From the NCBI GenBank assembly GCA_947496235.1, contig CANMCE010000003.1, forward strand, positions 248,001 to 312,000: 64,000 bases of DNA, written 5' to 3'. Below the pieces are notes generated by a model. The model was not told the DNA's origin, made no database searches, and saw only the letters and a program-made list of their open reading frames with translations. Below, one piece after another: positions 1-64,000 of the stretch (position 1 is its first letter; each line of letters begins with the position of its first letter). Both the position numbers and the translations under genes were made by a program. The stretch comes from an uncultured Glaciecola sp. (lineage in GTDB: Bacteria > Pseudomonadota > Gammaproteobacteria > Enterobacterales > Alteromonadaceae).

Positions 1-256
1 TAAGGTGTTCAGACAAATAATCCGCGATAGGTGATAAGCTAAAACTTGCATCGTATTCACCTTCTGTAGGTCGACCTAGGTGAGACATTATTAACACGGC
101 TGCACCTTTTTCCAGTGCTAACTTAATCGTCGGGAGAGATGCTCTAAGGCGTGCATCGGAGCCGATTTTTCCATCTTTGATAGGAACGTTCAGGTCTTGT
201 CGAATGAGCACTCGTTTATTTTTAAGGTCTTTATCGCTCATTGAGGTAATCGGCAT
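1..256 (-). CDS. pgk: Phosphoglycerate kinase, N-terminal part (runs off window)
   Basis: Glycolytic enzyme that transfers phosphate from 1,3-bisphosphoglycerate to ADP in the cytoplasm. Translation of the minus strand gives about 85 N-terminal residues, including the family motifs RQDLNVP near residue 19 and MSHLGRP near residue 63, which form the 3-phosphoglycerate-binding site. The ATG at 256 is chosen because an AAAGGAGA ribosome binding site lies just upstream; a second in-frame ATG at 241 is less well placed. It follows epd by 12 nt on the same strand, the usual epd-pgk-fba order of gammaproteobacteria. The C-terminal part lies outside the window. Confidence 0.93.
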
Positions 257-268
257 TTTTATCTCCTT

Positions 269-1288
269 TTAATCTGTATAATTTAATCTATGCATGTGTA
301 GTGCGGTGTCTAGCATCCGGTTTGCGAAACCCCATTCATTATCGCACCACACTAATGTTTTTACTAAACGTTTATGACTCACTCTGGTCTGTGTGCCATC
401 AACAATACATGAATGTGGATCATGATTAAAATCCACTGACACCAAGGGCAACTCAGTGTAATCCACAATGTTATCAGGGAAATGACATTGAGCGGCTTGC
501 ACTGCTGCATTAACTTGCTGCACATTAACGTCAGATAACAAGCTAACACTTAAGTCCATCGCCGTAACGTTAATGGTCGGTACCCTCACCGCGATAGCTT
601 CAAATTTGTTGGCAAACTTAGGTAAGATACGCTCAATTCCTCTGGCTAAACGAGTATCTACAGGAATGATAGATTGGCTAGCAGCTCGGGTCCTACGTAA
701 ATCATCATGATAGGCATCTATGACCTGCTGATCATGCATTGAAGCATGTATGGTGGTAATAGTGCCACTTTCAATCCCAAAAGCATCATCCAAAATCTGT
801 ATGATTGGCACAATACAGTTGGTGGTGCATGAACCATTGGACACCACTCTATCTTGAGCACTTAATTCATTATGATTGACACCAAAAACAATAGTTGCAT
901 CCATATCATCCGAGCAGGGTTGCGAAAAAAGCACTTTTTTTGCGCCATTGGCAATGTGCATCAGAGCATTTTCTCTGGATGAATATACGCCAGTACATTC
1001 CAAAACAATATCCACATCATAAGCGCCCCAATTGATTTGACGAATATCTTTTTGATGCAATAAGTTGATTTTGTCTTGATTAACAATAAGACATTGATGC
1101 TCACTTTTTACCTTGGCAGAAAATCGGCCGTGGGCAGTGTCATATTGTAACAAGTGGGCAATGGCTTCAGGACGCGCAATTTCATTGATTGCGACTACTT
1201 TGACATGCTCTCTATAGTCTTGCTCATATAAAGCGCGGAGTACATTTCTCCCTATACGACCAAAACCATTGATTCCGATTTTAAGCAT
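269..1288 (-). CDS. epd: D-erythrose-4-phosphate dehydrogenase
   Basis: NAD-dependent oxidation of erythrose 4-phosphate to 4-phosphoerythronate, feeding pyridoxal 5'-phosphate synthesis; cytoplasmic. The 339-residue protein has the Rossmann motif [10 protein letters not shown] at residues 5-14 and the catalytic SCTTNC with Cys154. It is a GAPDH-fold protein, and length, motif context and position next to pgk support Epd rather than GapA. A GAPDH role cannot be strictly excluded from sequence alone. It is transcribed towards pgk and diverges from metK. Confidence 0.88.
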
Positions 1289-1485
1289 TCAACAACATCC
1301 AAAACTAAGATCTTGGCTAACCCAAGATTAAGAGACCGATATTGTGTACTAAGCGAATTCTATCTTCAATTATTTATTCTTGTAGTCCCTATTCGCAGAA
1401 TGAATATCGCTTGAAAGTAAGGGAAAAATTAATCACCGAAACAAACTAAAAATTCGAAATAGGTCTTATTAGAGCTTTTTTAAAT

Positions 1486-1550
1486 AGACTTTTAGACGTC
1501 TAGAAGTAAATACTGGTAAAATTTTATTTTCCCCCCTACAATAGACGACT
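1486..1550 (+). promoter_or_regulatory. metK promoter region with tandem MetJ boxes
   Basis: Three consecutive 8-bp units lie at 1486-1509: AGACTTTT, AGACGTCT, AGAAGTAA. The central one is an exact match to the AGACGTCT MetJ consensus. A further unit, AGACGACT (7 of 8), lies at 1543-1550. A possible -10 TACAAT is at 1537-1542 with a weak -35 TGGTAA at 1514-1519 (17-nt spacer). MetJ with S-adenosylmethionine represses metK in enterobacteria; the same control is inferred here. metJ itself is not in the window. The rest of the roughly 300-bp epd-metK gap shows no gene. Confidence 0.72.
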
Positions 1551-1592
1551 TAATCGTGTGAATGCTAAAGCTAAAACTTGCAGGGAAATTTT

Positions 1593-2744
1593 ATGACGAC
1601 TCGTTTATTTACATCTGAATCTGTATCTGAGGGGCATCCGGATAAAATAGCGGATCAAATATCTGATGCCGTATTAGACGCTATTTTAAAAGTAGACCCT
1701 AAAGCCAGAGTGGCTTGCGAAACCTTTGTCAAAACAGGAATGGTTTTAGTAGGTGGTGAAATCAATACATCTGCGTGGGTAGACATTGAAGAACTCACTC
1801 GGAAAACAGTATTGGACATTGGATATGTGCATTCAGATATGGGATTTGACGGAGAGTCCTGTGCGGTTTTAAACGCCATAGGAAAACAGTCCGCCGATAT
1901 TAATCAAGGTGTCGACAGATCAGCGCCTGAAGAACAAGGCGCTGGCGATCAAGGCCTAATGTTCGGTTACGCGAGTAACGAAACTGATGTATTAATGCCT
2001 GCACCTATTACTTATGCTCATAGATTGGTACAAAGACAAGCCGAAATGCGCCGTAATGGAACTTTAAGTTGGCTTAGACCTGACGCCAAGAGCCAAGTCA
2101 CCTTTGTGTATGAAGATGGTAAACCTGTGGGTATTGATGCGGTAGTTTTATCTACCCAACATTGTGACAGCGTAGATAACGACACTATCCAACAGGCTGT
2201 AATGGAAGAAATTATCAAGCCTGTTTTACCCGCTGAGTGGTTAACTAAAAATACCAAGTATCACATAAACCCCACCGGCCGTTTTGTAATTGGCGGTCCT
2301 ATGGGCGACTGCGGTTTAACTGGCCGTAAAATCATTGTGGATACTTACGGTGGTATGGCCCGTCACGGTGGCGGTGCGTTTTCTGGTAAAGATCCATCAA
2401 AAGTAGATAGATCAGCCGCTTACGCAGGTCGCTATGTTGCTAAGAATATTGTCGCTGCGGGACTAGCAGATAAGTGTGAAATTCAAGTGTCCTACGCCAT
2501 AGGTGTGGCTGAACCAACATCAATCAGTGTTGAGACTTTTGGCACCGCCAAAGTCAGCGAAGAATTACTGACTGAGTTAGTGAAGCAACATTTTGATCTT
2601 CGTCCCTATGGATTGATAAAAATGCTCGATCTTGAACGACCAATCTATCAACCAACTGCCGCTTACGGACATTTTGGAAGAGAAGAGTTCCCTTGGGAAA
2701 AAACCGACAAAGCGTCAATATTAAAATCCGATGCTGGGATATAA
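1593..2744 (+). CDS. metK: S-adenosylmethionine synthetase
   Basis: Makes S-adenosylmethionine from methionine and ATP, in the cytoplasm. From the ATG at 1593 the protein is 383 residues, the normal length (E. coli 384). Visible signatures are GHPDK at residues 14-18, the GAGDQG ATP motif at 116-121 and the glycine-rich GGGAFSGKD segment. An in-frame TTG at 1578 would add five residues, but it lacks a ribosome binding site, whereas AGGGA at 1582-1586 serves the ATG. MetJ-type boxes sit upstream. The next gene begins 41 nt downstream with no terminator, so read-through into the protease gene is possible. Confidence 0.97.
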
Positions 2745-2785
2745 TCGTAGATCGTAATTATTGATTTAGGTTTACAAGGATACCT

Positions 2786-3583
2786 ATGTTGAACAGGATG
2801 ACTAAAATCGCTGTAAGTATTAGCCTTGCAGCGTCACTTTTTGCATGTGCGACCTCGCCCACCGGCAGAAATCAATTGTTATTATTTTCTAGTGACCAGC
2901 TTGCCAATTCTGGTCAACAAGCGTTTGATGCCATGAAAAGCCAACAAAAAGTGAGTACAACGCCTTCTACCAACCGATACATCGAGTGTATAGCGGATGC
3001 AATAACGGCTCAACTCCCAGATTCTGTGTTCGCCGGAGAATGGGAAGTTGTGGTCTTCGATGAGCAAGACGCAAACGCTTTTGCTTTGCCAGGTGGCAAA
3101 ATTGGCGTGTACACAGGTCTGTTAGAAATCGCGACTACTCAAGCTGAAATAGCCGCAGTAATTGGACACGAGGTCGGTCATGTTATTGCACAACATGGTA
3201 ACGAGCGGATGAGTCAGAGTTCCCTCATTGGAATGGGACAACAAGTTGCTGCCCAAGTATTAGAAGCAAACGAAGTCGCCAACTCTGCCACAATAATGGG
3301 CGCTCTAGGTTTGGCGACTCAAGTGGGAATATCATTACCTTTTAGTAGGACTCATGAAAGTGAAGCGGATCTTATTGGTCTTGATTTGATGGCATCAGCA
3401 GGCTTTGATCCTAAGGCATCAGTTTCTCTTTGGCAAAAAATGTCGTCACTTGGTGGCGCCAGACAACCTGAGTTGTTATCAACTCATCCTGCACCTTCTA
3501 CAAGAATTCAGAACCTTCAGCAAAACATGGATGCGGCTCTGGCTATTTACAACAAAACCAGCGACAGGCCAAAATGTCGGTAA
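2786..3583 (+). CDS. M48-family zinc metalloprotease, lipoprotein
   Basis: Predicted membrane-anchored protease facing the periplasm. The 265-residue protein starts with a lipoprotein signal ending at Cys21 (SLFAC). It has the zinc motif HEVGH at residues 128-132 and the downstream glutamate in HESEAD near residue 193, which is the third zinc ligand of M48 enzymes. The family (YggG/LoiP, YcaL, BepA) takes part in outer-membrane protein quality control. In E. coli yggG lies in the same chromosomal region, but which paralogue this is cannot be settled by eye. AAGGA precedes the ATG. A bidirectional terminator follows. Confidence 0.88.
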   Translation: MLNRMTKIAVSISLAASLFACATSPTGRNQLLLFSSDQLANSGQQAFDAMKSQQKVSTTPSTNRYIECIADAITAQLPDSVFAGEWEVVVFDEQDANAFALPGGKIGVYTGLLEIATTQAEIAAVIGHEVGHVIAQHGNERMSQSSLIGMGQQVAAQVLEANEVANSATIMGALGLATQVGISLPFSRTHESEADLIGLDLMASAGFDPKASVSLWQKMSSLGGARQPELLSTHPAPSTRIQNLQQNMDAALAIYNKTSDRPKCR

Positions 3584-3600
3584 AATAAATTACAAGCACA

Positions 3601-3632
3601 AAAAAAAGCAGTTCAAACGAACTGCTTTTTTA
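3601..3632. terminator. Bidirectional rho-independent terminator
   Basis: Stem GCAGTTC (3608-3614) and GAACTGC (3619-3625) with loop AAAC, flanked by an A-run on the left and a T-run on the right. It can terminate both the M48 gene (+) and the mscS-like gene (-), which converge here. Confidence 0.9.
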
Positions 3633-3641
3633 ATTTGAGGC

Positions 3642-4550
3642 TTATTCCCCTTTTTGCTTGTGCACATGCACATCCATTTGTGGATAAGGGATTGAAATAC
3701 CTTCTTTATCAAAGCGTAATTTAACTGATTCATTAAAATCAAATAACACACCCCAGTAATCGCTTGCTTTTACCCAAGGTCTTACGATGAAGTTAACGCT
3801 GCTGTCGCCTAGTGAGTGCAGTGCAACCACTGGCTTAGGATCTTGCAATACTCTTTCATCTGCGTTGATCATTTCAATTAAAAGTTCTTTCACTTTCTTA
3901 ATATCGTCGTCATAACTAACACCGAAGGTCATATCGACGCGGCGAGTATCCATAGCAGAGAAGTTTGTAATGTTACCACCGTAAATTGCTCCATTAGGTA
4001 CAATCACCTTTTTATTATCAACTGTGTGCATAGTGGTGGTGAATATGCTGATATTATCTACTACACCCGTAGCACCACCTGCATCTATAAAATCACCCGA
4101 CTTAAACGGTTTAAACACAAGTAACATAACGCCAGCAGCAAAGTTAGAAAGAGAGCCTTGAAGAGATAGACCAATGGCTAAACCAGCAGCACCTAAAATT
4201 GCGACTAAAGAAGTCGTATCAACACCTAGTTGGCCTAATGCTGCAATAATGACAAACAGCATTAATAGCGCATTAGCAATTGCCATTAAAAACGCGACTA
4301 GCATGTCGTCGTACTTAGATTTGGAAAGGACCTTTCCTAGAACACTCACTAATACTTTAACAACAATTTTACCCACAATATAAATAACGATGGCTAAAAT
4401 AACATTGAGCGCAAATGGCACAATGTAATCGTTAAAATACATTTCAATATCTGAAGAATTCATATTAGTGACTGTATCAATAACTGATGCAGATGATTCT
4501 TCTGCAGCTTCTTCAGCACCGGCTGAATCCTGAAGTTTGAAATTAAACAT
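3642..4550 (-). CDS. mscS: MscS-family small-conductance mechanosensitive channel
   Basis: Inner-membrane channel that opens under membrane tension and releases solutes on hypo-osmotic shock. The ATG at 4550 gives 302 residues (E. coli MscS 286). There are three hydrophobic segments; the third is the Gly/Ala-rich pore helix (VAILGAAGLAIGLSLQGSLS), followed by the beta domain with FKPFKSGDFID and the alpha/beta vestibule. AAGGA about 10 nt upstream supports this start. In-frame starts at 4586 and further upstream would add a short, non-family N-terminus and have no clear ribosome binding site. The acidic N-terminus (AGAEEAAEESSAS) is a little longer than in E. coli. Confidence 0.9.
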   Translation of the reverse strand: MFNFKLQDSAGAEEAAEESSASVIDTVTNMNSSDIEMYFNDYIVPFALNVILAIVIYIVGKIVVKVLVSVLGKVLSKSKYDDMLVAFLMAIANALLMLFVIIAALGQLGVDTTSLVAILGAAGLAIGLSLQGSLSNFAAGVMLLVFKPFKSGDFIDAGGATGVVDNISIFTTTMHTVDNKKVIVPNGAIYGGNITNFSAMDTRRVDMTFGVSYDDDIKKVKELLIEMINADERVLQDPKPVVALHSLGDSSVNFIVRPWVKASDYWGVLFDFNESVKLRFDKEGISIPYPQMDVHVHKQKGE

Positions 4551-4698
4551 GGCAGTATTATCCTTTTTATGTAGTGTGTCAGTCATTATGAAGAATAGAA
4601 AATGACTGTTAAATCCCAATTGCTTGTTGTTTGCACATCCGTAGGTAATGCCTACTTATGGTCGTAGAAAATTATATACATTACAACTTTTTTTGCAC

Positions 4699-4727
4699 TT
4701 GAAATTTGCACTGTAAAGGTGTATAAA
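4699..4727 (+). promoter_or_regulatory. Probable sigma-70 promoter for the small membrane protein gene
   Basis: A -35 TTGAAA (4699-4704), 17-nt spacer and -10 TATAAA (4722-4727) give an expected start near 4734, about 23 nt before the ATG at 4757. The same transcript could read into rsmE through the hairpin at 4968-5020. Confidence 0.6.
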
Positions 4728-4756
4728 AAATTGACACTTGAGAGAGAGGTGTAAGT

Positions 4757-4957
4757 ATGGAAGCTGTTGTCATTATAGTGACCCTGTTATTTGTGTTAAC
4801 AACAGGGCTTTTGGTGTTTTGTCTCACGGAACCAAAAGGTAAAAACACGAGATATGCTCGTCGGCATTCAAACGTCGCGACAATTGAAAAATCTGAAAAA
4901 TCTGAAAAATTATCTAACGACTTAGAAATAGATAAAAATGTCAAAGAAGTGGCATAG
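4757..4957 (+). CDS. Small single-span membrane protein, unknown function
   Basis: Unrecognised 66-residue protein. Residues 3-24 are strongly hydrophobic and would form one membrane helix. The rest is a basic then highly charged cytoplasmic-type tail with the repeated unit EKSEKSEK near residue 45, encoded by a short direct repeat. A GAGAGAGGTG ribosome binding site precedes the ATG and a good promoter lies upstream, so expression is likely. It lies between mscS (divergent) and rsmE. No function is proposed. Confidence 0.6.
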   Translation: MEAVVIIVTLLFVLTTGLLVFCLTEPKGKNTRYARRHSNVATIEKSEKSEKLSNDLEIDKNVKEVA

Positions 4958-4967
4958 TAATCTCGAC

Positions 4968-5020
4968 AGGGCTTACTGAGTTTGGTATTTATGCGATATT
5001 CAAACTTAGTAAGCCCTTTT
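4968..5020 (+). terminator. Long hairpin with T-tract directly before rsmE
   Basis: Left arm GGGCTTACTGAGTTTG (4969-4984) and right arm CAAACTTAGTAAGCCC (5001-5016) form a 16-bp stem with one mismatch, a 16-nt loop and TTTT. It looks like a rho-independent terminator for the small gene upstream, yet it ends only 8 nt before the rsmE start codon. It must therefore lie in, or next to, the rsmE leader. Confidence 0.8.
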
Positions 5021-5027
5021 ACATTAC

Positions 5028-5756
5028 ATGCGAATATCAAGATTCTATTACAGCGATGTCATTACTGTAGACGCTGAAATAACCCTCCCAGATGATCTCA
5101 CTCACTACATTAGCAACGTATTGCGCGCTAAAGTTGGTCAGCCTATTGTGTTATTCAATGGAAACGGATGCGATTATCCTTGCGAAATAATTGAAGCACA
5201 AAAACGCAAAATAACGGTCTTAGTCAATTCCCAAATCAGTTTACAAGTGGAAAGCCCTGCCGAGATTCACCTTGCCCAATGTATTTCAAAGGGGGATCGT
5301 ATGGACTATGCACTACAAAAAGCTGTTGAATTGGGAGTTAGTCAGATTAGCCCAATACTGTCGGAAAACTGTAACGTAAAATTAAATGATGCAAGGTGGG
5401 AAAAGAAAGTAGAACAATGGCAAAAAATTGTTATTTCAGCCTGTGAGCAAAGCGGACGAAATTTTGTACCACATGTCAATATGCCGATTAGCTTCAACCA
5501 ACTTCTCGCGACTCAAACTGGCATGGAAAAAATTATTTTGGCCCCTGGCGCAACCCATTATTTAAGCGGTGTAAAGAAAAATTCAAAGGGATTTTTGTTG
5601 ACCATTGGGCCCGAAGGCGGATTTACTGATCAAGAAGTCTACAATGCTCAGCAACGAGGCTTTATGTGTGTCAACCTAGGTCCGAGAATACTTCGCACTG
5701 AGACAGCGACTGTTGTTGCAATGAGCATTCTGCAAAGTTTGCACGGTGATATATAA
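5028..5756 (+). CDS. rsmE: 16S rRNA (uracil-1498-N3)-methyltransferase
   Basis: Methylates U1498 of 16S rRNA with S-adenosylmethionine in assembled 30S subunits. The 242-residue protein has the N-terminal PUA-like region (MRISRFYY start, family-typical) and a C-terminal SPOUT knot with LTIGPEGGF near residue 187 and the RILRTETA motif near residue 221, which bind S-adenosylmethionine. The start is fixed by family alignment, but no ribosome binding site is present between the upstream hairpin and the ATG. It heads the conserved rsmE-gshB-yqgE-ruvX order also seen in E. coli. Confidence 0.95.
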   Translation: MRISRFYYSDVITVDAEITLPDDLTHYISNVLRAKVGQPIVLFNGNGCDYPCEIIEAQKRKITVLVNSQISLQVESPAEIHLAQCISKGDRMDYALQKAVELGVSQISPILSENCNVKLNDARWEKKVEQWQKIVISACEQSGRNFVPHVNMPISFNQLLATQTGMEKIILAPGATHYLSGVKKNSKGFLLTIGPEGGFTDQEVYNAQQRGFMCVNLGPRILRTETATVVAMSILQSLHGDI

Positions 5757-5833
5757 TTTAGGATCAGAATGTCCTTGTAAAACGTATATCTAATACCACT
5801 ATATTCAAAGAATAATTGTTAAAGGAAATTTTC

Positions 5834-6781
5834 ATGTCACTTAATATTGGTTTCGTTATGGACGACATCAACGCCATCAACACCAAGAAAGACACAAGCT
5901 TTGCAATGATGTTAGAAGCCCAATCAAGAGGGCATAATGTGTATTACATGCAAATTGAAGATCTCACAATCAATAATGGGGTGCCTTTCGCTAAAGTTTG
6001 CCAAGTAAGTCTTCAAGATCAGCCAACAGATTATTATAAAATAGTAGAAACAAAAACTATTCCCATGGAACAAATGCACGCAATTTTGATGCGCAAAGAT
6101 CCCCCCTTTGACAGCCAGTTTTTGTATGCGACTCAGATTTTAGAATTAGCTGAAAACAGAGGTTCTTTAATCGTTAATAAACCCCAAGCACTAAGAGATT
6201 TTAACGAAAAATTATTTACCTCATTGTATCCTGAGTTAATTCCAGATACCTTGGTCACTGCAGATGCTACGCAGATTCGAGCCTTTCATTCAATGCATGG
6301 CGACATAATTTGTAAGCCTTTAGACGGCATGGGCGGGACGTCAATATTTCGCGTGAAAACAGATGGCTTAAACTTAGGAGTTGTAATCGAAATACTCACC
6401 AACAAGGGTCAACGTCACGCTATGTTTCAGCGCTTTGTACCCGAAATTACTGATGGCGACAAACGTGTACTTATCGTTAACGGAGAGGTGATGCCATATT
6501 GCCTTGCTCGATTGCCGGCGAAAAATGAAACTCGAGGAAATCTTGCTGCAGGCGGTACCGGTAGAGCGCAGGAAGTCACCGAATCTGAACTGGCAGTTGC
6601 CCAAGAAGTCGCCAAAGATATGGTCGAAAAGGGCATTCTGTTCGTTGGATTAGATATGATTGGTGATAGAATTACTGAAATAAACATTACCTCCCCTACT
6701 TGTGTAAGAGAAATTGAAGCCGCATATCCTATTAATATATGTGCAAAACTCTTTGATGCGATAGAGCAAAGAGTGAATTAA
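5834..6781 (+). CDS. gshB: Glutathione synthetase
   Basis: ATP-grasp enzyme that joins gamma-glutamylcysteine and glycine to make glutathione, in the cytoplasm. The ATG at 5834 gives 315 residues, matching E. coli GshB, and is preceded by AAGGAAA. An upstream in-frame start at 5816 is rejected because it precedes that ribosome binding site. Visible features are the N-terminal GFVMDDI start typical of the family, the glycine-rich CKPLDGMGGTSIFR loop, and the C-terminal EINITSPTCVREIE metal/ATP site. yqgE begins 15 nt downstream, suggesting one operon. Confidence 0.97.
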   Translation: MSLNIGFVMDDINAINTKKDTSFAMMLEAQSRGHNVYYMQIEDLTINNGVPFAKVCQVSLQDQPTDYYKIVETKTIPMEQMHAILMRKDPPFDSQFLYATQILELAENRGSLIVNKPQALRDFNEKLFTSLYPELIPDTLVTADATQIRAFHSMHGDIICKPLDGMGGTSIFRVKTDGLNLGVVIEILTNKGQRHAMFQRFVPEITDGDKRVLIVNGEVMPYCLARLPAKNETRGNLAAGGTGRAQEVTESELAVAQEVAKDMVEKGILFVGLDMIGDRITEINITSPTCVREIEAAYPINICAKLFDAIEQRVN

Positions 6782-6796
6782 ACAGGAAAGATTACA

Positions 6797-7372
6797 ATGG
6801 CTAAGATCCCGTCAATAAGCAGCTTACAAAACCACTTTTTAGTGGCGATGCCAGCCTTGACTGACCGATATTTTTCTCGCTCAGTCACCTATGTCATTGA
6901 ACACAATGATGAAGGTGCGATGGGATTAGTAATCAATCAACCGTCAAATATGACGTTTAGGGAATTGATCAATCAAACCGATGAAGACGCTATAGTTAAT
7001 GACGAAAAAAGTGAACAAATAGTTATCTGTGGCGGACCTGTGCACCAAGATCGAGGTTTTGTTTTACATTCAAAACAGGTCGGATGGTCGTCAAGTGTCG
7101 AACTCACTTCGGACATAATGATTACCACATCTAAAGATATATTATCAGTCTTAGGTAATGATAAAGGACCAGATAAAGCCATTGTTGCATTAGGTTATGC
7201 AGGTTGGAGTGCCGGTCAATTAGAGCAGGAACTACAAGACAATGCTTGGTTAACCCTGCCATTGGATAACGAAATCTTATTTGATGTACCGGTACACCAA
7301 AAATGGCAGGCAGCTGTAAACAAGTTAGGCGTCGATATTTGGCAACTTACCCAACAATCTGGGCATGCTTGA
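6797..7372 (+). CDS. yqgE: UPF0301/AlgH family protein YqgE
   Basis: A 191-residue cytoplasmic protein of the YqgE/AlgH family, whose biochemical role is not established. The N-terminal [10 protein letters not shown] and the [11 protein letters not shown] segment near residue 39 are diagnostic, as is the conserved [14 protein letters not shown] block near residue 133. AGGA precedes the ATG. It overlaps or abuts ruvX, as in many gammaproteobacteria. Confidence 0.93.
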
Positions 7373-7379
7373 TAATTTG

Positions 7380-7796
7380 ATGAAAACTGTCCTCGCATTT
7401 GATTTTGGTACAAAAAGTATTGGCGTAGCTGTCGGTCAAACGATTACAGCCACAGCTTCTCCCTTAGCAGCCATTCGTGCAAATGAAGGTATTCCTGATT
7501 GGCAAGACATTATTAAGTTAGTTGAACAATGGCAACCGGACAGCTTGGTTGTCGGTCTACCCTTAAATATGGATGGCACTGAACAGGAACTCACTCGTCG
7601 CGCGAGAAAGTTTGCTAATCGACTAGCCAATCAAACTCGCTTACAAGTACATCATCAAGATGAAAGATTATCCACAGTAGATGCTAAAGCTCGTCTGTTC
7701 GAGCTCGGTGGTTATAAGAAACTGTCTAAAGACAAAGTTGACAGCGTATCTGCTTGTTTGATTTTCGAAAGCTGGTGTGAAAATAATCCAATTTAA
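7380..7796 (+). CDS. ruvX: RuvX/YqgF, RNase H-like nuclease (Holliday junction resolvase homologue)
   Basis: Member of the YqgF family, linked to 16S rRNA 5'-end maturation and proposed as a Holliday junction resolvase. The ATG at 7380 gives 138 residues, starting [15 protein letters not shown] with the catalytic aspartate of the RNase H fold. [16 protein letters not shown]-type (HHQDERLST) and DSVSACLI motifs follow. An alternative ATG at 7365 overlaps the yqgE stop and adds five residues; the later start fits the family better, but neither has a strong ribosome binding site. Its stop overlaps that of the convergent DUF2007 gene in the palindrome TTAA. Confidence 0.93.
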
Positions 7797-8125
7797 TTCC
7801 AGTCCACTTCTTTTTTAGGTAACGAGCATTGCCAACAAATGCCAAACTCAGCTTCATTTTCTGATTGGCATTTTCCACAAATCCAATCACCTGCGGAACT
7901 TACCTCATCCAAATCTTGCTCAAATTCCGCTAGTAATTGATTGGCTTTATTTTCCCATTCATTATCTACTAACCATACTTCTGGTAAAGCTTCATTTAGT
8001 GGTAACTCTCCCGCCGCGCCCTGTATAAATTCATTTTTAAGAATACAAGGAATGCCTGCATCTTCTAATATCTGTTTCACTTGATACACACGAAAACGGT
8101 TATAATCTTGATAGAAGCGCTTCAT
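7793..8125 (-). CDS. DUF2007 protein with C-terminal zinc ribbon
   Basis: A 110-residue protein. Its first about 70 residues match the DUF2007 putative signal-transducing fold ([16 protein letters not shown], then [11 protein letters not shown]). The end carries two CxxC pairs (WICGKC and ICWQC, roughly residues 86-103) that look like a small zinc ribbon. The ATG at 8125 has AGGA five nt upstream; the longer TTG start at 8140 is unlikely. Function is unknown; DUF2007 has a PII-like fold and the ribbon suggests protein or nucleic-acid contact. It converges on ruvX. Confidence 0.8.
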
Positions 8126-8260
8126 AAATTTCCTATGCAAAGGGTTTGAATATCTAAATCTAAATTACAGATTAGGTTAATCTATTTTAATCGTTTTAAA
8201 CTATATAGTTCTCAGCATATTATTACTTTCGAGATTAGAGAGTATGCCAAGGAGACTCAT

Positions 8261-8419
8261 ATGCCTACAAAAGTTGTTAAAATTAATCAAAACTGGGTGT
8301 TAGTTAACACTGCAGGTCAAACCCAATTATGTAATTTCGCTGATAATTATTACGGTGATCAGCAATGTTACCTCGTACAAACGAATACATCTGACAAAAA
8401 CAAATCTGCTGCCAGATAG
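8261..8419 (+). CDS. Small protein, 52 residues, unknown
   Basis: An open frame with a strong AAGGAGA ribosome binding site (8249-8255) six nt before the ATG and a TAG at 8417-8419. The translation starts MPTKVVKINQNWVLVNTAGQ and has two cysteines (residues 24 and 36) and a polar tail ending KNKSAAR. There is no signal peptide or membrane segment. It sits alone between two minus-strand genes. I do not recognise the family; the good translation signal is the main support. Confidence 0.55.
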   Translation: MPTKVVKINQNWVLVNTAGQTQLCNFADNYYGDQQCYLVQTNTSDKNKSAAR

Positions 8420-8459
8420 ATAAGACCGAATTTTAGAGCTCCATCATACAGATGGGGTT

Positions 8460-8894
8460 CTAATTATTTTCAAAACAATTTTGTAGTTTGTCGATTAAAC
8501 TAATTAACTGTTTCCCCTCTTCCACCGTCATGCCTTTTAACTTACAAAGCATTTGTTCAGGCACAAATCTGGCTTCTTGTTTTGCTTCCTTACCCTGTTT
8601 TGTTAGTAACACTCGCTTAACACGCTTGTCTTTATGATCCCCTCTAATATGAATAAATCCTTTGATCTCTAGTTTTTTTAAAATTAGCGACATGGCACCA
8701 CCATCGATCATGGTTTTATTCAACAATTGCGCAATCGTAATATCATCATGTTCCCATAACGCCATCATAATCACATACTGAGGATAGGTAATATCTAAGG
8801 CTTTTAACAATGGTCGATATGCCCGAGTAAAGGCATTAGACAAAATATAAAAACGGTGACAAAGTTGGTTTTCTAGCTTTAGTACATCTGTCAT
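8460..8894 (-). CDS. ohrR: MarR-family organic-peroxide sensor OhrR
   Basis: Transcriptional repressor that senses organic hydroperoxides through a reactive cysteine and controls ohr. The ATG at 8894, preceded by GGGGAGA, gives 144 residues; an upstream extension to 8948 runs through the operator and is rejected. Cys12 in ENQLC matches the position of the peroxide-sensing cysteine of OhrR. A winged helix-turn-helix follows (IAQLLNKTMIDGGAMSLILKKLE, about residues 55-78) with the RVLLTKQG wing. It is divergent from ohr, and two palindromes in the gap are the likely operators. Confidence 0.88.
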   Translation of the reverse strand: MTDVLKLENQLCHRFYILSNAFTRAYRPLLKALDITYPQYVIMMALWEHDDITIAQLLNKTMIDGGAMSLILKKLEIKGFIHIRGDHKDKRVKRVLLTKQGKEAKQEARFVPEQMLCKLKGMTVEEGKQLISLIDKLQNCFENN

Positions 8895-8920
8895 TCCAAT
8901 CTCCCCAATAGAAAAATATA

Positions 8921-8981
8921 TTTTGCATGCAAAACACTTGACGAGCAAACGCTATTTTTGCTAATTTACTTTGCATACAAA
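8921..8981 (+). promoter_or_regulatory. Twin OhrR operators and ohr promoter
   Basis: A perfect palindrome TTTTGCATGCAAAA (8921-8934) and a second, near-perfect copy TTTGCATACAAA (8970-8981) are about 48 bp apart in the divergent ohrR-ohr gap. A candidate ohr promoter is TTGACG (8938-8943) with TAATTT (8962-8967), so the two sites bracket the promoter, the second covering the expected start. The first site also lies just upstream of the ohrR ribosome binding site and could give autoregulation. Confidence 0.75.
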
Positions 8982-9004
8982 ATAAACTAACAACGGAGAA
9001 CTAA

Positions 9005-9433
9005 ATGTACAAGTTAAAACAAGTGCTTTACACGGGTGTGGCTACTTCCACTGGTGGCCGCGAAGGTACCGCTAAATCTGATGATGGAAACCTTTCGGTC
9101 AAGTTATCAACACCTAAAACCCTTGGTGGTGCTGGCGGAGAAGGCACTAACCCAGAACAGATGTTTGCAGCTGGTTATGCAGCCTGCTTTATTGGTGCGT
9201 TAAAAAATGTCGCGGCAGGCGCTAAAGTAAAGTTAGGTGATGATATTAACGTCACTGGCGAAGTCGCTATTGGTCCAATTGAACCGGGATTTGGCATAGC
9301 GGTTAAACTCACGGTAGATTTAGGTGACGTCGATCGAGATACCGCACAAGCATTGGTAGATAAAGCGCATCAGGTTTGTCCCTACTCCAATGCCACTAGA
9401 AACAACATTGAAGTAGAGATTGCACTAGCTTAA
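9005..9433 (+). CDS. ohr: Organic hydroperoxide resistance protein, OsmC/Ohr family
   Basis: Thiol peroxidase that reduces organic hydroperoxides, usually with lipoyl-protein reductant. The 142-residue length is normal for Ohr. The two catalytic cysteines are visible: Cys61 in AACF and Cys125 in the diagnostic VCPYSNATRNN. The N-terminal YTGVATSTGGREG is also typical. CGGAG precedes the ATG. It is divergent from ohrR behind two OhrR-like operators. Its stop overlaps the pilU stop (TTAA). Confidence 0.96.
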   Translation: MYKLKQVLYTGVATSTGGREGTAKSDDGNLSVKLSTPKTLGGAGGEGTNPEQMFAAGYAACFIGALKNVAAGAKVKLGDDINVTGEVAIGPIEPGFGIAVKLTVDLGDVDRDTAQALVDKAHQVCPYSNATRNNIEVEIALA

Positions 9434-10548
9434 TCTAAGTCGATTGAAACGTTGGACAAAGATCCTAATGAAGGTCCAGTGTTTTCTGCCCCAAGTTTCA
9501 TCATTAGGCGAAGATCATTTGGCGAGTCAGCATGATGTAGCGCTTGGTCTTTGCTGATTTTACCTAGGGTATAAAGCTCCATCAACGCCATATCAAAGGT
9601 TTGCATACCCATTTCTTTACCTTTGGTCATGGCTTCTTTTAGTCCACCGATTTCATTTCGGCGAATAAGATCAGCCACCAACGGCGAGTTCAATAATATT
9701 TCAATGGCCGCGACTCTGCCCTTGCCATCAATGGTTGGCACTAATTGTTGCGCTACAATGGCGCGAATGTTCATGCTTAAATCGAAGCGTAGCTTGGCAT
9801 GCAAGTCTTTAGGCGCTAAGTGCATAATACGCTCAATGGCCTGATTCGCGTTGTTGGCGTGCAATGTGGCCACACACAGGTGTCCAGTATCGGCAAAGGA
9901 CATAGCATATTCCATGGTTTCCATGGATCTGATTTCACCAATAAGAATAACGTCCGGCGCTTGTCGCAATGAGCTTTTCAACGCATCATCGAAACTCAAA
10001 GTGTCTAATCCGACTTCTCGTTGCGTTACGACACAATTTTGATGTTCGTGCACATATTCAATAGGATCTTCGATCGTAAGAATATGCCCAAAGGAATTTT
10101 GATTGCGATGCCCTATAAGCGCAGCTAATGACGTTGATTTACCAGTGCCTGTTCCACCCACAAACAATACCAAGCCCTTTTTAGCCATAATAATGTCGTT
10201 TAATACCGGCGGCAGCCCCAAATCTTGAGCTCTTGGAATATCAGTAACAATTCGACGTATAACCATCCCTGCTTTTTCACGTTGCCAAAACGCGCTGCAA
10301 CGAAAACGACCAATATGATCTCTTACCACAGCAAAGTTACATTCTTTACTTTTGGCAAAAACCTCTTTTTGTTCCTCAGACATGGCTTGATGCACTAAAT
10401 CCAGTGCTTCATATTCTGATAGCTTCATACTGGTAAGGGGTTCTAACTTACCATTGATTTTCGCACTGACTGGCATGCCTACGGTAATAAAGAGGTCAGA
10501 AGCCTGATGTGCTACCATATCAGCTAAGCATTGGTCCAGTGTCATCAT
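9430..10548 (-). CDS. pilU: Type IV pilus retraction ATPase, PilU
   Basis: PilT-dependent secretion-superfamily ATPase acting at the inner-membrane base of type IV pili. The 372-residue protein has an N-terminal PAS-like domain, Walker A GGTGTGKST (131-139), the Asp box LTIEDPIEYVH, Walker B-type DVILIGEIR and the His box TLHANN. The long C-terminus and position directly after pilT identify PilU. Start is uncertain between adjacent ATG codons at 10548 and 10545. It lies 11 nt after pilT, so the two are co-transcribed. Confidence 0.93.
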   Translation of the reverse strand: MMTLDQCLADMVAHQASDLFITVGMPVSAKINGKLEPLTSMKLSEYEALDLVHQAMSEEQKEVFAKSKECNFAVVRDHIGRFRCSAFWQREKAGMVIRRIVTDIPRAQDLGLPPVLNDIIMAKKGLVLFVGGTGTGKSTSLAALIGHRNQNSFGHILTIEDPIEYVHEHQNCVVTQREVGLDTLSFDDALKSSLRQAPDVILIGEIRSMETMEYAMSFADTGHLCVATLHANNANQAIERIMHLAPKDLHAKLRFDLSMNIRAIVAQQLVPTIDGKGRVAAIEILLNSPLVADLIRRNEIGGLKEAMTKGKEMGMQTFDMALMELYTLGKISKDQALHHADSPNDLRLMMKLGAENTGPSLGSLSNVSIDLD

Positions 10549-10559
10549 ATGCTGCTCTC

Positions 10560-11603
10560 CTAAAATCCAGTGTTTTGCGGTTTATCAATAGATTTAGCCG
10601 CTGCGTCTTGAGATGAAATGAGTCCTTGTGCAACCAGTCGTTGTAAACACTGATCCATGGTCTGCATACCATGGGCTTGCCCTGTTTGAATAACCGAATA
10701 CATTTGCGGCACTTTGTCTTCACGAATCAAATTACGAATGGCTGGAATACCTAGCATAATTTCATGGGCAGCGACTCGCCCACCGCCAATTTTTTTCAAT
10801 AAGGTCTGAGAGATTACCGCTCGCAGTGATTCGGATAACATGGACCTGACCATAGATTTTTCTTCTGCTGGAAACACATCAATAATACGGTCGATAGTTT
10901 TAGGTGCTGAGTTAGTATGTAGAGTACCAAAGACCAAGTGACCTGTTTCTGCCGCCGAAATTGCCAAACGTATGGTTTCTAAGTCACGTAGTTCACCCAC
11001 TAGAATAACATCTGGGTCTTCACGCAATGCACTTCTAAGGGCATTATTAAAGCTATGAGTGTCTCGATGCACTTCCCGTTGGTTTATCACGCTGAGTTTG
11101 TTGTCATGCACAAATTCAATAGGATCTTCAATAGTAAGTATGTGCTCACGCTTAAGTGTATTTATATGATCGATCATAGCGGCCAGAGTAGTACTTTTAC
11201 CTGAACCTGTTGCTCCTGTAACTAAAACTATACCTGTTGGCTGGTCTATAATTTTCTTAAATATGCTAGGTGCACCAAGTTGATCTAAGGTTAGAATTTC
11301 ACTTGGTATGGTCCGCAACACAGCTGCTGCACCGCGGTTTTGCATAAACGCATTAACCCTGAAACGAGAGAGATCTTTGACCTCAAATGAAAAATCCACT
11401 TCAAGATTTTCTTCGTATTCTTTGCGCTGCTTATCGTTCATAATATCGTAAATTAACCCATGCACTTCTTTATGGGATAATGGATCTACATTCAATCGTC
11501 GCATGTCGCCATCGACACGAATGATAGGTGGAAGGCCAGCGGTTAAATGTAAATCTGAGGCTTTATTTTGAACGCTAAATGCCAATAATTCGTTAATATC
11601 CAA
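10560..11603 (-). CDS. pilT: Type IV pilus retraction motor ATPase, PilT
   Basis: Hexameric ATPase that depolymerises type IV pili to power twitching motility. The 347-residue protein has Walker A GATGSGKST (130-138), LTIEDPIEFVH, DPDVILVGELRD and the conserved C-terminal AIRNLIRE motif of PilT. It leads the pilT-pilU operon and is divergent from yggS with only about 40 bp between them, the order found widely in gammaproteobacteria. Confidence 0.97.
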   Translation of the reverse strand: MDINELLAFSVQNKASDLHLTAGLPPIIRVDGDMRRLNVDPLSHKEVHGLIYDIMNDKQRKEYEENLEVDFSFEVKDLSRFRVNAFMQNRGAAAVLRTIPSEILTLDQLGAPSIFKKIIDQPTGIVLVTGATGSGKSTTLAAMIDHINTLKREHILTIEDPIEFVHDNKLSVINQREVHRDTHSFNNALRSALREDPDVILVGELRDLETIRLAISAAETGHLVFGTLHTNSAPKTIDRIIDVFPAEEKSMVRSMLSESLRAVISQTLLKKIGGGRVAAHEIMLGIPAIRNLIREDKVPQMYSVIQTGQAHGMQTMDQCLQRLVAQGLISSQDAAAKSIDKPQNTGF

Positions 11604-11644
11604 AGCCGTATCTCCAACAGGTATGTAAGGTTGTAAAAATTAAC

Positions 11645-12352
11645 ATGACAGACAACAATCCCATTGCTGAAAACCTTAAAAAGGTTCATGGGCAAATTGA
11701 GGCAGCAGCCATTGCCTGTTCTCGCAGTCCAAACGATATTCAGTTACTTGCCGTAAGTAAAACCAAACCCGTATCTGATATCATGCTTGCGTATGATGCT
11801 GGACACCGGAACTTTGGTGAAAATTACGTTCAAGAAGGCGTCGATAAAATTCAACAGCTGAAACAATATTCGGACATCCTTTGGCACTTTATCGGCCCCA
11901 TACAATCAAACAAAAGTAAATTAGTGGCAGAAAATTTTGATTGGGTACATTCCGTCGACAGATTTAAGATAGCGAAACGTTTGAATGATCAACGGCCGGA
12001 AGCCTCTTCACCTTTACAAATCTGTATTCAGGTAAATATTGACAATGATCCTAATAAGTCAGGCGTGCCCCCAAAGGAAGTCTCCGAACTGATTCGGCAA
12101 ATAGAAAAATTACCCAATTTAAAAATACGCGGTTTAATGACTATACCCAAAGCAGAACAATCTGATACTGAACTCAAGGACAGTTTTTCTCACATGCAGG
12201 ATTTGTTTATTCAATGTCAGCAAAATTGTTCCACTATCGATACCTTGTCCATGGGCATGACTCAAGATTTAGCCCTTGCAATTTCCCAAGGAAGCACCAT
12301 GGTAAGAGTAGGTACTGCCATTTTCGGCGTTAGAAACAAAGCTCAACACTAA
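11645..12352 (+). CDS. yggS: Pyridoxal-phosphate homeostasis protein YggS
   Basis: PLP-binding protein without known catalytic activity that keeps PLP and amino-acid pools balanced. The 235-residue single TIM barrel carries the PLP lysine in LLAVSKTKP (Lys39), FGENYVQE, the conserved HFIGPIQSNK and LSMGMTQDL motifs. No strong ribosome binding site is visible before the ATG. proC follows 9 nt downstream, the classic yggS-proC pair. Confidence 0.96.
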   Translation: MTDNNPIAENLKKVHGQIEAAAIACSRSPNDIQLLAVSKTKPVSDIMLAYDAGHRNFGENYVQEGVDKIQQLKQYSDILWHFIGPIQSNKSKLVAENFDWVHSVDRFKIAKRLNDQRPEASSPLQICIQVNIDNDPNKSGVPPKEVSELIRQIEKLPNLKIRGLMTIPKAEQSDTELKDSFSHMQDLFIQCQQNCSTIDTLSMGMTQDLALAISQGSTMVRVGTAIFGVRNKAQH

Positions 12353-12361
12353 AGGAATTAC

Positions 12362-13183
12362 ATGCAATACAAAAAAGTCAGTTTCATTGGTGCAGGAAAT
12401 ATGACATCCGCCATCATTCGAGGTCTGGTAGCCAGTGGCTATCCTAAGGATATGATAATGGCAAGTAACCCCAGTCGCGGGAAATTAGATGTTTTAGCAT
12501 CAGACTGTGGGATTCAAACCACTCAAACAAATACCCAAGCAGTAGAGTTTGGTGACATCGTTGTGCTGGCAGTTAAGCCTCAGTTGATGGCAGATGTTTG
12601 TAGTTCGTTAGTAAAAGAATCAAATATAGATGATAAATGCTTTGTCTCCATTGCCGCAGGAATCCCTTGCAAGCGCTTGTCTGAAATGCTCAATGGTCAC
12701 TCGAAAATAGTGCGAGTTATGCCAAATACACCTTCTGCTATAGGCCAGGGTATGTCAGGGGTATATGCCACCGAGCAAGTGCATCAAGAACAAGTGCAAT
12801 TTGTCGCCGATATGATGAAAAAAGTAGGCGATGCTATAGTTGTAGCCAATGAAGACGATATTGATACTGTGATCGCCGCAGCTGGTAGTAGCCCTGCTTA
12901 CTTCTTCTTAATTGCTGAAGCTATGCAGTCAGCGGCAGTTGACATGGGTCTCTCGACCGAGCAAGCACGTCAATTAGTGCAACAAGCGATGCTAGGAAGT
13001 GCTATGATGCTCAAGCAAAATTCTGAGGTTTCACCCGCTCAATTAAGAGCAAATGTAACCTCAAAAGGCGGAACTACCCACGAAGCAGTGGTCAGTTTGC
13101 AAAACAATAAACTTGATAGAATATTGGCAGAAGCCATGCAGGCCGCTGTCAAACGCGCGCGGGAAATGGCCGCGGAGTTTTAA
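12362..13183 (+). CDS. proC: Pyrroline-5-carboxylate reductase
   Basis: NAD(P)H-dependent last step of proline synthesis in the cytoplasm. The 273 residues include the Rossmann motif FIGAGNMTSAI near the N-terminus, VMPNTPSAIG near residue 119 and the C-terminal family signature LRANVTSKGGTTHEA. AAGGAATT precedes the ATG. It lies between yggS and yggT with short gaps, suggesting one operon. Confidence 0.97.
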   Translation: MQYKKVSFIGAGNMTSAIIRGLVASGYPKDMIMASNPSRGKLDVLASDCGIQTTQTNTQAVEFGDIVVLAVKPQLMADVCSSLVKESNIDDKCFVSIAAGIPCKRLSEMLNGHSKIVRVMPNTPSAIGQGMSGVYATEQVHQEQVQFVADMMKKVGDAIVVANEDDIDTVIAAAGSSPAYFFLIAEAMQSAAVDMGLSTEQARQLVQQAMLGSAMMLKQNSEVSPAQLRANVTSKGGTTHEAVVSLQNNKLDRILAEAMQAAVKRAREMAAEF

Positions 13184-13198
13184 GGAAGCAAAATAAAT

Positions 13199-13741
13199 AT
13201 GAACGCAATTGTTTTTCTAATAGATGTTGTAGGCGGTCTCTATTTAAGCATTATTCTGTTGCGGCTTTGGTTACAAATGGCCAGAGCAGATTTTTACAAC
13301 CCCATGAGTCAGGCAGTTGTAAAAGCCACTCAACCCGTGGTGGGGCCTTTACGTAGAATAATTCCCTCTATTGGTCCATTAGATACAGCTACCTTGTTAT
13401 TCGCTTATATCGTCTCTTGCCTTATTGTGACGATAAAAGTATTTCTTGTTTATAACGTCATTCCGGTTGCTGATGTATTAATAGCGGCAGGATTACAACT
13501 GATCAATAAAATCTATTGGTTAATTTTCATTGTGTTAATTGTAAGAGCCATTTTAAGTTGGGTAAGCCAGGGCCGAAATCCTATCGAACTCTTGTTGTAT
13601 CAACTGACTGAACCTATGCTACGTCCTATTCGCAAAGTGATCCCGCCCATGGGAGGCTTGGATCTGTCAATGTTGGTGTTAATCATCGGGCTTCAGTTTG
13701 TGAAAATCTTAATTACAGATTTAATTGGTCCTATCATTTAA
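13199..13741 (+). CDS. yggT: YggT-family membrane protein
   Basis: Inner-membrane protein of 180 residues with two YggT repeats, each with hydrophobic helices followed by an N-P-rich amphipathic loop (FYNPMSQAVVKATQPVVGPL near residue 31 and RNPIELLLYQLTEPMLRPIR near residue 126). The family has been linked to osmotic stress and cell-envelope processes, but its exact role is unclear. AAGGAAG lies upstream and it follows proC by 15 nt. Confidence 0.92.
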   Translation: MNAIVFLIDVVGGLYLSIILLRLWLQMARADFYNPMSQAVVKATQPVVGPLRRIIPSIGPLDTATLLFAYIVSCLIVTIKVFLVYNVIPVADVLIAAGLQLINKIYWLIFIVLIVRAILSWVSQGRNPIELLLYQLTEPMLRPIRKVIPPMGGLDLSMLVLIIGLQFVKILITDLIGPII

Positions 13742-13785
13742 TTCAAAAGTAATTAAGGTTGCATAGTTTGGGCGAGAGGCTACAA

Positions 13786-14235
13786 ATGATTAGGTTTCCA
13801 AAACAGATGATTAACCGCGTTGTTGTTGTTTCAATACTGACTTTACTCAGTATTCTAATGCCAGCGCAGGCTGAGCAGAAAAAGACCTTGGGGAGTTGGG
13901 ATGTGCATTACATCGTAATACCTACAACTTTTCTGACCCCAGAAGTGGCTCGTGCTTATGATATTCGCCGCAGCAAGGTGACTGCTCTGGTAAATATTTC
14001 AGTGCTTGATAAAGTGACTCAAGCAGCACAAGATGTTGAAGTAACAGGCATAGCGCGCAATCTTTTGGGGACCACCACGCCACTGACATTTAAAAAGGTA
14101 GCTGAAGGCGACGCCATTTATTATCTAGCAACAGTTGGCATTGATGATAAAGAAACTCTCAGATTCACAATAGATCTTGAGCAAGGAAAGCAATCGCAGC
14201 AGTTAAAGTTTCAACAGCTAATGTATGAAGAATAA
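13786..14235 (+). CDS. DUF4426 secreted/periplasmic protein
   Basis: A 149-residue protein with an N-terminal signal peptide ending in a typical AQA-E cleavage site near residue 27, then a beta-rich domain starting LGSWDVHYIVIPTTFL, matching DUF4426. The ATG at 13786 is chosen because GAGAGG sits 7 nt before it; an upstream TTG at 13759 would break the signal peptide. Such genes commonly follow yggT in Vibrio and Alteromonas. Function is unknown. Confidence 0.82.
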   Translation: MIRFPKQMINRVVVVSILTLLSILMPAQAEQKKTLGSWDVHYIVIPTTFLTPEVARAYDIRRSKVTALVNISVLDKVTQAAQDVEVTGIARNLLGTTTPLTFKKVAEGDAIYYLATVGIDDKETLRFTIDLEQGKQSQQLKFQQLMYEE

Positions 14236-14241
14236 AATAAC

Positions 14242-14268
14242 AGCAGCCTAAAGTCCGGCTGCTATTTT
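14242..14268. terminator. Bidirectional terminator between DUF4426 gene and GST gene
   Basis: Stem AGCAGCC (14242-14248) and GGCTGCT (14257-14263) with an 8-nt loop, followed on the plus strand by ATTTTC and on the minus strand by TTATTTTATT. It lies where two genes converge and overlaps the GST stop codon. Confidence 0.75.
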
Positions 14269-14880
14269 CACATCTTTTTCTACTTGGCGTGCTTTTTTAT
14301 ACGCCTCTCTTGAGGTCACGCGTTCTAAATAAGCCTTTACGTTATCGGGTGCAATTTCTAGTTCAAATGCTTTGGCCCAAGCTAGCGTATGGCCTGCAGC
14401 CACGTCTGCCAGCGAAAATACATCTGATATTGCATAGTCATTTTCGCCCAACATTTTGCTAAACACTTTTAACGCACGTTGAAACTCCCAAGCGCCTAAG
14501 GCTTTGTTTTGTTCTATACGCTTATCTTCTGGTAATGCAAAGCTATGTTTACCAATCAACCAAAGCGGTTGTTCAAGTTCCGTCATGACAAAGTACATCA
14601 TCTCTTCAAATTTGGCTCTTAAGGCGCTGCCAGCGACTGGAATCAACTTACCAGACTTGTCTCCTAAAAAAGACAGAATAGCGCCAGATTCCGCAATAGT
14701 AACACCGTCTACACTAATACAAGGCACCTTGCCTGTAGGTGTAATTGCTTTATATTCTGGCGCCTTATGCTCGCCTTTGTATAAGTTTACCAGTTTAAAT
14801 TCATAAGGCAGCTCAAGCTCTTCAGCTGCCCAAACACAGCGAAAGCCTCGAGAACCAGGATGGCTATAGATCGTTAGCAT
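14248..14880 (-). CDS. Glutathione S-transferase family protein
   Basis: A 210-residue cytosolic GST: the thioredoxin-like N-terminal domain (MLTIYSHPGSRGFRCVWAAE, then TPTGKVPCI and the glutathione-binding AESGAI) and the all-helical C-terminal domain with SLADVAAGHTL. The ATG at 14880 has GGAGAC upstream; the in-frame TTG at 14895 overlaps that site and is rejected. The substrate is not predictable. It follows yaaA closely on the same strand. Confidence 0.88.
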   Translation of the reverse strand: MLTIYSHPGSRGFRCVWAAEELELPYEFKLVNLYKGEHKAPEYKAITPTGKVPCISVDGVTIAESGAILSFLGDKSGKLIPVAGSALRAKFEEMMYFVMTELEQPLWLIGKHSFALPEDKRIEQNKALGAWEFQRALKVFSKMLGENDYAISDVFSLADVAAGHTLAWAKAFELEIAPDNVKAYLERVTSREAYKKARQVEKDVKIAAGL

Positions 14881-14901
14881 GTACTTTGTCTCCAATCAGC
14901 A

Positions 14902-15681
14902 TCAACGATGACTTTCTGGACGTTTGAATACCAAGTCTGTTTCAGTACTTTCATTAGCATCAAATTCGTATCCGTCTAAATCAAATCCTTTCAACTGCTC
15001 TGTTGTTGTTAACTTGTTTTGTATGATGTACCTCGCCATTAGTCCCCGGGCTTTTTTGGCAAAGAAACTAATAATTTTATATTGCCCATTCTTTTGATCT
15101 TTAAAATGCGGGGTGATTATTTTCGCTTTTAATTGTTTTGGCTTAACGGCTTTAAAGTATTCGTTAGATGCTAGATTAATCAGTACTTCTGATTGACTTT
15201 CTGCTATATCTTGATTGACCAAATCAGTAATTTTGCTTCCCCAAAAATCGTATAACGAGCCTTTTCTTGCCACTTTCAATTTAGTCCCCATTTCAAGGCG
15301 ATAAGCTTGCATTAAATCAAACGGGCGTAATACACCATATAGACCAGATAATATGCGTAAATGTTGCTGGGCAAAAATTAAATCTTCTGATGTAAGACTA
15401 TTAGCATCTAGTCCAGTGTATACATCGCCATTAAACGCAAAAATCGCAGGTCGTGAGTTATTTTCGGTAAAAGTAGTTTCGAAACTATTGAAGCGCTCTG
15501 CATTTAGAATCGCTAGCTTATCACTAATTTTCATTAGAGATGCCAAATTGGCAGGTGATAATGTGCGACATTTGTCTACCAGCACCTTGGTATCTTGTAG
15601 CAGCCTTGGTAAAGTAGCAGAAACGTCAGGAACAGCTGTTGTGTAATTTAAATTTTTTGCGGGTGATACAACTAATAGCAT
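14902..15681 (-). CDS. yaaA: Peroxide stress protein YaaA (UPF0246)
   Basis: A 259-residue protein of the YaaA/DUF328 family. In E. coli it is induced by OxyR and limits free iron and DNA damage under hydrogen peroxide stress. The start MLLVVSPAKNLNY, the LSGLYGVLRPFDLMQAYRLE block near residue 110 and the FFAKKARGLMARY segment near residue 205 are diagnostic. It is transcribed with the GST gene, 21 nt apart, and is divergent from tal. Confidence 0.94.
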   Translation of the reverse strand: MLLVVSPAKNLNYTTAVPDVSATLPRLLQDTKVLVDKCRTLSPANLASLMKISDKLAILNAERFNSFETTFTENNSRPAIFAFNGDVYTGLDANSLTSEDLIFAQQHLRILSGLYGVLRPFDLMQAYRLEMGTKLKVARKGSLYDFWGSKITDLVNQDIAESQSEVLINLASNEYFKAVKPKQLKAKIITPHFKDQKNGQYKIISFFAKKARGLMARYIIQNKLTTTEQLKGFDLDGYEFDANESTETDLVFKRPESHR

Positions 15682-15845
15682 AATTGGTGTAGAATCCCTC
15701 TTATTTGTATTATTTAATTATAAAATTATTATTAATGATGCAAATTTGTTAGAAAAAGCAAACACAGTAAAAAATTTTACTCTAGTATTGGCGAATAAGT
15801 TCTATAAGCTTAGCGCTAAATTTTTCACTAATTTACAGGAATATC

Positions 15846-16799
15846 ATGTCAAATCAATTAGCTTCTTTACGCAAAATTACTACTGTTGTCGCTGACACTG
15901 GTGATATTGATGCGATTAAAAAATACCAACCCGTTGATGCTACAACAAATCCTTCTTTATTGTTAAAGGCGGCGAGCTTGCCCCAGTATAAATCACTGTT
16001 AACCGAAGCGGTGAATTACGCTAAGTCACAAACCAGCGATGTTGATGAGCAAATCATAGAAGCAAGTGACAAACTTGCGGTATTAATTGGTAAAGAAATC
16101 GTTGAAGTTGTGCCGGGTAAAGTTTCTACAGAAGTGGATGCTAGATTGTCTTTTGACACCGAAGCCACAGTTGCTAAAGCGAAAAAACTGATCGATATGT
16201 ATTCGCAAATTGGCGTAAGTAAAGACCGCATACTCATTAAGATTGCTTCTACTTGGGAAGGCATTAAAGCAGCCGAAATTCTCGAAAAAGAAGGCATCAA
16301 CTGTAACCTAACCTTACTTTTCAGCTTTGCACAAGCGCGCGCATGTGCTGAAGCAGGCGCTTTCTTAATTTCTCCTTTTGTCGGTCGAATCCTTGATTGG
16401 TACAAAGCCAATACCGAAGACGAAGATTTCGAAGGCAAAAATGACCCAGGCGTTCAATCAGTTACCCAAATTTATCAGTATTACAAAGATCATGGCTACG
16501 ATACTATTGTTATGGGCGCCAGTTTCAGAAATACAGGGGAAATCATCGCATTGGCTGGATGTGATCGCTTAACTATCAGTCCTCAGTTATTACAAGAGCT
16601 AGAAGATACTTCAGGCGAGTTAGAAGCCGTTTTGGTTGACAATGGCAAGGTAAAAACTGCCAGTGAGAAACTCACCGAAGCTGAGTTTAGATGGGATATG
16701 AATCAAGATGCTATGGCAACCGAAAAGCTAGCCGAAGGTATTCGTAACTTCGCTAAAGACCAAGGCAAACTTGAAACCTTACTAAGCGATTTATTTTAG
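15846..16799 (+). CDS. tal: Transaldolase
   Basis: Pentose-phosphate pathway enzyme moving a dihydroxyacetone unit between sugar phosphates. The 317-residue protein has TTNPSLL near residue 33 and the Schiff-base Lys132 in [12 protein letters not shown], followed by [16 protein letters not shown] precedes the ATG. It is followed 20 nt downstream by pgi, giving a two-gene carbohydrate operon. Confidence 0.97.
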
Positions 16800-16819
16800 T
16801 CTTAATCTAGGGAATCATT

Positions 16820-18457
16820 ATGGAAAAGTTACGCAGCGCACCCGCATGGACTAAACTAGAAACGCTTGCTCCTTTAGTTAAGCGTAAGCATATGCGACAA
16901 ATGTTTGAACTAGACCCAGAACGATCTAGCAGATACAGCTTAGAAACGTCGGGCATATTTTTGGATTATTCAAAAAATCGCGTTGATCAAAATGTACTTG
17001 ATGCTCTTTTCGCGTTAGCAAAAGAACGAAAAGTACAGCAGAAAATACAAGACATGTTCAGTGGGCAACCGATAAATACCACTGAAGATAGATCAGTGTT
17101 GCATACTGCATTGCGTAATTTTTCTGATAACCCCGTTTATGTGGCTGGCGAAAACGTCATGCCAGATGTGAAAAATACCTTAGCTAAAATGAAGACTTTC
17201 ACCGAAAGTGTGCATAGTGGCGAACACAAGGGTTATACGGGCAAAGCTATTGATACTGTTGTAAGTATCGGCATTGGAGGTTCATTTTTAGGGCCTAAAA
17301 TTGTAACCGAATCCTTAAAGCCCTATTCCAAAGAGGGCATAAAGGTACATTTTGTGGCCAATGTTGATGGATGCCATATTCATGATGTGCTCGCTAGCAT
17401 TGATGTAGAAACAACATTATTTGTCATGTCTTCTAAGTCATTCGGTACTCAGGAAACCTTACAAAATACCCTAACTGCAAAAGCTTGGTTCTTGGAACAA
17501 GGCCCAAGCCAAGAAGACATTGCAAAACATTTTGTTGCGGTAAGCTCTAACGTGCCGGCGGCAGTGGAGTTCGGCATGTCAAAAGAAAATGTGTTCCCTA
17601 TGGCTGATTGGGTAGGCGGCAGATATTCTTTATGGTCAGCTATAGGTTTACCTATTTGTTTGGCGCTTGGATTTGAACATTTTGAAAGCCTCTTAAAAGG
17701 CGCCTTCGAGATGGATGAGCATTTCCAAACAGCACCGTTTGAACAAAATATGCCGGTCATATTAGCCATGCTAGGCGTGTGGTATCGAAACTTTCTAGGT
17801 TGCCAAAGCCATGCGCTTTTGCCCTATTATCATTATTTACGCGGTTTCCCTGCTTATGTTCAGCAATTAGACATGGAAAGTAATGGTAAATCGGTAACAA
17901 TTGACGGCAAGATTGTTGATTACGGAGCAGGACCTATTATTTGGGGAAGTGAAGGAACCAATGGTCAACACTCCTTTTATCAATTGATTCACCAGTCTAA
18001 TTTACCTATTCCGGTGGACTTCATGTTTCCTATTAAGGTGCCTAATCAAAATCAAACGCACCATAATATGCTTGCATCGAACTGTTTTGGACAGGCACAA
18101 GCACTAATGCAGGGCAAAACCTTTGATGAATGCCTCGCAGATTTGCAAAATTCTTCTTTATCTGAAGCGGAAAAAAATGTGCTGGCACACCACAAAACCA
18201 TGCCTGGCAATAACCCTAGCAACACATTGGTGTTTGAACAACTGGATCCTAAGACACTTGGCGCACTAATTGCTTTGTACGAGCATAAGGTTTTTGTGCA
18301 AGGATGTATTTGGGGTATCAACTCGTTTGATCAATGGGGTGTTGAACTCGGCAAAGTGCTAGGAAATCAAGTGTTAGATATGATTGATGGAAAAACAGAT
18401 CTCACTAGCGCAGATAGCTCCACCCAGCAATTGATTAACCGATTTGTTAACAAATAG
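16820..18457 (+). CDS. pgi: Glucose-6-phosphate isomerase
   Basis: Interconverts glucose 6-phosphate and fructose 6-phosphate. The 545-residue length matches the E. coli enzyme (549). Visible features are [12 protein letters not shown] near residue 150, [12 protein letters not shown] near residue 201, the PGI signature around [16 protein letters not shown] and [14 protein letters not shown] near residue 375, and the C-terminal [20 protein letters not shown]. It is the second gene of the tal-pgi operon. Confidence 0.98.
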
Positions 18458-18460
18458 TTA

Positions 18461-18490
18461 GTTGCGGGCAATGCCCGCATAACTCTTCCC
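18461..18490 (+). terminator. Weak terminator-like hairpin after pgi
   Basis: Compact stem TGCGGGC (18463-18469) and GCCCGCA (18473-18479) with a 3-nt loop, just after the pgi stop. No T-run follows, so intrinsic termination would be inefficient. Confidence 0.4.
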
Positions 18491-18644
18491 CCGCAGTACC
18501 TCTGTCAGAAAAGCTTCATAAAAATTTCGTTTACTTTTAACATAATTTTAACTTAATTATTTTATTTTTAAGCTTGTTGTGTTAAAAAGTAAGCAGTGGC
18601 AATAACAATAACATCCACGTGTAGTAACTGATAGGAGCATCCTC

Positions 18645-18821
18645 ATGGAATCAGTCGAAATTCTCTCTATGATAGACAATGAAACTCGTCCTGCTAAAAC
18701 TAATAGCAAGAAGCGCAAGTGGCGCGAAATCGAAGCTATTCAAGACAGATACAAGTTACAGCGCGAACTTTCTGACATGGATCTTTCGTTAGAACTTGAG
18801 CTAGAGCAACTAACTCGATAG
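18645..18821 (+). CDS. DUF3545 family small protein
   Basis: A 58-residue open frame with AGGAG (18633-18637) 7 nt before the ATG. The translation contains the basic stretch SKKRKWREIEAIQDRYKLQR and an acidic, leucine-rich C-terminus (LSLELELEQLTR). The KWREIEAI core matches what I recall of DUF3545, a short protein family of Vibrio and Alteromonadales with no known function. It is probably helical and cytoplasmic. The stop is directly next to the ung stop on the other strand. Confidence 0.75.
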   Translation: MESVEILSMIDNETRPAKTNSKKRKWREIEAIQDRYKLQRELSDMDLSLELELEQLTR

Positions 18822-19490
18822 TCATTTATCCTCAAACAATCGCCAGTCTATAGGTTGGCGATTTGTTTGAGTCAATATTTGATTTGCCTGGCTAAAATGT
18901 TTACAGCCAAGAAAGCCTCTGTGTGCCGATAACGGCGATGGATGGACGGCTTTTAAAATGGCGTGTTTACTAGCATCTATTAGCTGCGATTTTTTTTGTG
19001 CTGGACTTCCCCAGAGCAAAAACACGACGCCAGATAAATGCTCACTAATGGCTGAAATCACTGCATCTGTGAATTTCTCCCAGCCTCTACCCTTGTGTGA
19101 ATTGGCCTCACCGTTTCTCACGGTCAAAACTGTATTCAGCAACAAGACCCCTTGTTTTGCCCAAGCGGTTAAATCGCCATGACTGGGTGTACTAAAATCA
19201 GTTATATCATTTTCCAATTCTTTAAATATGTTGCGCAAAGAAGGGGGTATTTTATTACCTTTTTTGACTGAGAAGCATAGACCGTGAGCTTGATTTGGTC
19301 CGTGATATGGGTCTTGCCCAATAATCACCACTTTTAGATTGTCTGGCGTTGTATATTTAAACGCGTTAAACACATCTTCTTTTGGTGGATATACAAGAAT
19401 CCCCTGATCCCTTTCCTGCTGTACACTTTCCATCAGATCCTGAAAGTAGTCTTGTTGTTTCTGCTCACCAATCAGTGATTGCCAGTCCAT
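18822..19490 (-). CDS. ung: Uracil-DNA glycosylase, family 1
   Basis: Removes uracil from DNA as the first step of base excision repair. The 222-residue protein has the catalytic water-activating motif GQDPYHGP (58-65, Asp60), FLLWGSPAQ near residue 158 and the DNA-intercalating [11 protein letters not shown] near residue 187. Length and motifs match E. coli Ung. It stands alone, downstream of the thr operon terminator. Confidence 0.98.
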
Positions 19491-19530
19491 ATTTTGCGCT
19501 CTGTCTTAGGTCAACTTTTACTTTTATATA

Positions 19531-19556
19531 AAACAAAGGGCGATAAAAATCGCCCT
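19531..19556 (-). terminator. Terminator of the thr operon
   Basis: On the minus strand, stem GGGCGAT and ATCGCCC (19538-19544 and 19549-19555) with a 4-nt loop, followed by TTTGTTTTAT. It lies about 20 nt after the thrC stop. Confidence 0.85.
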
Positions 19557-19576
19557 CTCATTGCTCGCTAGTCAAA

Positions 19577-20863
19577 CTAGTTCTTTAAAGTAGCAAACAT
19601 ATGCGCTTTTAGTGCTTGGTAATCATTTACCATTTCTACCGCCAATGATTTTTTGGCGGAAAATTCAGCCAATACTTTAGGCACAGTGATTGGCTGACCT
19701 AGTACATTTTCTACTGTTTCTTTGAATTTTGCAGGGTGTGCGGTACCAAGAAATACACCTACTTCATCATCTTGCAGTTGTTTGGTCAATGTTCGGTAGC
19801 TAATAGCGGCATGAGGCTCTGACAAATACCCTTGCTGTTGTAACTGACGCATAGCGACCTGAGTATATTCTTCGTCTACAGCTTCACCCGTTAACAAACC
19901 TTTGTCAAAATAGCCTTGCTCAATAAGCGCTTCAATACGTGGCCAATTATTCGGTTGCGCCACATCCATTGCATTCGACATAGTCGGAATGGTCTTTTTC
20001 GGTGCCCACTCGCCGCTAGCTAAATAACGAGGTACTGTATCATTGCTGTTAGTGCCAGCAATGAAGCGCTTAATGGGGAGACCCAACGTTTTTGCAATGA
20101 TCCCAGCGGTTAAATTACCAAAGTTACCACTAGGAACGGCAAAAACAGCTTTTTCTCTTTCATCTTCAGGTAATTGGGCTACAGCTTCAAAGTAGTAGCA
20201 TACCTGGGCGATCAATCGGCTTATATTGATTGAGTTTGCCGAATTAAGATGTAGACCTTCACGTACGTCGGGATCATCAAATGCTGTTTTCACGAGTTGC
20301 TGACAAGCATCAAAATCCGACTCTATCGCAACCGTGTGGATGTTATCCCCTAATGTTGTAAATAACTTTTCTTGCAATGGGCTAATTTTGCCTTTAGGAA
20401 ATAAAATCACCACATTGATGTTGTCTATGCCGTGAAAAGCATGAGCTACAGCTGCACCAGTATCACCAGATGTTGCGGTTAAGATGGTGATTGGCTGTCC
20501 TTTACTAATATGCGCCAGTACCTGCGCCATGAAACGCCCACCGAAATCTTTGAACGCTAAGGTAGGACCATGAAATAGCTCAAGACAATAAGTATTCTCG
20601 TTTACTTTATTTAACGGCGCAGGGAATGTGAAGGCGGCTTTAATCAGAGGTTCCAGTTCAGTAACGGGAATTTCATCGCCAATTAAATGAGAAATAATTT
20701 TTACACTACGCTCAACCAAAGGTAAAGCCAATAACCCTGCAATATCTTGCATAGGGGTTATTTTATCGGGGAAATACAGTCCTTGTTGTTTTCCTAAGCC
20801 TTTTCTTACTGCTTCTGCAAAACTGACTGTGTCGCTTGCATCTTTTAGATTTACTAATTTCAC
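19577..20863 (-). CDS. thrC: Threonine synthase
   Basis: PLP enzyme converting O-phosphohomoserine to threonine and phosphate. The 428-residue length matches the E. coli type. Visible motifs are FHGPTLAFKDFGGRFMAQ near residue 103 with the PLP lysine, TATSGDTGAAV near residue 136 and the phosphate-binding VPSGNFGN near residue 249. It is the last gene of thrABC, 27 nt after thrB. Confidence 0.98.
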   Translation of the reverse strand: MKLVNLKDASDTVSFAEAVRKGLGKQQGLYFPDKITPMQDIAGLLALPLVERSVKIISHLIGDEIPVTELEPLIKAAFTFPAPLNKVNENTYCLELFHGPTLAFKDFGGRFMAQVLAHISKGQPITILTATSGDTGAAVAHAFHGIDNINVVILFPKGKISPLQEKLFTTLGDNIHTVAIESDFDACQQLVKTAFDDPDVREGLHLNSANSINISRLIAQVCYYFEAVAQLPEDEREKAVFAVPSGNFGNLTAGIIAKTLGLPIKRFIAGTNSNDTVPRYLASGEWAPKKTIPTMSNAMDVAQPNNWPRIEALIEQGYFDKGLLTGEAVDEEYTQVAMRQLQQQGYLSEPHAAISYRTLTKQLQDDEVGVFLGTAHPAKFKETVENVLGQPITVPKVLAEFSAKKSLAVEMVNDYQALKAHMFATLKN

Positions 20864-20890
20864 TTCTATTTCCTATTACATGGCATCGTA

Positions 20891-21838
20891 TTATTCAGAA
20901 ATAACACGAGTACCAGCAGTATCAATGTTACATATATGGCTGAAGCCATCAGCATTTTGTACGTAATGCTGGTTTAACCAATTTTCAATATTCTTTGCTG
21001 CGTCTAGGTTGTCAGTCACCGCAAAAACTGTTGGTCCAGAGCCTGAAATACCAAAGGCCAAGCCTTGTTGACTTGCAACATAATCACGGGCTTTATCAAA
21101 CATGGGCAATAACGATTTACGGTATTTTTCGGCAATCACATCTGTCATAACCTTGGCAGCAATTTGGCGATCACCACGATATAAGGCATCAACGAACACC
21201 GCCATTTGTCTTCCAAACGTTAAGCATGTAGACATATCATATTGTTTTGGCAAAATTTTTCTAGCAGCAGCAGTAGATACCGACAAACCTGAATAACTGG
21301 CGATCCAATACCAATCATCGAATACAGGCAAAGATAATGCCACCGCATCCTCAAGACCTGACATTAATGTCATACCGCCAATATAACTTGGTGCTACGTT
21401 GTCGTAATGAATACTGCCGCTAATTTGCCCTTCTAATTCACCCATCATTAATAATAGCGTATTTTCATCGAAGGGCTTATTTGCATGAGCATTTAACGCA
21501 TAAAAAGCAGCCACAATCGAACTAGCACTAGAGCCAAGTCCACTGCCAATTGGCAGGGCTTTATGCAAATGCATAGCGACTTTTAAAGGCGCATGTCCAT
21601 GCTTCACTAGTGCATTTTGAAAGTATTCAAAACACTGGGTGACTATATTGTTTTGGGTACCACTGGGAAGGCGATCGCTAAATCGCCCATCCACGGTTAG
21701 GGCAAATGTATCTGCGTCCGTAACTTCAACCCAATCCCCAAGTTGAGTTCCATCTATTGGCGCTAACGCTGCACCTAAAATATCAAAACCAAGGCTTACA
21801 TTACCTATAGAAGCAGGTGCAAATGCTCTTGTTGCCAT
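20891..21838 (-). CDS. thrB: Homoserine kinase
   Basis: GHMP-family kinase that phosphorylates homoserine for threonine synthesis. The 315 residues contain the ATP-binding motif LPIGSGLGSSASSIVA near residue 92 and the C-terminal GHMP loop FGISGSGPTVFA near residue 258. The start codon directly follows the thrA stop with no gap, implying translational coupling. Confidence 0.97.
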   Translation of the reverse strand: MATRAFAPASIGNVSLGFDILGAALAPIDGTQLGDWVEVTDADTFALTVDGRFSDRLPSGTQNNIVTQCFEYFQNALVKHGHAPLKVAMHLHKALPIGSGLGSSASSIVAAFYALNAHANKPFDENTLLLMMGELEGQISGSIHYDNVAPSYIGGMTLMSGLEDAVALSLPVFDDWYWIASYSGLSVSTAAARKILPKQYDMSTCLTFGRQMAVFVDALYRGDRQIAAKVMTDVIAEKYRKSLLPMFDKARDYVASQQGLAFGISGSGPTVFAVTDNLDAAKNIENWLNQHYVQNADGFSHICNIDTAGTRVISE

Positions 21839-24304
21839 TTATTGATACTCCAATTCATTTGGGATGGTACGCAATAAATCAGCAAACACGCCCGCAGCGG
21901 TCACAGTAGCGCCCGCTCCGTAACCACGAATAACAAATGGAATCGGTGAATAATAAGTAGAATGTATTGCCAGCGCATTTTCACCGTCTTTTACCGCCGC
22001 CAATGGATGCGTCTGCTCGACAGCTTGAATACTCACTTTACATTGACCGTCTTTGATCGAGCCAACATATCTAAGGACTTTATTTTCAGCCTGAGCTTTG
22101 CTCACCATGTCAGAAACTTTTTGATCTAACGCCGGTAGGTTAGCCATAAATTGTGCGACGTCGCCGCTAGCATCAAAATCATCAGGCAAAACCGATTCAA
22201 TTTTAATATCATCTAGTTCAAGGCGCATACCTGATTCACGCGCCATGATTAGCAACTTTCGCGCTACATCCATGCCACTTAAATCATCACGAGGATCAGG
22301 CTCGGTAAAGCCTTTTTCTTTAGCGACTTTGGTTGCCTCAGACAAGGTTAATCCTTCATCAAGCTTACCAAATACAAAAGATAGCGAGCCAGACAAGATC
22401 CCTTCGAAGGTTTCAAGTTTGTCACCTGCTAGCACAAGCTTTTGTAAGTTATCAATGACAGGCAGACCTGCGCCAACCGTAGTTTCATACAAGTAGCAAC
22501 GCTTCACGTTTTGGGCAGCTTTATGTAGCTGTTGATAATATTTATAACTGGCCGTATTGGCTTTTTTATTCGGCGTAACAACGTGGAAGCCAGCTTCTAA
22601 CATATTGATGTATTGATCAGCCACCTCTTGACTGCTGGTACAATCAATAATCACTGGATTAGTTAGGCTGTTGGTGCGCACAAATTCAGCTACTGCGTCT
22701 ACTGAAAACGCCTCTTTGCTGGCCGCTAAGTCTGCTTTCCAATCTTGGTCAATGGCAATACCACCGGCCTTAAGTAAATTAGCCTTGCTGTTGGCGATAC
22801 CATAAACAGTGAGTTTTATATCCTTAGTTGCAAGTAGTTTTTGTTGCACATGCATTTGTCTAAGTAGTTCTTCGCCTACAGTGCCACAGCCCACAAAAAA
22901 CACATCCAATGGTTGATTGGAGGAGAAAAAGTTTTGATGTATAACTTTCACTGCTTTGCGCGCTTTACTGTTTTCAATCACAGTTGAAATAGAACGCTCT
23001 GATGACCCTTGCGCGATCGCTACATTATTGACTCTTGCTTGGGCCAAGGCATTAAAAAACTTCGCTGCCATACCTTTAGATTCTCGCATACCATCGCCCA
23101 CTAAGGTGACTATGGCTAAATGCTTGCGTACTTCAATTGGCTCTAATAAGTGGTTGCTCAATTCAAGGGCAAAACTTTCTTCTAATAATTCTTGTGCTTT
23201 CTCTGCATCTTTGTTTTGAATACAGAAACTAATGCTATATTCCGACGAACTTTGAGTAATCAGGGATATAGAAATATTGCCTTTTGAAATCACATCAAAA
23301 ATGCGGCTCGCCATGCCTACCATGCCCTTCATGCCAGGACCGGATACATTAAACATCACAATATCTTCAAGGTGCGAAATACCCTTAACACTGGTCCATT
23401 TTTCACTGGGTTCGTTAGATATTAGCGTACCGGGTGCTGCGGGATTCAAGGTATTACGAATTAAACAAGGAATTCCAAATTGCGCGATAGGACCAATAGT
23501 TTTTGGATGTAACACCTTAGCCCCAAAATAAGATAACTCCATGGCTTCTTGATAGGTAAGTTTATCCAGTAATACCGCACCTTCTACTTGATTGGGATCA
23601 GCATTGTAAACACCGTCAACATCAGTCCAGATTTCACAGCAGTTCGCATTAATACAAGCAGCTAAAATTGCCGCTGAATAATCAGAACCGTTGCGGCCCA
23701 ACGTCACCTTTTCGCCTAGCTCATTCACAGCGACAAAGCCTGGCATTACCAAAAACTCGCTACCGTCTGTGTTTATTTCGCTGCAACGAGCGCGGCTTTC
23801 TGATAACAAGGCTAAACTATCTAAATAGTCCCCTTCTGCGATAATGTAATCTACTGGATCGATTATTTTATTGCTTATGCCCTTGGCGGATAAGATGGCG
23901 CTAAAAATATTGACACTGACGTATTCGCCCATGCTTAAAATGCCAGCAGTAACTTGATCTGGGCAGCTTTTTAGTAGACTAATGCCCTGTAGTTGTTGCT
24001 CTAAATTATCAAGTTTATTTTGTATATATTCTGCTAAAGGAGGGTAATTAAAGTTATCGAGAGTGTCATTGAGTTCTTTTGCAATACCTTTTAAGGTCAT
24101 AGTCAATTTAGCAAAAAGTTCACCATAATCTTGATTCTTATGCGCTTGTTCACATAGTAAAGACAGCGCATTAGTGACCCCTTTGGGCGCAGATAAAACT
24201 ACCGCAGCCCCTTCTGCCTGATGCGTTTGTTGGCTGATATCAAATACTCGCAAGTACCGTTGAGCATCGGCCAAAGACGAACCACCAAACTTCAACACTT
24301 TCAT
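21839..24304 (-). CDS. thrA: Bifunctional aspartokinase / homoserine dehydrogenase I
   Basis: Catalyses the first and third steps from aspartate to homoserine, the branch point for threonine and methionine. The 821-residue protein has the aspartokinase domain ([12 protein letters not shown] start, [10 protein letters not shown] near residue 205), tandem ACT domains (about 320-460) and a homoserine dehydrogenase domain ([13 protein letters not shown] near residue 470, and [12 protein letters not shown] with the downstream catalytic region near residue 640). Length matches E. coli ThrA (820). The leader peptide, attenuator and MetJ-like box upstream suggest control by Thr/Ile supply and by methionine status. 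Confidence 0.97.
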
Positions 24305-24358
24305 TCGAGACTCCTCGCTCTCTTAAATTTTAATTTGCTCAATTCAATGCCTTTGATA

Positions 24359-24390
24359 CAAAAAAGCCCGCTATATTTGCGGGCTTTCGT
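24359..24390 (-). terminator. thr operon attenuator
   Basis: On the minus strand, stem AAAGCCCGC and GCGGGCTTT (24379-24387 and 24363-24371) with a 7-nt loop and six T residues. It lies between the leader peptide and thrA, the classical position of a transcription attenuator controlled by ribosome stalling on Thr and Ile codons. Confidence 0.88.
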
Positions 24391-24410
24391 TATCAGGAAT
24401 CTGGCACTGG

Positions 24411-24476
24411 CTAACGACCGCCCTCAATAGAGGTGGTAATAATAATCATGTCGTTAGTCATTAGAATTGTTTTCAT
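24411..24476 (-). CDS. thrL: thr operon leader peptide
   Basis: A 21-residue frame reading MKTILMTNDMIIITTSIEGG plus a final Arg, with four Thr and five Ile codons. That composition is expected of a leader peptide sensing threonyl- and isoleucyl-tRNA. It ends 21 nt before the attenuator stem. No ribosome binding site precedes the ATG. If the TTGACA at 24506-24511 is the -35, the transcript would begin at or very near the ATG and be leaderless. Confidence 0.85.
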   Translation of the reverse strand: MKTILMTNDMIIITTSIEGGR

Positions 24477-24482
24477 GGCGCC

Positions 24483-24511
24483 AATTTGCCGTATAGACGT
24501 CTAAATGTCAA
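24483..24511 (-). promoter_or_regulatory. thr promoter with MetJ-type boxes in the spacer
   Basis: On the minus strand there is a perfect -35 TTGACA (24511-24506) and, 17 nt on, a weak -10 CAAATT (24488-24483). The spacer holds AGACGTCT (24495-24502), an exact MetJ consensus box inside the 10-bp palindrome TAGACGTCTA. The flanking 8-bp registers, 24487-24494 and 24503-24510, each match 5 of 8. Repression by MetJ is an inference; the -10 assignment is tentative. Confidence 0.6.
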
Positions 24512-24931
24512 TACCGAACCTCGATAAAATCAGATAAATATGATCATATCAATTTAACTTGGGAAGTTTTCAATGTTTTGGAATTCAATGTTTTCAATAA
24601 GTTAGGAAAAATGACAGATTTTTTCTGATCAAAATTTTCATTTTGGGTGGGAATTTTTATATTTTAATTGGGGATTCTGATCTTCATATTTATTGTAAAT
24701 AAGCGCTTCGCAATCCAAATTAATTTGGCAAAAAAAGTTCCCCACTCATTTTACGGCTGAACAATTTGATAGATTTAATCATTGTCAGACTTTTTTACAA
24801 ACCACGTCAAATAAATCAATAAATGATTGAAAAAATTAGCTTTATTTTTTGGCGTAATTATTGCCTTAGAATCTATACGGCAATTTTTTAATCACTTTTG
24901 CTTTTAATATCACATAACAGAAAGGAATCGA
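24512..24931. other. AT-rich intergenic region between thr operon and PEP-CTERM gene
   Basis: No open frame of note. It contains a short direct repeat TTCAATGTTTT near 24570-24600, the second copy of a 12-bp element (TCTATACGGCAA at 24872-24883) whose inverted partner lies at 24486-24497, and a candidate sigma-54 promoter at 24849-24865. Otherwise very AT-rich, consistent with promoter and spacer DNA. Confidence 0.6.
24849..24865 (+). promoter_or_regulatory. Candidate sigma-54 (RpoN) promoter of PEP-CTERM gene
   Basis: TTGGC (24849-24853) and TTGC (24861-24864) place the invariant GG and GC exactly 10 nt apart, as in -24/-12 promoters. It is 67 nt before the ATG. Several PEP-CTERM genes in other proteobacteria are controlled by the PrsK/PrsR system with RpoN. 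The middle of the site (GTA for ACG) departs from consensus. Confidence 0.55.
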
Positions 24932-25708
24932 ATGTTCACAAAAACATCTAAACTAAATCTTTTAAAATATGGTGCTGCGGCGCTTTTATTTTCTGCCTTT
25001 ACAACTCAAGCTGCGCCTATTCCCATCGACTTATCAACATGGCAATCAGATGGCACTACAACTTGGCAGCTCCAACCTGGGAACGATACTGTAAGACAAA
25101 CCCAAAACACAGATCCCACTATCTTTTTTAAAGACGGTGAGAATGCTCAGGGCACTCAAATATCTGGTCGCATTTCCAGTAATTACGGCGGAGACGACGA
25201 CTTTATTGGTTTTGTTTTGGGATATCAAGACAACGAGCTTACTTCTGCTAGTGCAGAGTATATTTTGATAGATTGGAAGCAGGGAGATCAATCCTTTCCT
25301 GGTCTAGGTCAAGCGTTCGACGGCTTGGCAGCTTCTGTTGTAACAGGTGCTGCAGCTGATTCGGAATTTTGGACACATACAGGTGCTGTTAGCGAAGTTA
25401 CCAGAGCAACTACTCTAGGTTCAACTGGCTGGGTCACCGGTACCGAGTATTTGTTTGACATAGTTTTTACTTCAAATTTGATACAAGTATACGTTGATAA
25501 CGTACTTGAGTTGAACTTTACTGCTGCCGATGCTGGACTTGCTTCATTTGGTGATGGTTCGGTAGGTTTTTACAACTACTCTCAACAGAACGTATTATAT
25601 GCTGGCCTAACAGAACAGCAGGTTGTTCCTACAGTTTCTACCCCTGCCGCACTTGGCTTGTTTGTAATGGGTATCGCAGGTCTTGCGTTTAGACGCAAAA
25701 CAGCGTGA
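24932..25708 (+). CDS. PEP-CTERM-type secreted protein with thrombospondin C-like domain
   Basis: A 258-residue secreted protein. Signal peptide about residues 1-27 (ending TTQAAP). The central domain carries DDDFIGFVLGYQ and YILIDWKQG, the pattern of the thrombospondin C-terminal lectin-like fold. The C-terminus is a sorting signal: VSTPAALGLFVMGIAGLAF then RRK, a PEP-CTERM variant with STP in place of the usual EP motif. It would be processed by an exosortase, which is not in the window. AAAGGAA precedes the ATG. The partner gene on the other strand carries a similar C-terminus. Confidence 0.85.
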   Translation: MFTKTSKLNLLKYGAAALLFSAFTTQAAPIPIDLSTWQSDGTTTWQLQPGNDTVRQTQNTDPTIFFKDGENAQGTQISGRISSNYGGDDDFIGFVLGYQDNELTSASAEYILIDWKQGDQSFPGLGQAFDGLAASVVTGAAADSEFWTHTGAVSEVTRATTLGSTGWVTGTEYLFDIVFTSNLIQVYVDNVLELNFTAADAGLASFGDGSVGFYNYSQQNVLYAGLTEQQVVPTVSTPAALGLFVMGIAGLAFRRKTA

Positions 25709-25733
25709 TATACTGACATAGTGACGTTTTCTT

Positions 25734-25758
25734 AAAAGCCGATTCGTCGGCTTTTTTT
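25734..25758 (+). terminator. Terminator after PEP-CTERM gene
   Basis: Stem AAAGCCGA (25735-25742) and TCGGCTTT (25747-25754) around a stable TTCG loop, followed by a T-run. Confidence 0.9.
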
Positions 25759-25852
25759 ATGTCTTTCGTGAAAGCATATTTATCATGGGACAAGTATAGC
25801 CAGGGCCCGAACCTATAGTGAGCCCCAGTCTCCTCTCTAAAATGTCTCAATT

Positions 25853-26527
25853 TTATGCTCTGTTCCCTCTACGCCTTAAAAGCCCAAAAACTGCAAATGA
25901 TAGTAACAAGACAGTACTAGGCGCTGAGACTCTAGAGAAACTAATGGCTTGGTTATTGATATTGAGTACTTCAAAGGATACCCACACATCGGATAGTGAA
26001 GTGAACGAAAAATTCATACCGAAAACGCCACCGTCTCTAAATTCTGCGGGCGGTTCAGGCTGAGGGTTAAAAGATAGACTATCAAGATCTATTACACCGC
26101 CTGAACTTGTGGAAAATTCAAAGTTAACCTGGAAAATATCTTCTAAGCTTCTCTGATTTTTAACCATCAACGTTAGGCTAGAAAAGTCATCGATGGGAGT
26201 ATCTAGCAGTTCTATCATTAAAGGGGCAACATTGCCCTCACTAGCGATTGCAAAACCCAAATCAAAGACTTGTGGATTTTCCACATCTTCAACCACAAAT
26301 GTAGGTTTCGTACTAGGCAACGCCGGCGGTTCTGGCTGTGGATTAAAACCAAACAAGACTAATGGGTTGATATCATCTAGGCTATTGCCCTTTAACAAAG
26401 TAGCATTATCCCATGAAAGCAAGGCCGCGTTAGCAGTTTGGCTAGCCATCATAAAGAGCATAGTGGTAATTAAAAATAAAGGTGTTTGAATTAACTTGGT
26501 GTAGGCATTTTGTTTGTGCAGATACAT
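25853..26527 (-). CDS. PEP-CTERM-like secreted protein with two FNPQPEPPA motifs
   Basis: A secreted protein of 224 residues from the ATG at 26527, chosen because AAAGGAG lies 9 nt upstream; two ATGs at 26536 and 26533 are too close to that site. The signal peptide ends near SQTANA-A. The striking feature is a motif present twice, GFNPQPEPPA in the N-terminal third and SFNPQPEPPA about 100 residues later. The C-terminus is VSAPSTVLLLSFAVFGLLRRR, a PEP-CTERM-like sorting tail. Function unknown. It is next to, but convergent with, another PEP-CTERM-type gene. Confidence 0.8.
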   Translation of the reverse strand: MYLHKQNAYTKLIQTPLFLITTMLFMMASQTANAALLSWDNATLLKGNSLDDINPLVLFGFNPQPEPPALPSTKPTFVVEDVENPQVFDLGFAIASEGNVAPLMIELLDTPIDDFSSLTLMVKNQRSLEDIFQVNFEFSTSSGGVIDLDSLSFNPQPEPPAEFRDGGVFGMNFSFTSLSDVWVSFEVLNINNQAISFSRVSAPSTVLLLSFAVFGLLRRRGNRA

Positions 26528-26790
26528 AAGCATCATCTCCTTTTGTTGCTAGTAGAAAAAGTATAGTAGTAAATGCAAAGTCCACCAGTTATATAATGCG
26601 TCAAAGTAAGCAAACCCGTGATTAACCTAGCTATTAATTTTTATTTATCTTTTTTTATGAGACACCAATTCAAAAATTAACAGATTTTAAATCTCCTTTT
26701 ATCAAAACTCCGACTGGTTTTTCACGCAAATATTATTGATTATTCAGCCAGATGCCTTTAATGTAGTTAAAAAAATTTTAAGGACAGCTA

Positions 26791-27333
26791 ATGCCAGTAC
26801 AAATTAACTTTGAATTATCTGACAACGACTTGGAACATTTTCGTGCATTGATGAAGGATGCGCTTGCAAAAGCCACCCAATATTCAAGCGAAGAAATCAT
26901 TACCAAAGCAAAAGAAGTCTGTGATGAAATGTCTCAAGCAACACTTCCAGATTTTGTTGCTGAGCGTTTAGATTGTTTAAAGACCTTAATCGCCGCCCTT
27001 GAAGATCCTGAATGGCAAATGCCTGAAGATGAAAAAACAGAAGTGTTGACTTCCCTAGCCTACTTCACTGAGCCGCATGATTTAGTACCAGATCATATCC
27101 CAGGCCTTGGTTATGTAGACGATGCCATAATGATTGAATTGGTTATTCAAGATTTATCTCAAGATCTTGATGCCTATAACAGATTCTGCGAATTTAGACG
27201 TATTGAAGAAAACCGTAGAGGTGATCAAGCGAATGTTAATCGCGAAGTTTGGATCGATGCTACTCGTAAAGAAATTCGAAGTGGATTTAGACGTCGCCGT
27301 AAAGAAGGCAAGCGCAGAAGAATTTTTGGTTAA
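26791..27333 (+). CDS. YkvA-family (DUF1232) protein
   Basis: A 180-residue protein whose middle (LTSLAYFTEPHDLVPDHIPG followed by LGYVDDAIMI, about residues 88-117) has the P-D-IPG-LGYVDDA pattern of the YkvA/DUF1232 domain. Here it looks soluble rather than membrane-bound. The C-terminal 30 residues are very basic (RSGFRRRRKEGKRRR), suggesting nucleic-acid or membrane contact. AAGGA precedes the ATG. A strong terminator follows. Function unknown. Confidence 0.75.
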   Translation: MPVQINFELSDNDLEHFRALMKDALAKATQYSSEEIITKAKEVCDEMSQATLPDFVAERLDCLKTLIAALEDPEWQMPEDEKTEVLTSLAYFTEPHDLVPDHIPGLGYVDDAIMIELVIQDLSQDLDAYNRFCEFRRIEENRRGDQANVNREVWIDATRKEIRSGFRRRRKEGKRRRIFG

Positions 27334-27353
27334 TCTAACCAACTCGAAAACAT

Positions 27354-27381
27354 TGGCGCTATCTACTAGCGCCATTTTTTT
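27354..27381 (+). terminator. Terminator after YkvA-family gene
   Basis: Stem TGGCGCTA (27354-27361) and TAGCGCCA (27367-27374), 5-nt loop, then seven T residues. Confidence 0.93.
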
Positions 27382-27502
27382 ATCTAAAATCAATGCATGT
27401 CTCATTCATCATAGAAGACTAAAGTACACTAGGTTTCTAGTTTTGTTTTGGTTATGGTGAGTTGCAAACAGGGTTATTTCGTCATTTTTAGAGCTTTATT
27501 GT

Positions 27503-29218
27503 ATGTTGGCAGATGAAAAGAAAATCGCAAAAAAACTGGCCTACCAGATTTTAAATGAGTTTGATAAGTCATTTAGATGGTTTCGTCGCATTACCTCAGG
27601 CGCACAAGAACGCTTTGAAAATTGTCAATGGGCCGAATCTCAGTCGGCGGTTACCGAGCGCATCACCATTTATGAGAAAAGCTTGTCCGAAGCTGTGGCA
27701 GAGATTTACCACCAAGTTTATCCAAGACAGCAATCTCAGGAGTTTTGGTTAGAGACTAAAAATTACTTTTCTAAATTATTGGAAGATCATCCCCAATTTG
27801 AACTTGCCGAAACCTTCTATAATTCTGTTATAGGACGCATCTTTAAACATACTAAAATCGACGATAGCATTATGTTTGTGTTACCAAGCCGATGCTTTTT
27901 ACCGGGACGTGACAGAGATAAAATTATCAATACCTTTGATACCACTGGCAGCGTACGCCAGATGTATTATGAAGTGTTCAACACCTATCGTTTTAATACG
28001 CCTTTTGAAGATTTTGAACGAGATATTCAAAATCTGGACACCGCATTAAGAAAGCGTCTCAACAAAGCTCAATTAGCCAGTGTGCATACCATAGAAATGC
28101 TAAAACCTGTGTTTTATCGAGGTAAGGCTGCTTATATGATTGGTCGAATGTGTATGCCCGAAGAAACCTTGCCATTTGTTATTGCTTTACATATGACAGA
28201 TGAACAAAAAATTATGGTCGATGCCTTAGTTGCTGAGCGGGCTCATTTAAGTTTTGTATTTAGTTTTGCTCGCTCCTACTTTATGGCAGATACTCAGTAT
28301 CCGGCCGAGCTAGTGGCCTTTTTAAAAGAGCTGCTTCCCCACAAAAAGAACTTTGAACTCTACATGGGCATAGGTTTTTATAAACATGGAAAAACTGTGT
28401 TCTACCGAAATTTTTTACAACATCTACAGGATAGTGACGATAATTTCTGCTTAGCGCCGGGTATAAAAGGCTTAGTGATGGCGGTTTTCCACCTCCCCTC
28501 TTACGGCGTTGTTTTTAAAGTCATAAAAGACGAATTTGCAGAAAGTAAAAAGATTACCCGAGAACATGTTAAAGATAGATATAGGCTTGTCAAAATGGGA
28601 GATCGGGTTGGTCGTATGGCTGACACCCACGAGTATGTAAACTTTAGGTTCCCCTTGGAGCGTATTGATGAAGAATTACTTAAATATCTCAAAGATACTT
28701 GTGCAAGCTCTCTAGAGTTTACAGAAGACGAGTTGATCATCACTCATTTATACATTGAACGCAAAATGACCCCGCTCAATATTTATTTAAATGAAGAAAC
28801 TGACGAAGAAAAAATAAGAAGTGCGATTAATGAACTGGGGCAATGCATTAAGCAAATTGCATATTCAAATATCTTCCCAGGCGATATGCTGCATAAAAAC
28901 TTTGGTATCAATCGCACTGGTCGTGTCATTTTTTACGATTACGATGAAATTTGCTACATGAACGAGCGTAATTTTAGAGAGCTCCCAAAAAGCGATGACC
29001 CTTACGCGCTCGATACCTTATCAGTAGCGCCAGATGATGTTTTTCCGGAACAATTTGAGCACTTTATTGTAGGCAAAAAACATCTTAAGGATATCTTGAA
29101 AGAACTGCATGGGGATTTGTTGCTACCAGAATATTGGCGGTCTCTGCAAAAAGAAGCCGCCAAAGGGTTAATACAGAATTTCACCCCATATCCTGAAGAG
29201 ATTCGCTTTAAGCATTAA
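27503..29218 (+). CDS. aceK: Isocitrate dehydrogenase kinase/phosphatase
   Basis: Bifunctional enzyme that phosphorylates and inactivates isocitrate dehydrogenase, or reverses this, to divert carbon into the glyoxylate shunt during growth on acetate. The 571-residue length is normal (E. coli 578). Visible landmarks include the ATP-binding region APGIKGLVMAVFHLPSYGVV near residue 316 and YDYDEICYMNERNFRELP near residue 478. aceA and aceB are not adjacent, unlike E. coli. Its stop overlaps that of the convergent MAPEG gene in TTAA. It fits functionally with acs and the acetate symporter further right. Confidence 0.95.
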   Translation: MLADEKKIAKKLAYQILNEFDKSFRWFRRITSGAQERFENCQWAESQSAVTERITIYEKSLSEAVAEIYHQVYPRQQSQEFWLETKNYFSKLLEDHPQFELAETFYNSVIGRIFKHTKIDDSIMFVLPSRCFLPGRDRDKIINTFDTTGSVRQMYYEVFNTYRFNTPFEDFERDIQNLDTALRKRLNKAQLASVHTIEMLKPVFYRGKAAYMIGRMCMPEETLPFVIALHMTDEQKIMVDALVAERAHLSFVFSFARSYFMADTQYPAELVAFLKELLPHKKNFELYMGIGFYKHGKTVFYRNFLQHLQDSDDNFCLAPGIKGLVMAVFHLPSYGVVFKVIKDEFAESKKITREHVKDRYRLVKMGDRVGRMADTHEYVNFRFPLERIDEELLKYLKDTCASSLEFTEDELIITHLYIERKMTPLNIYLNEETDEEKIRSAINELGQCIKQIAYSNIFPGDMLHKNFGINRTGRVIFYDYDEICYMNERNFRELPKSDDPYALDTLSVAPDDVFPEQFEHFIVGKKHLKDILKELHGDLLLPEYWRSLQKEAAKGLIQNFTPYPEEIRFKH

Positions 29219-29601
29219 CGCAATAAAAGGTAATAGTGGATCCCAATTGTGAGCATGCCCAAAACCCACAAAATACTACGGATGATATGCCAATTGGCCC
29301 AATAACAAATTAAATAAGCCAAACGAAGTAGTACGAAGGCTATACACAATTGTGCGGTAAAAACAGTATGGGCATCCATTGCGATGACCAGTAAAACTGT
29401 TGGCGCGAAATAGGCAATAGCTTCGTAACAATTTTGGTGGGCAGCTAAAGCCCTAGCTCCAAGACCCTGCAAACCAGCCTGCTGTTGTCTGGGATTTCGA
29501 TTGTCATAACCATTAGACTTATGCATTTGCCAAGCTAACGGCGCTTTTGCGACAAGTGGCATAAACACCACCAAGGCCATACAAATGATGATAACAAACA
29601 T
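29215..29601 (-). CDS. MAPEG family membrane protein
   Basis: A 128-residue inner-membrane protein with four predicted helices. It carries the N-x-R-P-type loop NRNPRQQQAGLQGLGARALAAHQN (kept short: NPRQ then RALAAHQN near residues 36-57), typical of MAPEG proteins such as microsomal GST homologues. The substrate is unknown. It converges on aceK with a 4-nt overlap. Confidence 0.85.
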   Translation of the reverse strand: MFVIIICMALVVFMPLVAKAPLAWQMHKSNGYDNRNPRQQQAGLQGLGARALAAHQNCYEAIAYFAPTVLLVIAMDAHTVFTAQLCIAFVLLRLAYLICYWANWHIIRSILWVLGMLTIGIHYYLLLR

Positions 29602-29673
29602 AAAGGTTCCTTTCTAAAAAGAATTACAGTAATTTAATCTGACATTACTCTCAGGATTCGCTATCTTATCGTG

Positions 29674-30372
29674 ATGAAGATTTTATTAATAGAAGATGAG
29701 CCAACAGTTGCTCAATTTATCCTAAATGGCTTAACCGAAGCTGGGCATTCTTGTTCCTGTGAAAGTGACGGCCGCAGTGGCTTAACCTCGGCGTTAAGTG
29801 GTGGCTTTGACGTGATTATTCTTGACCGCATGCTGCCAGAAATGGATGGTATGGAGGTGTTGGAAAACATCAAGCAACAACAAATCACCACACCTGTATT
29901 ATTCTTAAGCGCTAAAAACAAGGTGGAAGATAGAGTCACTGGGCTTAGAGCGGGTGCCGATGACTATTTAAGTAAGCCCTTTGCCTTCGAAGAATTGCTC
30001 GCTCGCATTGAGATTCTCGCCAGCCGTTCCATAAGCGAGAACAATCCAACCAATACAGAAATTGTGGTGGGCGACCTTACCTTAGACTTAATTGAGCGCA
30101 CAGCAAAACGCGGCGATATTGAGATTGAATTGCAATCCAAAGAATTTAAGTTGCTTGAGTATTTGATGCTTAATCAAGGAAAAGTTATTACACGTGCTAT
30201 GCTATTGGAAAAAGTCTGGGAATATAATTTCGATCCCCAAACCAATGTAATAGACGTACATATCAGCAGATTGCGCAATAAAATAGACAAAGGATTCGAG
30301 CATAATATGATTTCCACTATCCGCGGAGCGGGTTATAGCTTAACGCCAGAGTCACAAGCGAACACAGATTAA
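29674..30372 (+). CDS. OmpR-family response regulator
   Basis: DNA-binding response regulator of 232 residues. The receiver domain has the acidic pocket IEDEP (7-10), phospho-acceptor Asp51 in VIILDRMLP and a conserved K in LSKPFAF near residue 104. The C-terminal OmpR/PhoB winged helix contains ELQSKEFKLLEYLM and VIDVHISRLRNKI. The ATG at 29674 gives the family-typical MKILLIEDE start; a GTG at 29671 is also in frame. The kinase gene follows immediately. The resemblance is to CusR/QseB-type regulators; the regulon is unknown. Confidence 0.92.
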   Translation: MKILLIEDEPTVAQFILNGLTEAGHSCSCESDGRSGLTSALSGGFDVIILDRMLPEMDGMEVLENIKQQQITTPVLFLSAKNKVEDRVTGLRAGADDYLSKPFAFEELLARIEILASRSISENNPTNTEIVVGDLTLDLIERTAKRGDIEIELQSKEFKLLEYLMLNQGKVITRAMLLEKVWEYNFDPQTNVIDVHISRLRNKIDKGFEHNMISTIRGAGYSLTPESQANTD

Positions 30373-31743
30373 ATGCGCGCGATAAAAGCCTATTCCAAAA
30401 GCTCTAGCTTTATTGTTAGTTTTATCTTCATGAGTCTTTTGTTTATTGGCGTTGCATTTAACAATTATGTGCTTTCAGTTACCAACGATGACTTATTAAT
30501 TCGAGAAACTGAAGCGGCCATTCTTTCTGATATTGGCGGGTTCAAAAGTTTGTTTGATAATGCAGGAAGATCGGCTGTTATTAAATCCATTGAAAGCCGA
30601 GTGAATAACCTTAACAACGACTTCTTTTATTATCTTAAAGACAAAAATGACAATTTCTTAGCCGGTAATTTAGATAAATGGCCAACCAAAAACGTAAAAA
30701 TTGTACGCAATGGTATTCTTGAAATAGAAGCAAAACCAAGAAACGCGCAGACCGCACAAAATCGCAAATATCAGACCGTCATAGCGATGATCCTAGAACT
30801 AGACAACAAAGACGAACTCTTGGTGGGACGTAGTGTGCAAAACTACGAATTAGCGGTTCGCTTGGCCCAAGTCTCTTCTTGGGTCATGATCATCATAGTG
30901 AGTATCATCTCTATATTAAGTATTGCCGTGGCTTACTATGTAGTAAGTCGGATAAATAAAATATCAGACACGGCTGACAAAATTGTCTCATCAGGTAATC
31001 TCAGCGAACGTTTATATGTGGAAAGTGAATGGGATGACTTAAGTAAGCTAACTCTAGCGCTTAATCAAATGCTGGAAAAATTAGAGCATTCTGTCAAAGG
31101 CATAAAATCCGTATCAGACAGTATTGCTCATGACTTACGAACCCCATTAACTAGACTTAAAACCCACTTAGAAGCATTGCCAAACCAAGACGAAAAATAT
31201 CAATTATTGCAAGAGTGCGACAATATTCTGGAAATTTTTAATTCATTGCTTCGAATTACCTATATTGAAACCAGTGCTCAGCGTTCGCATTTTGAATTAA
31301 ACAATCTTTCAGTGGTATTAGAAGATGCTATCGACCTCTATGTACCTGTAATGGAAGATAAGCATATTCGGTTAACCACCGAAATTAGTGATGATTTACA
31401 TGCTATCTGTGACAAAAGTTTGATATTCCAAGCCTTTGCCAACACTATCGACAACGCGGTGAAGTTTACGCCTGAACAAGGGGAAATTGCTATCAGCCTA
31501 AAACGGCAAGGCACAAATATTCACTACAGCGTAAGTGATTCCGGCATTGGCGTATCTTCAAAAGACATTGATAAACTAACCCGTCGTTTTTATCGAGCAG
31601 ATAAAAGCCGATCGACTCAAGGTAATGGTCTTGGCTTATCGTTAGTTTCGGCTGTAGTAGAATTGCACAATGGTCACTTGACATTCTCGGCAAATGAAAA
31701 CGACAAAGGACTCAAGTGTAGTTTTGATATTCCGGTAGAGTAA
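30373..31743 (+). CDS. Sensor histidine kinase
   Basis: A 456-residue inner-membrane kinase paired with the response regulator directly upstream (stop and start adjacent). Two membrane segments, about residues 13-35 and 169-192, flank a periplasmic sensor of about 130 residues. HAMP follows, then the H-box SIAHDLRTPLTRLK with His253, and a HATPase domain with N-box NTIDNAVKF and G-boxes GIGV and GNGLGLSLV. The signal is unknown; there is no metal-binding motif in the sensor to support a copper role. Confidence 0.92.
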   Translation: MRAIKAYSKSSSFIVSFIFMSLLFIGVAFNNYVLSVTNDDLLIRETEAAILSDIGGFKSLFDNAGRSAVIKSIESRVNNLNNDFFYYLKDKNDNFLAGNLDKWPTKNVKIVRNGILEIEAKPRNAQTAQNRKYQTVIAMILELDNKDELLVGRSVQNYELAVRLAQVSSWVMIIIVSIISILSIAVAYYVVSRINKISDTADKIVSSGNLSERLYVESEWDDLSKLTLALNQMLEKLEHSVKGIKSVSDSIAHDLRTPLTRLKTHLEALPNQDEKYQLLQECDNILEIFNSLLRITYIETSAQRSHFELNNLSVVLEDAIDLYVPVMEDKHIRLTTEISDDLHAICDKSLIFQAFANTIDNAVKFTPEQGEIAISLKRQGTNIHYSVSDSGIGVSSKDIDKLTRRFYRADKSRSTQGNGLGLSLVSAVVELHNGHLTFSANENDKGLKCSFDIPVE

Positions 31744-31745
31744 AC

Positions 31746-32288
31746 TTACTGTTTCTGCATGAAAATAGTCACTTGCGCAAAGGTAATGCCGAACTTCTTG
31801 ATGTAAGAGCGATTCATCATAGTATTGTCATCAAATGCCCAAAACCAGTCGTCAAAGTTAACGCGATATTCGCTACCGTCTACGTCTAAATCCATTTCAT
31901 AACTAAAGTTAAATGCATTCCCGTGGGACTTACCTAGCGCAGGCCCTGCAATATCCCCTGCATTGCCAGTGTATGTTCCATCAGGATTCTTACTTATTTT
32001 CCAAGTGCGCTTGGTGGGACCTTCTCCGTAGCCGTAAGTAAAAGCTTCGTCCAATATCAAGGTGTCATTTTCCTTGTAAGCATCTATGTCGACAATAAAG
32101 CGTTGTAAAATTTCTCCATCTCGGCCTTGCACTATGCCCCAAGCTTTAATTTTGCCATCAAAAAATGCCTCTAATGAAAACTCAGGCGTAATAGTTTCGT
32201 AGTTTTGTCCGCTAATCGAAACAGAGCAAGCATTAATGAAAAGTAGACTAAAACCTGCCAATGCAATTGTTTTGAGCTGCTTTCTCAT
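31746..32288 (-). CDS. DUF3833 lipoprotein
   Basis: A 180-residue predicted lipoprotein, lipobox FINAC with Cys21, followed by a lipocalin-like beta-rich domain matching DUF3833 (SLEAFFDGKIKAWGIVQGRDG near residue 39; RTWKI near residue 98; W-rich FDDWFWAFDD near residue 146). Its start abuts the stop of the chalcone-isomerase-like gene, so the two are one operon. In other marine gammaproteobacteria these families sit in a larger cluster with a cyclopropane-fatty-acid synthase-like enzyme, so a lipid-related role is an inference. Confidence 0.83.
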   Translation of the reverse strand: MRKQLKTIALAGFSLLFINACSVSISGQNYETITPEFSLEAFFDGKIKAWGIVQGRDGEILQRFIVDIDAYKENDTLILDEAFTYGYGEGPTKRTWKISKNPDGTYTGNAGDIAGPALGKSHGNAFNFSYEMDLDVDGSEYRVNFDDWFWAFDDNTMMNRSYIKKFGITFAQVTIFMQKQ

Positions 32289-32795
32289 TTAATTCATTCC
32301 TAACAGTTGTTCACGCATTTTAGGTTCTGAGGTATCTTCTGATAACCAAATAGCAAAGAACCATTCGGTAAATTCTGCATCAGTTACTTTACCAATTTTT
32401 TCGTCATTGAAATAAAAATGGCTTACCTTGTCTTCGTCAACAATTCCCATGATGCATTCGCCTTCCTTAACGTCGGGAAAGATACGATGCATTTTCTGAA
32501 ACCATTTTGCTAACTTGAGCTCATCATCAAAGCCTAGATCACGCATTTCATCCACCGAGCGGCTGGCAATTTCTTTGCCTTCAAAGTCTCTCAGATAGGT
32601 TAATCTCAGTGCGAAAGGTTTATCCTTATCCCATTTACCTTCAGGCGCAATGAGTTCTGCCTCATAAATATCCCAAAACAATACTTCCAGCCGGGTTTTT
32701 CCTACAGTTTTAGGATCTTTAACGAACTCAAGCTTCGGTGGTTCAGCTAAAACCGTAAGCGACCAAAATAAAAGTAATGTGATAAACCATTTCAT
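32289..32795 (-). CDS. Chalcone-isomerase-like periplasmic protein
   Basis: A 168-residue protein with a signal peptide ending in LAEP, near residue 18. The mature part follows the bacterial chalcone-isomerase-like fold (KTRLEVLFWDIYEAELIAP, RLTYLRDFEGKEIA). Such proteins have no flavonoid role in bacteria, and the catalytic function is unknown. It is the first gene of a two-gene operon with the DUF3833 lipoprotein. Confidence 0.83.
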   Translation of the reverse strand: MKWFITLLLFWSLTVLAEPPKLEFVKDPKTVGKTRLEVLFWDIYEAELIAPEGKWDKDKPFALRLTYLRDFEGKEIASRSVDEMRDLGFDDELKLAKWFQKMHRIFPDVKEGECIMGIVDEDKVSHFYFNDEKIGKVTDAEFTEWFFAIWLSEDTSEPKMREQLLGMN

Positions 32796-32899
32796 ACATT
32801 ATTACCTCTTTTGTGCTTGAGCTTATAAACGTGCGATATATACTTCTAAGATCATTAACTTTACGTAATTTTCATATTTGCGTGTCATTTCCCCCTAAA

Positions 32900-33805
32900 A
32901 TGCCAATAGAAAGATTGCTACAAATTACCTCTCCCTCGCCTTTAGAGCAGATTACGTGGCCACACATGCAGCATAATGTTTGGATCAAAAGAGACGATTT
33001 ATTGCACCCTGTTATTTCGGGAAACAAATGGCGAAAACTCAAACCTTTAACGCAGAAAATCCAGCAACAAGATATTCAACATCTTATAAGTTTTGGCGGT
33101 GGCTTTTCTAATCATATTCATGCTTTGGCTTATGTGTGTAATCGTCTAAATGTTGCTTGTACATTGATCATTCGAGGGGATTATAGCCATCAGTTAACGC
33201 CTACTTTGCTAGATGCGAAAAACTGGGGAGCTAAGCTGGTGTTTGTGAATAAAAAAGAATATTTAAAACGCAATGATGCCGATTACATTGAGGCATTAAA
33301 GCTACGGCACAATGCGCAAATATGTGTACCGGAAGGTGGCACTGACAAAGATACGTTAGTTTATGTGGGTAGCATCGTAGAAGAGTTATCCTCCCAACAC
33401 TTGCCAGAAGTAATAATTCTTCCTGTCGGCAGCGGTGGTACTTTTGCAGGCTTGTTGTCCCACATTGAACAACACAGTTTAGCAATCGAATTAATCGGTA
33501 TCAGTGTGTTAAAAGCGCCGGGATATCACACCCAATTAATACCAGAATTGACCGCTCTTCCTATTCAAAATACCCAATGGCGAATTGAAGATAACTTTCA
33601 TCAAGGAGGTTATGCAAAACGAAACAAGGTGCTAGATGCGTTCAGTGAGCAATTTTTTCAACAGACCAAAATCCCGCTAGATTCTGTTTATAATAACAAG
33701 AGTTTTTTTGCCTATAATCAGTTAGTTAACTCACAACCAGAATTGAAAAATAAAACCGTTTGCTTGCTTCATACAGGCGGAATACAAGGGGTTCGGTCAA
33801 ATTAA
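32900..33805 (+). CDS. D-cysteine desulfhydrase / ACC deaminase family PLP enzyme
   Basis: A fold-type II PLP enzyme of 301 residues from the ATG at 32900. The PLP lysine lies in SGNKWRKLK (Lys43), followed by the FGGGFSNHIHALA anion-binding loop and the glycine-rich LPVGSGGTFAGL near residue 175. The GTG-initiated longer form (from 32813) would add 29 unrelated residues. Neither start has a clear ribosome binding site. Substrate specificity between D-cysteine, ACC and other amino acids cannot be told by eye. Confidence 0.85.
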   Translation: MPIERLLQITSPSPLEQITWPHMQHNVWIKRDDLLHPVISGNKWRKLKPLTQKIQQQDIQHLISFGGGFSNHIHALAYVCNRLNVACTLIIRGDYSHQLTPTLLDAKNWGAKLVFVNKKEYLKRNDADYIEALKLRHNAQICVPEGGTDKDTLVYVGSIVEELSSQHLPEVIILPVGSGGTFAGLLSHIEQHSLAIELIGISVLKAPGYHTQLIPELTALPIQNTQWRIEDNFHQGGYAKRNKVLDAFSEQFFQQTKIPLDSVYNNKSFFAYNQLVNSQPELKNKTVCLLHTGGIQGVRSN

Positions 33806-33880
33806 AGTAAAAAAGTGCTGAACTTTTTATATCTTGCTGCCGTTAAGGAGGATACTGCGTATAAAAAGACAGGTGTTAAG

Positions 33881-34297
33881 ATGAAACCTAATGTCATTTT
33901 AAAACAAAATATTCCTTATGCGAACTTGATAAACTCTGCATTATCACTTTGCGATATTATGTTAGCGCATTCTCCAATATTGTATCCCTTCGCCGTTATA
34001 TCCATTGATAAAGATGTGCAATGTGTATTTTCAGAGCACGATGGTCAGGAAACACCGCAAGATTTAATTGAAGCACTTGAAGATCAATTGAATGCACAAC
34101 GACTAATGGCAGAAGATGCCGTGGGAATTCTAGTTTACGCCGCCACCATTTCTCAGCCCGATGGTTTAGAAGATGATGCCCTGGTACTGAATATTACAGA
34201 CAGTGCGGGTTGTAATACCATCACCGTTTACCCTTACATGCACATAGGTCGAAAAATCGAACTGGGACTACCCTATACCTGCGATTTTTCAAACTAG
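33881..34297 (+). CDS. Hypothetical protein, 138 residues
   Basis: Unrecognised cytoplasmic protein. The ATG at 33881 has AGGTG about 5 nt upstream; the longer frame starting at 33815 is not favoured. It has no signal peptide or membrane segment. The composition is acidic in the middle (HDGQETPQDLIEALEDQLNA), and the last third is predicted beta (VGILVYAATI, ALVLNITDSAG). It lies between the PLP enzyme and the carboxynorspermidine genes. I do not assign a function. Confidence 0.65.
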   Translation: MKPNVILKQNIPYANLINSALSLCDIMLAHSPILYPFAVISIDKDVQCVFSEHDGQETPQDLIEALEDQLNAQRLMAEDAVGILVYAATISQPDGLEDDALVLNITDSAGCNTITVYPYMHIGRKIELGLPYTCDFSN

Positions 34298-34498
34298 TTA
34301 GAGCCTGTTTATCTTTATTAGCTTGGTGTAAATTTCCCCATTCTCCTCTAAAATTCTAGTGGTAATCACAGCCTGTGTTATCATGCGCAAAAATATACAA
34401 TAAAACATAAGAATGCTGAAAATGACCTCATTTTTTATTTTTCAGTATAAGCTTATTTAGCCCCCTAACAGGCAAAACAATTTTTCTTGGAGAGTATA

Positions 34499-35701
34499 AT
34501 GTCTAAAGTTTTGATTATTGGTGCAGGCGGTGTTGCTTCAGTTACTATTAAGAAATGCGCACGTTTGCCAGAACATTTTGATGAAATTTATTTGGCAAGT
34601 CGTACCGTTTCAAAATGTGAATCATTACAAAAAGAAGTGGGCGAAGACCGAGTGAAAGGTGTGTTTGCAGTTGATGCAGACGATGCCAAGGCTGTAGAAG
34701 CGCTAATAAACAAAGTACAACCGGATTTAGTGATTAACTTAGCATTACCTTACCAAGATCTTCCCATCATGGATGCATGTTTGGCCACAGGTACTGACTA
34801 TCTTGATACAGCTAATTATGAACCCAAAGATGAAGCTAAGTTTGAATATTCGTGGCAATGGGCATATCAGGAAAAATTCCAGCAAGCAGGTATTATGGCA
34901 TTGCTTGGCAGTGGTTTTGATCCAGGTGTAACAAACGTTTATACAGCTTACGCAGCTAAACATTATTTTGATGAAATTCACTATTTAGACATTGTTGATT
35001 GTAACGGCGGTGATCACGGTCAGGCATTTGCAACTAACTTTAACCCTGAAATTAATATCCGGGAAATTACTCAACGCGGTCGTTATTTTGAAGACGGTGA
35101 ATGGAGAGAAACTGACCCACTAAGTGTTCGCGAAGATTTGGACTACCAGAATATTGGTGTACGAGCGTCATATTTGATGTTCCATGAAGAATTAGAATCC
35201 ATTGTTAAGCACTTCCCAACACTGAAACGCGCTAGATTTTGGATGACCTTTGGTGATGCTTATCTAACGCATTTGCGCGTGCTAGAAGGCATTGGCATGA
35301 CAAGTATTGAACCCATAGAATTCCAAGGTCAACAAATCGTCCCCCTTGAATTCCTAAAAGCTGTGTTACCAAATCCAGGTTCTCTTGCTGACGGATATAC
35401 GGGAATGACCTGTATAGGTACTTACATTACGGGTATAAAAGACGGTAAAGAAAAAACCATATTTATTTATAATAACTGTGATCACGCCAAGTGTTTTGAA
35501 GAAGTAGGCGCTCAAGCGGTTTCTTATACCACTGGCGTGCCTGCAATGATAGGTTCAGCGCTAATGTTGAATAAAACTTGGCACAAGCCTGGCGTTTGGA
35601 ATATGGAACAATTTGACCCAGATCCCTTTATGGAAATGTTGAACATCCACGGGTTACCTTGGCATGTGATTGAATGTGACAAGAGTCCGTTCAGCAAATA
35701 A
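34499..35701 (+). CDS. Carboxynorspermidine/carboxyspermidine dehydrogenase (saccharopine dehydrogenase family)
   Basis: Condenses aspartate semialdehyde with diaminopropane or putrescine using NADPH, giving carboxynorspermidine or carboxyspermidine. The ATG at 34499, preceded by TTGGAGAG, gives 400 residues. The Rossmann motif VLIIGAGGVASVT is at the N-terminus and family blocks LLGSGFDPGVTN (near residue 138) and GGDHGQAFATN follow. The decarboxylase of the same pathway is next. The diaminobutyrate aminotransferase/decarboxylase found next to it in Vibrio is not here, so putrescine could be the amine acceptor. Confidence 0.92.
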   Translation: MSKVLIIGAGGVASVTIKKCARLPEHFDEIYLASRTVSKCESLQKEVGEDRVKGVFAVDADDAKAVEALINKVQPDLVINLALPYQDLPIMDACLATGTDYLDTANYEPKDEAKFEYSWQWAYQEKFQQAGIMALLGSGFDPGVTNVYTAYAAKHYFDEIHYLDIVDCNGGDHGQAFATNFNPEINIREITQRGRYFEDGEWRETDPLSVREDLDYQNIGVRASYLMFHEELESIVKHFPTLKRARFWMTFGDAYLTHLRVLEGIGMTSIEPIEFQGQQIVPLEFLKAVLPNPGSLADGYTGMTCIGTYITGIKDGKEKTIFIYNNCDHAKCFEEVGAQAVSYTTGVPAMIGSALMLNKTWHKPGVWNMEQFDPDPFMEMLNIHGLPWHVIECDKSPFSK

Positions 35702-35715
35702 CAATAAACGCAGTT

Positions 35716-35750
35716 AAGGTGAGTACCTGCAAGGAGCTCACCTTTATTTT
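35716..35750 (+). terminator. Terminator-like hairpin between carboxynorspermidine genes
   Basis: Stem AAGGTGAG (35716-35723) and CTCACCTT (35737-35744) with a 13-nt loop, then TATTTTAT. The downstream gene starts 32 nt later in the same pathway, so it may act as a partial terminator or an attenuating structure. Confidence 0.55.
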
Positions 35751-35781
35751 ATCCTCTTAGATACACAGGTAAATTTACGCA

Positions 35782-36921
35782 ATGAATAATATCTTCTTGT
35801 CAGAAGCAATTCCCTCACCTTGTTATGTGTTAGAAGAAGCCAAATTAGAAGCTAACTTACAGTTATTGCAACGGGTTCAACAAGCAACTGGTGTGGATAT
35901 TATTCTTGCTCTTAAAGGATTTTCCATGTGGTCGTGCTTTCCTATGGTCAAGCAGTACTTAAAAGGGGCTACTTCAAGTGGCGTGTGGGAAGCGAAATTA
36001 GCCCGAGAAGAAATCGGCGGCGATGTGCATGTATTTTCACCCGCTTACAAAGATTCTGATATGGATACCTTAGTCGGTTTGGTGAACCATATTTCATTTA
36101 ATAGCCTTGCTCAGTGGTTTAAGTTTAAGCATCAAGTATTAACCAATGGGGTATCCGCAGGTTTACGCATTAATCCTGAAAACCAAGAAGCGGAAACACC
36201 TCTTTACGATCCTTGTGCCCCGGGCTCTCGTCTGGGAATTTTAGCAAAAGACATTCATGGCCAAGACCTATCGGGAATAGAAGGATTTCATTGCCACAAT
36301 CTTTGTGAGTGTGATTCATATGCTGCCGAACGCACCCTAAACGCAATTGATGAAAAATTTGGGGAGTATTTGCCTCATCTTAAATGGCTAAATTTGGGAG
36401 GTGGTCATTTAATGACCCGTAAAGGGTACGACATTGAGCATATGATCTCAGTGCTGACCAGATTTAAAGCCAAGTATCCGAATTTGCAAATCATTTTAGA
36501 ACCAGGCTCCGCTGTTGCATGGCAGACAGGCCCTTTAATTTGTGAGGTGGTCGATATTGTGCATAACGAAAGGGACATCGCCATTTTGGATATATCTGCC
36601 ACCGCTCATATGCCGGACGTGTTAGAAATGCCTTACCGACCAAGTATTCTTGGTGCAGGCAAGCCCGGGGAAAAAGCGCATACTTATAAGTTTGGAGGAA
36701 ATTCTTGTCTTGCTGGAGATGCGATTGAAGAATATAGCTTTGATAAGCCCTTGAATCCAGGCGATCGCATCGTGTTCGAAGATATGATGCACTACACCAT
36801 GGTAAAAACCACGTTTTTTAATGGGGTACAACATCCTGCCATTGGCATTTTAAGAAAATCCGGCGAATTCGATCTTGTTCGTGAATTTAGTTATGAAGAT
36901 TTTAAACATCGTCTATCTTAG
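35782..36921 (+). CDS. nspC: Carboxynorspermidine decarboxylase
   Basis: PLP enzyme of the alanine-racemase fold that decarboxylates carboxynorspermidine or carboxyspermidine to the free triamine. The 379 residues include PSPCYVLEE at the start, the PLP lysine in LALKGFSMW (Lys45), CHNLCE near residue 174, GGGHLMTRKGYD near residue 208 and the C-terminal substrate-site motif FGGNSCLAGD. It follows the dehydrogenase gene and completes the two-step route. Confidence 0.94.
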   Translation: MNNIFLSEAIPSPCYVLEEAKLEANLQLLQRVQQATGVDIILALKGFSMWSCFPMVKQYLKGATSSGVWEAKLAREEIGGDVHVFSPAYKDSDMDTLVGLVNHISFNSLAQWFKFKHQVLTNGVSAGLRINPENQEAETPLYDPCAPGSRLGILAKDIHGQDLSGIEGFHCHNLCECDSYAAERTLNAIDEKFGEYLPHLKWLNLGGGHLMTRKGYDIEHMISVLTRFKAKYPNLQIILEPGSAVAWQTGPLICEVVDIVHNERDIAILDISATAHMPDVLEMPYRPSILGAGKPGEKAHTYKFGGNSCLAGDAIEEYSFDKPLNPGDRIVFEDMMHYTMVKTTFFNGVQHPAIGILRKSGEFDLVREFSYEDFKHRLS

Positions 36922-37032
36922 TCACGTCAATAGCTGCTCGTAAATTCTCCTCTGAAGTTGCGAGCTATTGAAATAATTGTTAGCCTCAAGCCAATAGAAT
37001 AATAAAACTTAAAAACAATTAGGTTATCACAT

Positions 37033-38832
37033 ATGGGCAACTCAGCCGATGCATTACAGGCCATTCAACAGCACATTGATAACCAAGAATTTACCCAAGC
37101 AATCAGCGCCCTAAAAAAACGCGTTACTCAATTCCCTCAAGACTATCAAGCATGGCTTTTATTGAGTCAATGTTTGTACAACACAGGCTTTTATAATGAA
37201 GCAGTCTTAGTAGGACAAAACGCTGAGAAATTTGACCCCTTACAACAATCTTTTTCTGACATACAGCAATTAATCCAATCGCAAAAATTCGCCCAAGCTG
37301 AAACACTGGCTGAAAAAATGTTGAATGAACAACCCGGCCACCCCAGAGCTATTTTTACTCTCGCCCATCTATCTCAGCAAAAGCAAGATTTACAAACAAG
37401 TAATACCTACTTAGCTCATGGGCTAGCGCATTCTCCAGCCAATCTTGTGCTTAGGCAAATGTATATTAATGGGTTGGAATCTTCAGGAGACTTTCAACAA
37501 GCGTTAGACAACCTAGACACGCTGGTCTCATTGCAAAAAAACTTTGCCAATTTATGGCGACAAATAAATTTGCGACTAAAGCTGGGGCAACATGAAGCTT
37601 CGTTGGATGCTTGTGCTGAGGCTGAGTCCTTATCGCAATTAAACCAACAACAAGGCAGTCAACTACAACTTGCCCGAGGGCAATGTCTGCGAATTTTGGG
37701 TAAACGCGATGACAGTATTAAAGCCCTAAAACAAAGCCTAAGGTTGAATCCGCAAAACGCTGACGCTTGGTGGGCATTAGCTGATATGAAAAATTATCAA
37801 TTCACTGACCAAGACAAACAAGCTCTGACCGAGTTGTTGATGCGACCCGATGTGCCACAAATCAGTAAATGTCTTGCTACTTTTAGTTTGGCTAAAGCGT
37901 CCGAAAGTGACAAAGATAATGCGACCACTATGGCCCTATACAATAAGGCTAACCAGCTTTACAACCTAGACAGATACCAACCAGAAAACGTCGATAAAGA
38001 ATTTGAATTGCGCAAACAAACCTTTTCAAAAACAGTGTTAGATACTCAAGCACCTTTAGATGCAAACGAACCAAGGCCGATTTTTATTTTAGGTTTACCC
38101 CGCTCTGGTTCTACCCTTGTGGAGCAAATACTTGCCAGTCATAGTCAAATTGAAGGAACCTTTGAGCAACCGACGATGGCTTGTATCGAGAGAAATGCCC
38201 ATAACCTCTGCTTATCTCAACACAAAACTGGATTTTTTTCCGCCATCGAAAATTTAACACCCGAGCAATTGCACCGTCTTGGGCAGGACTATATCAAAAA
38301 AGGGGCGCTATTTAGGCAAACCAATAGACCTTTCTTCACTGACAAACAGCCTTTTAACTTTAGGCATATAGGGTTGATTCATAAAATCTTACCACAAGCA
38401 CTGATTATCGACGTGCGTCGAAATCCCTTAGATTGTGGGTTTAGCTTGTATAAACAGTACTTCCCATCGGGTGTTGCTTTTAGTTTTAACCTGCAACATA
38501 TAGCGCACTTTTATAACGCCTACGTAGATTTAATGACGCATTGGGAAACACTAATTCCAACCAACATTATCTCGGTGCAGTACGAAGAATTAATCCAAAA
38601 TCCAGAAACACAAGTGCGTAAATTGTTAAAGGGTATTGGACTTGAGTACCAACAGCAATGCCTTAATTTTTATGCTTCTAAGCGAAAAGTGCATACGGCG
38701 AGTAGCGAACAAGTCAGGCAGCCTATTAATAACAAGGGAATAGGTAGTTGGAACCCGTTTGCGCAAGAATTACAACAATTAAAGGCCGCGTTGGACAAGA
38801 AAACCTTGCAAAGGTTCTCAACCTATCTTTAA
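37033..38832 (+). CDS. TPR-repeat sulfotransferase family protein
   Basis: A 599-residue cytoplasmic fusion: TPR-like helical repeats over about residues 1-330, then a sulfotransferase domain with the 5'-phosphosulfate loop FILGLPRSGSTLVEQIL (PRSGST at 356-361) and a DVRRNPLDCGFSLYKQYF block matching the 3'-phosphate loop near residue 459. Such enzymes move sulfate from PAPS to an unknown acceptor; the TPR part suggests a protein or peptide partner. A TonB-dependent receptor gene follows about 230 bp downstream. Confidence 0.86.
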   Translation: MGNSADALQAIQQHIDNQEFTQAISALKKRVTQFPQDYQAWLLLSQCLYNTGFYNEAVLVGQNAEKFDPLQQSFSDIQQLIQSQKFAQAETLAEKMLNEQPGHPRAIFTLAHLSQQKQDLQTSNTYLAHGLAHSPANLVLRQMYINGLESSGDFQQALDNLDTLVSLQKNFANLWRQINLRLKLGQHEASLDACAEAESLSQLNQQQGSQLQLARGQCLRILGKRDDSIKALKQSLRLNPQNADAWWALADMKNYQFTDQDKQALTELLMRPDVPQISKCLATFSLAKASESDKDNATTMALYNKANQLYNLDRYQPENVDKEFELRKQTFSKTVLDTQAPLDANEPRPIFILGLPRSGSTLVEQILASHSQIEGTFEQPTMACIERNAHNLCLSQHKTGFFSAIENLTPEQLHRLGQDYIKKGALFRQTNRPFFTDKQPFNFRHIGLIHKILPQALIIDVRRNPLDCGFSLYKQYFPSGVAFSFNLQHIAHFYNAYVDLMTHWETLIPTNIISVQYEELIQNPETQVRKLLKGIGLEYQQQCLNFYASKRKVHTASSEQVRQPINNKGIGSWNPFAQELQQLKAALDKKTLQRFSTYL

Positions 38833-39061
38833 TTTGCTTGATATTTGAAATTTCACTTATTACTCTTATCTTTACGCACCGTATTAGTGCCATAGTTGCA
38901 CCATAAGGGCGCTCAATTATCTTTAGCATATTCAAAATAAGCTGTAGAACGCTGTTTGCTTGAGATAAAACGTCTGGCACAAAGTATGCTTTTGTCACTT
39001 TTTTAAAAGACAGAAACGCTTTTGAATAATATATTTAATAGAAGCACAGGGTAAAACTATA

Positions 39062-42000
39062 ATGAAGTCAAACAACACACCACGACTAAACATAAAGCGA
39101 TCTACGGTTTCTCTATGTATAGCAACAGCATTAGGCATGTCTGTATCTGGATTTGCAGTTGCGCAGGAAGATGAAGAAAATGTAGAGGTTATTAATATCA
39201 CAGGTTCTCGTATTCCTACAGACCCCAATGTTACCTCTTCAGTTCCATTACAATCTATAGACGAATCTGACATCAAATTATCAGGTGAGTTAAACTTGGC
39301 GGATATAGTGAATGATATTCCTGCACTTGTTTCGTCTTTAACTGCTGAAAACTCTACAACAGGTGCAAACGCCCTTAACTTAAGAGGTCTAGGTGAAGAA
39401 AGAACCTTAACCTTAGTGAATGGTCGTCGCCATGTGGCAGGTTTTAGAGGGACCTCTGCAGTTGACATAGGTACTATCCCAAGAGCGTTAGTAAAAAGTG
39501 TTGAAGTAACTACCGGTGGTGCATCTGCAGTTTATGGTGCAGATGCTGTGACAGGTGTTGTTAACTTTATTCTAAAAGACGACTTTGAAGGCTTTGAATT
39601 TGATGCCGTAGGTGTCGCACCTTTAGAAGGAGGTGGTGAAAGCTTCGGGTTTGATGTGCTTTACGGACAAAACTTTGATAACAGCAAGGGTAATATCGTT
39701 TTTGCTGCCACTATTGAAAGAGAAAATGATCTTACTTATGGCGAAAGAGACTGGTCGAAAGATAACGGCATTGCATCAGTGGAACCAAGAGCAAACCCTG
39801 ATCCAAACGGTCCACCTAGAGCCGTCATCCATGATCCAAGATTTTGGTTAACATCACAACAAGGATCCATAGCACCAACCTTTGGTGGACGAGATGTTAC
39901 TTATGTAGACATCAATGGTAATGGTATCCCAGACTGTCAAGAATCAGAAGCTGGCCGTACTGGATTCTTAGCTGGTTGCTGGATTACCAACCCAGATGGT
40001 TCAGTTAGCGTCAACCAAGATGGTACCGTATTGAACGGTCTTTGGGGTATTGGCGGTGACGGTGGAGCTATTAGTTTCAATCGTGATACGCTTTTCCCTG
40101 CCACAGATAAATTCGTTCTAAACTTGAACGGTAAATATGATTTTACTGATGATTTGTCTGGTTTCTTTGAAGCCAAATATGTGAAAGCGGAATCTACTAC
40201 GTTTGCAGAACAAGACACTTTCTACGATACGCTTTTCATTCTACCTGATAACCCTTTTATTCCTGAGCAACTACTACCAGTAGTAGATGTGACTGGTGGT
40301 CTTTTACTAACTCAGGATCCACTTGATTTTAGTGATGACAACCCTTCTACTTATACCCGCGAAACTCAACGGTTTGTAGCTGGATTAGAGTGGTTTATTG
40401 CCGATGCTCATAGAGTTGAATTTTCGATCAATCACGGCAAATTCAAAAATACGTCAGAAACCACTGGTCTATATTTAGACAGAATTTTCGCTGCCATTGA
40501 TGCAACTACAGATGATGATGGTAATATTGTATGTCGTTCTGATATTGATCCTAACGCCGCTTATGAAATTGATTATTTTACAGCCGGTAACGGGTATGCA
40601 GATGGTAACTTCTTTAGTGATAGATATTATTCTTTCACGCCTGGAGACGGTCAATGTGCGCCGTTGAATCCTTTTGGTACTTATTCAGCGAGTAAAGCTG
40701 CACAAGACTTTGTAACTTCTCATTTAACAGATGTGCTTGAAATAGAGCAAACGGTAGTGTCGTTGATCGCTAGTGGGGAATTCGATATCGGTGAATCTTT
40801 CTTAGACGGTGCTATTGGTTATGCTTCTGGTATCGAATATCGAGAAGAATCAAGTGACAATAGACAAGATTCATTAACACTTGGTATTTTGCCTGAAGGT
40901 TCGTCACTAACACCTGGCGCCTTTGTTGGTGACATAGATCCTTGGCTAAATAGTTTTACTAGCATTGATAACGACCGAGAATTTAATACGTCTGGTGAAT
41001 ACGATGTAGTTGACGCATTTTTAGAAGTACGTCTACCTATTTTTTATGATCGCGAATATGCCTATGAACTTACCATTGATGGTGCGGTTCGAGTAGCTGA
41101 TTACTCAACACTTGGGAATGCAACCACTTGGAAAGCAGGTATTTCATATAGCCCAGTACAAGATATCAACTTCCGAGCCACATATTCAGAAGCAGTTAGA
41201 GCGCCTAATATTTCTGAATTATTTGACCCTAGATTACCAATTACCATTTCAGCCACAGCTGACCCTTGTGATCCTGGTAACGTAGATACTGGCACCTCGG
41301 TTAGACAAGCAAACTGTGTATCTTCTTTGCAAGCTGCAGGTGTAGCTGCTAGCGATATTTTAGACTCTGATGGTAACTACATTTGGGTAAACCCTCTCAC
41401 CGGTCGTTTCTCAGGTACATCAGGTGGTAACCCTGAACTAGACGTTGAAACAGCTGAAACCCTAACGGTTGGATTCGTTTTCCGTCCAACGTTCCTTGAA
41501 GGTTTCACCCTAACGGTCGATTACTGGGATTTGCAAATTGATGATGCGATCTTAGCGGTTGGATCTGGCGACATATTAAATGGCTGTTTTGATTCTGCAA
41601 GCTATCCAGCTTTAGGATTCTGTGAGCAATTTACTCGCCGCGCAGACGGTGGTTTGAACGATTTAACAACAGGTCAAATTAACTTCGCACGCCAAGAAGC
41701 TGAAGGTTATGACGTGTCTGCAAGTTATGAGTTTACAATAGAAGAAAATCAATTTGGTGTGAGCTTAGTTGCTTCACATCAAAAAACTCTTAATAACTTC
41801 TTCAATCCACTGGATTTAACTGACGTAGATCCAGAAATTGAACAGGTTCAATTACCAAAAACTTCTGGAAATATTGAGCTAAGCTGGGCAAGAGGACCAA
41901 TGTATATTGCGCTTCAGACTACTTATATGAGCAAGCAATCTGTTGATGAAATAGAGCTTGTTAGAGGTTTAAATGGTAACAACCCTCTTTACGGCGATGC

Positions 42001-42181
42001 TGGATTCTTTGATGATGTTTACATCTTCGATTTAGGAGCAAGTTACGAAATTGATGATTCATTCACTGTTTACGGTGGTATCAACAATATCTCTGATGAA
42101 GAACCTTATTCAACTCAAACCGCATGGCCAGTAGGACCTAGAGGACGTAGTTTATTCCTTGGTGTTAGCTACTCAATGTAA
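39062..42181 (+). CDS. TonB-dependent outer-membrane receptor
   Basis: A 1039-residue receptor. The signal peptide ends near AVAQE (residue 35); a TonB-box-like ENVEVINITGSRIP segment follows; the plug domain (about 60-180) contains NLRGLGEERTLTLVNGRRHV and GASAVYGADAVTGVVN. The rest is a beta-barrel ending LFLGVSYSM. The EVINITGSRIP-type plug is common among carbohydrate and peptide receptors of Alteromonadales. No Fur box is visible upstream, so iron control is not indicated. The ligand is unknown. Confidence 0.94.
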   Translation: MKSNNTPRLNIKRSTVSLCIATALGMSVSGFAVAQEDEENVEVINITGSRIPTDPNVTSSVPLQSIDESDIKLSGELNLADIVNDIPALVSSLTAENSTTGANALNLRGLGEERTLTLVNGRRHVAGFRGTSAVDIGTIPRALVKSVEVTTGGASAVYGADAVTGVVNFILKDDFEGFEFDAVGVAPLEGGGESFGFDVLYGQNFDNSKGNIVFAATIERENDLTYGERDWSKDNGIASVEPRANPDPNGPPRAVIHDPRFWLTSQQGSIAPTFGGRDVTYVDINGNGIPDCQESEAGRTGFLAGCWITNPDGSVSVNQDGTVLNGLWGIGGDGGAISFNRDTLFPATDKFVLNLNGKYDFTDDLSGFFEAKYVKAESTTFAEQDTFYDTLFILPDNPFIPEQLLPVVDVTGGLLLTQDPLDFSDDNPSTYTRETQRFVAGLEWFIADAHRVEFSINHGKFKNTSETTGLYLDRIFAAIDATTDDDGNIVCRSDIDPNAAYEIDYFTAGNGYADGNFFSDRYYSFTPGDGQCAPLNPFGTYSASKAAQDFVTSHLTDVLEIEQTVVSLIASGEFDIGESFLDGAIGYASGIEYREESSDNRQDSLTLGILPEGSSLTPGAFVGDIDPWLNSFTSIDNDREFNTSGEYDVVDAFLEVRLPIFYDREYAYELTIDGAVRVADYSTLGNATTWKAGISYSPVQDINFRATYSEAVRAPNISELFDPRLPITISATADPCDPGNVDTGTSVRQANCVSSLQAAGVAASDILDSDGNYIWVNPLTGRFSGTSGGNPELDVETAETLTVGFVFRPTFLEGFTLTVDYWDLQIDDAILAVGSGDILNGCFDSASYPALGFCEQFTRRADGGLNDLTTGQINFARQEAEGYDVSASYEFTIEENQFGVSLVASHQKTLNNFFNPLDLTDVDPEIEQVQLPKTSGNIELSWARGPMYIALQTTYMSKQSVDEIELVRGLNGNNPLYGDAGFFDDVYIFDLGASYEIDDSFTVYGGINNISDEEPYSTQTAWPVGPRGRSLFLGVSYSM

Positions 42182-42194
42182 TCAATAAAAACCC

Positions 42195-42238
42195 GCTGGA
42201 TGTATGAGACTTGAAATCTTAATACATCCAGCTTTTTT
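42195..42238 (+). terminator. Terminator after TonB receptor gene
   Basis: Stem GCTGGATGTAT (42195-42205) and ATACATCCAGC (42222-42232), 11 bp, followed by six T residues. Confidence 0.9.
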
Positions 42239-42423
42239 ATTTTTATTAACATGCTCTAACCTTTTTCCACTGCTTAAATACTAATCACTAGATTCAACTT
42301 TGTGTAAATTAATCGTCGAATTTGTCGCCAATTTATCTGAGTTTGCTGAAAATCTGCTAGTTTAAATTGATACAATTTGCAGCAACAGGTAAAGTGATAG
42401 AAACAGCGACAAATCTAACGTAT

Positions 42424-43062
42424 ATGCAAAAACCAATCATTATTGCGATTGCAGGAGCATCAGGCTCTGGTAAATCTTTATTCACGCAAAATTTAACTCT
42501 GAAGTTAGCCAAGAGTTCAACTAAAATTCTGGTACTTCAAGAAGATCATTATTACAAGTCTCAAGATCATATCCCATTAGAAAAAAGAGCAGATACAAAT
42601 TATGACCATCCAGATGCTTTTGAACATGATCTGTTAGGACAGCACCTTCAACAAATTTTGATGGGCAATAGCATAGATTATCCCGAGTATTGCTATAAAA
42701 CGCATACTCGACTGAAAGAAACCCAAACCATTAAAGCAGCGCCCATTATTATTATTGAAGGCATTATGCTGCTAACGCAAATACAACTGTTTAAATATTT
42801 CGATATCAAAGTCTTTGTTGATACTGCACTCGATGTTTGTTTAATGCGCCGGATGCTGCGCGATACTAATGAAAGAGGGCGAACCATAGAGTCTGTTGCT
42901 AAGCAATATGAAGAAACGGTAAAACCCATGTATCACAAGTTTATCGAACCCAGTAAAAATTTTGCCGATCTTATCATTCCACATGGCGGTGAAAATCACT
43001 TGGCTATCGACGTAGTCAGTGCTTATTTAGTAAACAATAATAATAATGGACAATTTCAATGA
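42424..43062 (+). CDS. udk: Uridine kinase
   Basis: Phosphorylates uridine and cytidine in pyrimidine salvage. The ATG at 42424 gives 212 residues (E. coli 213) and puts the P-loop GASGSGKS at residues 11-18. An extended frame from 42367 would add 19 unrelated residues. Further motifs are [10 protein letters not shown] near residue 40, YDHPDAFE near residue 61 and the lid [12 protein letters not shown] near residue 142. Its end overlaps the nupC start, so transport and phosphorylation of nucleosides are co-expressed. Confidence 0.93.
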
Positions 43063-44282
43063 TCAGTTTTTTAGGTATTTTATTTCTCTTTGGCGTCGCT
43101 ATTGCCCTCTCGTCAAAACGTTCCTCAATTAATTGGCGAACAGTTGGCGGAGCCTTTGCCATTCAAGCGATTCTAGCCTGCTTCGTGCTTTATACTTCGG
43201 TCGGCGTAGACATACTAAATAGCATTACTTTATTTGTTCAAAACATTATTAACTACGGCACTGTGGGCATTGAATTTGTCTTTGGGCCACTAGGTAACCC
43301 AGGCAGTGAACGATCCCTTGGATTCATTTTCGCCTTTAATGTTCTCCCCGTAATTATCTTCTTCTCTTCCCTAATATCTGTTTTATACCACCTAAAAATC
43401 ATGGAATTCGTAATAAAAATTATCGGTGGTGGATTAAATAAACTACTCCAAACCAGTAAACCTGAATCCATGTCTGCTGCTGCCAATATTTTTGTAGGAC
43501 AAACTGAAGCACCTTTGATAGTAAAACCCTTTATTAGCAGCATGACCCGTTCAGAGTTATTCGCGGTTATGGTAGGTGGTTTAGCTTCCGTTGCGGGTTC
43601 AATTATGGCGGGATATTCCAGTATAGGCGTGGAATTAAAATATTTATTAGCCGCCAGTTTTATGGCTGCACCGGCGGGTCTAATGTTCGCTAAAATTTTA
43701 GAGCCAGAAACTGGCAAACCTAACCAAACTTTGACAGATGTCAAATCAAACGCAGAGGAATTTGCTAATGTATTAGACGCAGCGGCAAGTGGAGCTGCAT
43801 CTGGTATGCGTTTAGCAGTAAATGTGGGTGCTATGTTACTTGCTTTCATCGCATTAATAGCCATGTTAAACGGAGTTCTGGGCTATGTTGGCGGACTATT
43901 CGGTTATGATACCCTCACCATTCAATCATTGCTTGGATACGTTTTCCAACCTGTAGCTTGGTTGATTGGCGTACCTTGGAGTGAAGCACAGTTAGCAGGC
44001 AGTTTCATTGGGCAAAAAATTGTTATTAACGAATTTATAGCTTATTCGGATTTCGTCGGCTATATGCCTGAGTTGTCAGTTACATCACAAGCAATTATCA
44101 CCTTTGCATTGTGTGGTTTCGCTAATTTATCTTCAATTGCGATTTTATTAGGTGGTATAGGCGCTATGGCCCCAAATCGACGTCCTGACATCGCTCGGTT
44201 AGGCTTAAAGGCTGTACTGGCAGCAACACTTGCCAATTTAATGAGTGCAGCGCTTGCAGGTATATTCATTTCCTTGGCTTAA
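43059..44282 (+). CDS. nupC: NupC/CNT-family nucleoside transporter
   Basis: Concentrative nucleoside uptake coupled to an ion gradient, in the inner membrane. The 407-residue protein has about ten hydrophobic segments and CNT motifs [15 protein letters not shown] (near residue 146), [19 protein letters not shown] and the C-terminal [12 protein letters not shown] with [11 protein letters not shown]. The start overlaps the udk stop by four bases (ATGA). Confidence 0.95.
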
Positions 44283-44292
44283 GCGCCAAGGA
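44271..44292 (+). terminator. Hairpin over the nupC stop codon
   Basis: Stem TCCTTGGC (44271-44278) and GCCAAGGA (44285-44292) with a 6-nt loop. There is no T-tract, so it is either an inefficient terminator or an mRNA end-protecting structure. Confidence 0.4.
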
Positions 44293-44344
44293 TTCACTAT
44301 AATTGCAGCCAATACGATAACGCAACGACAGAAAAGAGATTTAA

Positions 44345-45184
44345 ATGAAATTAGAAGCAGTTGATTATCAATCGCCAACCGCAGCAAAAGACTTTGTGGA
44401 ATCTTTACGCCAAACGGGTTTTGGTGTGCTTAAAAACCACCCTATATCACAACAAAAGGTCAGTGATATTTATCAGCATTGGGCGGCTTTTTTTAATTCA
44501 GATGAAAAACAGGCATTCACCTACAAAAAAGATACTCAGGATGGTTTTTTTCCCAAATCAGTATCAGAGGTAGCCAAAGGCTTTAAGAAAAAAGATATTA
44601 AAGAATATTATCATTATTATCCTTGGGGCCAGTGCCCTGCGCATTTAAAGCAAGAAATTCACGAGTATTATGAAAGTACCCTTTCATTAGCTACCCAGTT
44701 ATTAAATTGGATAGAAGAATATTCTCCCAATGACGTCAGCGACAAATACCGTGAACCCCTTTCTAATATGATAAAAGACAGCGGTCAAACATTGTTGCGA
44801 ATTTTGCATTATCCACCTTTAGAAGGTACTGAAGAGCCTGATGCGATTCGTGCTGCGGCTCACGAAGATATAAACTTAATCACCATTTTACCTGCTGCCA
44901 ATGAACCAGGTTTACAAGTAAAAGCTAAAGACGGTAGTTGGTTAGATGTGCCATCTGATTTTGGTAATCTAATCGTCAACATTGGCGATATGTTACAAGA
45001 AGCATCAGGCCATTATTTCCCTTCTACAACACATAGGGTTATAAACCCCGAAGGTACGGATGTAACTAAGGCACGTATCTCATTGCCTCTGTTTTTGCAT
45101 CCTAGACCAGATGTAGTCTTATCTGATCGTTACACCGCAGACTCTTACCTTAAAGAGAGACTTGCTGAACTAGGTGTTGCCTAA
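44345..45184 (+). CDS. Isopenicillin N synthase-like 2-oxoglutarate/Fe(II) oxygenase
   Basis: A 279-residue non-haem iron oxygenase. The first part (QTGFGVLKNHPI) matches the N-terminal DIOX_N domain; the iron ligands are HEDIN (His and Asp, near residues 176-178) and the His in STTHRVIN near residue 235; the co-substrate arginine is in RISLPLFLHP. The substrate is unknown; the gene is single and probably ancestral housekeeping rather than part of an antibiotic cluster. It lies after nupC and converges on a TPR lipoprotein. Confidence 0.87.
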   Translation: MKLEAVDYQSPTAAKDFVESLRQTGFGVLKNHPISQQKVSDIYQHWAAFFNSDEKQAFTYKKDTQDGFFPKSVSEVAKGFKKKDIKEYYHYYPWGQCPAHLKQEIHEYYESTLSLATQLLNWIEEYSPNDVSDKYREPLSNMIKDSGQTLLRILHYPPLEGTEEPDAIRAAAHEDINLITILPAANEPGLQVKAKDGSWLDVPSDFGNLIVNIGDMLQEASGHYFPSTTHRVINPEGTDVTKARISLPLFLHPRPDVVLSDRYTADSYLKERLAELGVA

Positions 45185-45190
45185 AATTCA

Positions 45191-46342
45191 TTAGGTAGCA
45201 CTTGCTAACAAAGATATCTTATTCGCATAGTGATCAGCTATGCGAGTATCCCCCGCTTTGTCGTGAGCTTTCTCCAACGCTTTCTTAGATGCATCTAACT
45301 CACCGATTCGATATAAAGCTCTGGCAAGACCAAAATAGAACTGATGAGGCTTATGGTTAATTTGGATAGCCCGATTAAAATGCTTTATTGCTTGCTGAGG
45401 ATTATTCGCTTGAAGCGAAGTTTCCCCTAGCATCATATGATAATAGGGGTTTTTAGACCGTTTTTTATGCAAGGTACTTTGCATTGTTTGCGCTTGTTCT
45501 TCGCGATCTGTTAAGCGATAAAGTACTGCCAAATTTTCATAGGCGGTATTAAATTCAGGATCTAAGTAAAGGGCATATTGATAGGCTTTTTCCGCATCCT
45601 CTGGCAAACCATGTTGGCGATACAAGGCACCTAAATTCAACCAAGTGCCTTCATTTTTCGGGTAAGCTTCTAGCGCTTTTACAAAATAAGCAAAGGCTTT
45701 TGACGGTGAATTCATTAATAGATGTTCGGCGCCTTTATTGTTATAGAAATTCGCCACAATTTGTTGTTTGGTTAGCTCTTTTTCAGGGAATTTAGAAATA
45801 CCGGGTTGTGGATCAAAATCTACTATCATGTCGCGAAGAAAAAGTGGATGAGACCCCTTTATCACCTTTGCTTTAATGCGCAAGTTCACATGATCATTTA
45901 AAAGGGTATAACCGTTTCTTCTCGTCCAAAACTCTGGTATTTCAACTTCTTGGAAATCTGCTTTTATGCCCAGATGCTGCAACATAGCATAGGTCATTAT
46001 AGTTAAAGATAAGCAATTCGCTTCTGCGGCTTCAAAGGTTTCACTGGCGGTAGTATTGGCGTTTGAAGAGTAGTCTAGGTTTAATTCCGTTCGACTAAAA
46101 ATAGCTCTAAGTAATTCTGTTACTTTACCATCGTGAGTAACTTGACCCGCCGCGTGTTTATCTACGAAAGATTTTGCTTCATCGGTAAGGTAAAAAATAT
46201 CTTCTGGTGATTCTACCGAATGCCCCTGATAGTCATCGAAAGCATAGGTATTTAAAACCGGCATCTCGACTTGCTTCGAGAATGAAGTGCAACCGCTCAT
46301 CAGCAAAATTGATAGCGTGAAAGTTAATAGTTTTACAAACAT
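45191..46342 (-). CDS. Lipoprotein with transglutaminase-like and TPR domains
   Basis: A 383-residue predicted lipoprotein (Cys18 after LLMSG). The part before residue 190 resembles a transglutaminase-like fold with AEANCLSLTIMTYAMLQHLG, where Cys would be the nucleophile, and a downstream HVNLRI. At least four TPR units follow (e.g. GTWLNLGALYRQHGLPEDAE, NTAYENLAVLYRLTDREEQA). ATG at 46342 is supported by GGGGGAT. The role is unknown; TPR lipoproteins often assist envelope assemblies. Confidence 0.82.
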   Translation of the reverse strand: MFVKLLTFTLSILLMSGCTSFSKQVEMPVLNTYAFDDYQGHSVESPEDIFYLTDEAKSFVDKHAAGQVTHDGKVTELLRAIFSRTELNLDYSSNANTTASETFEAAEANCLSLTIMTYAMLQHLGIKADFQEVEIPEFWTRRNGYTLLNDHVNLRIKAKVIKGSHPLFLRDMIVDFDPQPGISKFPEKELTKQQIVANFYNNKGAEHLLMNSPSKAFAYFVKALEAYPKNEGTWLNLGALYRQHGLPEDAEKAYQYALYLDPEFNTAYENLAVLYRLTDREEQAQTMQSTLHKKRSKNPYYHMMLGETSLQANNPQQAIKHFNRAIQINHKPHQFYFGLARALYRIGELDASKKALEKAHDKAGDTRIADHYANKISLLASAT

Positions 46343-46397
46343 ATATCCCCCCATTCAAGGCCGATAACACTGTTTGTTTATCCCTCACGACAGCGTT

Positions 46398-47069
46398 TTA
46401 ACCGCCTAATGTAAATGTTTGAATCGCCCTAGTATGAGAAAGTTCAATTAAATTCATATGCCCATTCTTATTCAAACTATACAATTGAGCGTATAACAGA
46501 CTTAAGGTTGCCAACGCATCGTCCAGTGCATTGTGCTCTGGAGCAGGCGGCAAACTAAAATATTTTCTGCAACTAGAGAGTTGAACCCCACCTTTGGGAA
46601 TAAAACCTTGGCTTTTTTCCAATACATATATTTGTAATAGCATAGTATCAATTGTGGTAACTGTCTTGGGTGGTAATGCCAATAACTTCCATAATTTACT
46701 TATCATCTTAATATCTAGGTTTGCATTATGAAAAATCCAAACATGGCTATCTACCATGGATTCCAATTGAAGAATATGTTCCTTTATGTGTGAGCCTTTG
46801 GCAATTTCTTTGGCTGTTAAACCATGTATGACCGGACTTTGTTTTAAGTCCCCTTTTGCTCTAACAACCTGATAATGGGCGGTATTTAAATTGATGGAAA
46901 AATTTTGCCCCTTAATCCAACCTATAGATGTTACTTTAGCCTTGTCAGTATCTAAGTCAGTAAACTCCAAATCGATAGCTAAAAATGGCAACTCTGAATA
47001 TCTCGAATGCTTAAATTTATCAGGAATGGGATGACGCCCAAGCACTACCTTTTTGATAAAATCTAACAT
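46398..47069 (-). CDS. DnaQ-like 3'-5' exonuclease
   Basis: A 223-residue DEDDh exonuclease: ExoI motif FLAIDLEFTDLDT near residue 29, ExoII FHNANLDIKMI near residue 114 and ExoIII EHNALDDALA near residue 178. It lacks other polymerase III parts. Its start codon overlaps the stop of the DUF294 gene by one base (TAATG), so it is translationally coupled to it. The same pair lies near acetate symporter genes in related genomes. The substrate is unknown. Confidence 0.9.
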   Translation of the reverse strand: MLDFIKKVVLGRHPIPDKFKHSRYSELPFLAIDLEFTDLDTDKAKVTSIGWIKGQNFSINLNTAHYQVVRAKGDLKQSPVIHGLTAKEIAKGSHIKEHILQLESMVDSHVWIFHNANLDIKMISKLWKLLALPPKTVTTIDTMLLQIYVLEKSQGFIPKGGVQLSSCRKYFSLPPAPEHNALDDALATLSLLYAQLYSLNKNGHMNLIELSHTRAIQTFTLGG

Positions 47070-48901
47070 TAACCAATACCACCAGAAAATTTAAGTACAG
47101 CGCCTTGTTGCGCGCGGTGTATTGCTTGAAAAGCAGCTTTTAACTGGTGCTTTTCAATAGATGAAAGGTCGCTCACTCTAATTAAATTATCTTGCACCTT
47201 ATTGGTCAATTGATGGCGCCAACGCAATCGATTTAAAAACAACCAAATATCGCGCAAATTATTACGGTCTTTGTCTGACAATCCAGATGCGGTAGAAATA
47301 TTCTTTAAACGCGCCACTGTTGCAGGCATTTTTAACCCTTCAGACAAGGCATAAAGACGCACCAGACTATTGATAATAGCCACCGCTGAACATTTAATAT
47401 CTATGCTGTCTTTGTGTTCAGCATTTTTGACATAAACAAATTTCTGAAACATCGATAAAGGCACACTTTCTTCATTGACTTGTCTTGCCAGCGCAGCTAA
47501 AAACATGCTCTTTTTAAATAAAGGCACTCTAGCTTCTTGGAGCTTTGCAAACAGCGAGGTATCGCCAGCGGCCGCCCTAGCATCTAAAAAGATATTAAAA
47601 TGCAACATGGCTTTTGGCGTTGGACTACGCACCCATCGCTCTGATTCTTTGATGGCTTCGTCTACCGAGTTTCGTAACTCTGGATTTGACGCCATAATAT
47701 TGCCAGGGCATAGTTTGATGCCACATTTGGCCAAGCCCATACAAACGTAACCAGCCATTTCTTCAAAGTAGGTCGCTTCTTGTTCGTTTGGATCTCGCTC
47801 TAATAACAAAGCATTATCTTGATCCGACCCCATAACCTGATCTTCTCTTGCTTGTGATCCATATACCAGCCAACAATATCGCATGGGGGCTTGCCCATGC
47901 TTTTGTTGAAAAAAGGTAATCAATTTCCGGGTCATGATGTCCGTGGCTTGAGAAAGTACTTTACCGGCAATGTCAAAGTCACCAGCGCGTTTGGCTGATG
48001 AAGATAAGAAGTGCGGAATTTGCCATGAACGGTCGACCAGCTCAGATAAATTTTCTGACTTTGAAAGATCACTGATAATAAAAAGTACATTACTGCGTTG
48101 CTGTTTTGAGATATCCGTATTGGTAATCATGCCCACGGCTTCACCTGTTACAGCATCTAAAACAGGTAGGTGATTGATGCCAAACTCATTGAGTTTTCCG
48201 ACTGCATCAAATATGGTTTTATGGTTGGTTAAAAAGGCTGGATTCTCTGTCATCACCTGCTTTACGGGGAATTGAATATTTAGGCCTTCAGCAACCACTC
48301 TATTGCGCAAGTCTCTGTCCGTAATAATGCCAATTAACTTTTGTTCTTCCATGACCAATACTGAAGAAACCTTGTGTTTTTTCATCTTTTGCGCACAGGA
48401 CTGTATGCTGGCGGTAGGTGCAATGGTCACAGGAGCTTTACTCACCACCTCTGATAAAGGTTTGTATAGCCACATGGAATTAGCGTCAGTTACGGCTTGA
48501 TTTTGTAATTCATCATTGTGGGACGCTCTAAAGAACCTTGAGAACTTGGGATCATCCATAGCCGAGGTAAAATATGTGTGATTAACGATTAAGATGAGTC
48601 CAGGACTATCAACGACGATAGAAAGTTTGTAGCTAACATCGTCTAGCAAACTTGGAAAATTAAAGTAATCACCATCACTTAAATGCTTAATAGGTCCATC
48701 GCAATCTTTTACTGCAAACTGTCCACTTTGAATAATAAAGAGTTCGCGACCATATTGCTCTATCATTTCTTGCTTATTTTCATCCGCTAAATAAATAAGC
48801 TGACTATTTTGCGCAATCTCTTTTAGACGTTCGGTAGGCAATTCATCGAATGGCCCTTGTTGCTCTAGAAAGTCCAGTATTTGCTGTGCAGTTTCTGACA
48901 T
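47069..48901 (-). CDS. DUF294 nucleotidyltransferase with cNMP-binding and CBS domains
   Basis: A 610-residue soluble signalling protein. In order: a cyclic-nucleotide-binding domain (about 10-130), paired CBS domains (about 150-280; IGIITDRDLRNRVV and VGMITNTDIS), a nucleotidyltransferase domain with YGSQAREDQVMGSDQDNALL near residue 350 (GS and DxD metal motif), and the DUF294 C-terminal region. GlnE-like architecture suggests nucleotidyl transfer to a protein, but no target is known. The ATG at 48901 has AGGGA upstream. It is separated from the symporter genes by a strong terminator. Confidence 0.88.
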   Translation of the reverse strand: MSETAQQILDFLEQQGPFDELPTERLKEIAQNSQLIYLADENKQEMIEQYGRELFIIQSGQFAVKDCDGPIKHLSDGDYFNFPSLLDDVSYKLSIVVDSPGLILIVNHTYFTSAMDDPKFSRFFRASHNDELQNQAVTDANSMWLYKPLSEVVSKAPVTIAPTASIQSCAQKMKKHKVSSVLVMEEQKLIGIITDRDLRNRVVAEGLNIQFPVKQVMTENPAFLTNHKTIFDAVGKLNEFGINHLPVLDAVTGEAVGMITNTDISKQQRSNVLFIISDLSKSENLSELVDRSWQIPHFLSSSAKRAGDFDIAGKVLSQATDIMTRKLITFFQQKHGQAPMRYCWLVYGSQAREDQVMGSDQDNALLLERDPNEQEATYFEEMAGYVCMGLAKCGIKLCPGNIMASNPELRNSVDEAIKESERWVRSPTPKAMLHFNIFLDARAAAGDTSLFAKLQEARVPLFKKSMFLAALARQVNEESVPLSMFQKFVYVKNAEHKDSIDIKCSAVAIINSLVRLYALSEGLKMPATVARLKNISTASGLSDKDRNNLRDIWLFLNRLRWRHQLTNKVQDNLIRVSDLSSIEKHQLKAAFQAIHRAQQGAVLKFSGGIG

Positions 48902-48946
48902 GTTGCGATCCCTGATTTTCAAATTAACACTATGGGTTTTGATCGG

Positions 48947-48971
48947 AAAAAGGCCCAGCATTTGCTGGGCC
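48947..48971 (-). terminator. Terminator after the acetate symporter operon
   Basis: On the minus strand, stem GGCCCAGCA and TGCTGGGCC (48963-48971 and 48952-48960), followed by TTTTT. It separates the symporter genes from DUF294. Confidence 0.9.
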
Positions 48972-49004
48972 TTGCACGAGTATTGCTAGTTGAGCTTACC
49001 CAGA

Positions 49005-50711
49005 TTAGTGAGCTGAGGCTTCACCTGCTCCTTTAGGGAAACGAATACTCTCAACCAATTCTTGAATTTCTTGTGGTGCTTCATCTGTCATTTTGAACAC
49101 AATGAAAGCAACTACGAAATTCACAACCATACCAATTGAACCAATACCTTCTGGTGAAATACCTAGGAACCAATTGTCTGGTGTATTTAACGATGGGTTG
49201 ATGAACTTGAAGTATACGATATAGGCCGTAGTAAATAATATACCAGAAACCATACCTGCTATCGCACCCTTGTCATTCATACGCTTGCTGAAGATACCCA
49301 TGATGATTGCTGGGAAGAAGCTCGATGCCGCTAAGCCGAAGGCGAAGGCCACCACTTGTCCCACGAATCCTGGAGGATTCACACCAAAGTACCCTGCAAT
49401 TAAGATTGCCACTGCCGCTGCTATACGAGCACTGAGCAATTCCCCTTTATCAGAGATATCCGGCATGAGCGTTTTCTTCATTAAATCGTGTGAAACCGAA
49501 GTTGATATTACCAATAGGAGACCAGCAGATGTTGACAATGCTGCTGCTACCCCACCGGCAGCTACCAATGCGATGACCCATGCAGGTAAATCAGCAATCT
49601 CTGGGTTTGCCAATACCATGATGTCGCGGTCAATCTTCATCTCATTACGGTCATCACCTGAATAGAACATTTTACCATCGTTGTTCTTATCAGTATGCGT
49701 AATAAGACCTGTCTTCTCCCAGTTAACAATCCAAGTAGGCGCATTCGCATACTCTGTACCTTGAGCGTCTGGACCGTTAATCGTTTCGATCATGTTAACG
49801 CGAGCAAAAGCAGCTAATGAAGGCGCTGTAGTGTAAAGAATTGCAATGAATAGCAATGCCCAACCAGCTGACTTACGTGCATCAGATACTTTAGGTACAG
49901 TGAAGAAGCGAACGATTACGTGTGGAAGACCAGCAGTACCTACCATAAGTGCTAAGGTAATACAGAACACATCGATCATGGATTTACTACCGTCGGTGTA
50001 CTGATTAAACCCGAGTTCGGTGGATAGCCCATCTAATTTATCAAGTAGATAAACACCTGATCCATCAGCTAAGGTTGCACCAAAACCAGTTTGTGGTAAT
50101 ACGTGACCTGTCACCAAGATTGAGATAAATACCGCAGGTACTAAATAAGCGAAAATTAATACGCAATATTGAGCAACCTGAGTATAGGTAATGCCTTTCA
50201 TTCCACCTAATACAGTATAGAAGAATACAATCGCCATACCGATAACAACACCGGCTACGATATCAACTTCTAAGAAACGGCTGAATACCACACCTACACC
50301 ACGCATTTGTCCAGCTACGTAAGTAAAGCAGACAAAGATGGCGCAAATTACTGCTACTGTACGAGCAGTTTGCGAGTAATAACGGTCACCGATGAAGTCA
50401 GGAACAGTGAACTTACCAAATTTACGTAAGTAAGGTGCTAAACAAAGTGCTAATAGTACATAACCCCCTGTCCAACCCATCAAATACACTGCACCGTCGT
50501 ACCCCATGAAAGAAATAAGACCAGCCATTGAGATGAATGAAGCAGCAGACATCCAGTCAGCGGCTGTTGCCATACCATTCATCACTGGAGGAACACCACC
50601 ACCAGCAACATAGAATTCATTTGTTGAACCAGCACGGGCCCAAATTGCTATTCCGATGTAGAGAAGAAAACTCGCCCCTACAATTATAAACGTAAGCGTT
50701 TGTACATCCAT
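49005..50711 (-). CDS. actP: Sodium:solute symporter, large subunit (ActP/VC_2705 type)
   Basis: Inner-membrane symporter of 568 residues with about 13 helices, of the SSS family group that carries acetate or other short carboxylates. Motifs include NEFYVAGGGVPPVMNGMA near residue 30 and GLPHVIVRFFTVP near residue 267. Between two helices is a soluble insertion with THTDKNNDGKMFYSG (near residue 340), resembling a calcium-binding loop but missing the last ligand. It is paired with a DUF4212 small subunit 3 nt upstream and lies next to crbS and acs, which supports acetate uptake. Confidence 0.92.
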   Translation of the reverse strand: MDVQTLTFIIVGASFLLYIGIAIWARAGSTNEFYVAGGGVPPVMNGMATAADWMSAASFISMAGLISFMGYDGAVYLMGWTGGYVLLALCLAPYLRKFGKFTVPDFIGDRYYSQTARTVAVICAIFVCFTYVAGQMRGVGVVFSRFLEVDIVAGVVIGMAIVFFYTVLGGMKGITYTQVAQYCVLIFAYLVPAVFISILVTGHVLPQTGFGATLADGSGVYLLDKLDGLSTELGFNQYTDGSKSMIDVFCITLALMVGTAGLPHVIVRFFTVPKVSDARKSAGWALLFIAILYTTAPSLAAFARVNMIETINGPDAQGTEYANAPTWIVNWEKTGLITHTDKNNDGKMFYSGDDRNEMKIDRDIMVLANPEIADLPAWVIALVAAGGVAAALSTSAGLLLVISTSVSHDLMKKTLMPDISDKGELLSARIAAAVAILIAGYFGVNPPGFVGQVVAFAFGLAASSFFPAIIMGIFSKRMNDKGAIAGMVSGILFTTAYIVYFKFINPSLNTPDNWFLGISPEGIGSIGMVVNFVVAFIVFKMTDEAPQEIQELVESIRFPKGAGEASAH

Positions 50712-50714
50712 CTT

Positions 50715-50981
50715 TTAGTCCTCTTCTACGCCGTATTTTTTATCTAACGCATTCATTTTCTTCATGTAGATAAATATCAAAGCAACAAATACATAAATTG
50801 AACCCTGTTGCGCAAACCAGAATCCAAGCTTAAAGCCAAAGAATCTTATTGCGTTGAGCTGTTCAACAAATAGAATGCCGGCGCCGAATGAAACGACGAA
50901 CCAGACTGCCAATAGGATAAAAAGAAGGGAGAGATTCTCCTTCCAATATGCCTTTTGATCGTTTTCGTTTTTAAAAGCCAT
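50715..50981 (-). CDS. DUF4212 small subunit of the sodium:solute symporter
   Basis: An 88-residue membrane protein with two hydrophobic helices, about residues 17-36 and 47-69, and the family pattern YWKENL ... FGAGILFVEQLN ... GFWFAQQGSIYVFVALIFIYM. DUF4212 proteins are encoded just before VC_2705-type symporters and are taken to be their small subunits. The actP gene follows with a 3-nt gap. It diverges from the crbS-like kinase gene. Confidence 0.93.
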   Translation of the reverse strand: MAFKNENDQKAYWKENLSLLFILLAVWFVVSFGAGILFVEQLNAIRFFGFKLGFWFAQQGSIYVFVALIFIYMKKMNALDKKYGVEED

Positions 50982-51232
50982 TGTTTGTCCTCACCAAATT
51001 AACGAGCTGTTATTTTTTTAACATTCTTGTAACCACAAGAAATTGTCTAAAAATCCTTCAATCAAATGCAACCCAAAAAAATAAGTTACGTGCAGAACCC
51101 AAAAGATTTAAGGGATATTGCTACTCTAGAGAGGTATGAGAAATTTCAAAATGCGACAATAGTCTTACTATGATAGTATTAGTGTTGATTGTGTTACTCT
51201 AGAAATTGTTAAAACCTTGTATAGGAATTTAC

Positions 51233-54200
51233 ATGTCGATCGGTTGGCTGGTACTGGCTCTAGCTTATTTATTTGTTTTATTTTGGGTGGCAAAATGGGG
51301 TGACAAAAACACGCCTACAGCCAGATGGATAACCTCTCATCCTTTAGTCTACTGTCTAGCATTAGGAATATATTGTACTGCTTGGACTTTCTTTGGCGCA
51401 GTTGGACAATCCAGTCAACAACCTTGGATGTTTATGCCCATTTTTCTTGGGCCCATCATTGTTTATGTGATTTTTAACAGCTTTATTTATAAGCTAACCC
51501 ACGTAAGTAAAAAACAACATATTATTACTATTTCCGATTTTATTGGCTCCAGATACGGTAAACGCCAAATTGTGTCCTTACTGGTGACCATGATTGCTTT
51601 GATGGCAACCATTCCTTATATAGCGCTACAGCTCAAAGCTATCGGCAGTACTTTTGGCGCAGTAACTAATCAAGACGATAACCAACTTATTGTGGTACTT
51701 GCCAGTTTGTTCATGGCCGGTTTCGCCATGTACTTTGGCACACGTAATACGGATGTAACCCAATATCGCCGAGGTTTAATGCTAGCCATTTCATTTGAAT
51801 CTATTATTAAGTTAATGGCGTTAATATTGGTCGCAACTATTGGTTATAGCTATTGGAAATCCAATAATGATGGCTCAATTCTCGCCCACTACTTCTCCGA
51901 AAATAGTTTGGTCAATTTAAGTTCCTTTACGTTTTGGGCACAAACCCTAATGGCGGGAGCCGCAGTGATTTGTTTACCCCGACAATTTCACATTACCGTG
52001 ATTGATAACTTGCATCTTAGTCACATTAAAATCGCGCGCTTTGCATTTCCTTTGTACCTTTTAGCCATTGCTATTACTATTCCTGTTATCGCTTCTGCAG
52101 GGAATTCTCTATTTGCAGGTCAAGGTATTGAAGGTGATAGTTATGTGATTAACATTGCCTTGTTAGCAGACTCATTGTTACTTGAAGCCATAGTTTTTAT
52201 GGGAGGCTTGTCCGCAGCAACTGCTATGATCATTGTTGCTACCTTGACATTAAGTACCATGATTACAAACGATGTTATTCTGCCAAAATTAATGGACAAG
52301 GAAGCTGGTCAATTTACCAATAAAGTAAAACGCATTAAACGTATTCGCCGTGGCGTCATTTTTGTTATTTTACTACTGGCCTTTTTATATCAACAGCAAT
52401 TGACCCATCAAGCACCCCTTGCCTCTATAGGTTTGCTTGCTTTTTCTTTAGTAATTCAATTATTGCCGGCCATTGTTGGTGGTCTCTACTGGGAAAAAGG
52501 TCATGCTCATGGCGTCTTTGCGGGATTAACAGCCGGTTTTACTGTCTGGGTCATGTATCTGCTAATGCCATTGCTCGAACCCAATACAAATGGCTACCAG
52601 ACCGAGGTACTGAGCAAAGGGGCGATAATCAGCCTAATAGTAAACACTGCTGCATACATCGGATTTTCGATGTTTGCCAAACCAAGATTTATCGATCGTA
52701 TCCAAGCTAAAATATTTGTTCGACCAACGGCTTTAGAAGCGCCACCGTCCAATTCTATATTTGAAGTAACGGTACACGATTTAAAAACCTTAATTAATCG
52801 TTTTACCGGCCCACAACGCTCACAACAGGTGTTTGAAGATTATGAAAAACAGAATCAGTTAACCCTAAGCGACACTGATAGAATAAGTGAGCGATTACTC
52901 TCTTATTGCGAGAGAGTTCTAGGCGGTGTTGTGGGAGCTAGTAGTGCTAAAGCGCTAATTGATAGTTTGGTTAAAGGTAAAAAGCTAGACATCACTGAAG
53001 TCGTAAGCTTTTTTGATGACACCACTCAGGCAATGCAATTCAACATGACGGCCTTGCTAACATCCTTAGAAAACATCTCTCAAGGTATTAGCGTTGTAGA
53101 CAAGAATTTGAATTTGGTGGCTTGGAATAAACGATATTTGGATTTATTTAACTATCCAGATGGTTTAGTAAAAGTGGGATTACCTATTGAGCGCTTAATT
53201 CGCCACAACGTGTTGCGAGGTTCATGTGGTCCAGGTGAAGTAGATTCCGAGGTAGCAAAACGCCTAGAACATATGCGCAACGGCACGCCGCACAAATTCG
53301 TGCGTCAAAGAGACGATGGCCGCGTAATAGAAATGGTTGGAAACCCCTTACCCGGGGGTGGTTTTGTTACTAGTTTCCATGACATTACAGGCCACGTTGA
53401 AATTCAACAAGCACTAAAAGAATCGAATATCGATTTGGAAGCTAGGGTTGCTAAACGTACTGAAGAGGTGCACTCCATTAATGCTGAACTACGATTAGAA
53501 ATTGAACGCCGGAACAAGCTAGAAAAATCCCTCATCAGAGCGCGAAAAGAAGCGGAAGATGCTAACGAAAGTAAAACCCGATTCTTGGCCCTTGCCAGTC
53601 ATGATGTATTACAACCATTAAATGCAGCTAAGCTGTATTTAACCGTACTAGAAGAAGCAAATTTAGATACTGATATAAAAACAGTCGTTAGTAAACTGAC
53701 CGATTCGGTGGTTTCAAGTGAGAACTTGATTAGCACTATCTTGGATATCTCTCGCTTAGATCAAGGTGAACTCAATCCTTTTATCGAAACAGTCAATGTT
53801 AAAGAAGTAATTACACCCGTTATGAATGAATTATCAATGCGCGCTAAAGAGAAAGGACTAGATTTTCGAGCGCGAGTGCAAGATTGCTGGGTATCGGCGG
53901 ATAAAACCTATTTATATCGCATTGTACAAAACCTAGTATCAAACGCGGTGAAATATACCAAAAAAGGCAAAGTATTAGTTACCGTTCGAGTCATTGGTGA
54001 TCAGGTAAAAATTGAAGTGCGCGATACAGGGATAGGAATCCCAGAGTTACAACAAGCGGCTATATTTTCCGATTTTTATCGAGTTAAAAATTCCGATGAA
54101 AAAGGTATAGGTCTAGGATTAGGGGTAGTAAAGCGTCTAAGCCAACAACTTGATTGCCAGATAAAAGTTATTTCACAAGAAAATCATGGCTCTTGTTTTA

Positions 54201-54676
54201 CCGTTCAATTTAGAAAAGTGGACGCGCCAGAAATAGCGAAAGTAGTCAAATCACCGCTGCAAATGGTGTTTAGTAAACTGAAAATTCTCTGCATAGATGA
54301 TCAGCAAGAAAACCTCGATGCAATGAGAACGCTATTAAACAAATGGGGTTGCACTGTCGAAGTCGCTAGAAACTATGAGATTGGACTAGAAAAGGCCAAA
54401 GAGTTCGATCCTCATATACTATTGGTCGATTATCAATTAGGTAAAGGCCCAGATGGCCTCGAAATTATCGATTTAATACGCCAGCAGCAAAATATAATTC
54501 TACCGGCATGTTTAGTCACGGCGAAACGCGGAGATGATTTGTTGAAGCTGTGTAATGAACAAGGGGTTAACTACTTAGCCAAACCCCTAAAACCGGCAAA
54601 ATTAAGATCGCTATTGCAAACCATGAGTAAATTCATTCGACACGCAGGTGTAGAAGAAAATGAAAAGGCCAGCTAG
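51233..54676 (+). CDS. crbS: CrbS-like hybrid sensor kinase with transporter domain
   Basis: A 1147-residue inner-membrane histidine kinase. An SSS (SLC5) transporter-like domain with about 13 helices covers residues 1-495; a STAC-type linker follows; then a PAS domain (LENISQGISVVDKNLNLVAW near 620), coiled coil, HisKA with ASHDVLQPLNAAKLYL, HATPase with NLVSNAVKY and GLGLGV, and a C-terminal receiver with the acceptor Asp in LLVDYQLGKG. The order matches CrbS/CbrA kinases. With crbR and acs next door, CrbS of the acetate switch is the best name. The ATG at 51233 has TAGGAA upstream. Confidence 0.88.
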   Translation: MSIGWLVLALAYLFVLFWVAKWGDKNTPTARWITSHPLVYCLALGIYCTAWTFFGAVGQSSQQPWMFMPIFLGPIIVYVIFNSFIYKLTHVSKKQHIITISDFIGSRYGKRQIVSLLVTMIALMATIPYIALQLKAIGSTFGAVTNQDDNQLIVVLASLFMAGFAMYFGTRNTDVTQYRRGLMLAISFESIIKLMALILVATIGYSYWKSNNDGSILAHYFSENSLVNLSSFTFWAQTLMAGAAVICLPRQFHITVIDNLHLSHIKIARFAFPLYLLAIAITIPVIASAGNSLFAGQGIEGDSYVINIALLADSLLLEAIVFMGGLSAATAMIIVATLTLSTMITNDVILPKLMDKEAGQFTNKVKRIKRIRRGVIFVILLLAFLYQQQLTHQAPLASIGLLAFSLVIQLLPAIVGGLYWEKGHAHGVFAGLTAGFTVWVMYLLMPLLEPNTNGYQTEVLSKGAIISLIVNTAAYIGFSMFAKPRFIDRIQAKIFVRPTALEAPPSNSIFEVTVHDLKTLINRFTGPQRSQQVFEDYEKQNQLTLSDTDRISERLLSYCERVLGGVVGASSAKALIDSLVKGKKLDITEVVSFFDDTTQAMQFNMTALLTSLENISQGISVVDKNLNLVAWNKRYLDLFNYPDGLVKVGLPIERLIRHNVLRGSCGPGEVDSEVAKRLEHMRNGTPHKFVRQRDDGRVIEMVGNPLPGGGFVTSFHDITGHVEIQQALKESNIDLEARVAKRTEEVHSINAELRLEIERRNKLEKSLIRARKEAEDANESKTRFLALASHDVLQPLNAAKLYLTVLEEANLDTDIKTVVSKLTDSVVSSENLISTILDISRLDQGELNPFIETVNVKEVITPVMNELSMRAKEKGLDFRARVQDCWVSADKTYLYRIVQNLVSNAVKYTKKGKVLVTVRVIGDQVKIEVRDTGIGIPELQQAAIFSDFYRVKNSDEKGIGLGLGVVKRLSQQLDCQIKVISQENHGSCFTVQFRKVDAPEIAKVVKSPLQMVFSKLKILCIDDQQENLDAMRTLLNKWGCTVEVARNYEIGLEKAKEFDPHILLVDYQLGKGPDGLEIIDLIRQQQNIILPACLVTAKRGDDLLKLCNEQGVNYLAKPLKPAKLRSLLQTMSKFIRHAGVEENEKAS

Positions 54677-55326
54677 ACCTCTTCCCCTGTAGGAGGTTCT
54701 AATTGAAGCTGTGAAGCTATCAAAACCGCTTGCGTGCGATTATTGATGCCTAATTTTCTGAAAATCGCAGTTACGTGAGCTTTTACTGTCGCTTCAGCAA
54801 TATCCAAATTGTAACCTATTTGCTTATTGAGTAATCCATCTCGCATGTAACAAAGCACTTTGTATTGTGAAGGCGTAAGGCTGGCCACGTTTTCAGCTAA
54901 GGTGGTAAATTCGTCATCGAGCAACTCAATTTGCTGTCTGAGCTTCTCTGGTACCCAAACATCACCTTCTAAAATTGCATTGATTGCATCGGTAATTTCA
55001 CGTGCACTGGCGGTTTTCGGAATAAAGCCGGACGCGCCTAAACCTACAATTTTTGAAATCAACGCCGTGTCTTCTGTACCAGACACAACTGCTATAGGTA
55101 AATCAGGAAATTGCTTTTGAATATGCAAAAAACCAAACAGATCACTACTGCCTGGCATATGTAAATCGAGAAGAAGTAAATCAACTTCGCTTTTCATCAG
55201 TTGATTAACAGTGCCATTTAAATCTTCAGATTCCAGAATTTTTAATTCTGAAAAGTTCATATTGAGCGCACCTTTAAGCGCATCTCTATAGAGGGGGTGA
55301 TCATCGGCGATTAACAGAGTAATCAT
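54673..55326 (-). CDS. crbR: CrbR-like LuxR-family response regulator
   Basis: A 217-residue NarL/LuxR regulator. The receiver has ADDHPLYRDALKG at the N-terminus and the phospho-acceptor Asp in LLLLDLHMPG near residue 56. The C-terminal helix-turn-helix has LTPSQYKVLCYMRDGLLNKQ and EATVKAHVTAIFRKLGI. Start at 55326 is supported by AAGGAA. It converges on crbS, overlapping by four bases (CTAG), and lies between crbS and acs. In Vibrio and Pseudomonas CrbR activates acs and the actP operon; the same is inferred. Confidence 0.88.
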   Translation of the reverse strand: MITLLIADDHPLYRDALKGALNMNFSELKILESEDLNGTVNQLMKSEVDLLLLDLHMPGSSDLFGFLHIQKQFPDLPIAVVSGTEDTALISKIVGLGASGFIPKTASAREITDAINAILEGDVWVPEKLRQQIELLDDEFTTLAENVASLTPSQYKVLCYMRDGLLNKQIGYNLDIAEATVKAHVTAIFRKLGINNRTQAVLIASQLQLEPPTGEEV

Positions 55327-55410
55327 ACCAAGTTCCTTGTATGCTACGTAAGACCTCAAGTTTAACAATTTGTTAAAGCCTTGCAACTCTTTCTCACGAT
55401 TGCTCTGATG

Positions 55411-55439
55411 AAAATAAAAAAGGCGAGCTAAGCTCGCCT
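55411..55439 (-). terminator. Terminator after acs
   Basis: On the minus strand, near-perfect stem AGGCGAGCT / AGCTCGCCT (55431-55439 and 55421-55429), followed by TTTTTATTTT. It lies directly after the acs stop codon. Confidence 0.9.
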
Positions 55440-55444
55440 GATTA

Positions 55445-57388
55445 TTATTTATTTAGGCGGTTATCAATCAGCTTATCGACTACTGAAGGATCTGCCAAAG
55501 TTGAGGTGTCACCTAGTTGCTCGTATTCATTGGCGGCAATTTTACGCAGAATTCGGCGCATAATTTTACCAGAGCGAGTTTTAGGCAAACCTGAGGTCCA
55601 TTGAATTAAATCAGGAGTAGCGATTGGGCTCAGTTCTTTACGCACCCAAGCACGAATTTCCTTAGTTAACTCATCGTTCGCTTCCACACCTTCATTTGGG
55701 GTCACATAGACGTATATGCCTTGGCCTTTAATGTCATGTGGATAACCAACCACAGCGGCTTCAGCAATTAACTTATGAGCTACCAGTGCGGATTCAATTT
55801 CGGCAGTACCTAATCGGTGGCCGGAGACGTTAAGTACATCATCCACTCGTCCAGTGATCCAGTAATACCCATCTTCGTCACGACGTGCACCGTCGCCGGT
55901 GAAGTATACGTCTGGATAAGCACTGAAATAGGTTTCTATGAATCTCTGATGGTTGTTATAAACCGTTCGAGCCTGACTTGGCCAGCTATCTTTTATGACC
56001 AAGTTACCCTCAGTGGCACCTTCTAGCTCTTTACCTTCAGCATCAAACAATGCAGGTTGTACACCAAACATTGGACGCGTGGCTGAACCCGGTTTAAGAG
56101 CGGTAGATGCTGGTAGAGGGGTGATCATCATGCCACCGGTTTCTGTTTGCCACCAAGTGTCTATGATTGGGCATTTTGATTGACCAAACACTTTGTAATA
56201 CCATTCCCAAGCTTCTGGGTTAATGGGCTCACCCACTGAACCTAGAATTCGCAATGAAGAAACATCGCAACCTTCAACCGGTTTTTCGCCATGAGCCATT
56301 AGCGCTCGAATAGCAGTCGGCGCAGTATAAAGTTGATTCACTTTGTATTTCTCTACAACTTGAGCAATACGGCGCACATCAGGATAAGTTGGAACACCTT
56401 CAAAGAATACTTGGGTTGCACCTGTCGCTAGAGGACCATAGGTCATATAACTGTGACCAGTGATCCAACCCACATCCGCTGTACACCAATAGATATCGTC
56501 TTCTTTGTAATCAAATGCGTATTGGAAAGTAAGTGCAGTGTAGAGCAAGTATCCACCGGTAGAATGTACAACCCCTTTTGGTTGACCTGTAGAACCCGAC
56601 GTATACAGAATGAATAGCGGATCTTCAGCGTTCATCACTTCAGGTTCACATTGCGCAGCACATTCTTCTACTAGTTCATGCCACCAGACATCAACATCAG
56701 AATTCCACTGCACATCACCACCAGTAAGTTTGTGCACAAGAACTGCAGAGATACTTGGACAAGCGCCATTGGCCACGGCTTCATCGACGTTAGCTTTCAA
56801 AGGTACACTGCGACCAGCACGACGGCCTTCGTCACATGTGATAATAACTTTCGCATCACTGTCGTTTATACGATCGGCGATGGCATTTGGTGAGAAGCCA
56901 CCGAAAATAACTGAATGCACAGCACCGATGCGAGCGCACGCTAGCATTGCATAAGCTGCGTGTGGCACCATAGGCATGTAAATAGCGACTCTATCACCTT
57001 TTCCTACGCCAAGCTTTTTCAAACCATTGGCTAATTTACATACTTCGTAGTGCAATTGTTGATAAGTTACTTTTTCTTCGTCTTCTGGGCTATCACCTTC
57101 CCACAACAATGCCACTTTCTTGGCATTCTTTTCTAAATGACGATCAATACAGTTATAGCTGGCGTTCAATTCACCATCTTCAAACCATTTAATACTGCAA
57201 TTGTCTTGGCTGAAACTTGTATTTTTTATTTTGGTCGGTTTTGTATACCAATCCAACAAGTCGACTTGCTTCGACCAGAATCCCTCAGGATCTGTAACTG
57301 ACTCTTGATACATCTTTTGATAGTCAGCGTCGCTAAAATGAGTTCCTTGTGTTAGTGCTTCTGGCACTGGATAAGTTTTGGCACTCAC
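55445..57388 (-). CDS. acs: Acetyl-CoA synthetase
   Basis: AMP-forming enzyme that activates acetate to acetyl-CoA. The 647-residue length is typical (E. coli 652). Motifs are the P-loop [12 protein letters not shown] near residue 264, [10 protein letters not shown] near residue 413 and the C-terminal [11 protein letters not shown] whose Lys is the regulatory acetylation site in the family. It begins with GTG at 57388, supported by GGAGG 7 nt upstream. It is last in the block crbS-crbR-acs and downstream of no other gene. Confidence 0.97.
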
Positions 57389-57670
57389 AGTTTTGCCTCC
57401 GTTAAAGCTTGTTAGTACAGGATTACAATAGTCATCTTCCTATTTTTAAAAATGAGACTTTGGTATTAACGCCATATTTCGAGGTTTACGATTCCTGTTA
57501 ACACAAATGAATCCGTTGGCTAACATACTCATAACACCTTAGTCGCAGTCTAAACGAAAACGCCCTCTAGCTTCAAATTTTGAACACATTTCTATTTGTT
57601 GGAGAGATATTCAAACAGAAAATTAGCGTATTCCTGAGAATACGCTAGAAGTTGAAAAGCAAGTTTGTGT

Positions 57671-58723
57671 TTAAAATGCCATTGGGTATTGTCGCAGAAC
57701 CTTATCAATTTGCGCTAAACACTCTTGAGATAAAGTGATATCAAAAGCTGCTACGTTTTCTTGAAGCTGTGCCATAGTGGTAGCACCAATAATCGTTGAA
57801 CAAACACCGTCCACTTGATTACACCAAGCTAATGCTAATTGACTTGGGGTAATACCATGGGCTTTCGCAATTTCACAATAAGAGCTAATTGCTTGGTTTG
57901 ATTGCTCAGAATCCCGAAACAAGCCTTGTCGTTGTACCATAGTCCAGCGACTACCTTCTGGTCTTGCGTTATTCAAATATTTACCTGACAACATACCACC
58001 GCCCAAAGGTGACCAAGGCAGATAGGCTATATTTTCGAAAACACAGCTTTCAATTAAATAAGGCCAATCTTTTAGATGCACCAAACTGAATTCATTTTGA
58101 ATCGATACAGGTTTAGGCACGCCCATCTCTTCACACAATCGTAAATATGTATGAATGCCCCAAGGTGTATCATCAGATAATCCCCAGTGTCTGATTTTGC
58201 CGCTATCTATCGCATCTTTTAGAGCGATTAAAATACCGCGTTTTCTCTCAACTTCATCCTTTACATCGGTTTCAGTCGCTTTTACTGTATTCGGCCAATG
58301 TTTACCAAAATGCGGTGATGTGCGGTTTGGCCAGTGTAATTGATACACATCGATATAATCTGTGTTTAATCGGGCTAATGAGTCATCAATTGCTAAGGGA
58401 ATGCTGTGTTGAGATATCATGCTTGCGTTACGTATATACCCTAGTCCAGCACCGGCAATTTTAGTCGCAATATAAATGACTTGTCTTTTTTCGGGGTGTT
58501 TTGCAATCCAATTGCCTATTACACGTTCAGTATCGCCATAGGTAGGTTCGTTAGGTGGAATAGGATACATCTCTGCAGTATCAATAAAGTTAACGCCCTG
58601 GGATAATGCGAAATCAATTTGTTCATCGGCTTCTTTTTGGGTATTTTGAATCCCCCAAGTCATGCTGCCTAGACAAATTCTAGAGACGTCAAATCCAGAA
58701 CTGCCCAGTGTTGAATATTTCAT
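57671..58723 (-). CDS. tas: Aldo/keto reductase, Tas-like
   Basis: NADPH-dependent aldo/keto reductase of 350 residues, in the cytoplasm. Catalytic residues: Asp and Tyr in GVNFIDTAEMYP, Lys in YIATKIAG, and His in YQLHWPNR. The LGSSGFDVSRICLGSMTWG start and YPIPPNEPTYG segment closely match E. coli Tas (346 residues). The ATG at 58723 has AAGGAAG upstream; a TTG at 58738 lies within that site and is rejected. The gap of about 280 bp to acs shows no gene. Confidence 0.85.
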   Translation of the reverse strand: MKYSTLGSSGFDVSRICLGSMTWGIQNTQKEADEQIDFALSQGVNFIDTAEMYPIPPNEPTYGDTERVIGNWIAKHPEKRQVIYIATKIAGAGLGYIRNASMISQHSIPLAIDDSLARLNTDYIDVYQLHWPNRTSPHFGKHWPNTVKATETDVKDEVERKRGILIALKDAIDSGKIRHWGLSDDTPWGIHTYLRLCEEMGVPKPVSIQNEFSLVHLKDWPYLIESCVFENIAYLPWSPLGGGMLSGKYLNNARPEGSRWTMVQRQGLFRDSEQSNQAISSYCEIAKAHGITPSQLALAWCNQVDGVCSTIIGATTMAQLQENVAAFDITLSQECLAQIDKVLRQYPMAF

Positions 58724-58738
58724 GCTCTTCCTTTTCAA

Positions 58739-59055
58739 TAAAGTGTTTGCTTAGCTAACATTAGATTAGCATAACAAATAATTTGCTGTTTTATTTGAAC
58801 AACCTAGGCTGAAACTTTCACACGTCAGCCATACTTCATAATATGACCTGAATACTAACCATTTCATTCGTCTTGCTTTATTTACGTTTACTTACATTTA
58901 TATCTTTGCGACCTTTGTTCAAGACTTGCTATAGTATATCGATGGGAGAAGTATTGCGGTAGTTTGGTTAAGAGAAACATATTCAAGATAAGTTGGCTTG
59001 TCCCTAATTTAAATGTATAAGTCTCAACTAGGATTACCTTCAAAAGGAGAAGTAT
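58739..59055. other. Intergenic region with probable promoter for the SPFH operon
   Basis: No gene of note. A candidate sigma-70 promoter is TTGCGA (58907-58912), an 18-nt spacer and TATAGT (58931-58936) on the plus strand, about 120 nt before the SPFH gene. AAAGGAGAA lies just before the ATG at 59056. Confidence 0.45.
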
Positions 59056-59997
59056 ATGGAAGTTTTACTAGATTACATTTTAGCCCCAGAAATATTCATA
59101 CTGATTTTTGTTCTTATTCTACTCAAAACCTCTATTAAATTTGTGCCACAGAATCGAGCCTATGTAATAGAGCGCTTTGGCAAATATCAGTCGACTAAAG
59201 AAGCTGGATTAAACTTTATCGTACCATTCGTCGACCGCGTTGCCGCTGATCGTTCATTAAAAGAACAGGCCGTAGATGTTCCAGAGCAAAGTGCAATTAC
59301 CAAAGACAACATATCCTTGCATGTAGACGGCGTTTTGTATTTTCGTGTTCTTGATCCTTACAAGGCAACCTATGGTGTTGATGACTATGTATTTGCTGTT
59401 ACTCAGTTAGCCCAGACCACAATGCGTTCGGAACTAGGCAAAATGGAGCTCGACAAAACCTTTGAAGAACGAGATATGCTTAATACCAATATCGTAAGCT
59501 CCATCAACGATGCCAGCGGCCCTTGGGGCATTCAAGTACTGCGTTACGAAATCAAAGACATAGTGCCTCCTCATTCTGTTATGGAAGCCATGGAAGCACA
59601 GATGAAAGCTGAGCGTGTGAAACGGGCTCAAATTCTAGAGTCTGAAGGGGATCGTCAAGCTGCCATTAACCGCGCGGAAGGCGAAAAACAATCGGTTGTA
59701 TTAGCAGCAGAAGCGGAAAAGCAAGAACAAACTTTACGAGCAGAAGGTGAAGCAGCGGCAATCCTTGCTGTTGCTGAAGCTCAAGCAAAAGCATTGAAAG
59801 AGGTTGGTGACGCTGCAGATACAGAAGCTGGTCAAAAAGCCATTCAATTGGATCTCGCGACCAAAGCGATTGAAGCGCGTAAAGCCATTGCCAAAGATTC
59901 TTCTGTGGTGCTGTTACCGGATAGCTCAACCGATGCTGCCGCAATCGTAGCCCAAGCCATGGCCATAATCAATAAAATGAACCAAGGCAAAAACTAA
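59056..59997 (+). CDS. SPFH/band 7 domain protein (QmcA/stomatin-like)
   Basis: A 313-residue membrane-anchored scaffold protein. One N-terminal hydrophobic segment (about residues 10-24), then the SPFH/band 7 domain starting FVPQNRAYVIERFGKYQ, then a long alanine/glutamate-rich coiled coil (AEGEKQSVVLAAEAEKQEQ and so on, residues 205-260) and a C-terminal tail. It is like E. coli QmcA (YbbK), whose partner YbbJ is an NfeD protein. Its stop overlaps the nfeD-type start (TAATG). Confidence 0.92.
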   Translation: MEVLLDYILAPEIFILIFVLILLKTSIKFVPQNRAYVIERFGKYQSTKEAGLNFIVPFVDRVAADRSLKEQAVDVPEQSAITKDNISLHVDGVLYFRVLDPYKATYGVDDYVFAVTQLAQTTMRSELGKMELDKTFEERDMLNTNIVSSINDASGPWGIQVLRYEIKDIVPPHSVMEAMEAQMKAERVKRAQILESEGDRQAAINRAEGEKQSVVLAAEAEKQEQTLRAEGEAAAILAVAEAQAKALKEVGDAADTEAGQKAIQLDLATKAIEARKAIAKDSSVVLLPDSSTDAAAIVAQAMAIINKMNQGKN

Positions 59998-60452
59998 TGC
60001 AGTGGCTTGCCGAACACTTTGCTACTAGCCTATTGATTTTAGGGCTAGTAATTCTTGCCATCGAAGTATTGATTTTAGGTTTTGCGACCTTTTTCTTAAG
60101 CTTTGTTGGCATCGCAATGGTGATTACTTCTGTTCTGATATCTACAGGGGTTTTATCCAGTGATTGGTTTAGCGCGTTAATTAGCATAAGCGTACTCACC
60201 TTGGTGTTAGCAATTTACGGGTATAAACCGCTTAGGCGCTTTCAGGAAAAAGTCAGTAGAAAGCCCGCTAAGAACGATCTCGTTGGCCATAGCTTTACAC
60301 TTGAACAAGAAGTTGGGCCTGATAGCCAAGTCAATTACCGCTATTCTGGTATTAACTGGATATTATGCAGCAAAACGCCTATTCCAGCCGGCACCTTGGT
60401 TGAAGTAGAAAAGACTGAAGTCGGAAAATTCTATATACGCCCCAAAAACTAA
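59997..60452 (+). CDS. NfeD-family membrane protein (YbbJ-like)
   Basis: A 151-residue membrane protein with helices at about residues 10-35 and 38-75, then a soluble OB-fold domain (YSGINWILCSKTPIPAGTLV near residue 117). It lacks the protease part of long NfeD proteins. It is coupled to the SPFH gene and would act with it in the inner membrane. Confidence 0.88.
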   Translation: MQWLAEHFATSLLILGLVILAIEVLILGFATFFLSFVGIAMVITSVLISTGVLSSDWFSALISISVLTLVLAIYGYKPLRRFQEKVSRKPAKNDLVGHSFTLEQEVGPDSQVNYRYSGINWILCSKTPIPAGTLVEVEKTEVGKFYIRPKN

Positions 60453-60461
60453 GTTTGGGGC
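60439..60461 (+). terminator. Hairpin over the NfeD-family stop codon
   Basis: Stem GCCCCAAA (60439-60446) and TTTGGGGC (60454-60461), loop AACTAAG containing the stop. There is no T-tract; a weak terminator or 3'-end structure. Confidence 0.4.
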
Positions 60462-60802
60462 TAATGCAAGTGTATTGCCTATTACCAAAAAGAAACATGA
60501 TCCTGGCGATTCTTTGTAATGAACTTCCCTATCCCAATCAATTACTGACAACTTTGCTTAACTGTCGCCATAACGCTCTTTACAGCCTAGAAAGCCTATA
60601 TTAGGATTGGTAATTATCTGTTCAATTTATAAACGACATATCTACCATATATATTTGATATGAACATTTATGAAGTCATAACAATGCTATTTGCTGATAC
60701 TGAGCTACTCGTTTAAATTAATATGGATTTATCTCAATATCTTGAAATAAGCAGCGCCTCCTAGGCGCATAGTGCAGTGTTACAAGTCGCAATAGGGAAG
60801 TT
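60462..60802. other. Intergenic region before the GH31 gene
   Basis: About 340 bp, AT-rich, with no convincing gene. One small hairpin, GCGCCT and AGGCGC with a 3-nt loop at 60754-60768, lies 34 nt before the GH31 start. A 46-codon frame at 60464 has no usable ribosome binding site. Confidence 0.5.
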
Positions 60803-63268
60803 ATGGTTAGATCAATTTTCAAACACTTATTTTACGTCCACTATTATATAGCTGGTATTTTATTTATTGCAGCTAGCGCAAAGGCCGAATTTCAACCTAT
60901 AGGCAATGTAACTAGTACCCAAGTTTTTCAGTCGGCTGTAGAGTTTGATTTATCTAGTGGCGCCAAGGTGCGGATTGATCTCATGGATAATACATTGGTC
61001 AGAGTGCGTATCAATCCAACTGGCACTTTATCTACTCGTAATAGCATTGCCATAGCGCCAAATCTTTCTTTCAATGCTCCCTTAGATAGTATTTATGACA
61101 CCGGCCCAGTGGTTTGGCTATTGACCAGCAAAATGATGGTAGCTGTGATTAAAGAACCTTTCCGTGTGATTGCTTTACATGATGACGGTGCATTACTCTC
61201 GGCTGACTTAGAATCGTCGGTGTTGTTTGATGATACTACAGGTCTAATTGTAAACCGTAAATATTCGCCACCTAACGAAGCTATTTTGGGTCTAGGTATG
61301 CGAGGTGGAAATGTGAATCGTCGGGGGCGCACAATTACTATGCGGAACACCGACTCCGCGGGCTATACCGAATTTACTGATCCACTTTATCAATCCTACC
61401 CATTTTTTTACGGAATACTAGACAACAAAGCCTATGGTTTGTTTCTAGATAGCCCTGCCTATCCGTTCTTTGATGTCGCTGATTCAGAGCCTGGCGTGCT
61501 AAGTTTTGGCGCACACATGGGCGAATTGAATTATTATTTAATTGCAGGCCCAGACCCTCAGGATGTTGCAAATACTTACAGCCGCTTAACCGGTTTCAAT
61601 CAATTACCTCCACTTTGGAGCCTAGGACATCATCATTCTCGGTATGGTTGGCAAAGCGAAGACGAAATAAAAAATATTGCCGAACAATTAAGAGAGAAAG
61701 ACTTCCCTACCGATACCCTTTGGTTTGATATCGACTATATGGATGAATTTCAAAAGTTCACTTGGGATCCTGTTGATTTTCCTAACCCAACCCAAATGCA
61801 TGCAGATTTATTACAAGACGGATTTAAAAGTATTTATATTAATGAGCCATTGGTTAGAACAGACGATGCACTTTGGCCGTTTTTAGATGCTTCGGAATAT
61901 TTCGTGAAGAACTTTGAAGGAGAGTCCCATGTCAATCAAATTTGGTTTGGTAATGTCAGCTTTCTCGATTTCACTAAGACAGACGTACAAAATTGGTATA
62001 AGCCCCAACTTGGGACATTTATGAGTACGGGGATCAGCGGCTTATGGAATGACTTAAATGAACCAGCAAATAACTTCATGCCGGATGCAATGTTTAATTT
62101 TGACGGTGATATACGCGGTCAAACTGAATCGCGAAATCTATATGCCAACTATGTGAACCGCACTGCCTACGAGTCGCAGTTAGCATTGCGTCCGAATATA
62201 CGACCATGGAATTTTTCTCGGGGAGGATACTCTGGTATTCAACGTTATGCGCATACTTGGGGTGGCGATGCGTGGAGTGGTTACGAAAGTATTCGTGTTT
62301 CCATTCAAATGAGCATAAGTATGGGAATCAGTGGCCAAAACCAATTCGGCCATGACATGGGTGGCTTTTTAGAATCTCCAGATGCGGAGTTATTTACACG
62401 GTGGATGGAGTTTTCTTTGTTTACTCCTTTATTTCGCAACCATTCTGCAAATATCACAGCACCTCGTGAGCCTTGGCTTTTCGGTGAACCTCACACTAGC
62501 CGATTGCGCGATTTAGTGAAATGGCGCTATCGTTTATTGCCTTATATTTACACACTGTTTGAAGAAGCACATCGCACAGGGCGTCCTGTTTTAATGCCAA
62601 CTTTCTTTTTCCATGAAGAAGATCCCATCACTTATAATCAAGACACAGAGTTCTTATTTGGGCCCAATCTATTAGTCGCGCCAGTATTTACCGAAAATAC
62701 AGCAAGCCGAACGCTTTATCTGCCTGAAAACAGCGAATGGGTATATTTTTACACCGATCAAGTGTTTCAGGGTGGTCAGTATGTCACTGTACCTGCGCCA
62801 CTAGGACAGCCTCCATTATTTGTTCGTAAAGGTGGTATTATCCCCACGGGTGAAGTAGGTAAATCTACAGATGATCCGAATAAAGGCGAAGATTTAACAG
62901 TAGATTTCTATCCCACTGAATATAGCCAATACACTTTATATGAAGACGACGGAAAAACCTTTGACTATCAACAAGGGGAATATCTGAGAACTCACTTTAG
63001 CTTGCAACAAAGTATCGATAGTTTACAATTGACTGTAAATCGATTGGACGGTGACTACTTACCGCAGCAAAGAGCATTATTGTTAAGAGTGCATCTGCAA
63101 GAAAACAAACCTAGTCAAGTGCAATTAAACAGTGCTTCGTTGCCAGAATATCCCAGCGAGGAAGATTTAAAAGCAGTTGCTAGTGGTTGGTTTTACGATG
63201 AAATTAACGGTATTTTGTCAATCAAAAGCCCAGACGCTCCATTACTCTTATTTGAGACAACACCCTAA
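60803..63268 (+). CDS. Secreted GH31 alpha-glycosidase
   Basis: An 821-residue glycoside hydrolase family 31 enzyme. The signal peptide ends near ASAKAEF (residues 1-28), so it acts in the periplasm or outside. The domain order is typical: N-terminal beta-sandwich, TIM barrel, C-terminal beta domain. The nucleophile Asp lies in GLWNDLNEP (about residue 416) and the acid/base Asp in WGGDAWSGY (about residue 487); HDMGGF follows. LWFDIDYMDEF is also typical. Substrate is likely an alpha-glucan, alpha-glucoside or alpha-xyloside; this cannot be resolved by eye. Confidence 0.93.
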   Translation: MVRSIFKHLFYVHYYIAGILFIAASAKAEFQPIGNVTSTQVFQSAVEFDLSSGAKVRIDLMDNTLVRVRINPTGTLSTRNSIAIAPNLSFNAPLDSIYDTGPVVWLLTSKMMVAVIKEPFRVIALHDDGALLSADLESSVLFDDTTGLIVNRKYSPPNEAILGLGMRGGNVNRRGRTITMRNTDSAGYTEFTDPLYQSYPFFYGILDNKAYGLFLDSPAYPFFDVADSEPGVLSFGAHMGELNYYLIAGPDPQDVANTYSRLTGFNQLPPLWSLGHHHSRYGWQSEDEIKNIAEQLREKDFPTDTLWFDIDYMDEFQKFTWDPVDFPNPTQMHADLLQDGFKSIYINEPLVRTDDALWPFLDASEYFVKNFEGESHVNQIWFGNVSFLDFTKTDVQNWYKPQLGTFMSTGISGLWNDLNEPANNFMPDAMFNFDGDIRGQTESRNLYANYVNRTAYESQLALRPNIRPWNFSRGGYSGIQRYAHTWGGDAWSGYESIRVSIQMSISMGISGQNQFGHDMGGFLESPDAELFTRWMEFSLFTPLFRNHSANITAPREPWLFGEPHTSRLRDLVKWRYRLLPYIYTLFEEAHRTGRPVLMPTFFFHEEDPITYNQDTEFLFGPNLLVAPVFTENTASRTLYLPENSEWVYFYTDQVFQGGQYVTVPAPLGQPPLFVRKGGIIPTGEVGKSTDDPNKGEDLTVDFYPTEYSQYTLYEDDGKTFDYQQGEYLRTHFSLQQSIDSLQLTVNRLDGDYLPQQRALLLRVHLQENKPSQVQLNSASLPEYPSEEDLKAVASGWFYDEINGILSIKSPDAPLLLFETTP

Positions 63269-63420
63269 ATGTGTGCTACCACACTTCTCGCTAGCGCACT
63301 TAGCGCGTAGCCGCCTTCTAACATGCTTACGACTCGTCCTTGGGCATGATTTTTTGCTACCTCACAAATCTTATGGGTAAGTTCAACTTTCTCTTTACAC
63401 ACTGTTTTAAGCACCAGCCA
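63265..63420 (-). pseudogene. Remnant of a histone-deacetylase-family gene (C-terminal piece)
   Basis: The minus strand reads 51 codons between two stops, ending KNHAQGRVVSMLEGGYALSA then LARSVVAHI. The GRVVS-LEGGY-L-ALA-SV-AH pattern is the signature of the C-terminus of bacterial histone deacetylase/AcuC-type amidohydrolases. Nothing upstream continues it: 63421 onwards holds stop codons and AT-rich DNA, so about 85 percent of the gene, including the metal site, is missing. Its stop codon still overlaps the GH31 stop in CTAA, like the intact convergent pairs in this window. Confidence 0.8.
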
Positions 63421-63654
63421 CTATAGGCGATAAAAATGCACCTAAGATGATGATAGACGAGAATCGAGAAAATTAAAGAATGTGTAAAATATTCTTAATA
63501 TGATGAAAAACATCGCCATATGACTCATTTGATAACCTAACAATAATATAAATACGCTATAAAAATCATTCACATATAAAGCTTTAATTGATTTAAGCAA
63601 TTGGCACTTTTATTGAATTCATTGAGATACACACTTTGAATATTTATTTAAGTC
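63421..63654. other. AT-rich intergenic stretch after the remnant
   Basis: No gene seen on either strand. It may hold degraded DNA from the deacetylase gene and the promoter of the next gene. Confidence 0.5.
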
Positions 63655-63678
63655 GGTCAATAGGTCAATAGGTCAATT
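63655..63678 (+). repeat. Three tandem 8-bp repeats ending at a start codon
   Basis: Two exact copies of GGTCAATA (63655-63662, 63663-63670) and a third, GGTCAATT (63671-63678), run directly into the ATG at 63679. They occupy the place of the ribosome binding site; each copy except the first is preceded by TA, giving weak TAGG units. Confidence 0.85.
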
Positions 63679-64000
63679 ATGAAACTCGCAAAAAAACATG
63701 CTTTTATAGGTTGTGTAGGAATTTTGGTTTTTTCAGCCGCATCGGTGGCTGCCGTGGGTGCCATACAAGATGAGAATATGCTGAAAGAAGGCTTTGGCAT
63801 AAACACTGTAACAAAAGTTACAACTGATAAAGATTTAGAGGCTCTGTCGTCATTTGAGGCTGAGTTCTCTAACACAGAGTTTAATATGTCAGAGCGTAAT
63901 CACAAGCTTCGTCACCAACGGATTGCGGAAATTATAGAAGAATCTAGAGAACTCTACCGTTCTAATAGTCCTAAATTAGCAGAGAATCACATTGCGCTAG
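63679..64000 (+). CDS. Secreted protein of unknown function, N-terminal part (runs off window)
   Basis: An open frame of 107 codons without a stop. The first 25 residues form a signal peptide (basic KLAKKH, hydrophobic core, then SVAAVGA). The rest is charged and probably helical, with RHQRIAEIIEESRELYRSN near residue 79. No family is recognised. There is no standard ribosome binding site, because the tandem GGTCAATA repeats run into the ATG. Confidence 0.65.
   Translation, partial: MKLAKKHAFIGCVGILVFSAASVAAVGAIQDENMLKEGFGINTVTKVTTDKDLEALSSFEAEFSNTEFNMSERNHKLRHQRIAEIIEESRELYRSNSPKLAENHIAL

Follow-up and report, generated by a model that had tools for sequence, protein, structure and literature searches.

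The window, a stretch of 64 000 nucleotides from the genome of an uncultured Glaciecola species, carries on its reverse strand the thrABC operon, preceded by a leader-peptide frame, an attenuator and a promoter whose spacer contains an exact match to the MetJ consensus. The same window contains metK, the identity of which was confirmed by NCBIfam, and the MetJ operator of that gene served as a yardstick from within the genome. The features are as follows.

19577–20863 (−): thrC, threonine synthase (NCBIfam)
20891–21838 (−): thrB, homoserine kinase (NCBIfam)
21839–24304 (−): thrA, bifunctional aspartokinase I/homoserine dehydrogenase I (AK-HSD), the sole one in the genome (NCBIfam)
24360–24388 (−): attenuator terminator, AAAGCCCGC-AAATATA-GCGGGCTTT plus U-run, conserved in 13 sequences
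24411–24457 (−): leader hairpin, CTAACGAC...GTCGTTAG
24411–24476 (−): thr leader peptide MKTILMTNDMIIITTSIEGGR, from sequence; ATG at the predicted +1
24483–24488 (−): −10 hexamer CAAATT, 17 nt past the −35 hexamer
24487–24494 (−): downstream register ATACGGCA, 5/8
24495–24502 (−): exact MetJ box AGACGTCT, central register, 8/8 match to consensus
24503–24510 (−): upstream register TGACATTT, matching at 5/8 and sharing bases with the −35 hexamer
24506–24511 (−): −35 hexamer TTGACA; TTGAC is invariant in 35/35 type-1 genomes (defined below)
1486–1509 (+): metK MetJ operator, AGACTTTT-AGACGTCT-AGAAGTAA, scores 6, 8 and 5

The thr promoter and leader

Read along the reverse strand from 24511 to 24411, the order of elements is TTGACA, the 17-nt spacer TTTAGACGTCTATACGG, CAAATT, GGCGCC and the leader frame. 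The initial annotation had reported an exact MetJ box at 24495–24502, identical to one before metK, within the 17-nt spacer that follows a perfect TTGACA, flanked by registers matching at only 5/8 and followed by a leader peptide and attenuator. These elements were all recovered: the metK copy lies at 1494–1501, exactly 17 nt separate TTGACA from CAAATT (24488–24483), both adjoining registers scored 5/8, and the leader frame (24476–24411) is followed by a terminator hairpin with a U-run. The annotation was silent on the poor −10 hexamer, which matches TATAAT at 3/6 and is missed by a simple promoter scan, and on the spacing that places the predicted +1 at the leader ATG; in most relatives lacking the box, the −10 hexamer is CATTTT. 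A MetJ operator is expected to comprise at least two neighbouring boxes in register; the three registers of the thr promoter score 5, 8 and 5, compared with the 6, 8 and 5 of the metK operator in the same genome and up to 6, 8 and 6 in relatives, although the match of the upstream register is partly forced by the TTGACA that it overlaps.

The leader peptide contains four Thr and five Ile among its 21 residues, and comparable Thr/Ile-rich leaders, together with the conserved terminator, are found throughout the relatives. As regards a mutually exclusive antiterminator, further hairpins are present in the leader besides the terminator and compensatory changes are few. Comparison of the leader with Rfam gave no family match.

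A divergent gene (24932–25708, +) adjoins the thr promoter; its product probably carries a signal peptide and has, at its C terminus, a VSTPAALGLFVMGIAGLAFRRK tail that resembles a PEP-CTERM sorting signal. The region upstream of it (24849–24931, +) contains a sigma-54-like TTGGC-N7-TTGC at 24849–24864, and a 12-mer from the thr promoter, TCTATACGGCAA (24486–24497, −), for which 0.01 copies are expected in the window, is repeated there at 24872–24883 (+).

MetJ boxes across the genome

The genome (4.42 Mb) contains 23 exact copies of AGACGTCT, with about 0.0016 expected per 300 bp. For each copy, the highest-scoring set of three adjacent 8-bp registers was taken; with a cut-off of 18/24, five of the 23 reached at least 18, the next best scoring 16. 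All five are intergenic and lie upstream of metA, metK, metF/metJ, serA and thrA, which are known or predicted MetJ targets. Two adjacent boxes scoring at least 13/16 were intergenic only at the same five places, with two further matches inside open reading frames. Raw 16-bp matches were as frequent in the genome as in its reversed control (10 in each), so the evidence comes from where the matches lie rather than from their number. The serA and metF/metJ pairs are the strongest two-box matches in the genome, and the thrA operator, with flanks of 5/8 each, ranks near the bottom of the five well-flanked operators by two-box score. The serA pair, AGACGTCT-AGATGTCT (8 + 7), lies 73 nt upstream of the gene at C3:176066–176081 (L123:2067–2082).

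MetJ and the AK-HSD isozymes

The regulator itself is encoded at C7:72868 in the host genome and aligns with the solved MetJ over 95 residues, with the segment KKVTVSIP nearly unchanged (KKITVSIP in the solved protein); MetJ was found in 89/89 sampled genomes of the family. ThrA had been proposed as the only AK-HSD on the evidence of the window, and the search of the whole genome bears this out, the other matches to the ThrA query being a partial one of aspartokinase type (30% identity over residues 1–462) and one that is short and weak.

The initial annotation had also staked its proposal on there being no separate MetJ-controlled metL in the genome. We searched with a MetL query, a protein from the relative G151 confirmed by NCBIfam as AK-HSD II, and found no metL in the whole host genome; metL is present in 43/89 genomes of the family. 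These calls were made by a similarity threshold, the weakest accepted MetL of the family scoring 1e-128 and cross-matches to ThrA no better than about 1e-96. The choice of query matters, because with a ThrA query true MetL matches score only about 1e-85 to 1e-91 and a cut-off of E ≤ 1e-100 hides metL. In genome G319, a 392-residue open frame near metJ (C6:274893–275957) matches the homoserine dehydrogenase half of MetL and is a possible shortened metL.

Conservation of the box

Conservation in relatives, which the initial annotation had named as the check to make, was assessed in the 82 sampled family genomes with thrA, and the box proved to be kept across genera. In 35 of them, the host included (type 1), it stands at the same offset from TTGAC, is invariant or matches at 7/8, and is accompanied in 35/35 by the absence of metL. 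Another six genomes (type 2), all of which keep metL, have a box in the spacer 4 nt closer to the −35 hexamer. The remainder have no box, 30 with metL and 11 without, and in the sister genera with metL the box is mostly absent.

The type-1 spacer has a mean pairwise identity of 92% over its 17 nt in the 35 genomes, compared with 34% in the 17 nt before the −35 hexamer, 46% in the 17 nt after the −10 hexamer, and 47% among the spacers of 19 homologous promoters lacking the box. Named type-1 members include Agaribacter marinus and species of Glaciecola, Paraglaciecola, Alteromonas, Lacimicrobium, Bowmanella and Planctobacterium. The flanks on either side are improved to 6/8 in three relatives (TGACATCT-AGACGTCT-ATACGTCA, the downstream register being ATACGTCA), and others have an additional box of 6/8 or 7/8 upstream and in register (ACACGTCT or TTACGTCT).

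A ThrA tree places the sampled type-1 members and four of the six type-2 genomes in two separate clades, each with an SH-aLRT of 100. In type 2, a second box, ACAAGTCT or ACAAGTCC at 5/8 or 6/8, adjoins the first in four of the six genomes. The type-2 box, shifted by 4 nt within the same spacer, has an apparently independent origin. The box is lost in G324 and G325, both inside the main clade, and in Paraglaciecola algarum. At locus L155 (G324, Aestuariibacter sp. AA17), the entire thr leader and the box have apparently been swapped for unrelated sequence upstream of thrA.

Position of the leader ATG

Among 57 distinct box-bearing promoters with a recognized −35 hexamer, 49 have the leader ATG 5–8 nt past the −10 hexamer (35 at 6 nt and 11 at 7 nt). 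A second, stricter pattern recovered 16 promoters with the ATG 6 or 7 nt past the −10 hexamer, of which 14 lack the box and two are shared with the box-bearing set; this automatic pattern skips some genuine promoters without the box, and further ones in the family show the same geometry by eye. In the other eight of the 57, of Glaciecola and Planctobacterium type, the ATG is absent from this position and, in at least some, the leader lies further downstream. Five promoters of Glaciecola type (L139, L140, L042, L044 and L080) have ATA in place of the leader ATG after the −10 hexamer, with the box retained, and a longer distance from box to thrA, of about 345–425 nt. Inspection by eye of the leaders of Shewanella, Vibrio, Providencia, Pantoea and Aeromonadaceae found no −10 hexamer at a comparable distance.

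Since the predicted +1, by its spacing from the −10 hexamer, coincides with the leader ATG, the thr leader RNA of the host is probably leaderless. The polymerase would start on the leader AUG itself, and the ribosome would take the nascent 5′ end without a Shine–Dalgarno sequence.

Discussion

On the pattern of sequence and conservation, the box is very probably an operator for MetJ that occupies the interval between the −35 and −10 hexamers of the thrLABC promoter, through which S-adenosylmethionine would gate initiation while Thr and Ile gate elongation. When S-adenosylmethionine is plentiful, MetJ–S-adenosylmethionine dimers would occupy the central box and extend by cooperative binding to the weak flanks, one of which overlaps the −35 hexamer, and so exclude RNA polymerase from the promoter. 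When it is scarce, transcription would start at about 24476, the A of the leader ATG, and a ribosome would load on the leaderless RNA. How fast that ribosome moves through the Thr and Ile codons would then decide between termination and read-through into thrABC. In a lineage without metL, the single ThrA must supply homoserine for Met, Thr and Ile, which would make sense of this division of control.

The element might instead be a feature of the core promoter, such as the shape of the spacer, which reads AGACGTCT by coincidence and needs no repressor. Its position does coincide with the spacer, and the conserved block includes the −35 hexamer, but among the sister genera the homologous promoters have spacers of unrelated sequence (47% identity), the register of the box differs in the second clade, and well-flanked copies of AGACGTCT occur only at Met, Ser and Thr genes; we therefore consider coincidence very unlikely. 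Use of the site by a different regulator with a similar palindrome would account for a conserved segment, TAGACGTCTATACGG, that is longer than the 8-bp box. Such a regulator seems scarcely credible, however, given the exact MetJ consensus, the universal presence of MetJ in the family and the same boxes at metA, metK and metF/metJ of the host.

The MetJ site could also be real but weak or secondary, with methionine affecting thrABC little and attenuation dominant, as flanks of 5/8 on both sides and a two-box score among the weakest of the five operators might imply. This seems unlikely to us, although less so than either coincidence or another regulator, because the site is near-invariant over 35 genomes and because relatives have flanks improved to 6/8 in three cases and an extra upstream box of 6/8 or 7/8 in others.

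The relation of the box to the absence of metL is less simple. The main clade is what one would expect if ThrA had taken over and been placed under MetJ control. A general rule that loss of metL brings a MetJ box to thrA is refuted by the 11 family genomes, including Catenovulum-like ones, that have neither metL nor box, and by 25 metL-less genomes among the 26 sampled from three other families, in which the box was found before thrA in 0/26. The association of metL with the box is essentially one clade event, and on this evidence loss of metL would explain the box only in part; a Fisher test on the counts takes no account of shared descent, so its value is no measure of significance. Moreover, the six type-2 genomes keep metL, so the sharing of homoserine is neither shown as the cause nor required. 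Since some box-bearing genomes retain metL and some metL-less lineages have no box, the evidence points to rewiring in two lineages rather than a general consequence. It is reasonably probable that the family as a whole has a leaderless thr attenuator, to whose promoter a MetJ operator was added twice independently, within the spacer, placing initiation under S-adenosylmethionine and leaving elongation to Thr and Ile, and that in the larger clade this control falls on the sole bifunctional enzyme making homoserine.

In E. coli, metL is under MetJ, thrA is controlled by attenuation, and the thr leader RNA has an untranslated 5′ stretch. The locus described here resembles the E. coli thrLABC attenuator in having a Thr/Ile-rich leader peptide and then a terminator hairpin upstream of thrA, but differs in the leader ATG at the predicted +1 and in the MetJ box on the thr promoter. 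It likewise resembles the MetJ-controlled metBL operon, in that MetJ is predicted to act on the AK-HSD feeding methionine; unlike in metBL, ThrA (AK-HSD I) is the enzyme concerned, in a genome that lacks metL.

MetJ, the AGACGTCT boxes and the targets metA, metK and metF/metJ are shared with the MetJ regulon of Gammaproteobacteria (PMC3228920; PMC4239095). In the 2011 survey, metL is the isozyme under MetJ control, and thrA is no more than suggested as a stand-in where metL is missing (PMC3228920); Leyn et al. (2014) added thrABC and serA to the predicted MetJ targets of Alteromonadales (PMC4239095). The link between MetJ and thrABC is therefore already published as a prediction and is not new. 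As far as the main text of Leyn et al. was searched, it makes no mention of the location within the spacer, of a downstream attenuator, of a link with metL absence or of a second origin (PMC4239095), and these additions, the combination with the attenuator and the distribution of metL among them, seem to be new, as does the leaderless geometry. For the last of these, the nearest parallel that we found is the rnTrpL/peTrpL leader of Sinorhizobium meliloti, in which the RNA 5′ end falls on the leader-peptide ATG (PMC7298713), although it concerns Trp in an alphaproteobacterium, where the trp operon has no repression of transcription (PMC7298713). A search mostly of literature outside subscription journals yielded no description of a leaderless thr leader.

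The locus may represent the rewiring of a branch-point operon on loss of an isozyme, in which the repressor of the lost isozyme's operon comes to govern the remaining enzyme, on top of an existing attenuator. The second origin with metL retained, together with the metL-less lineages lacking the box, makes the cause testable. A leaderless leader would also raise the question of how ribosome and polymerase are kept in synchrony during attenuation without a Shine–Dalgarno sequence.
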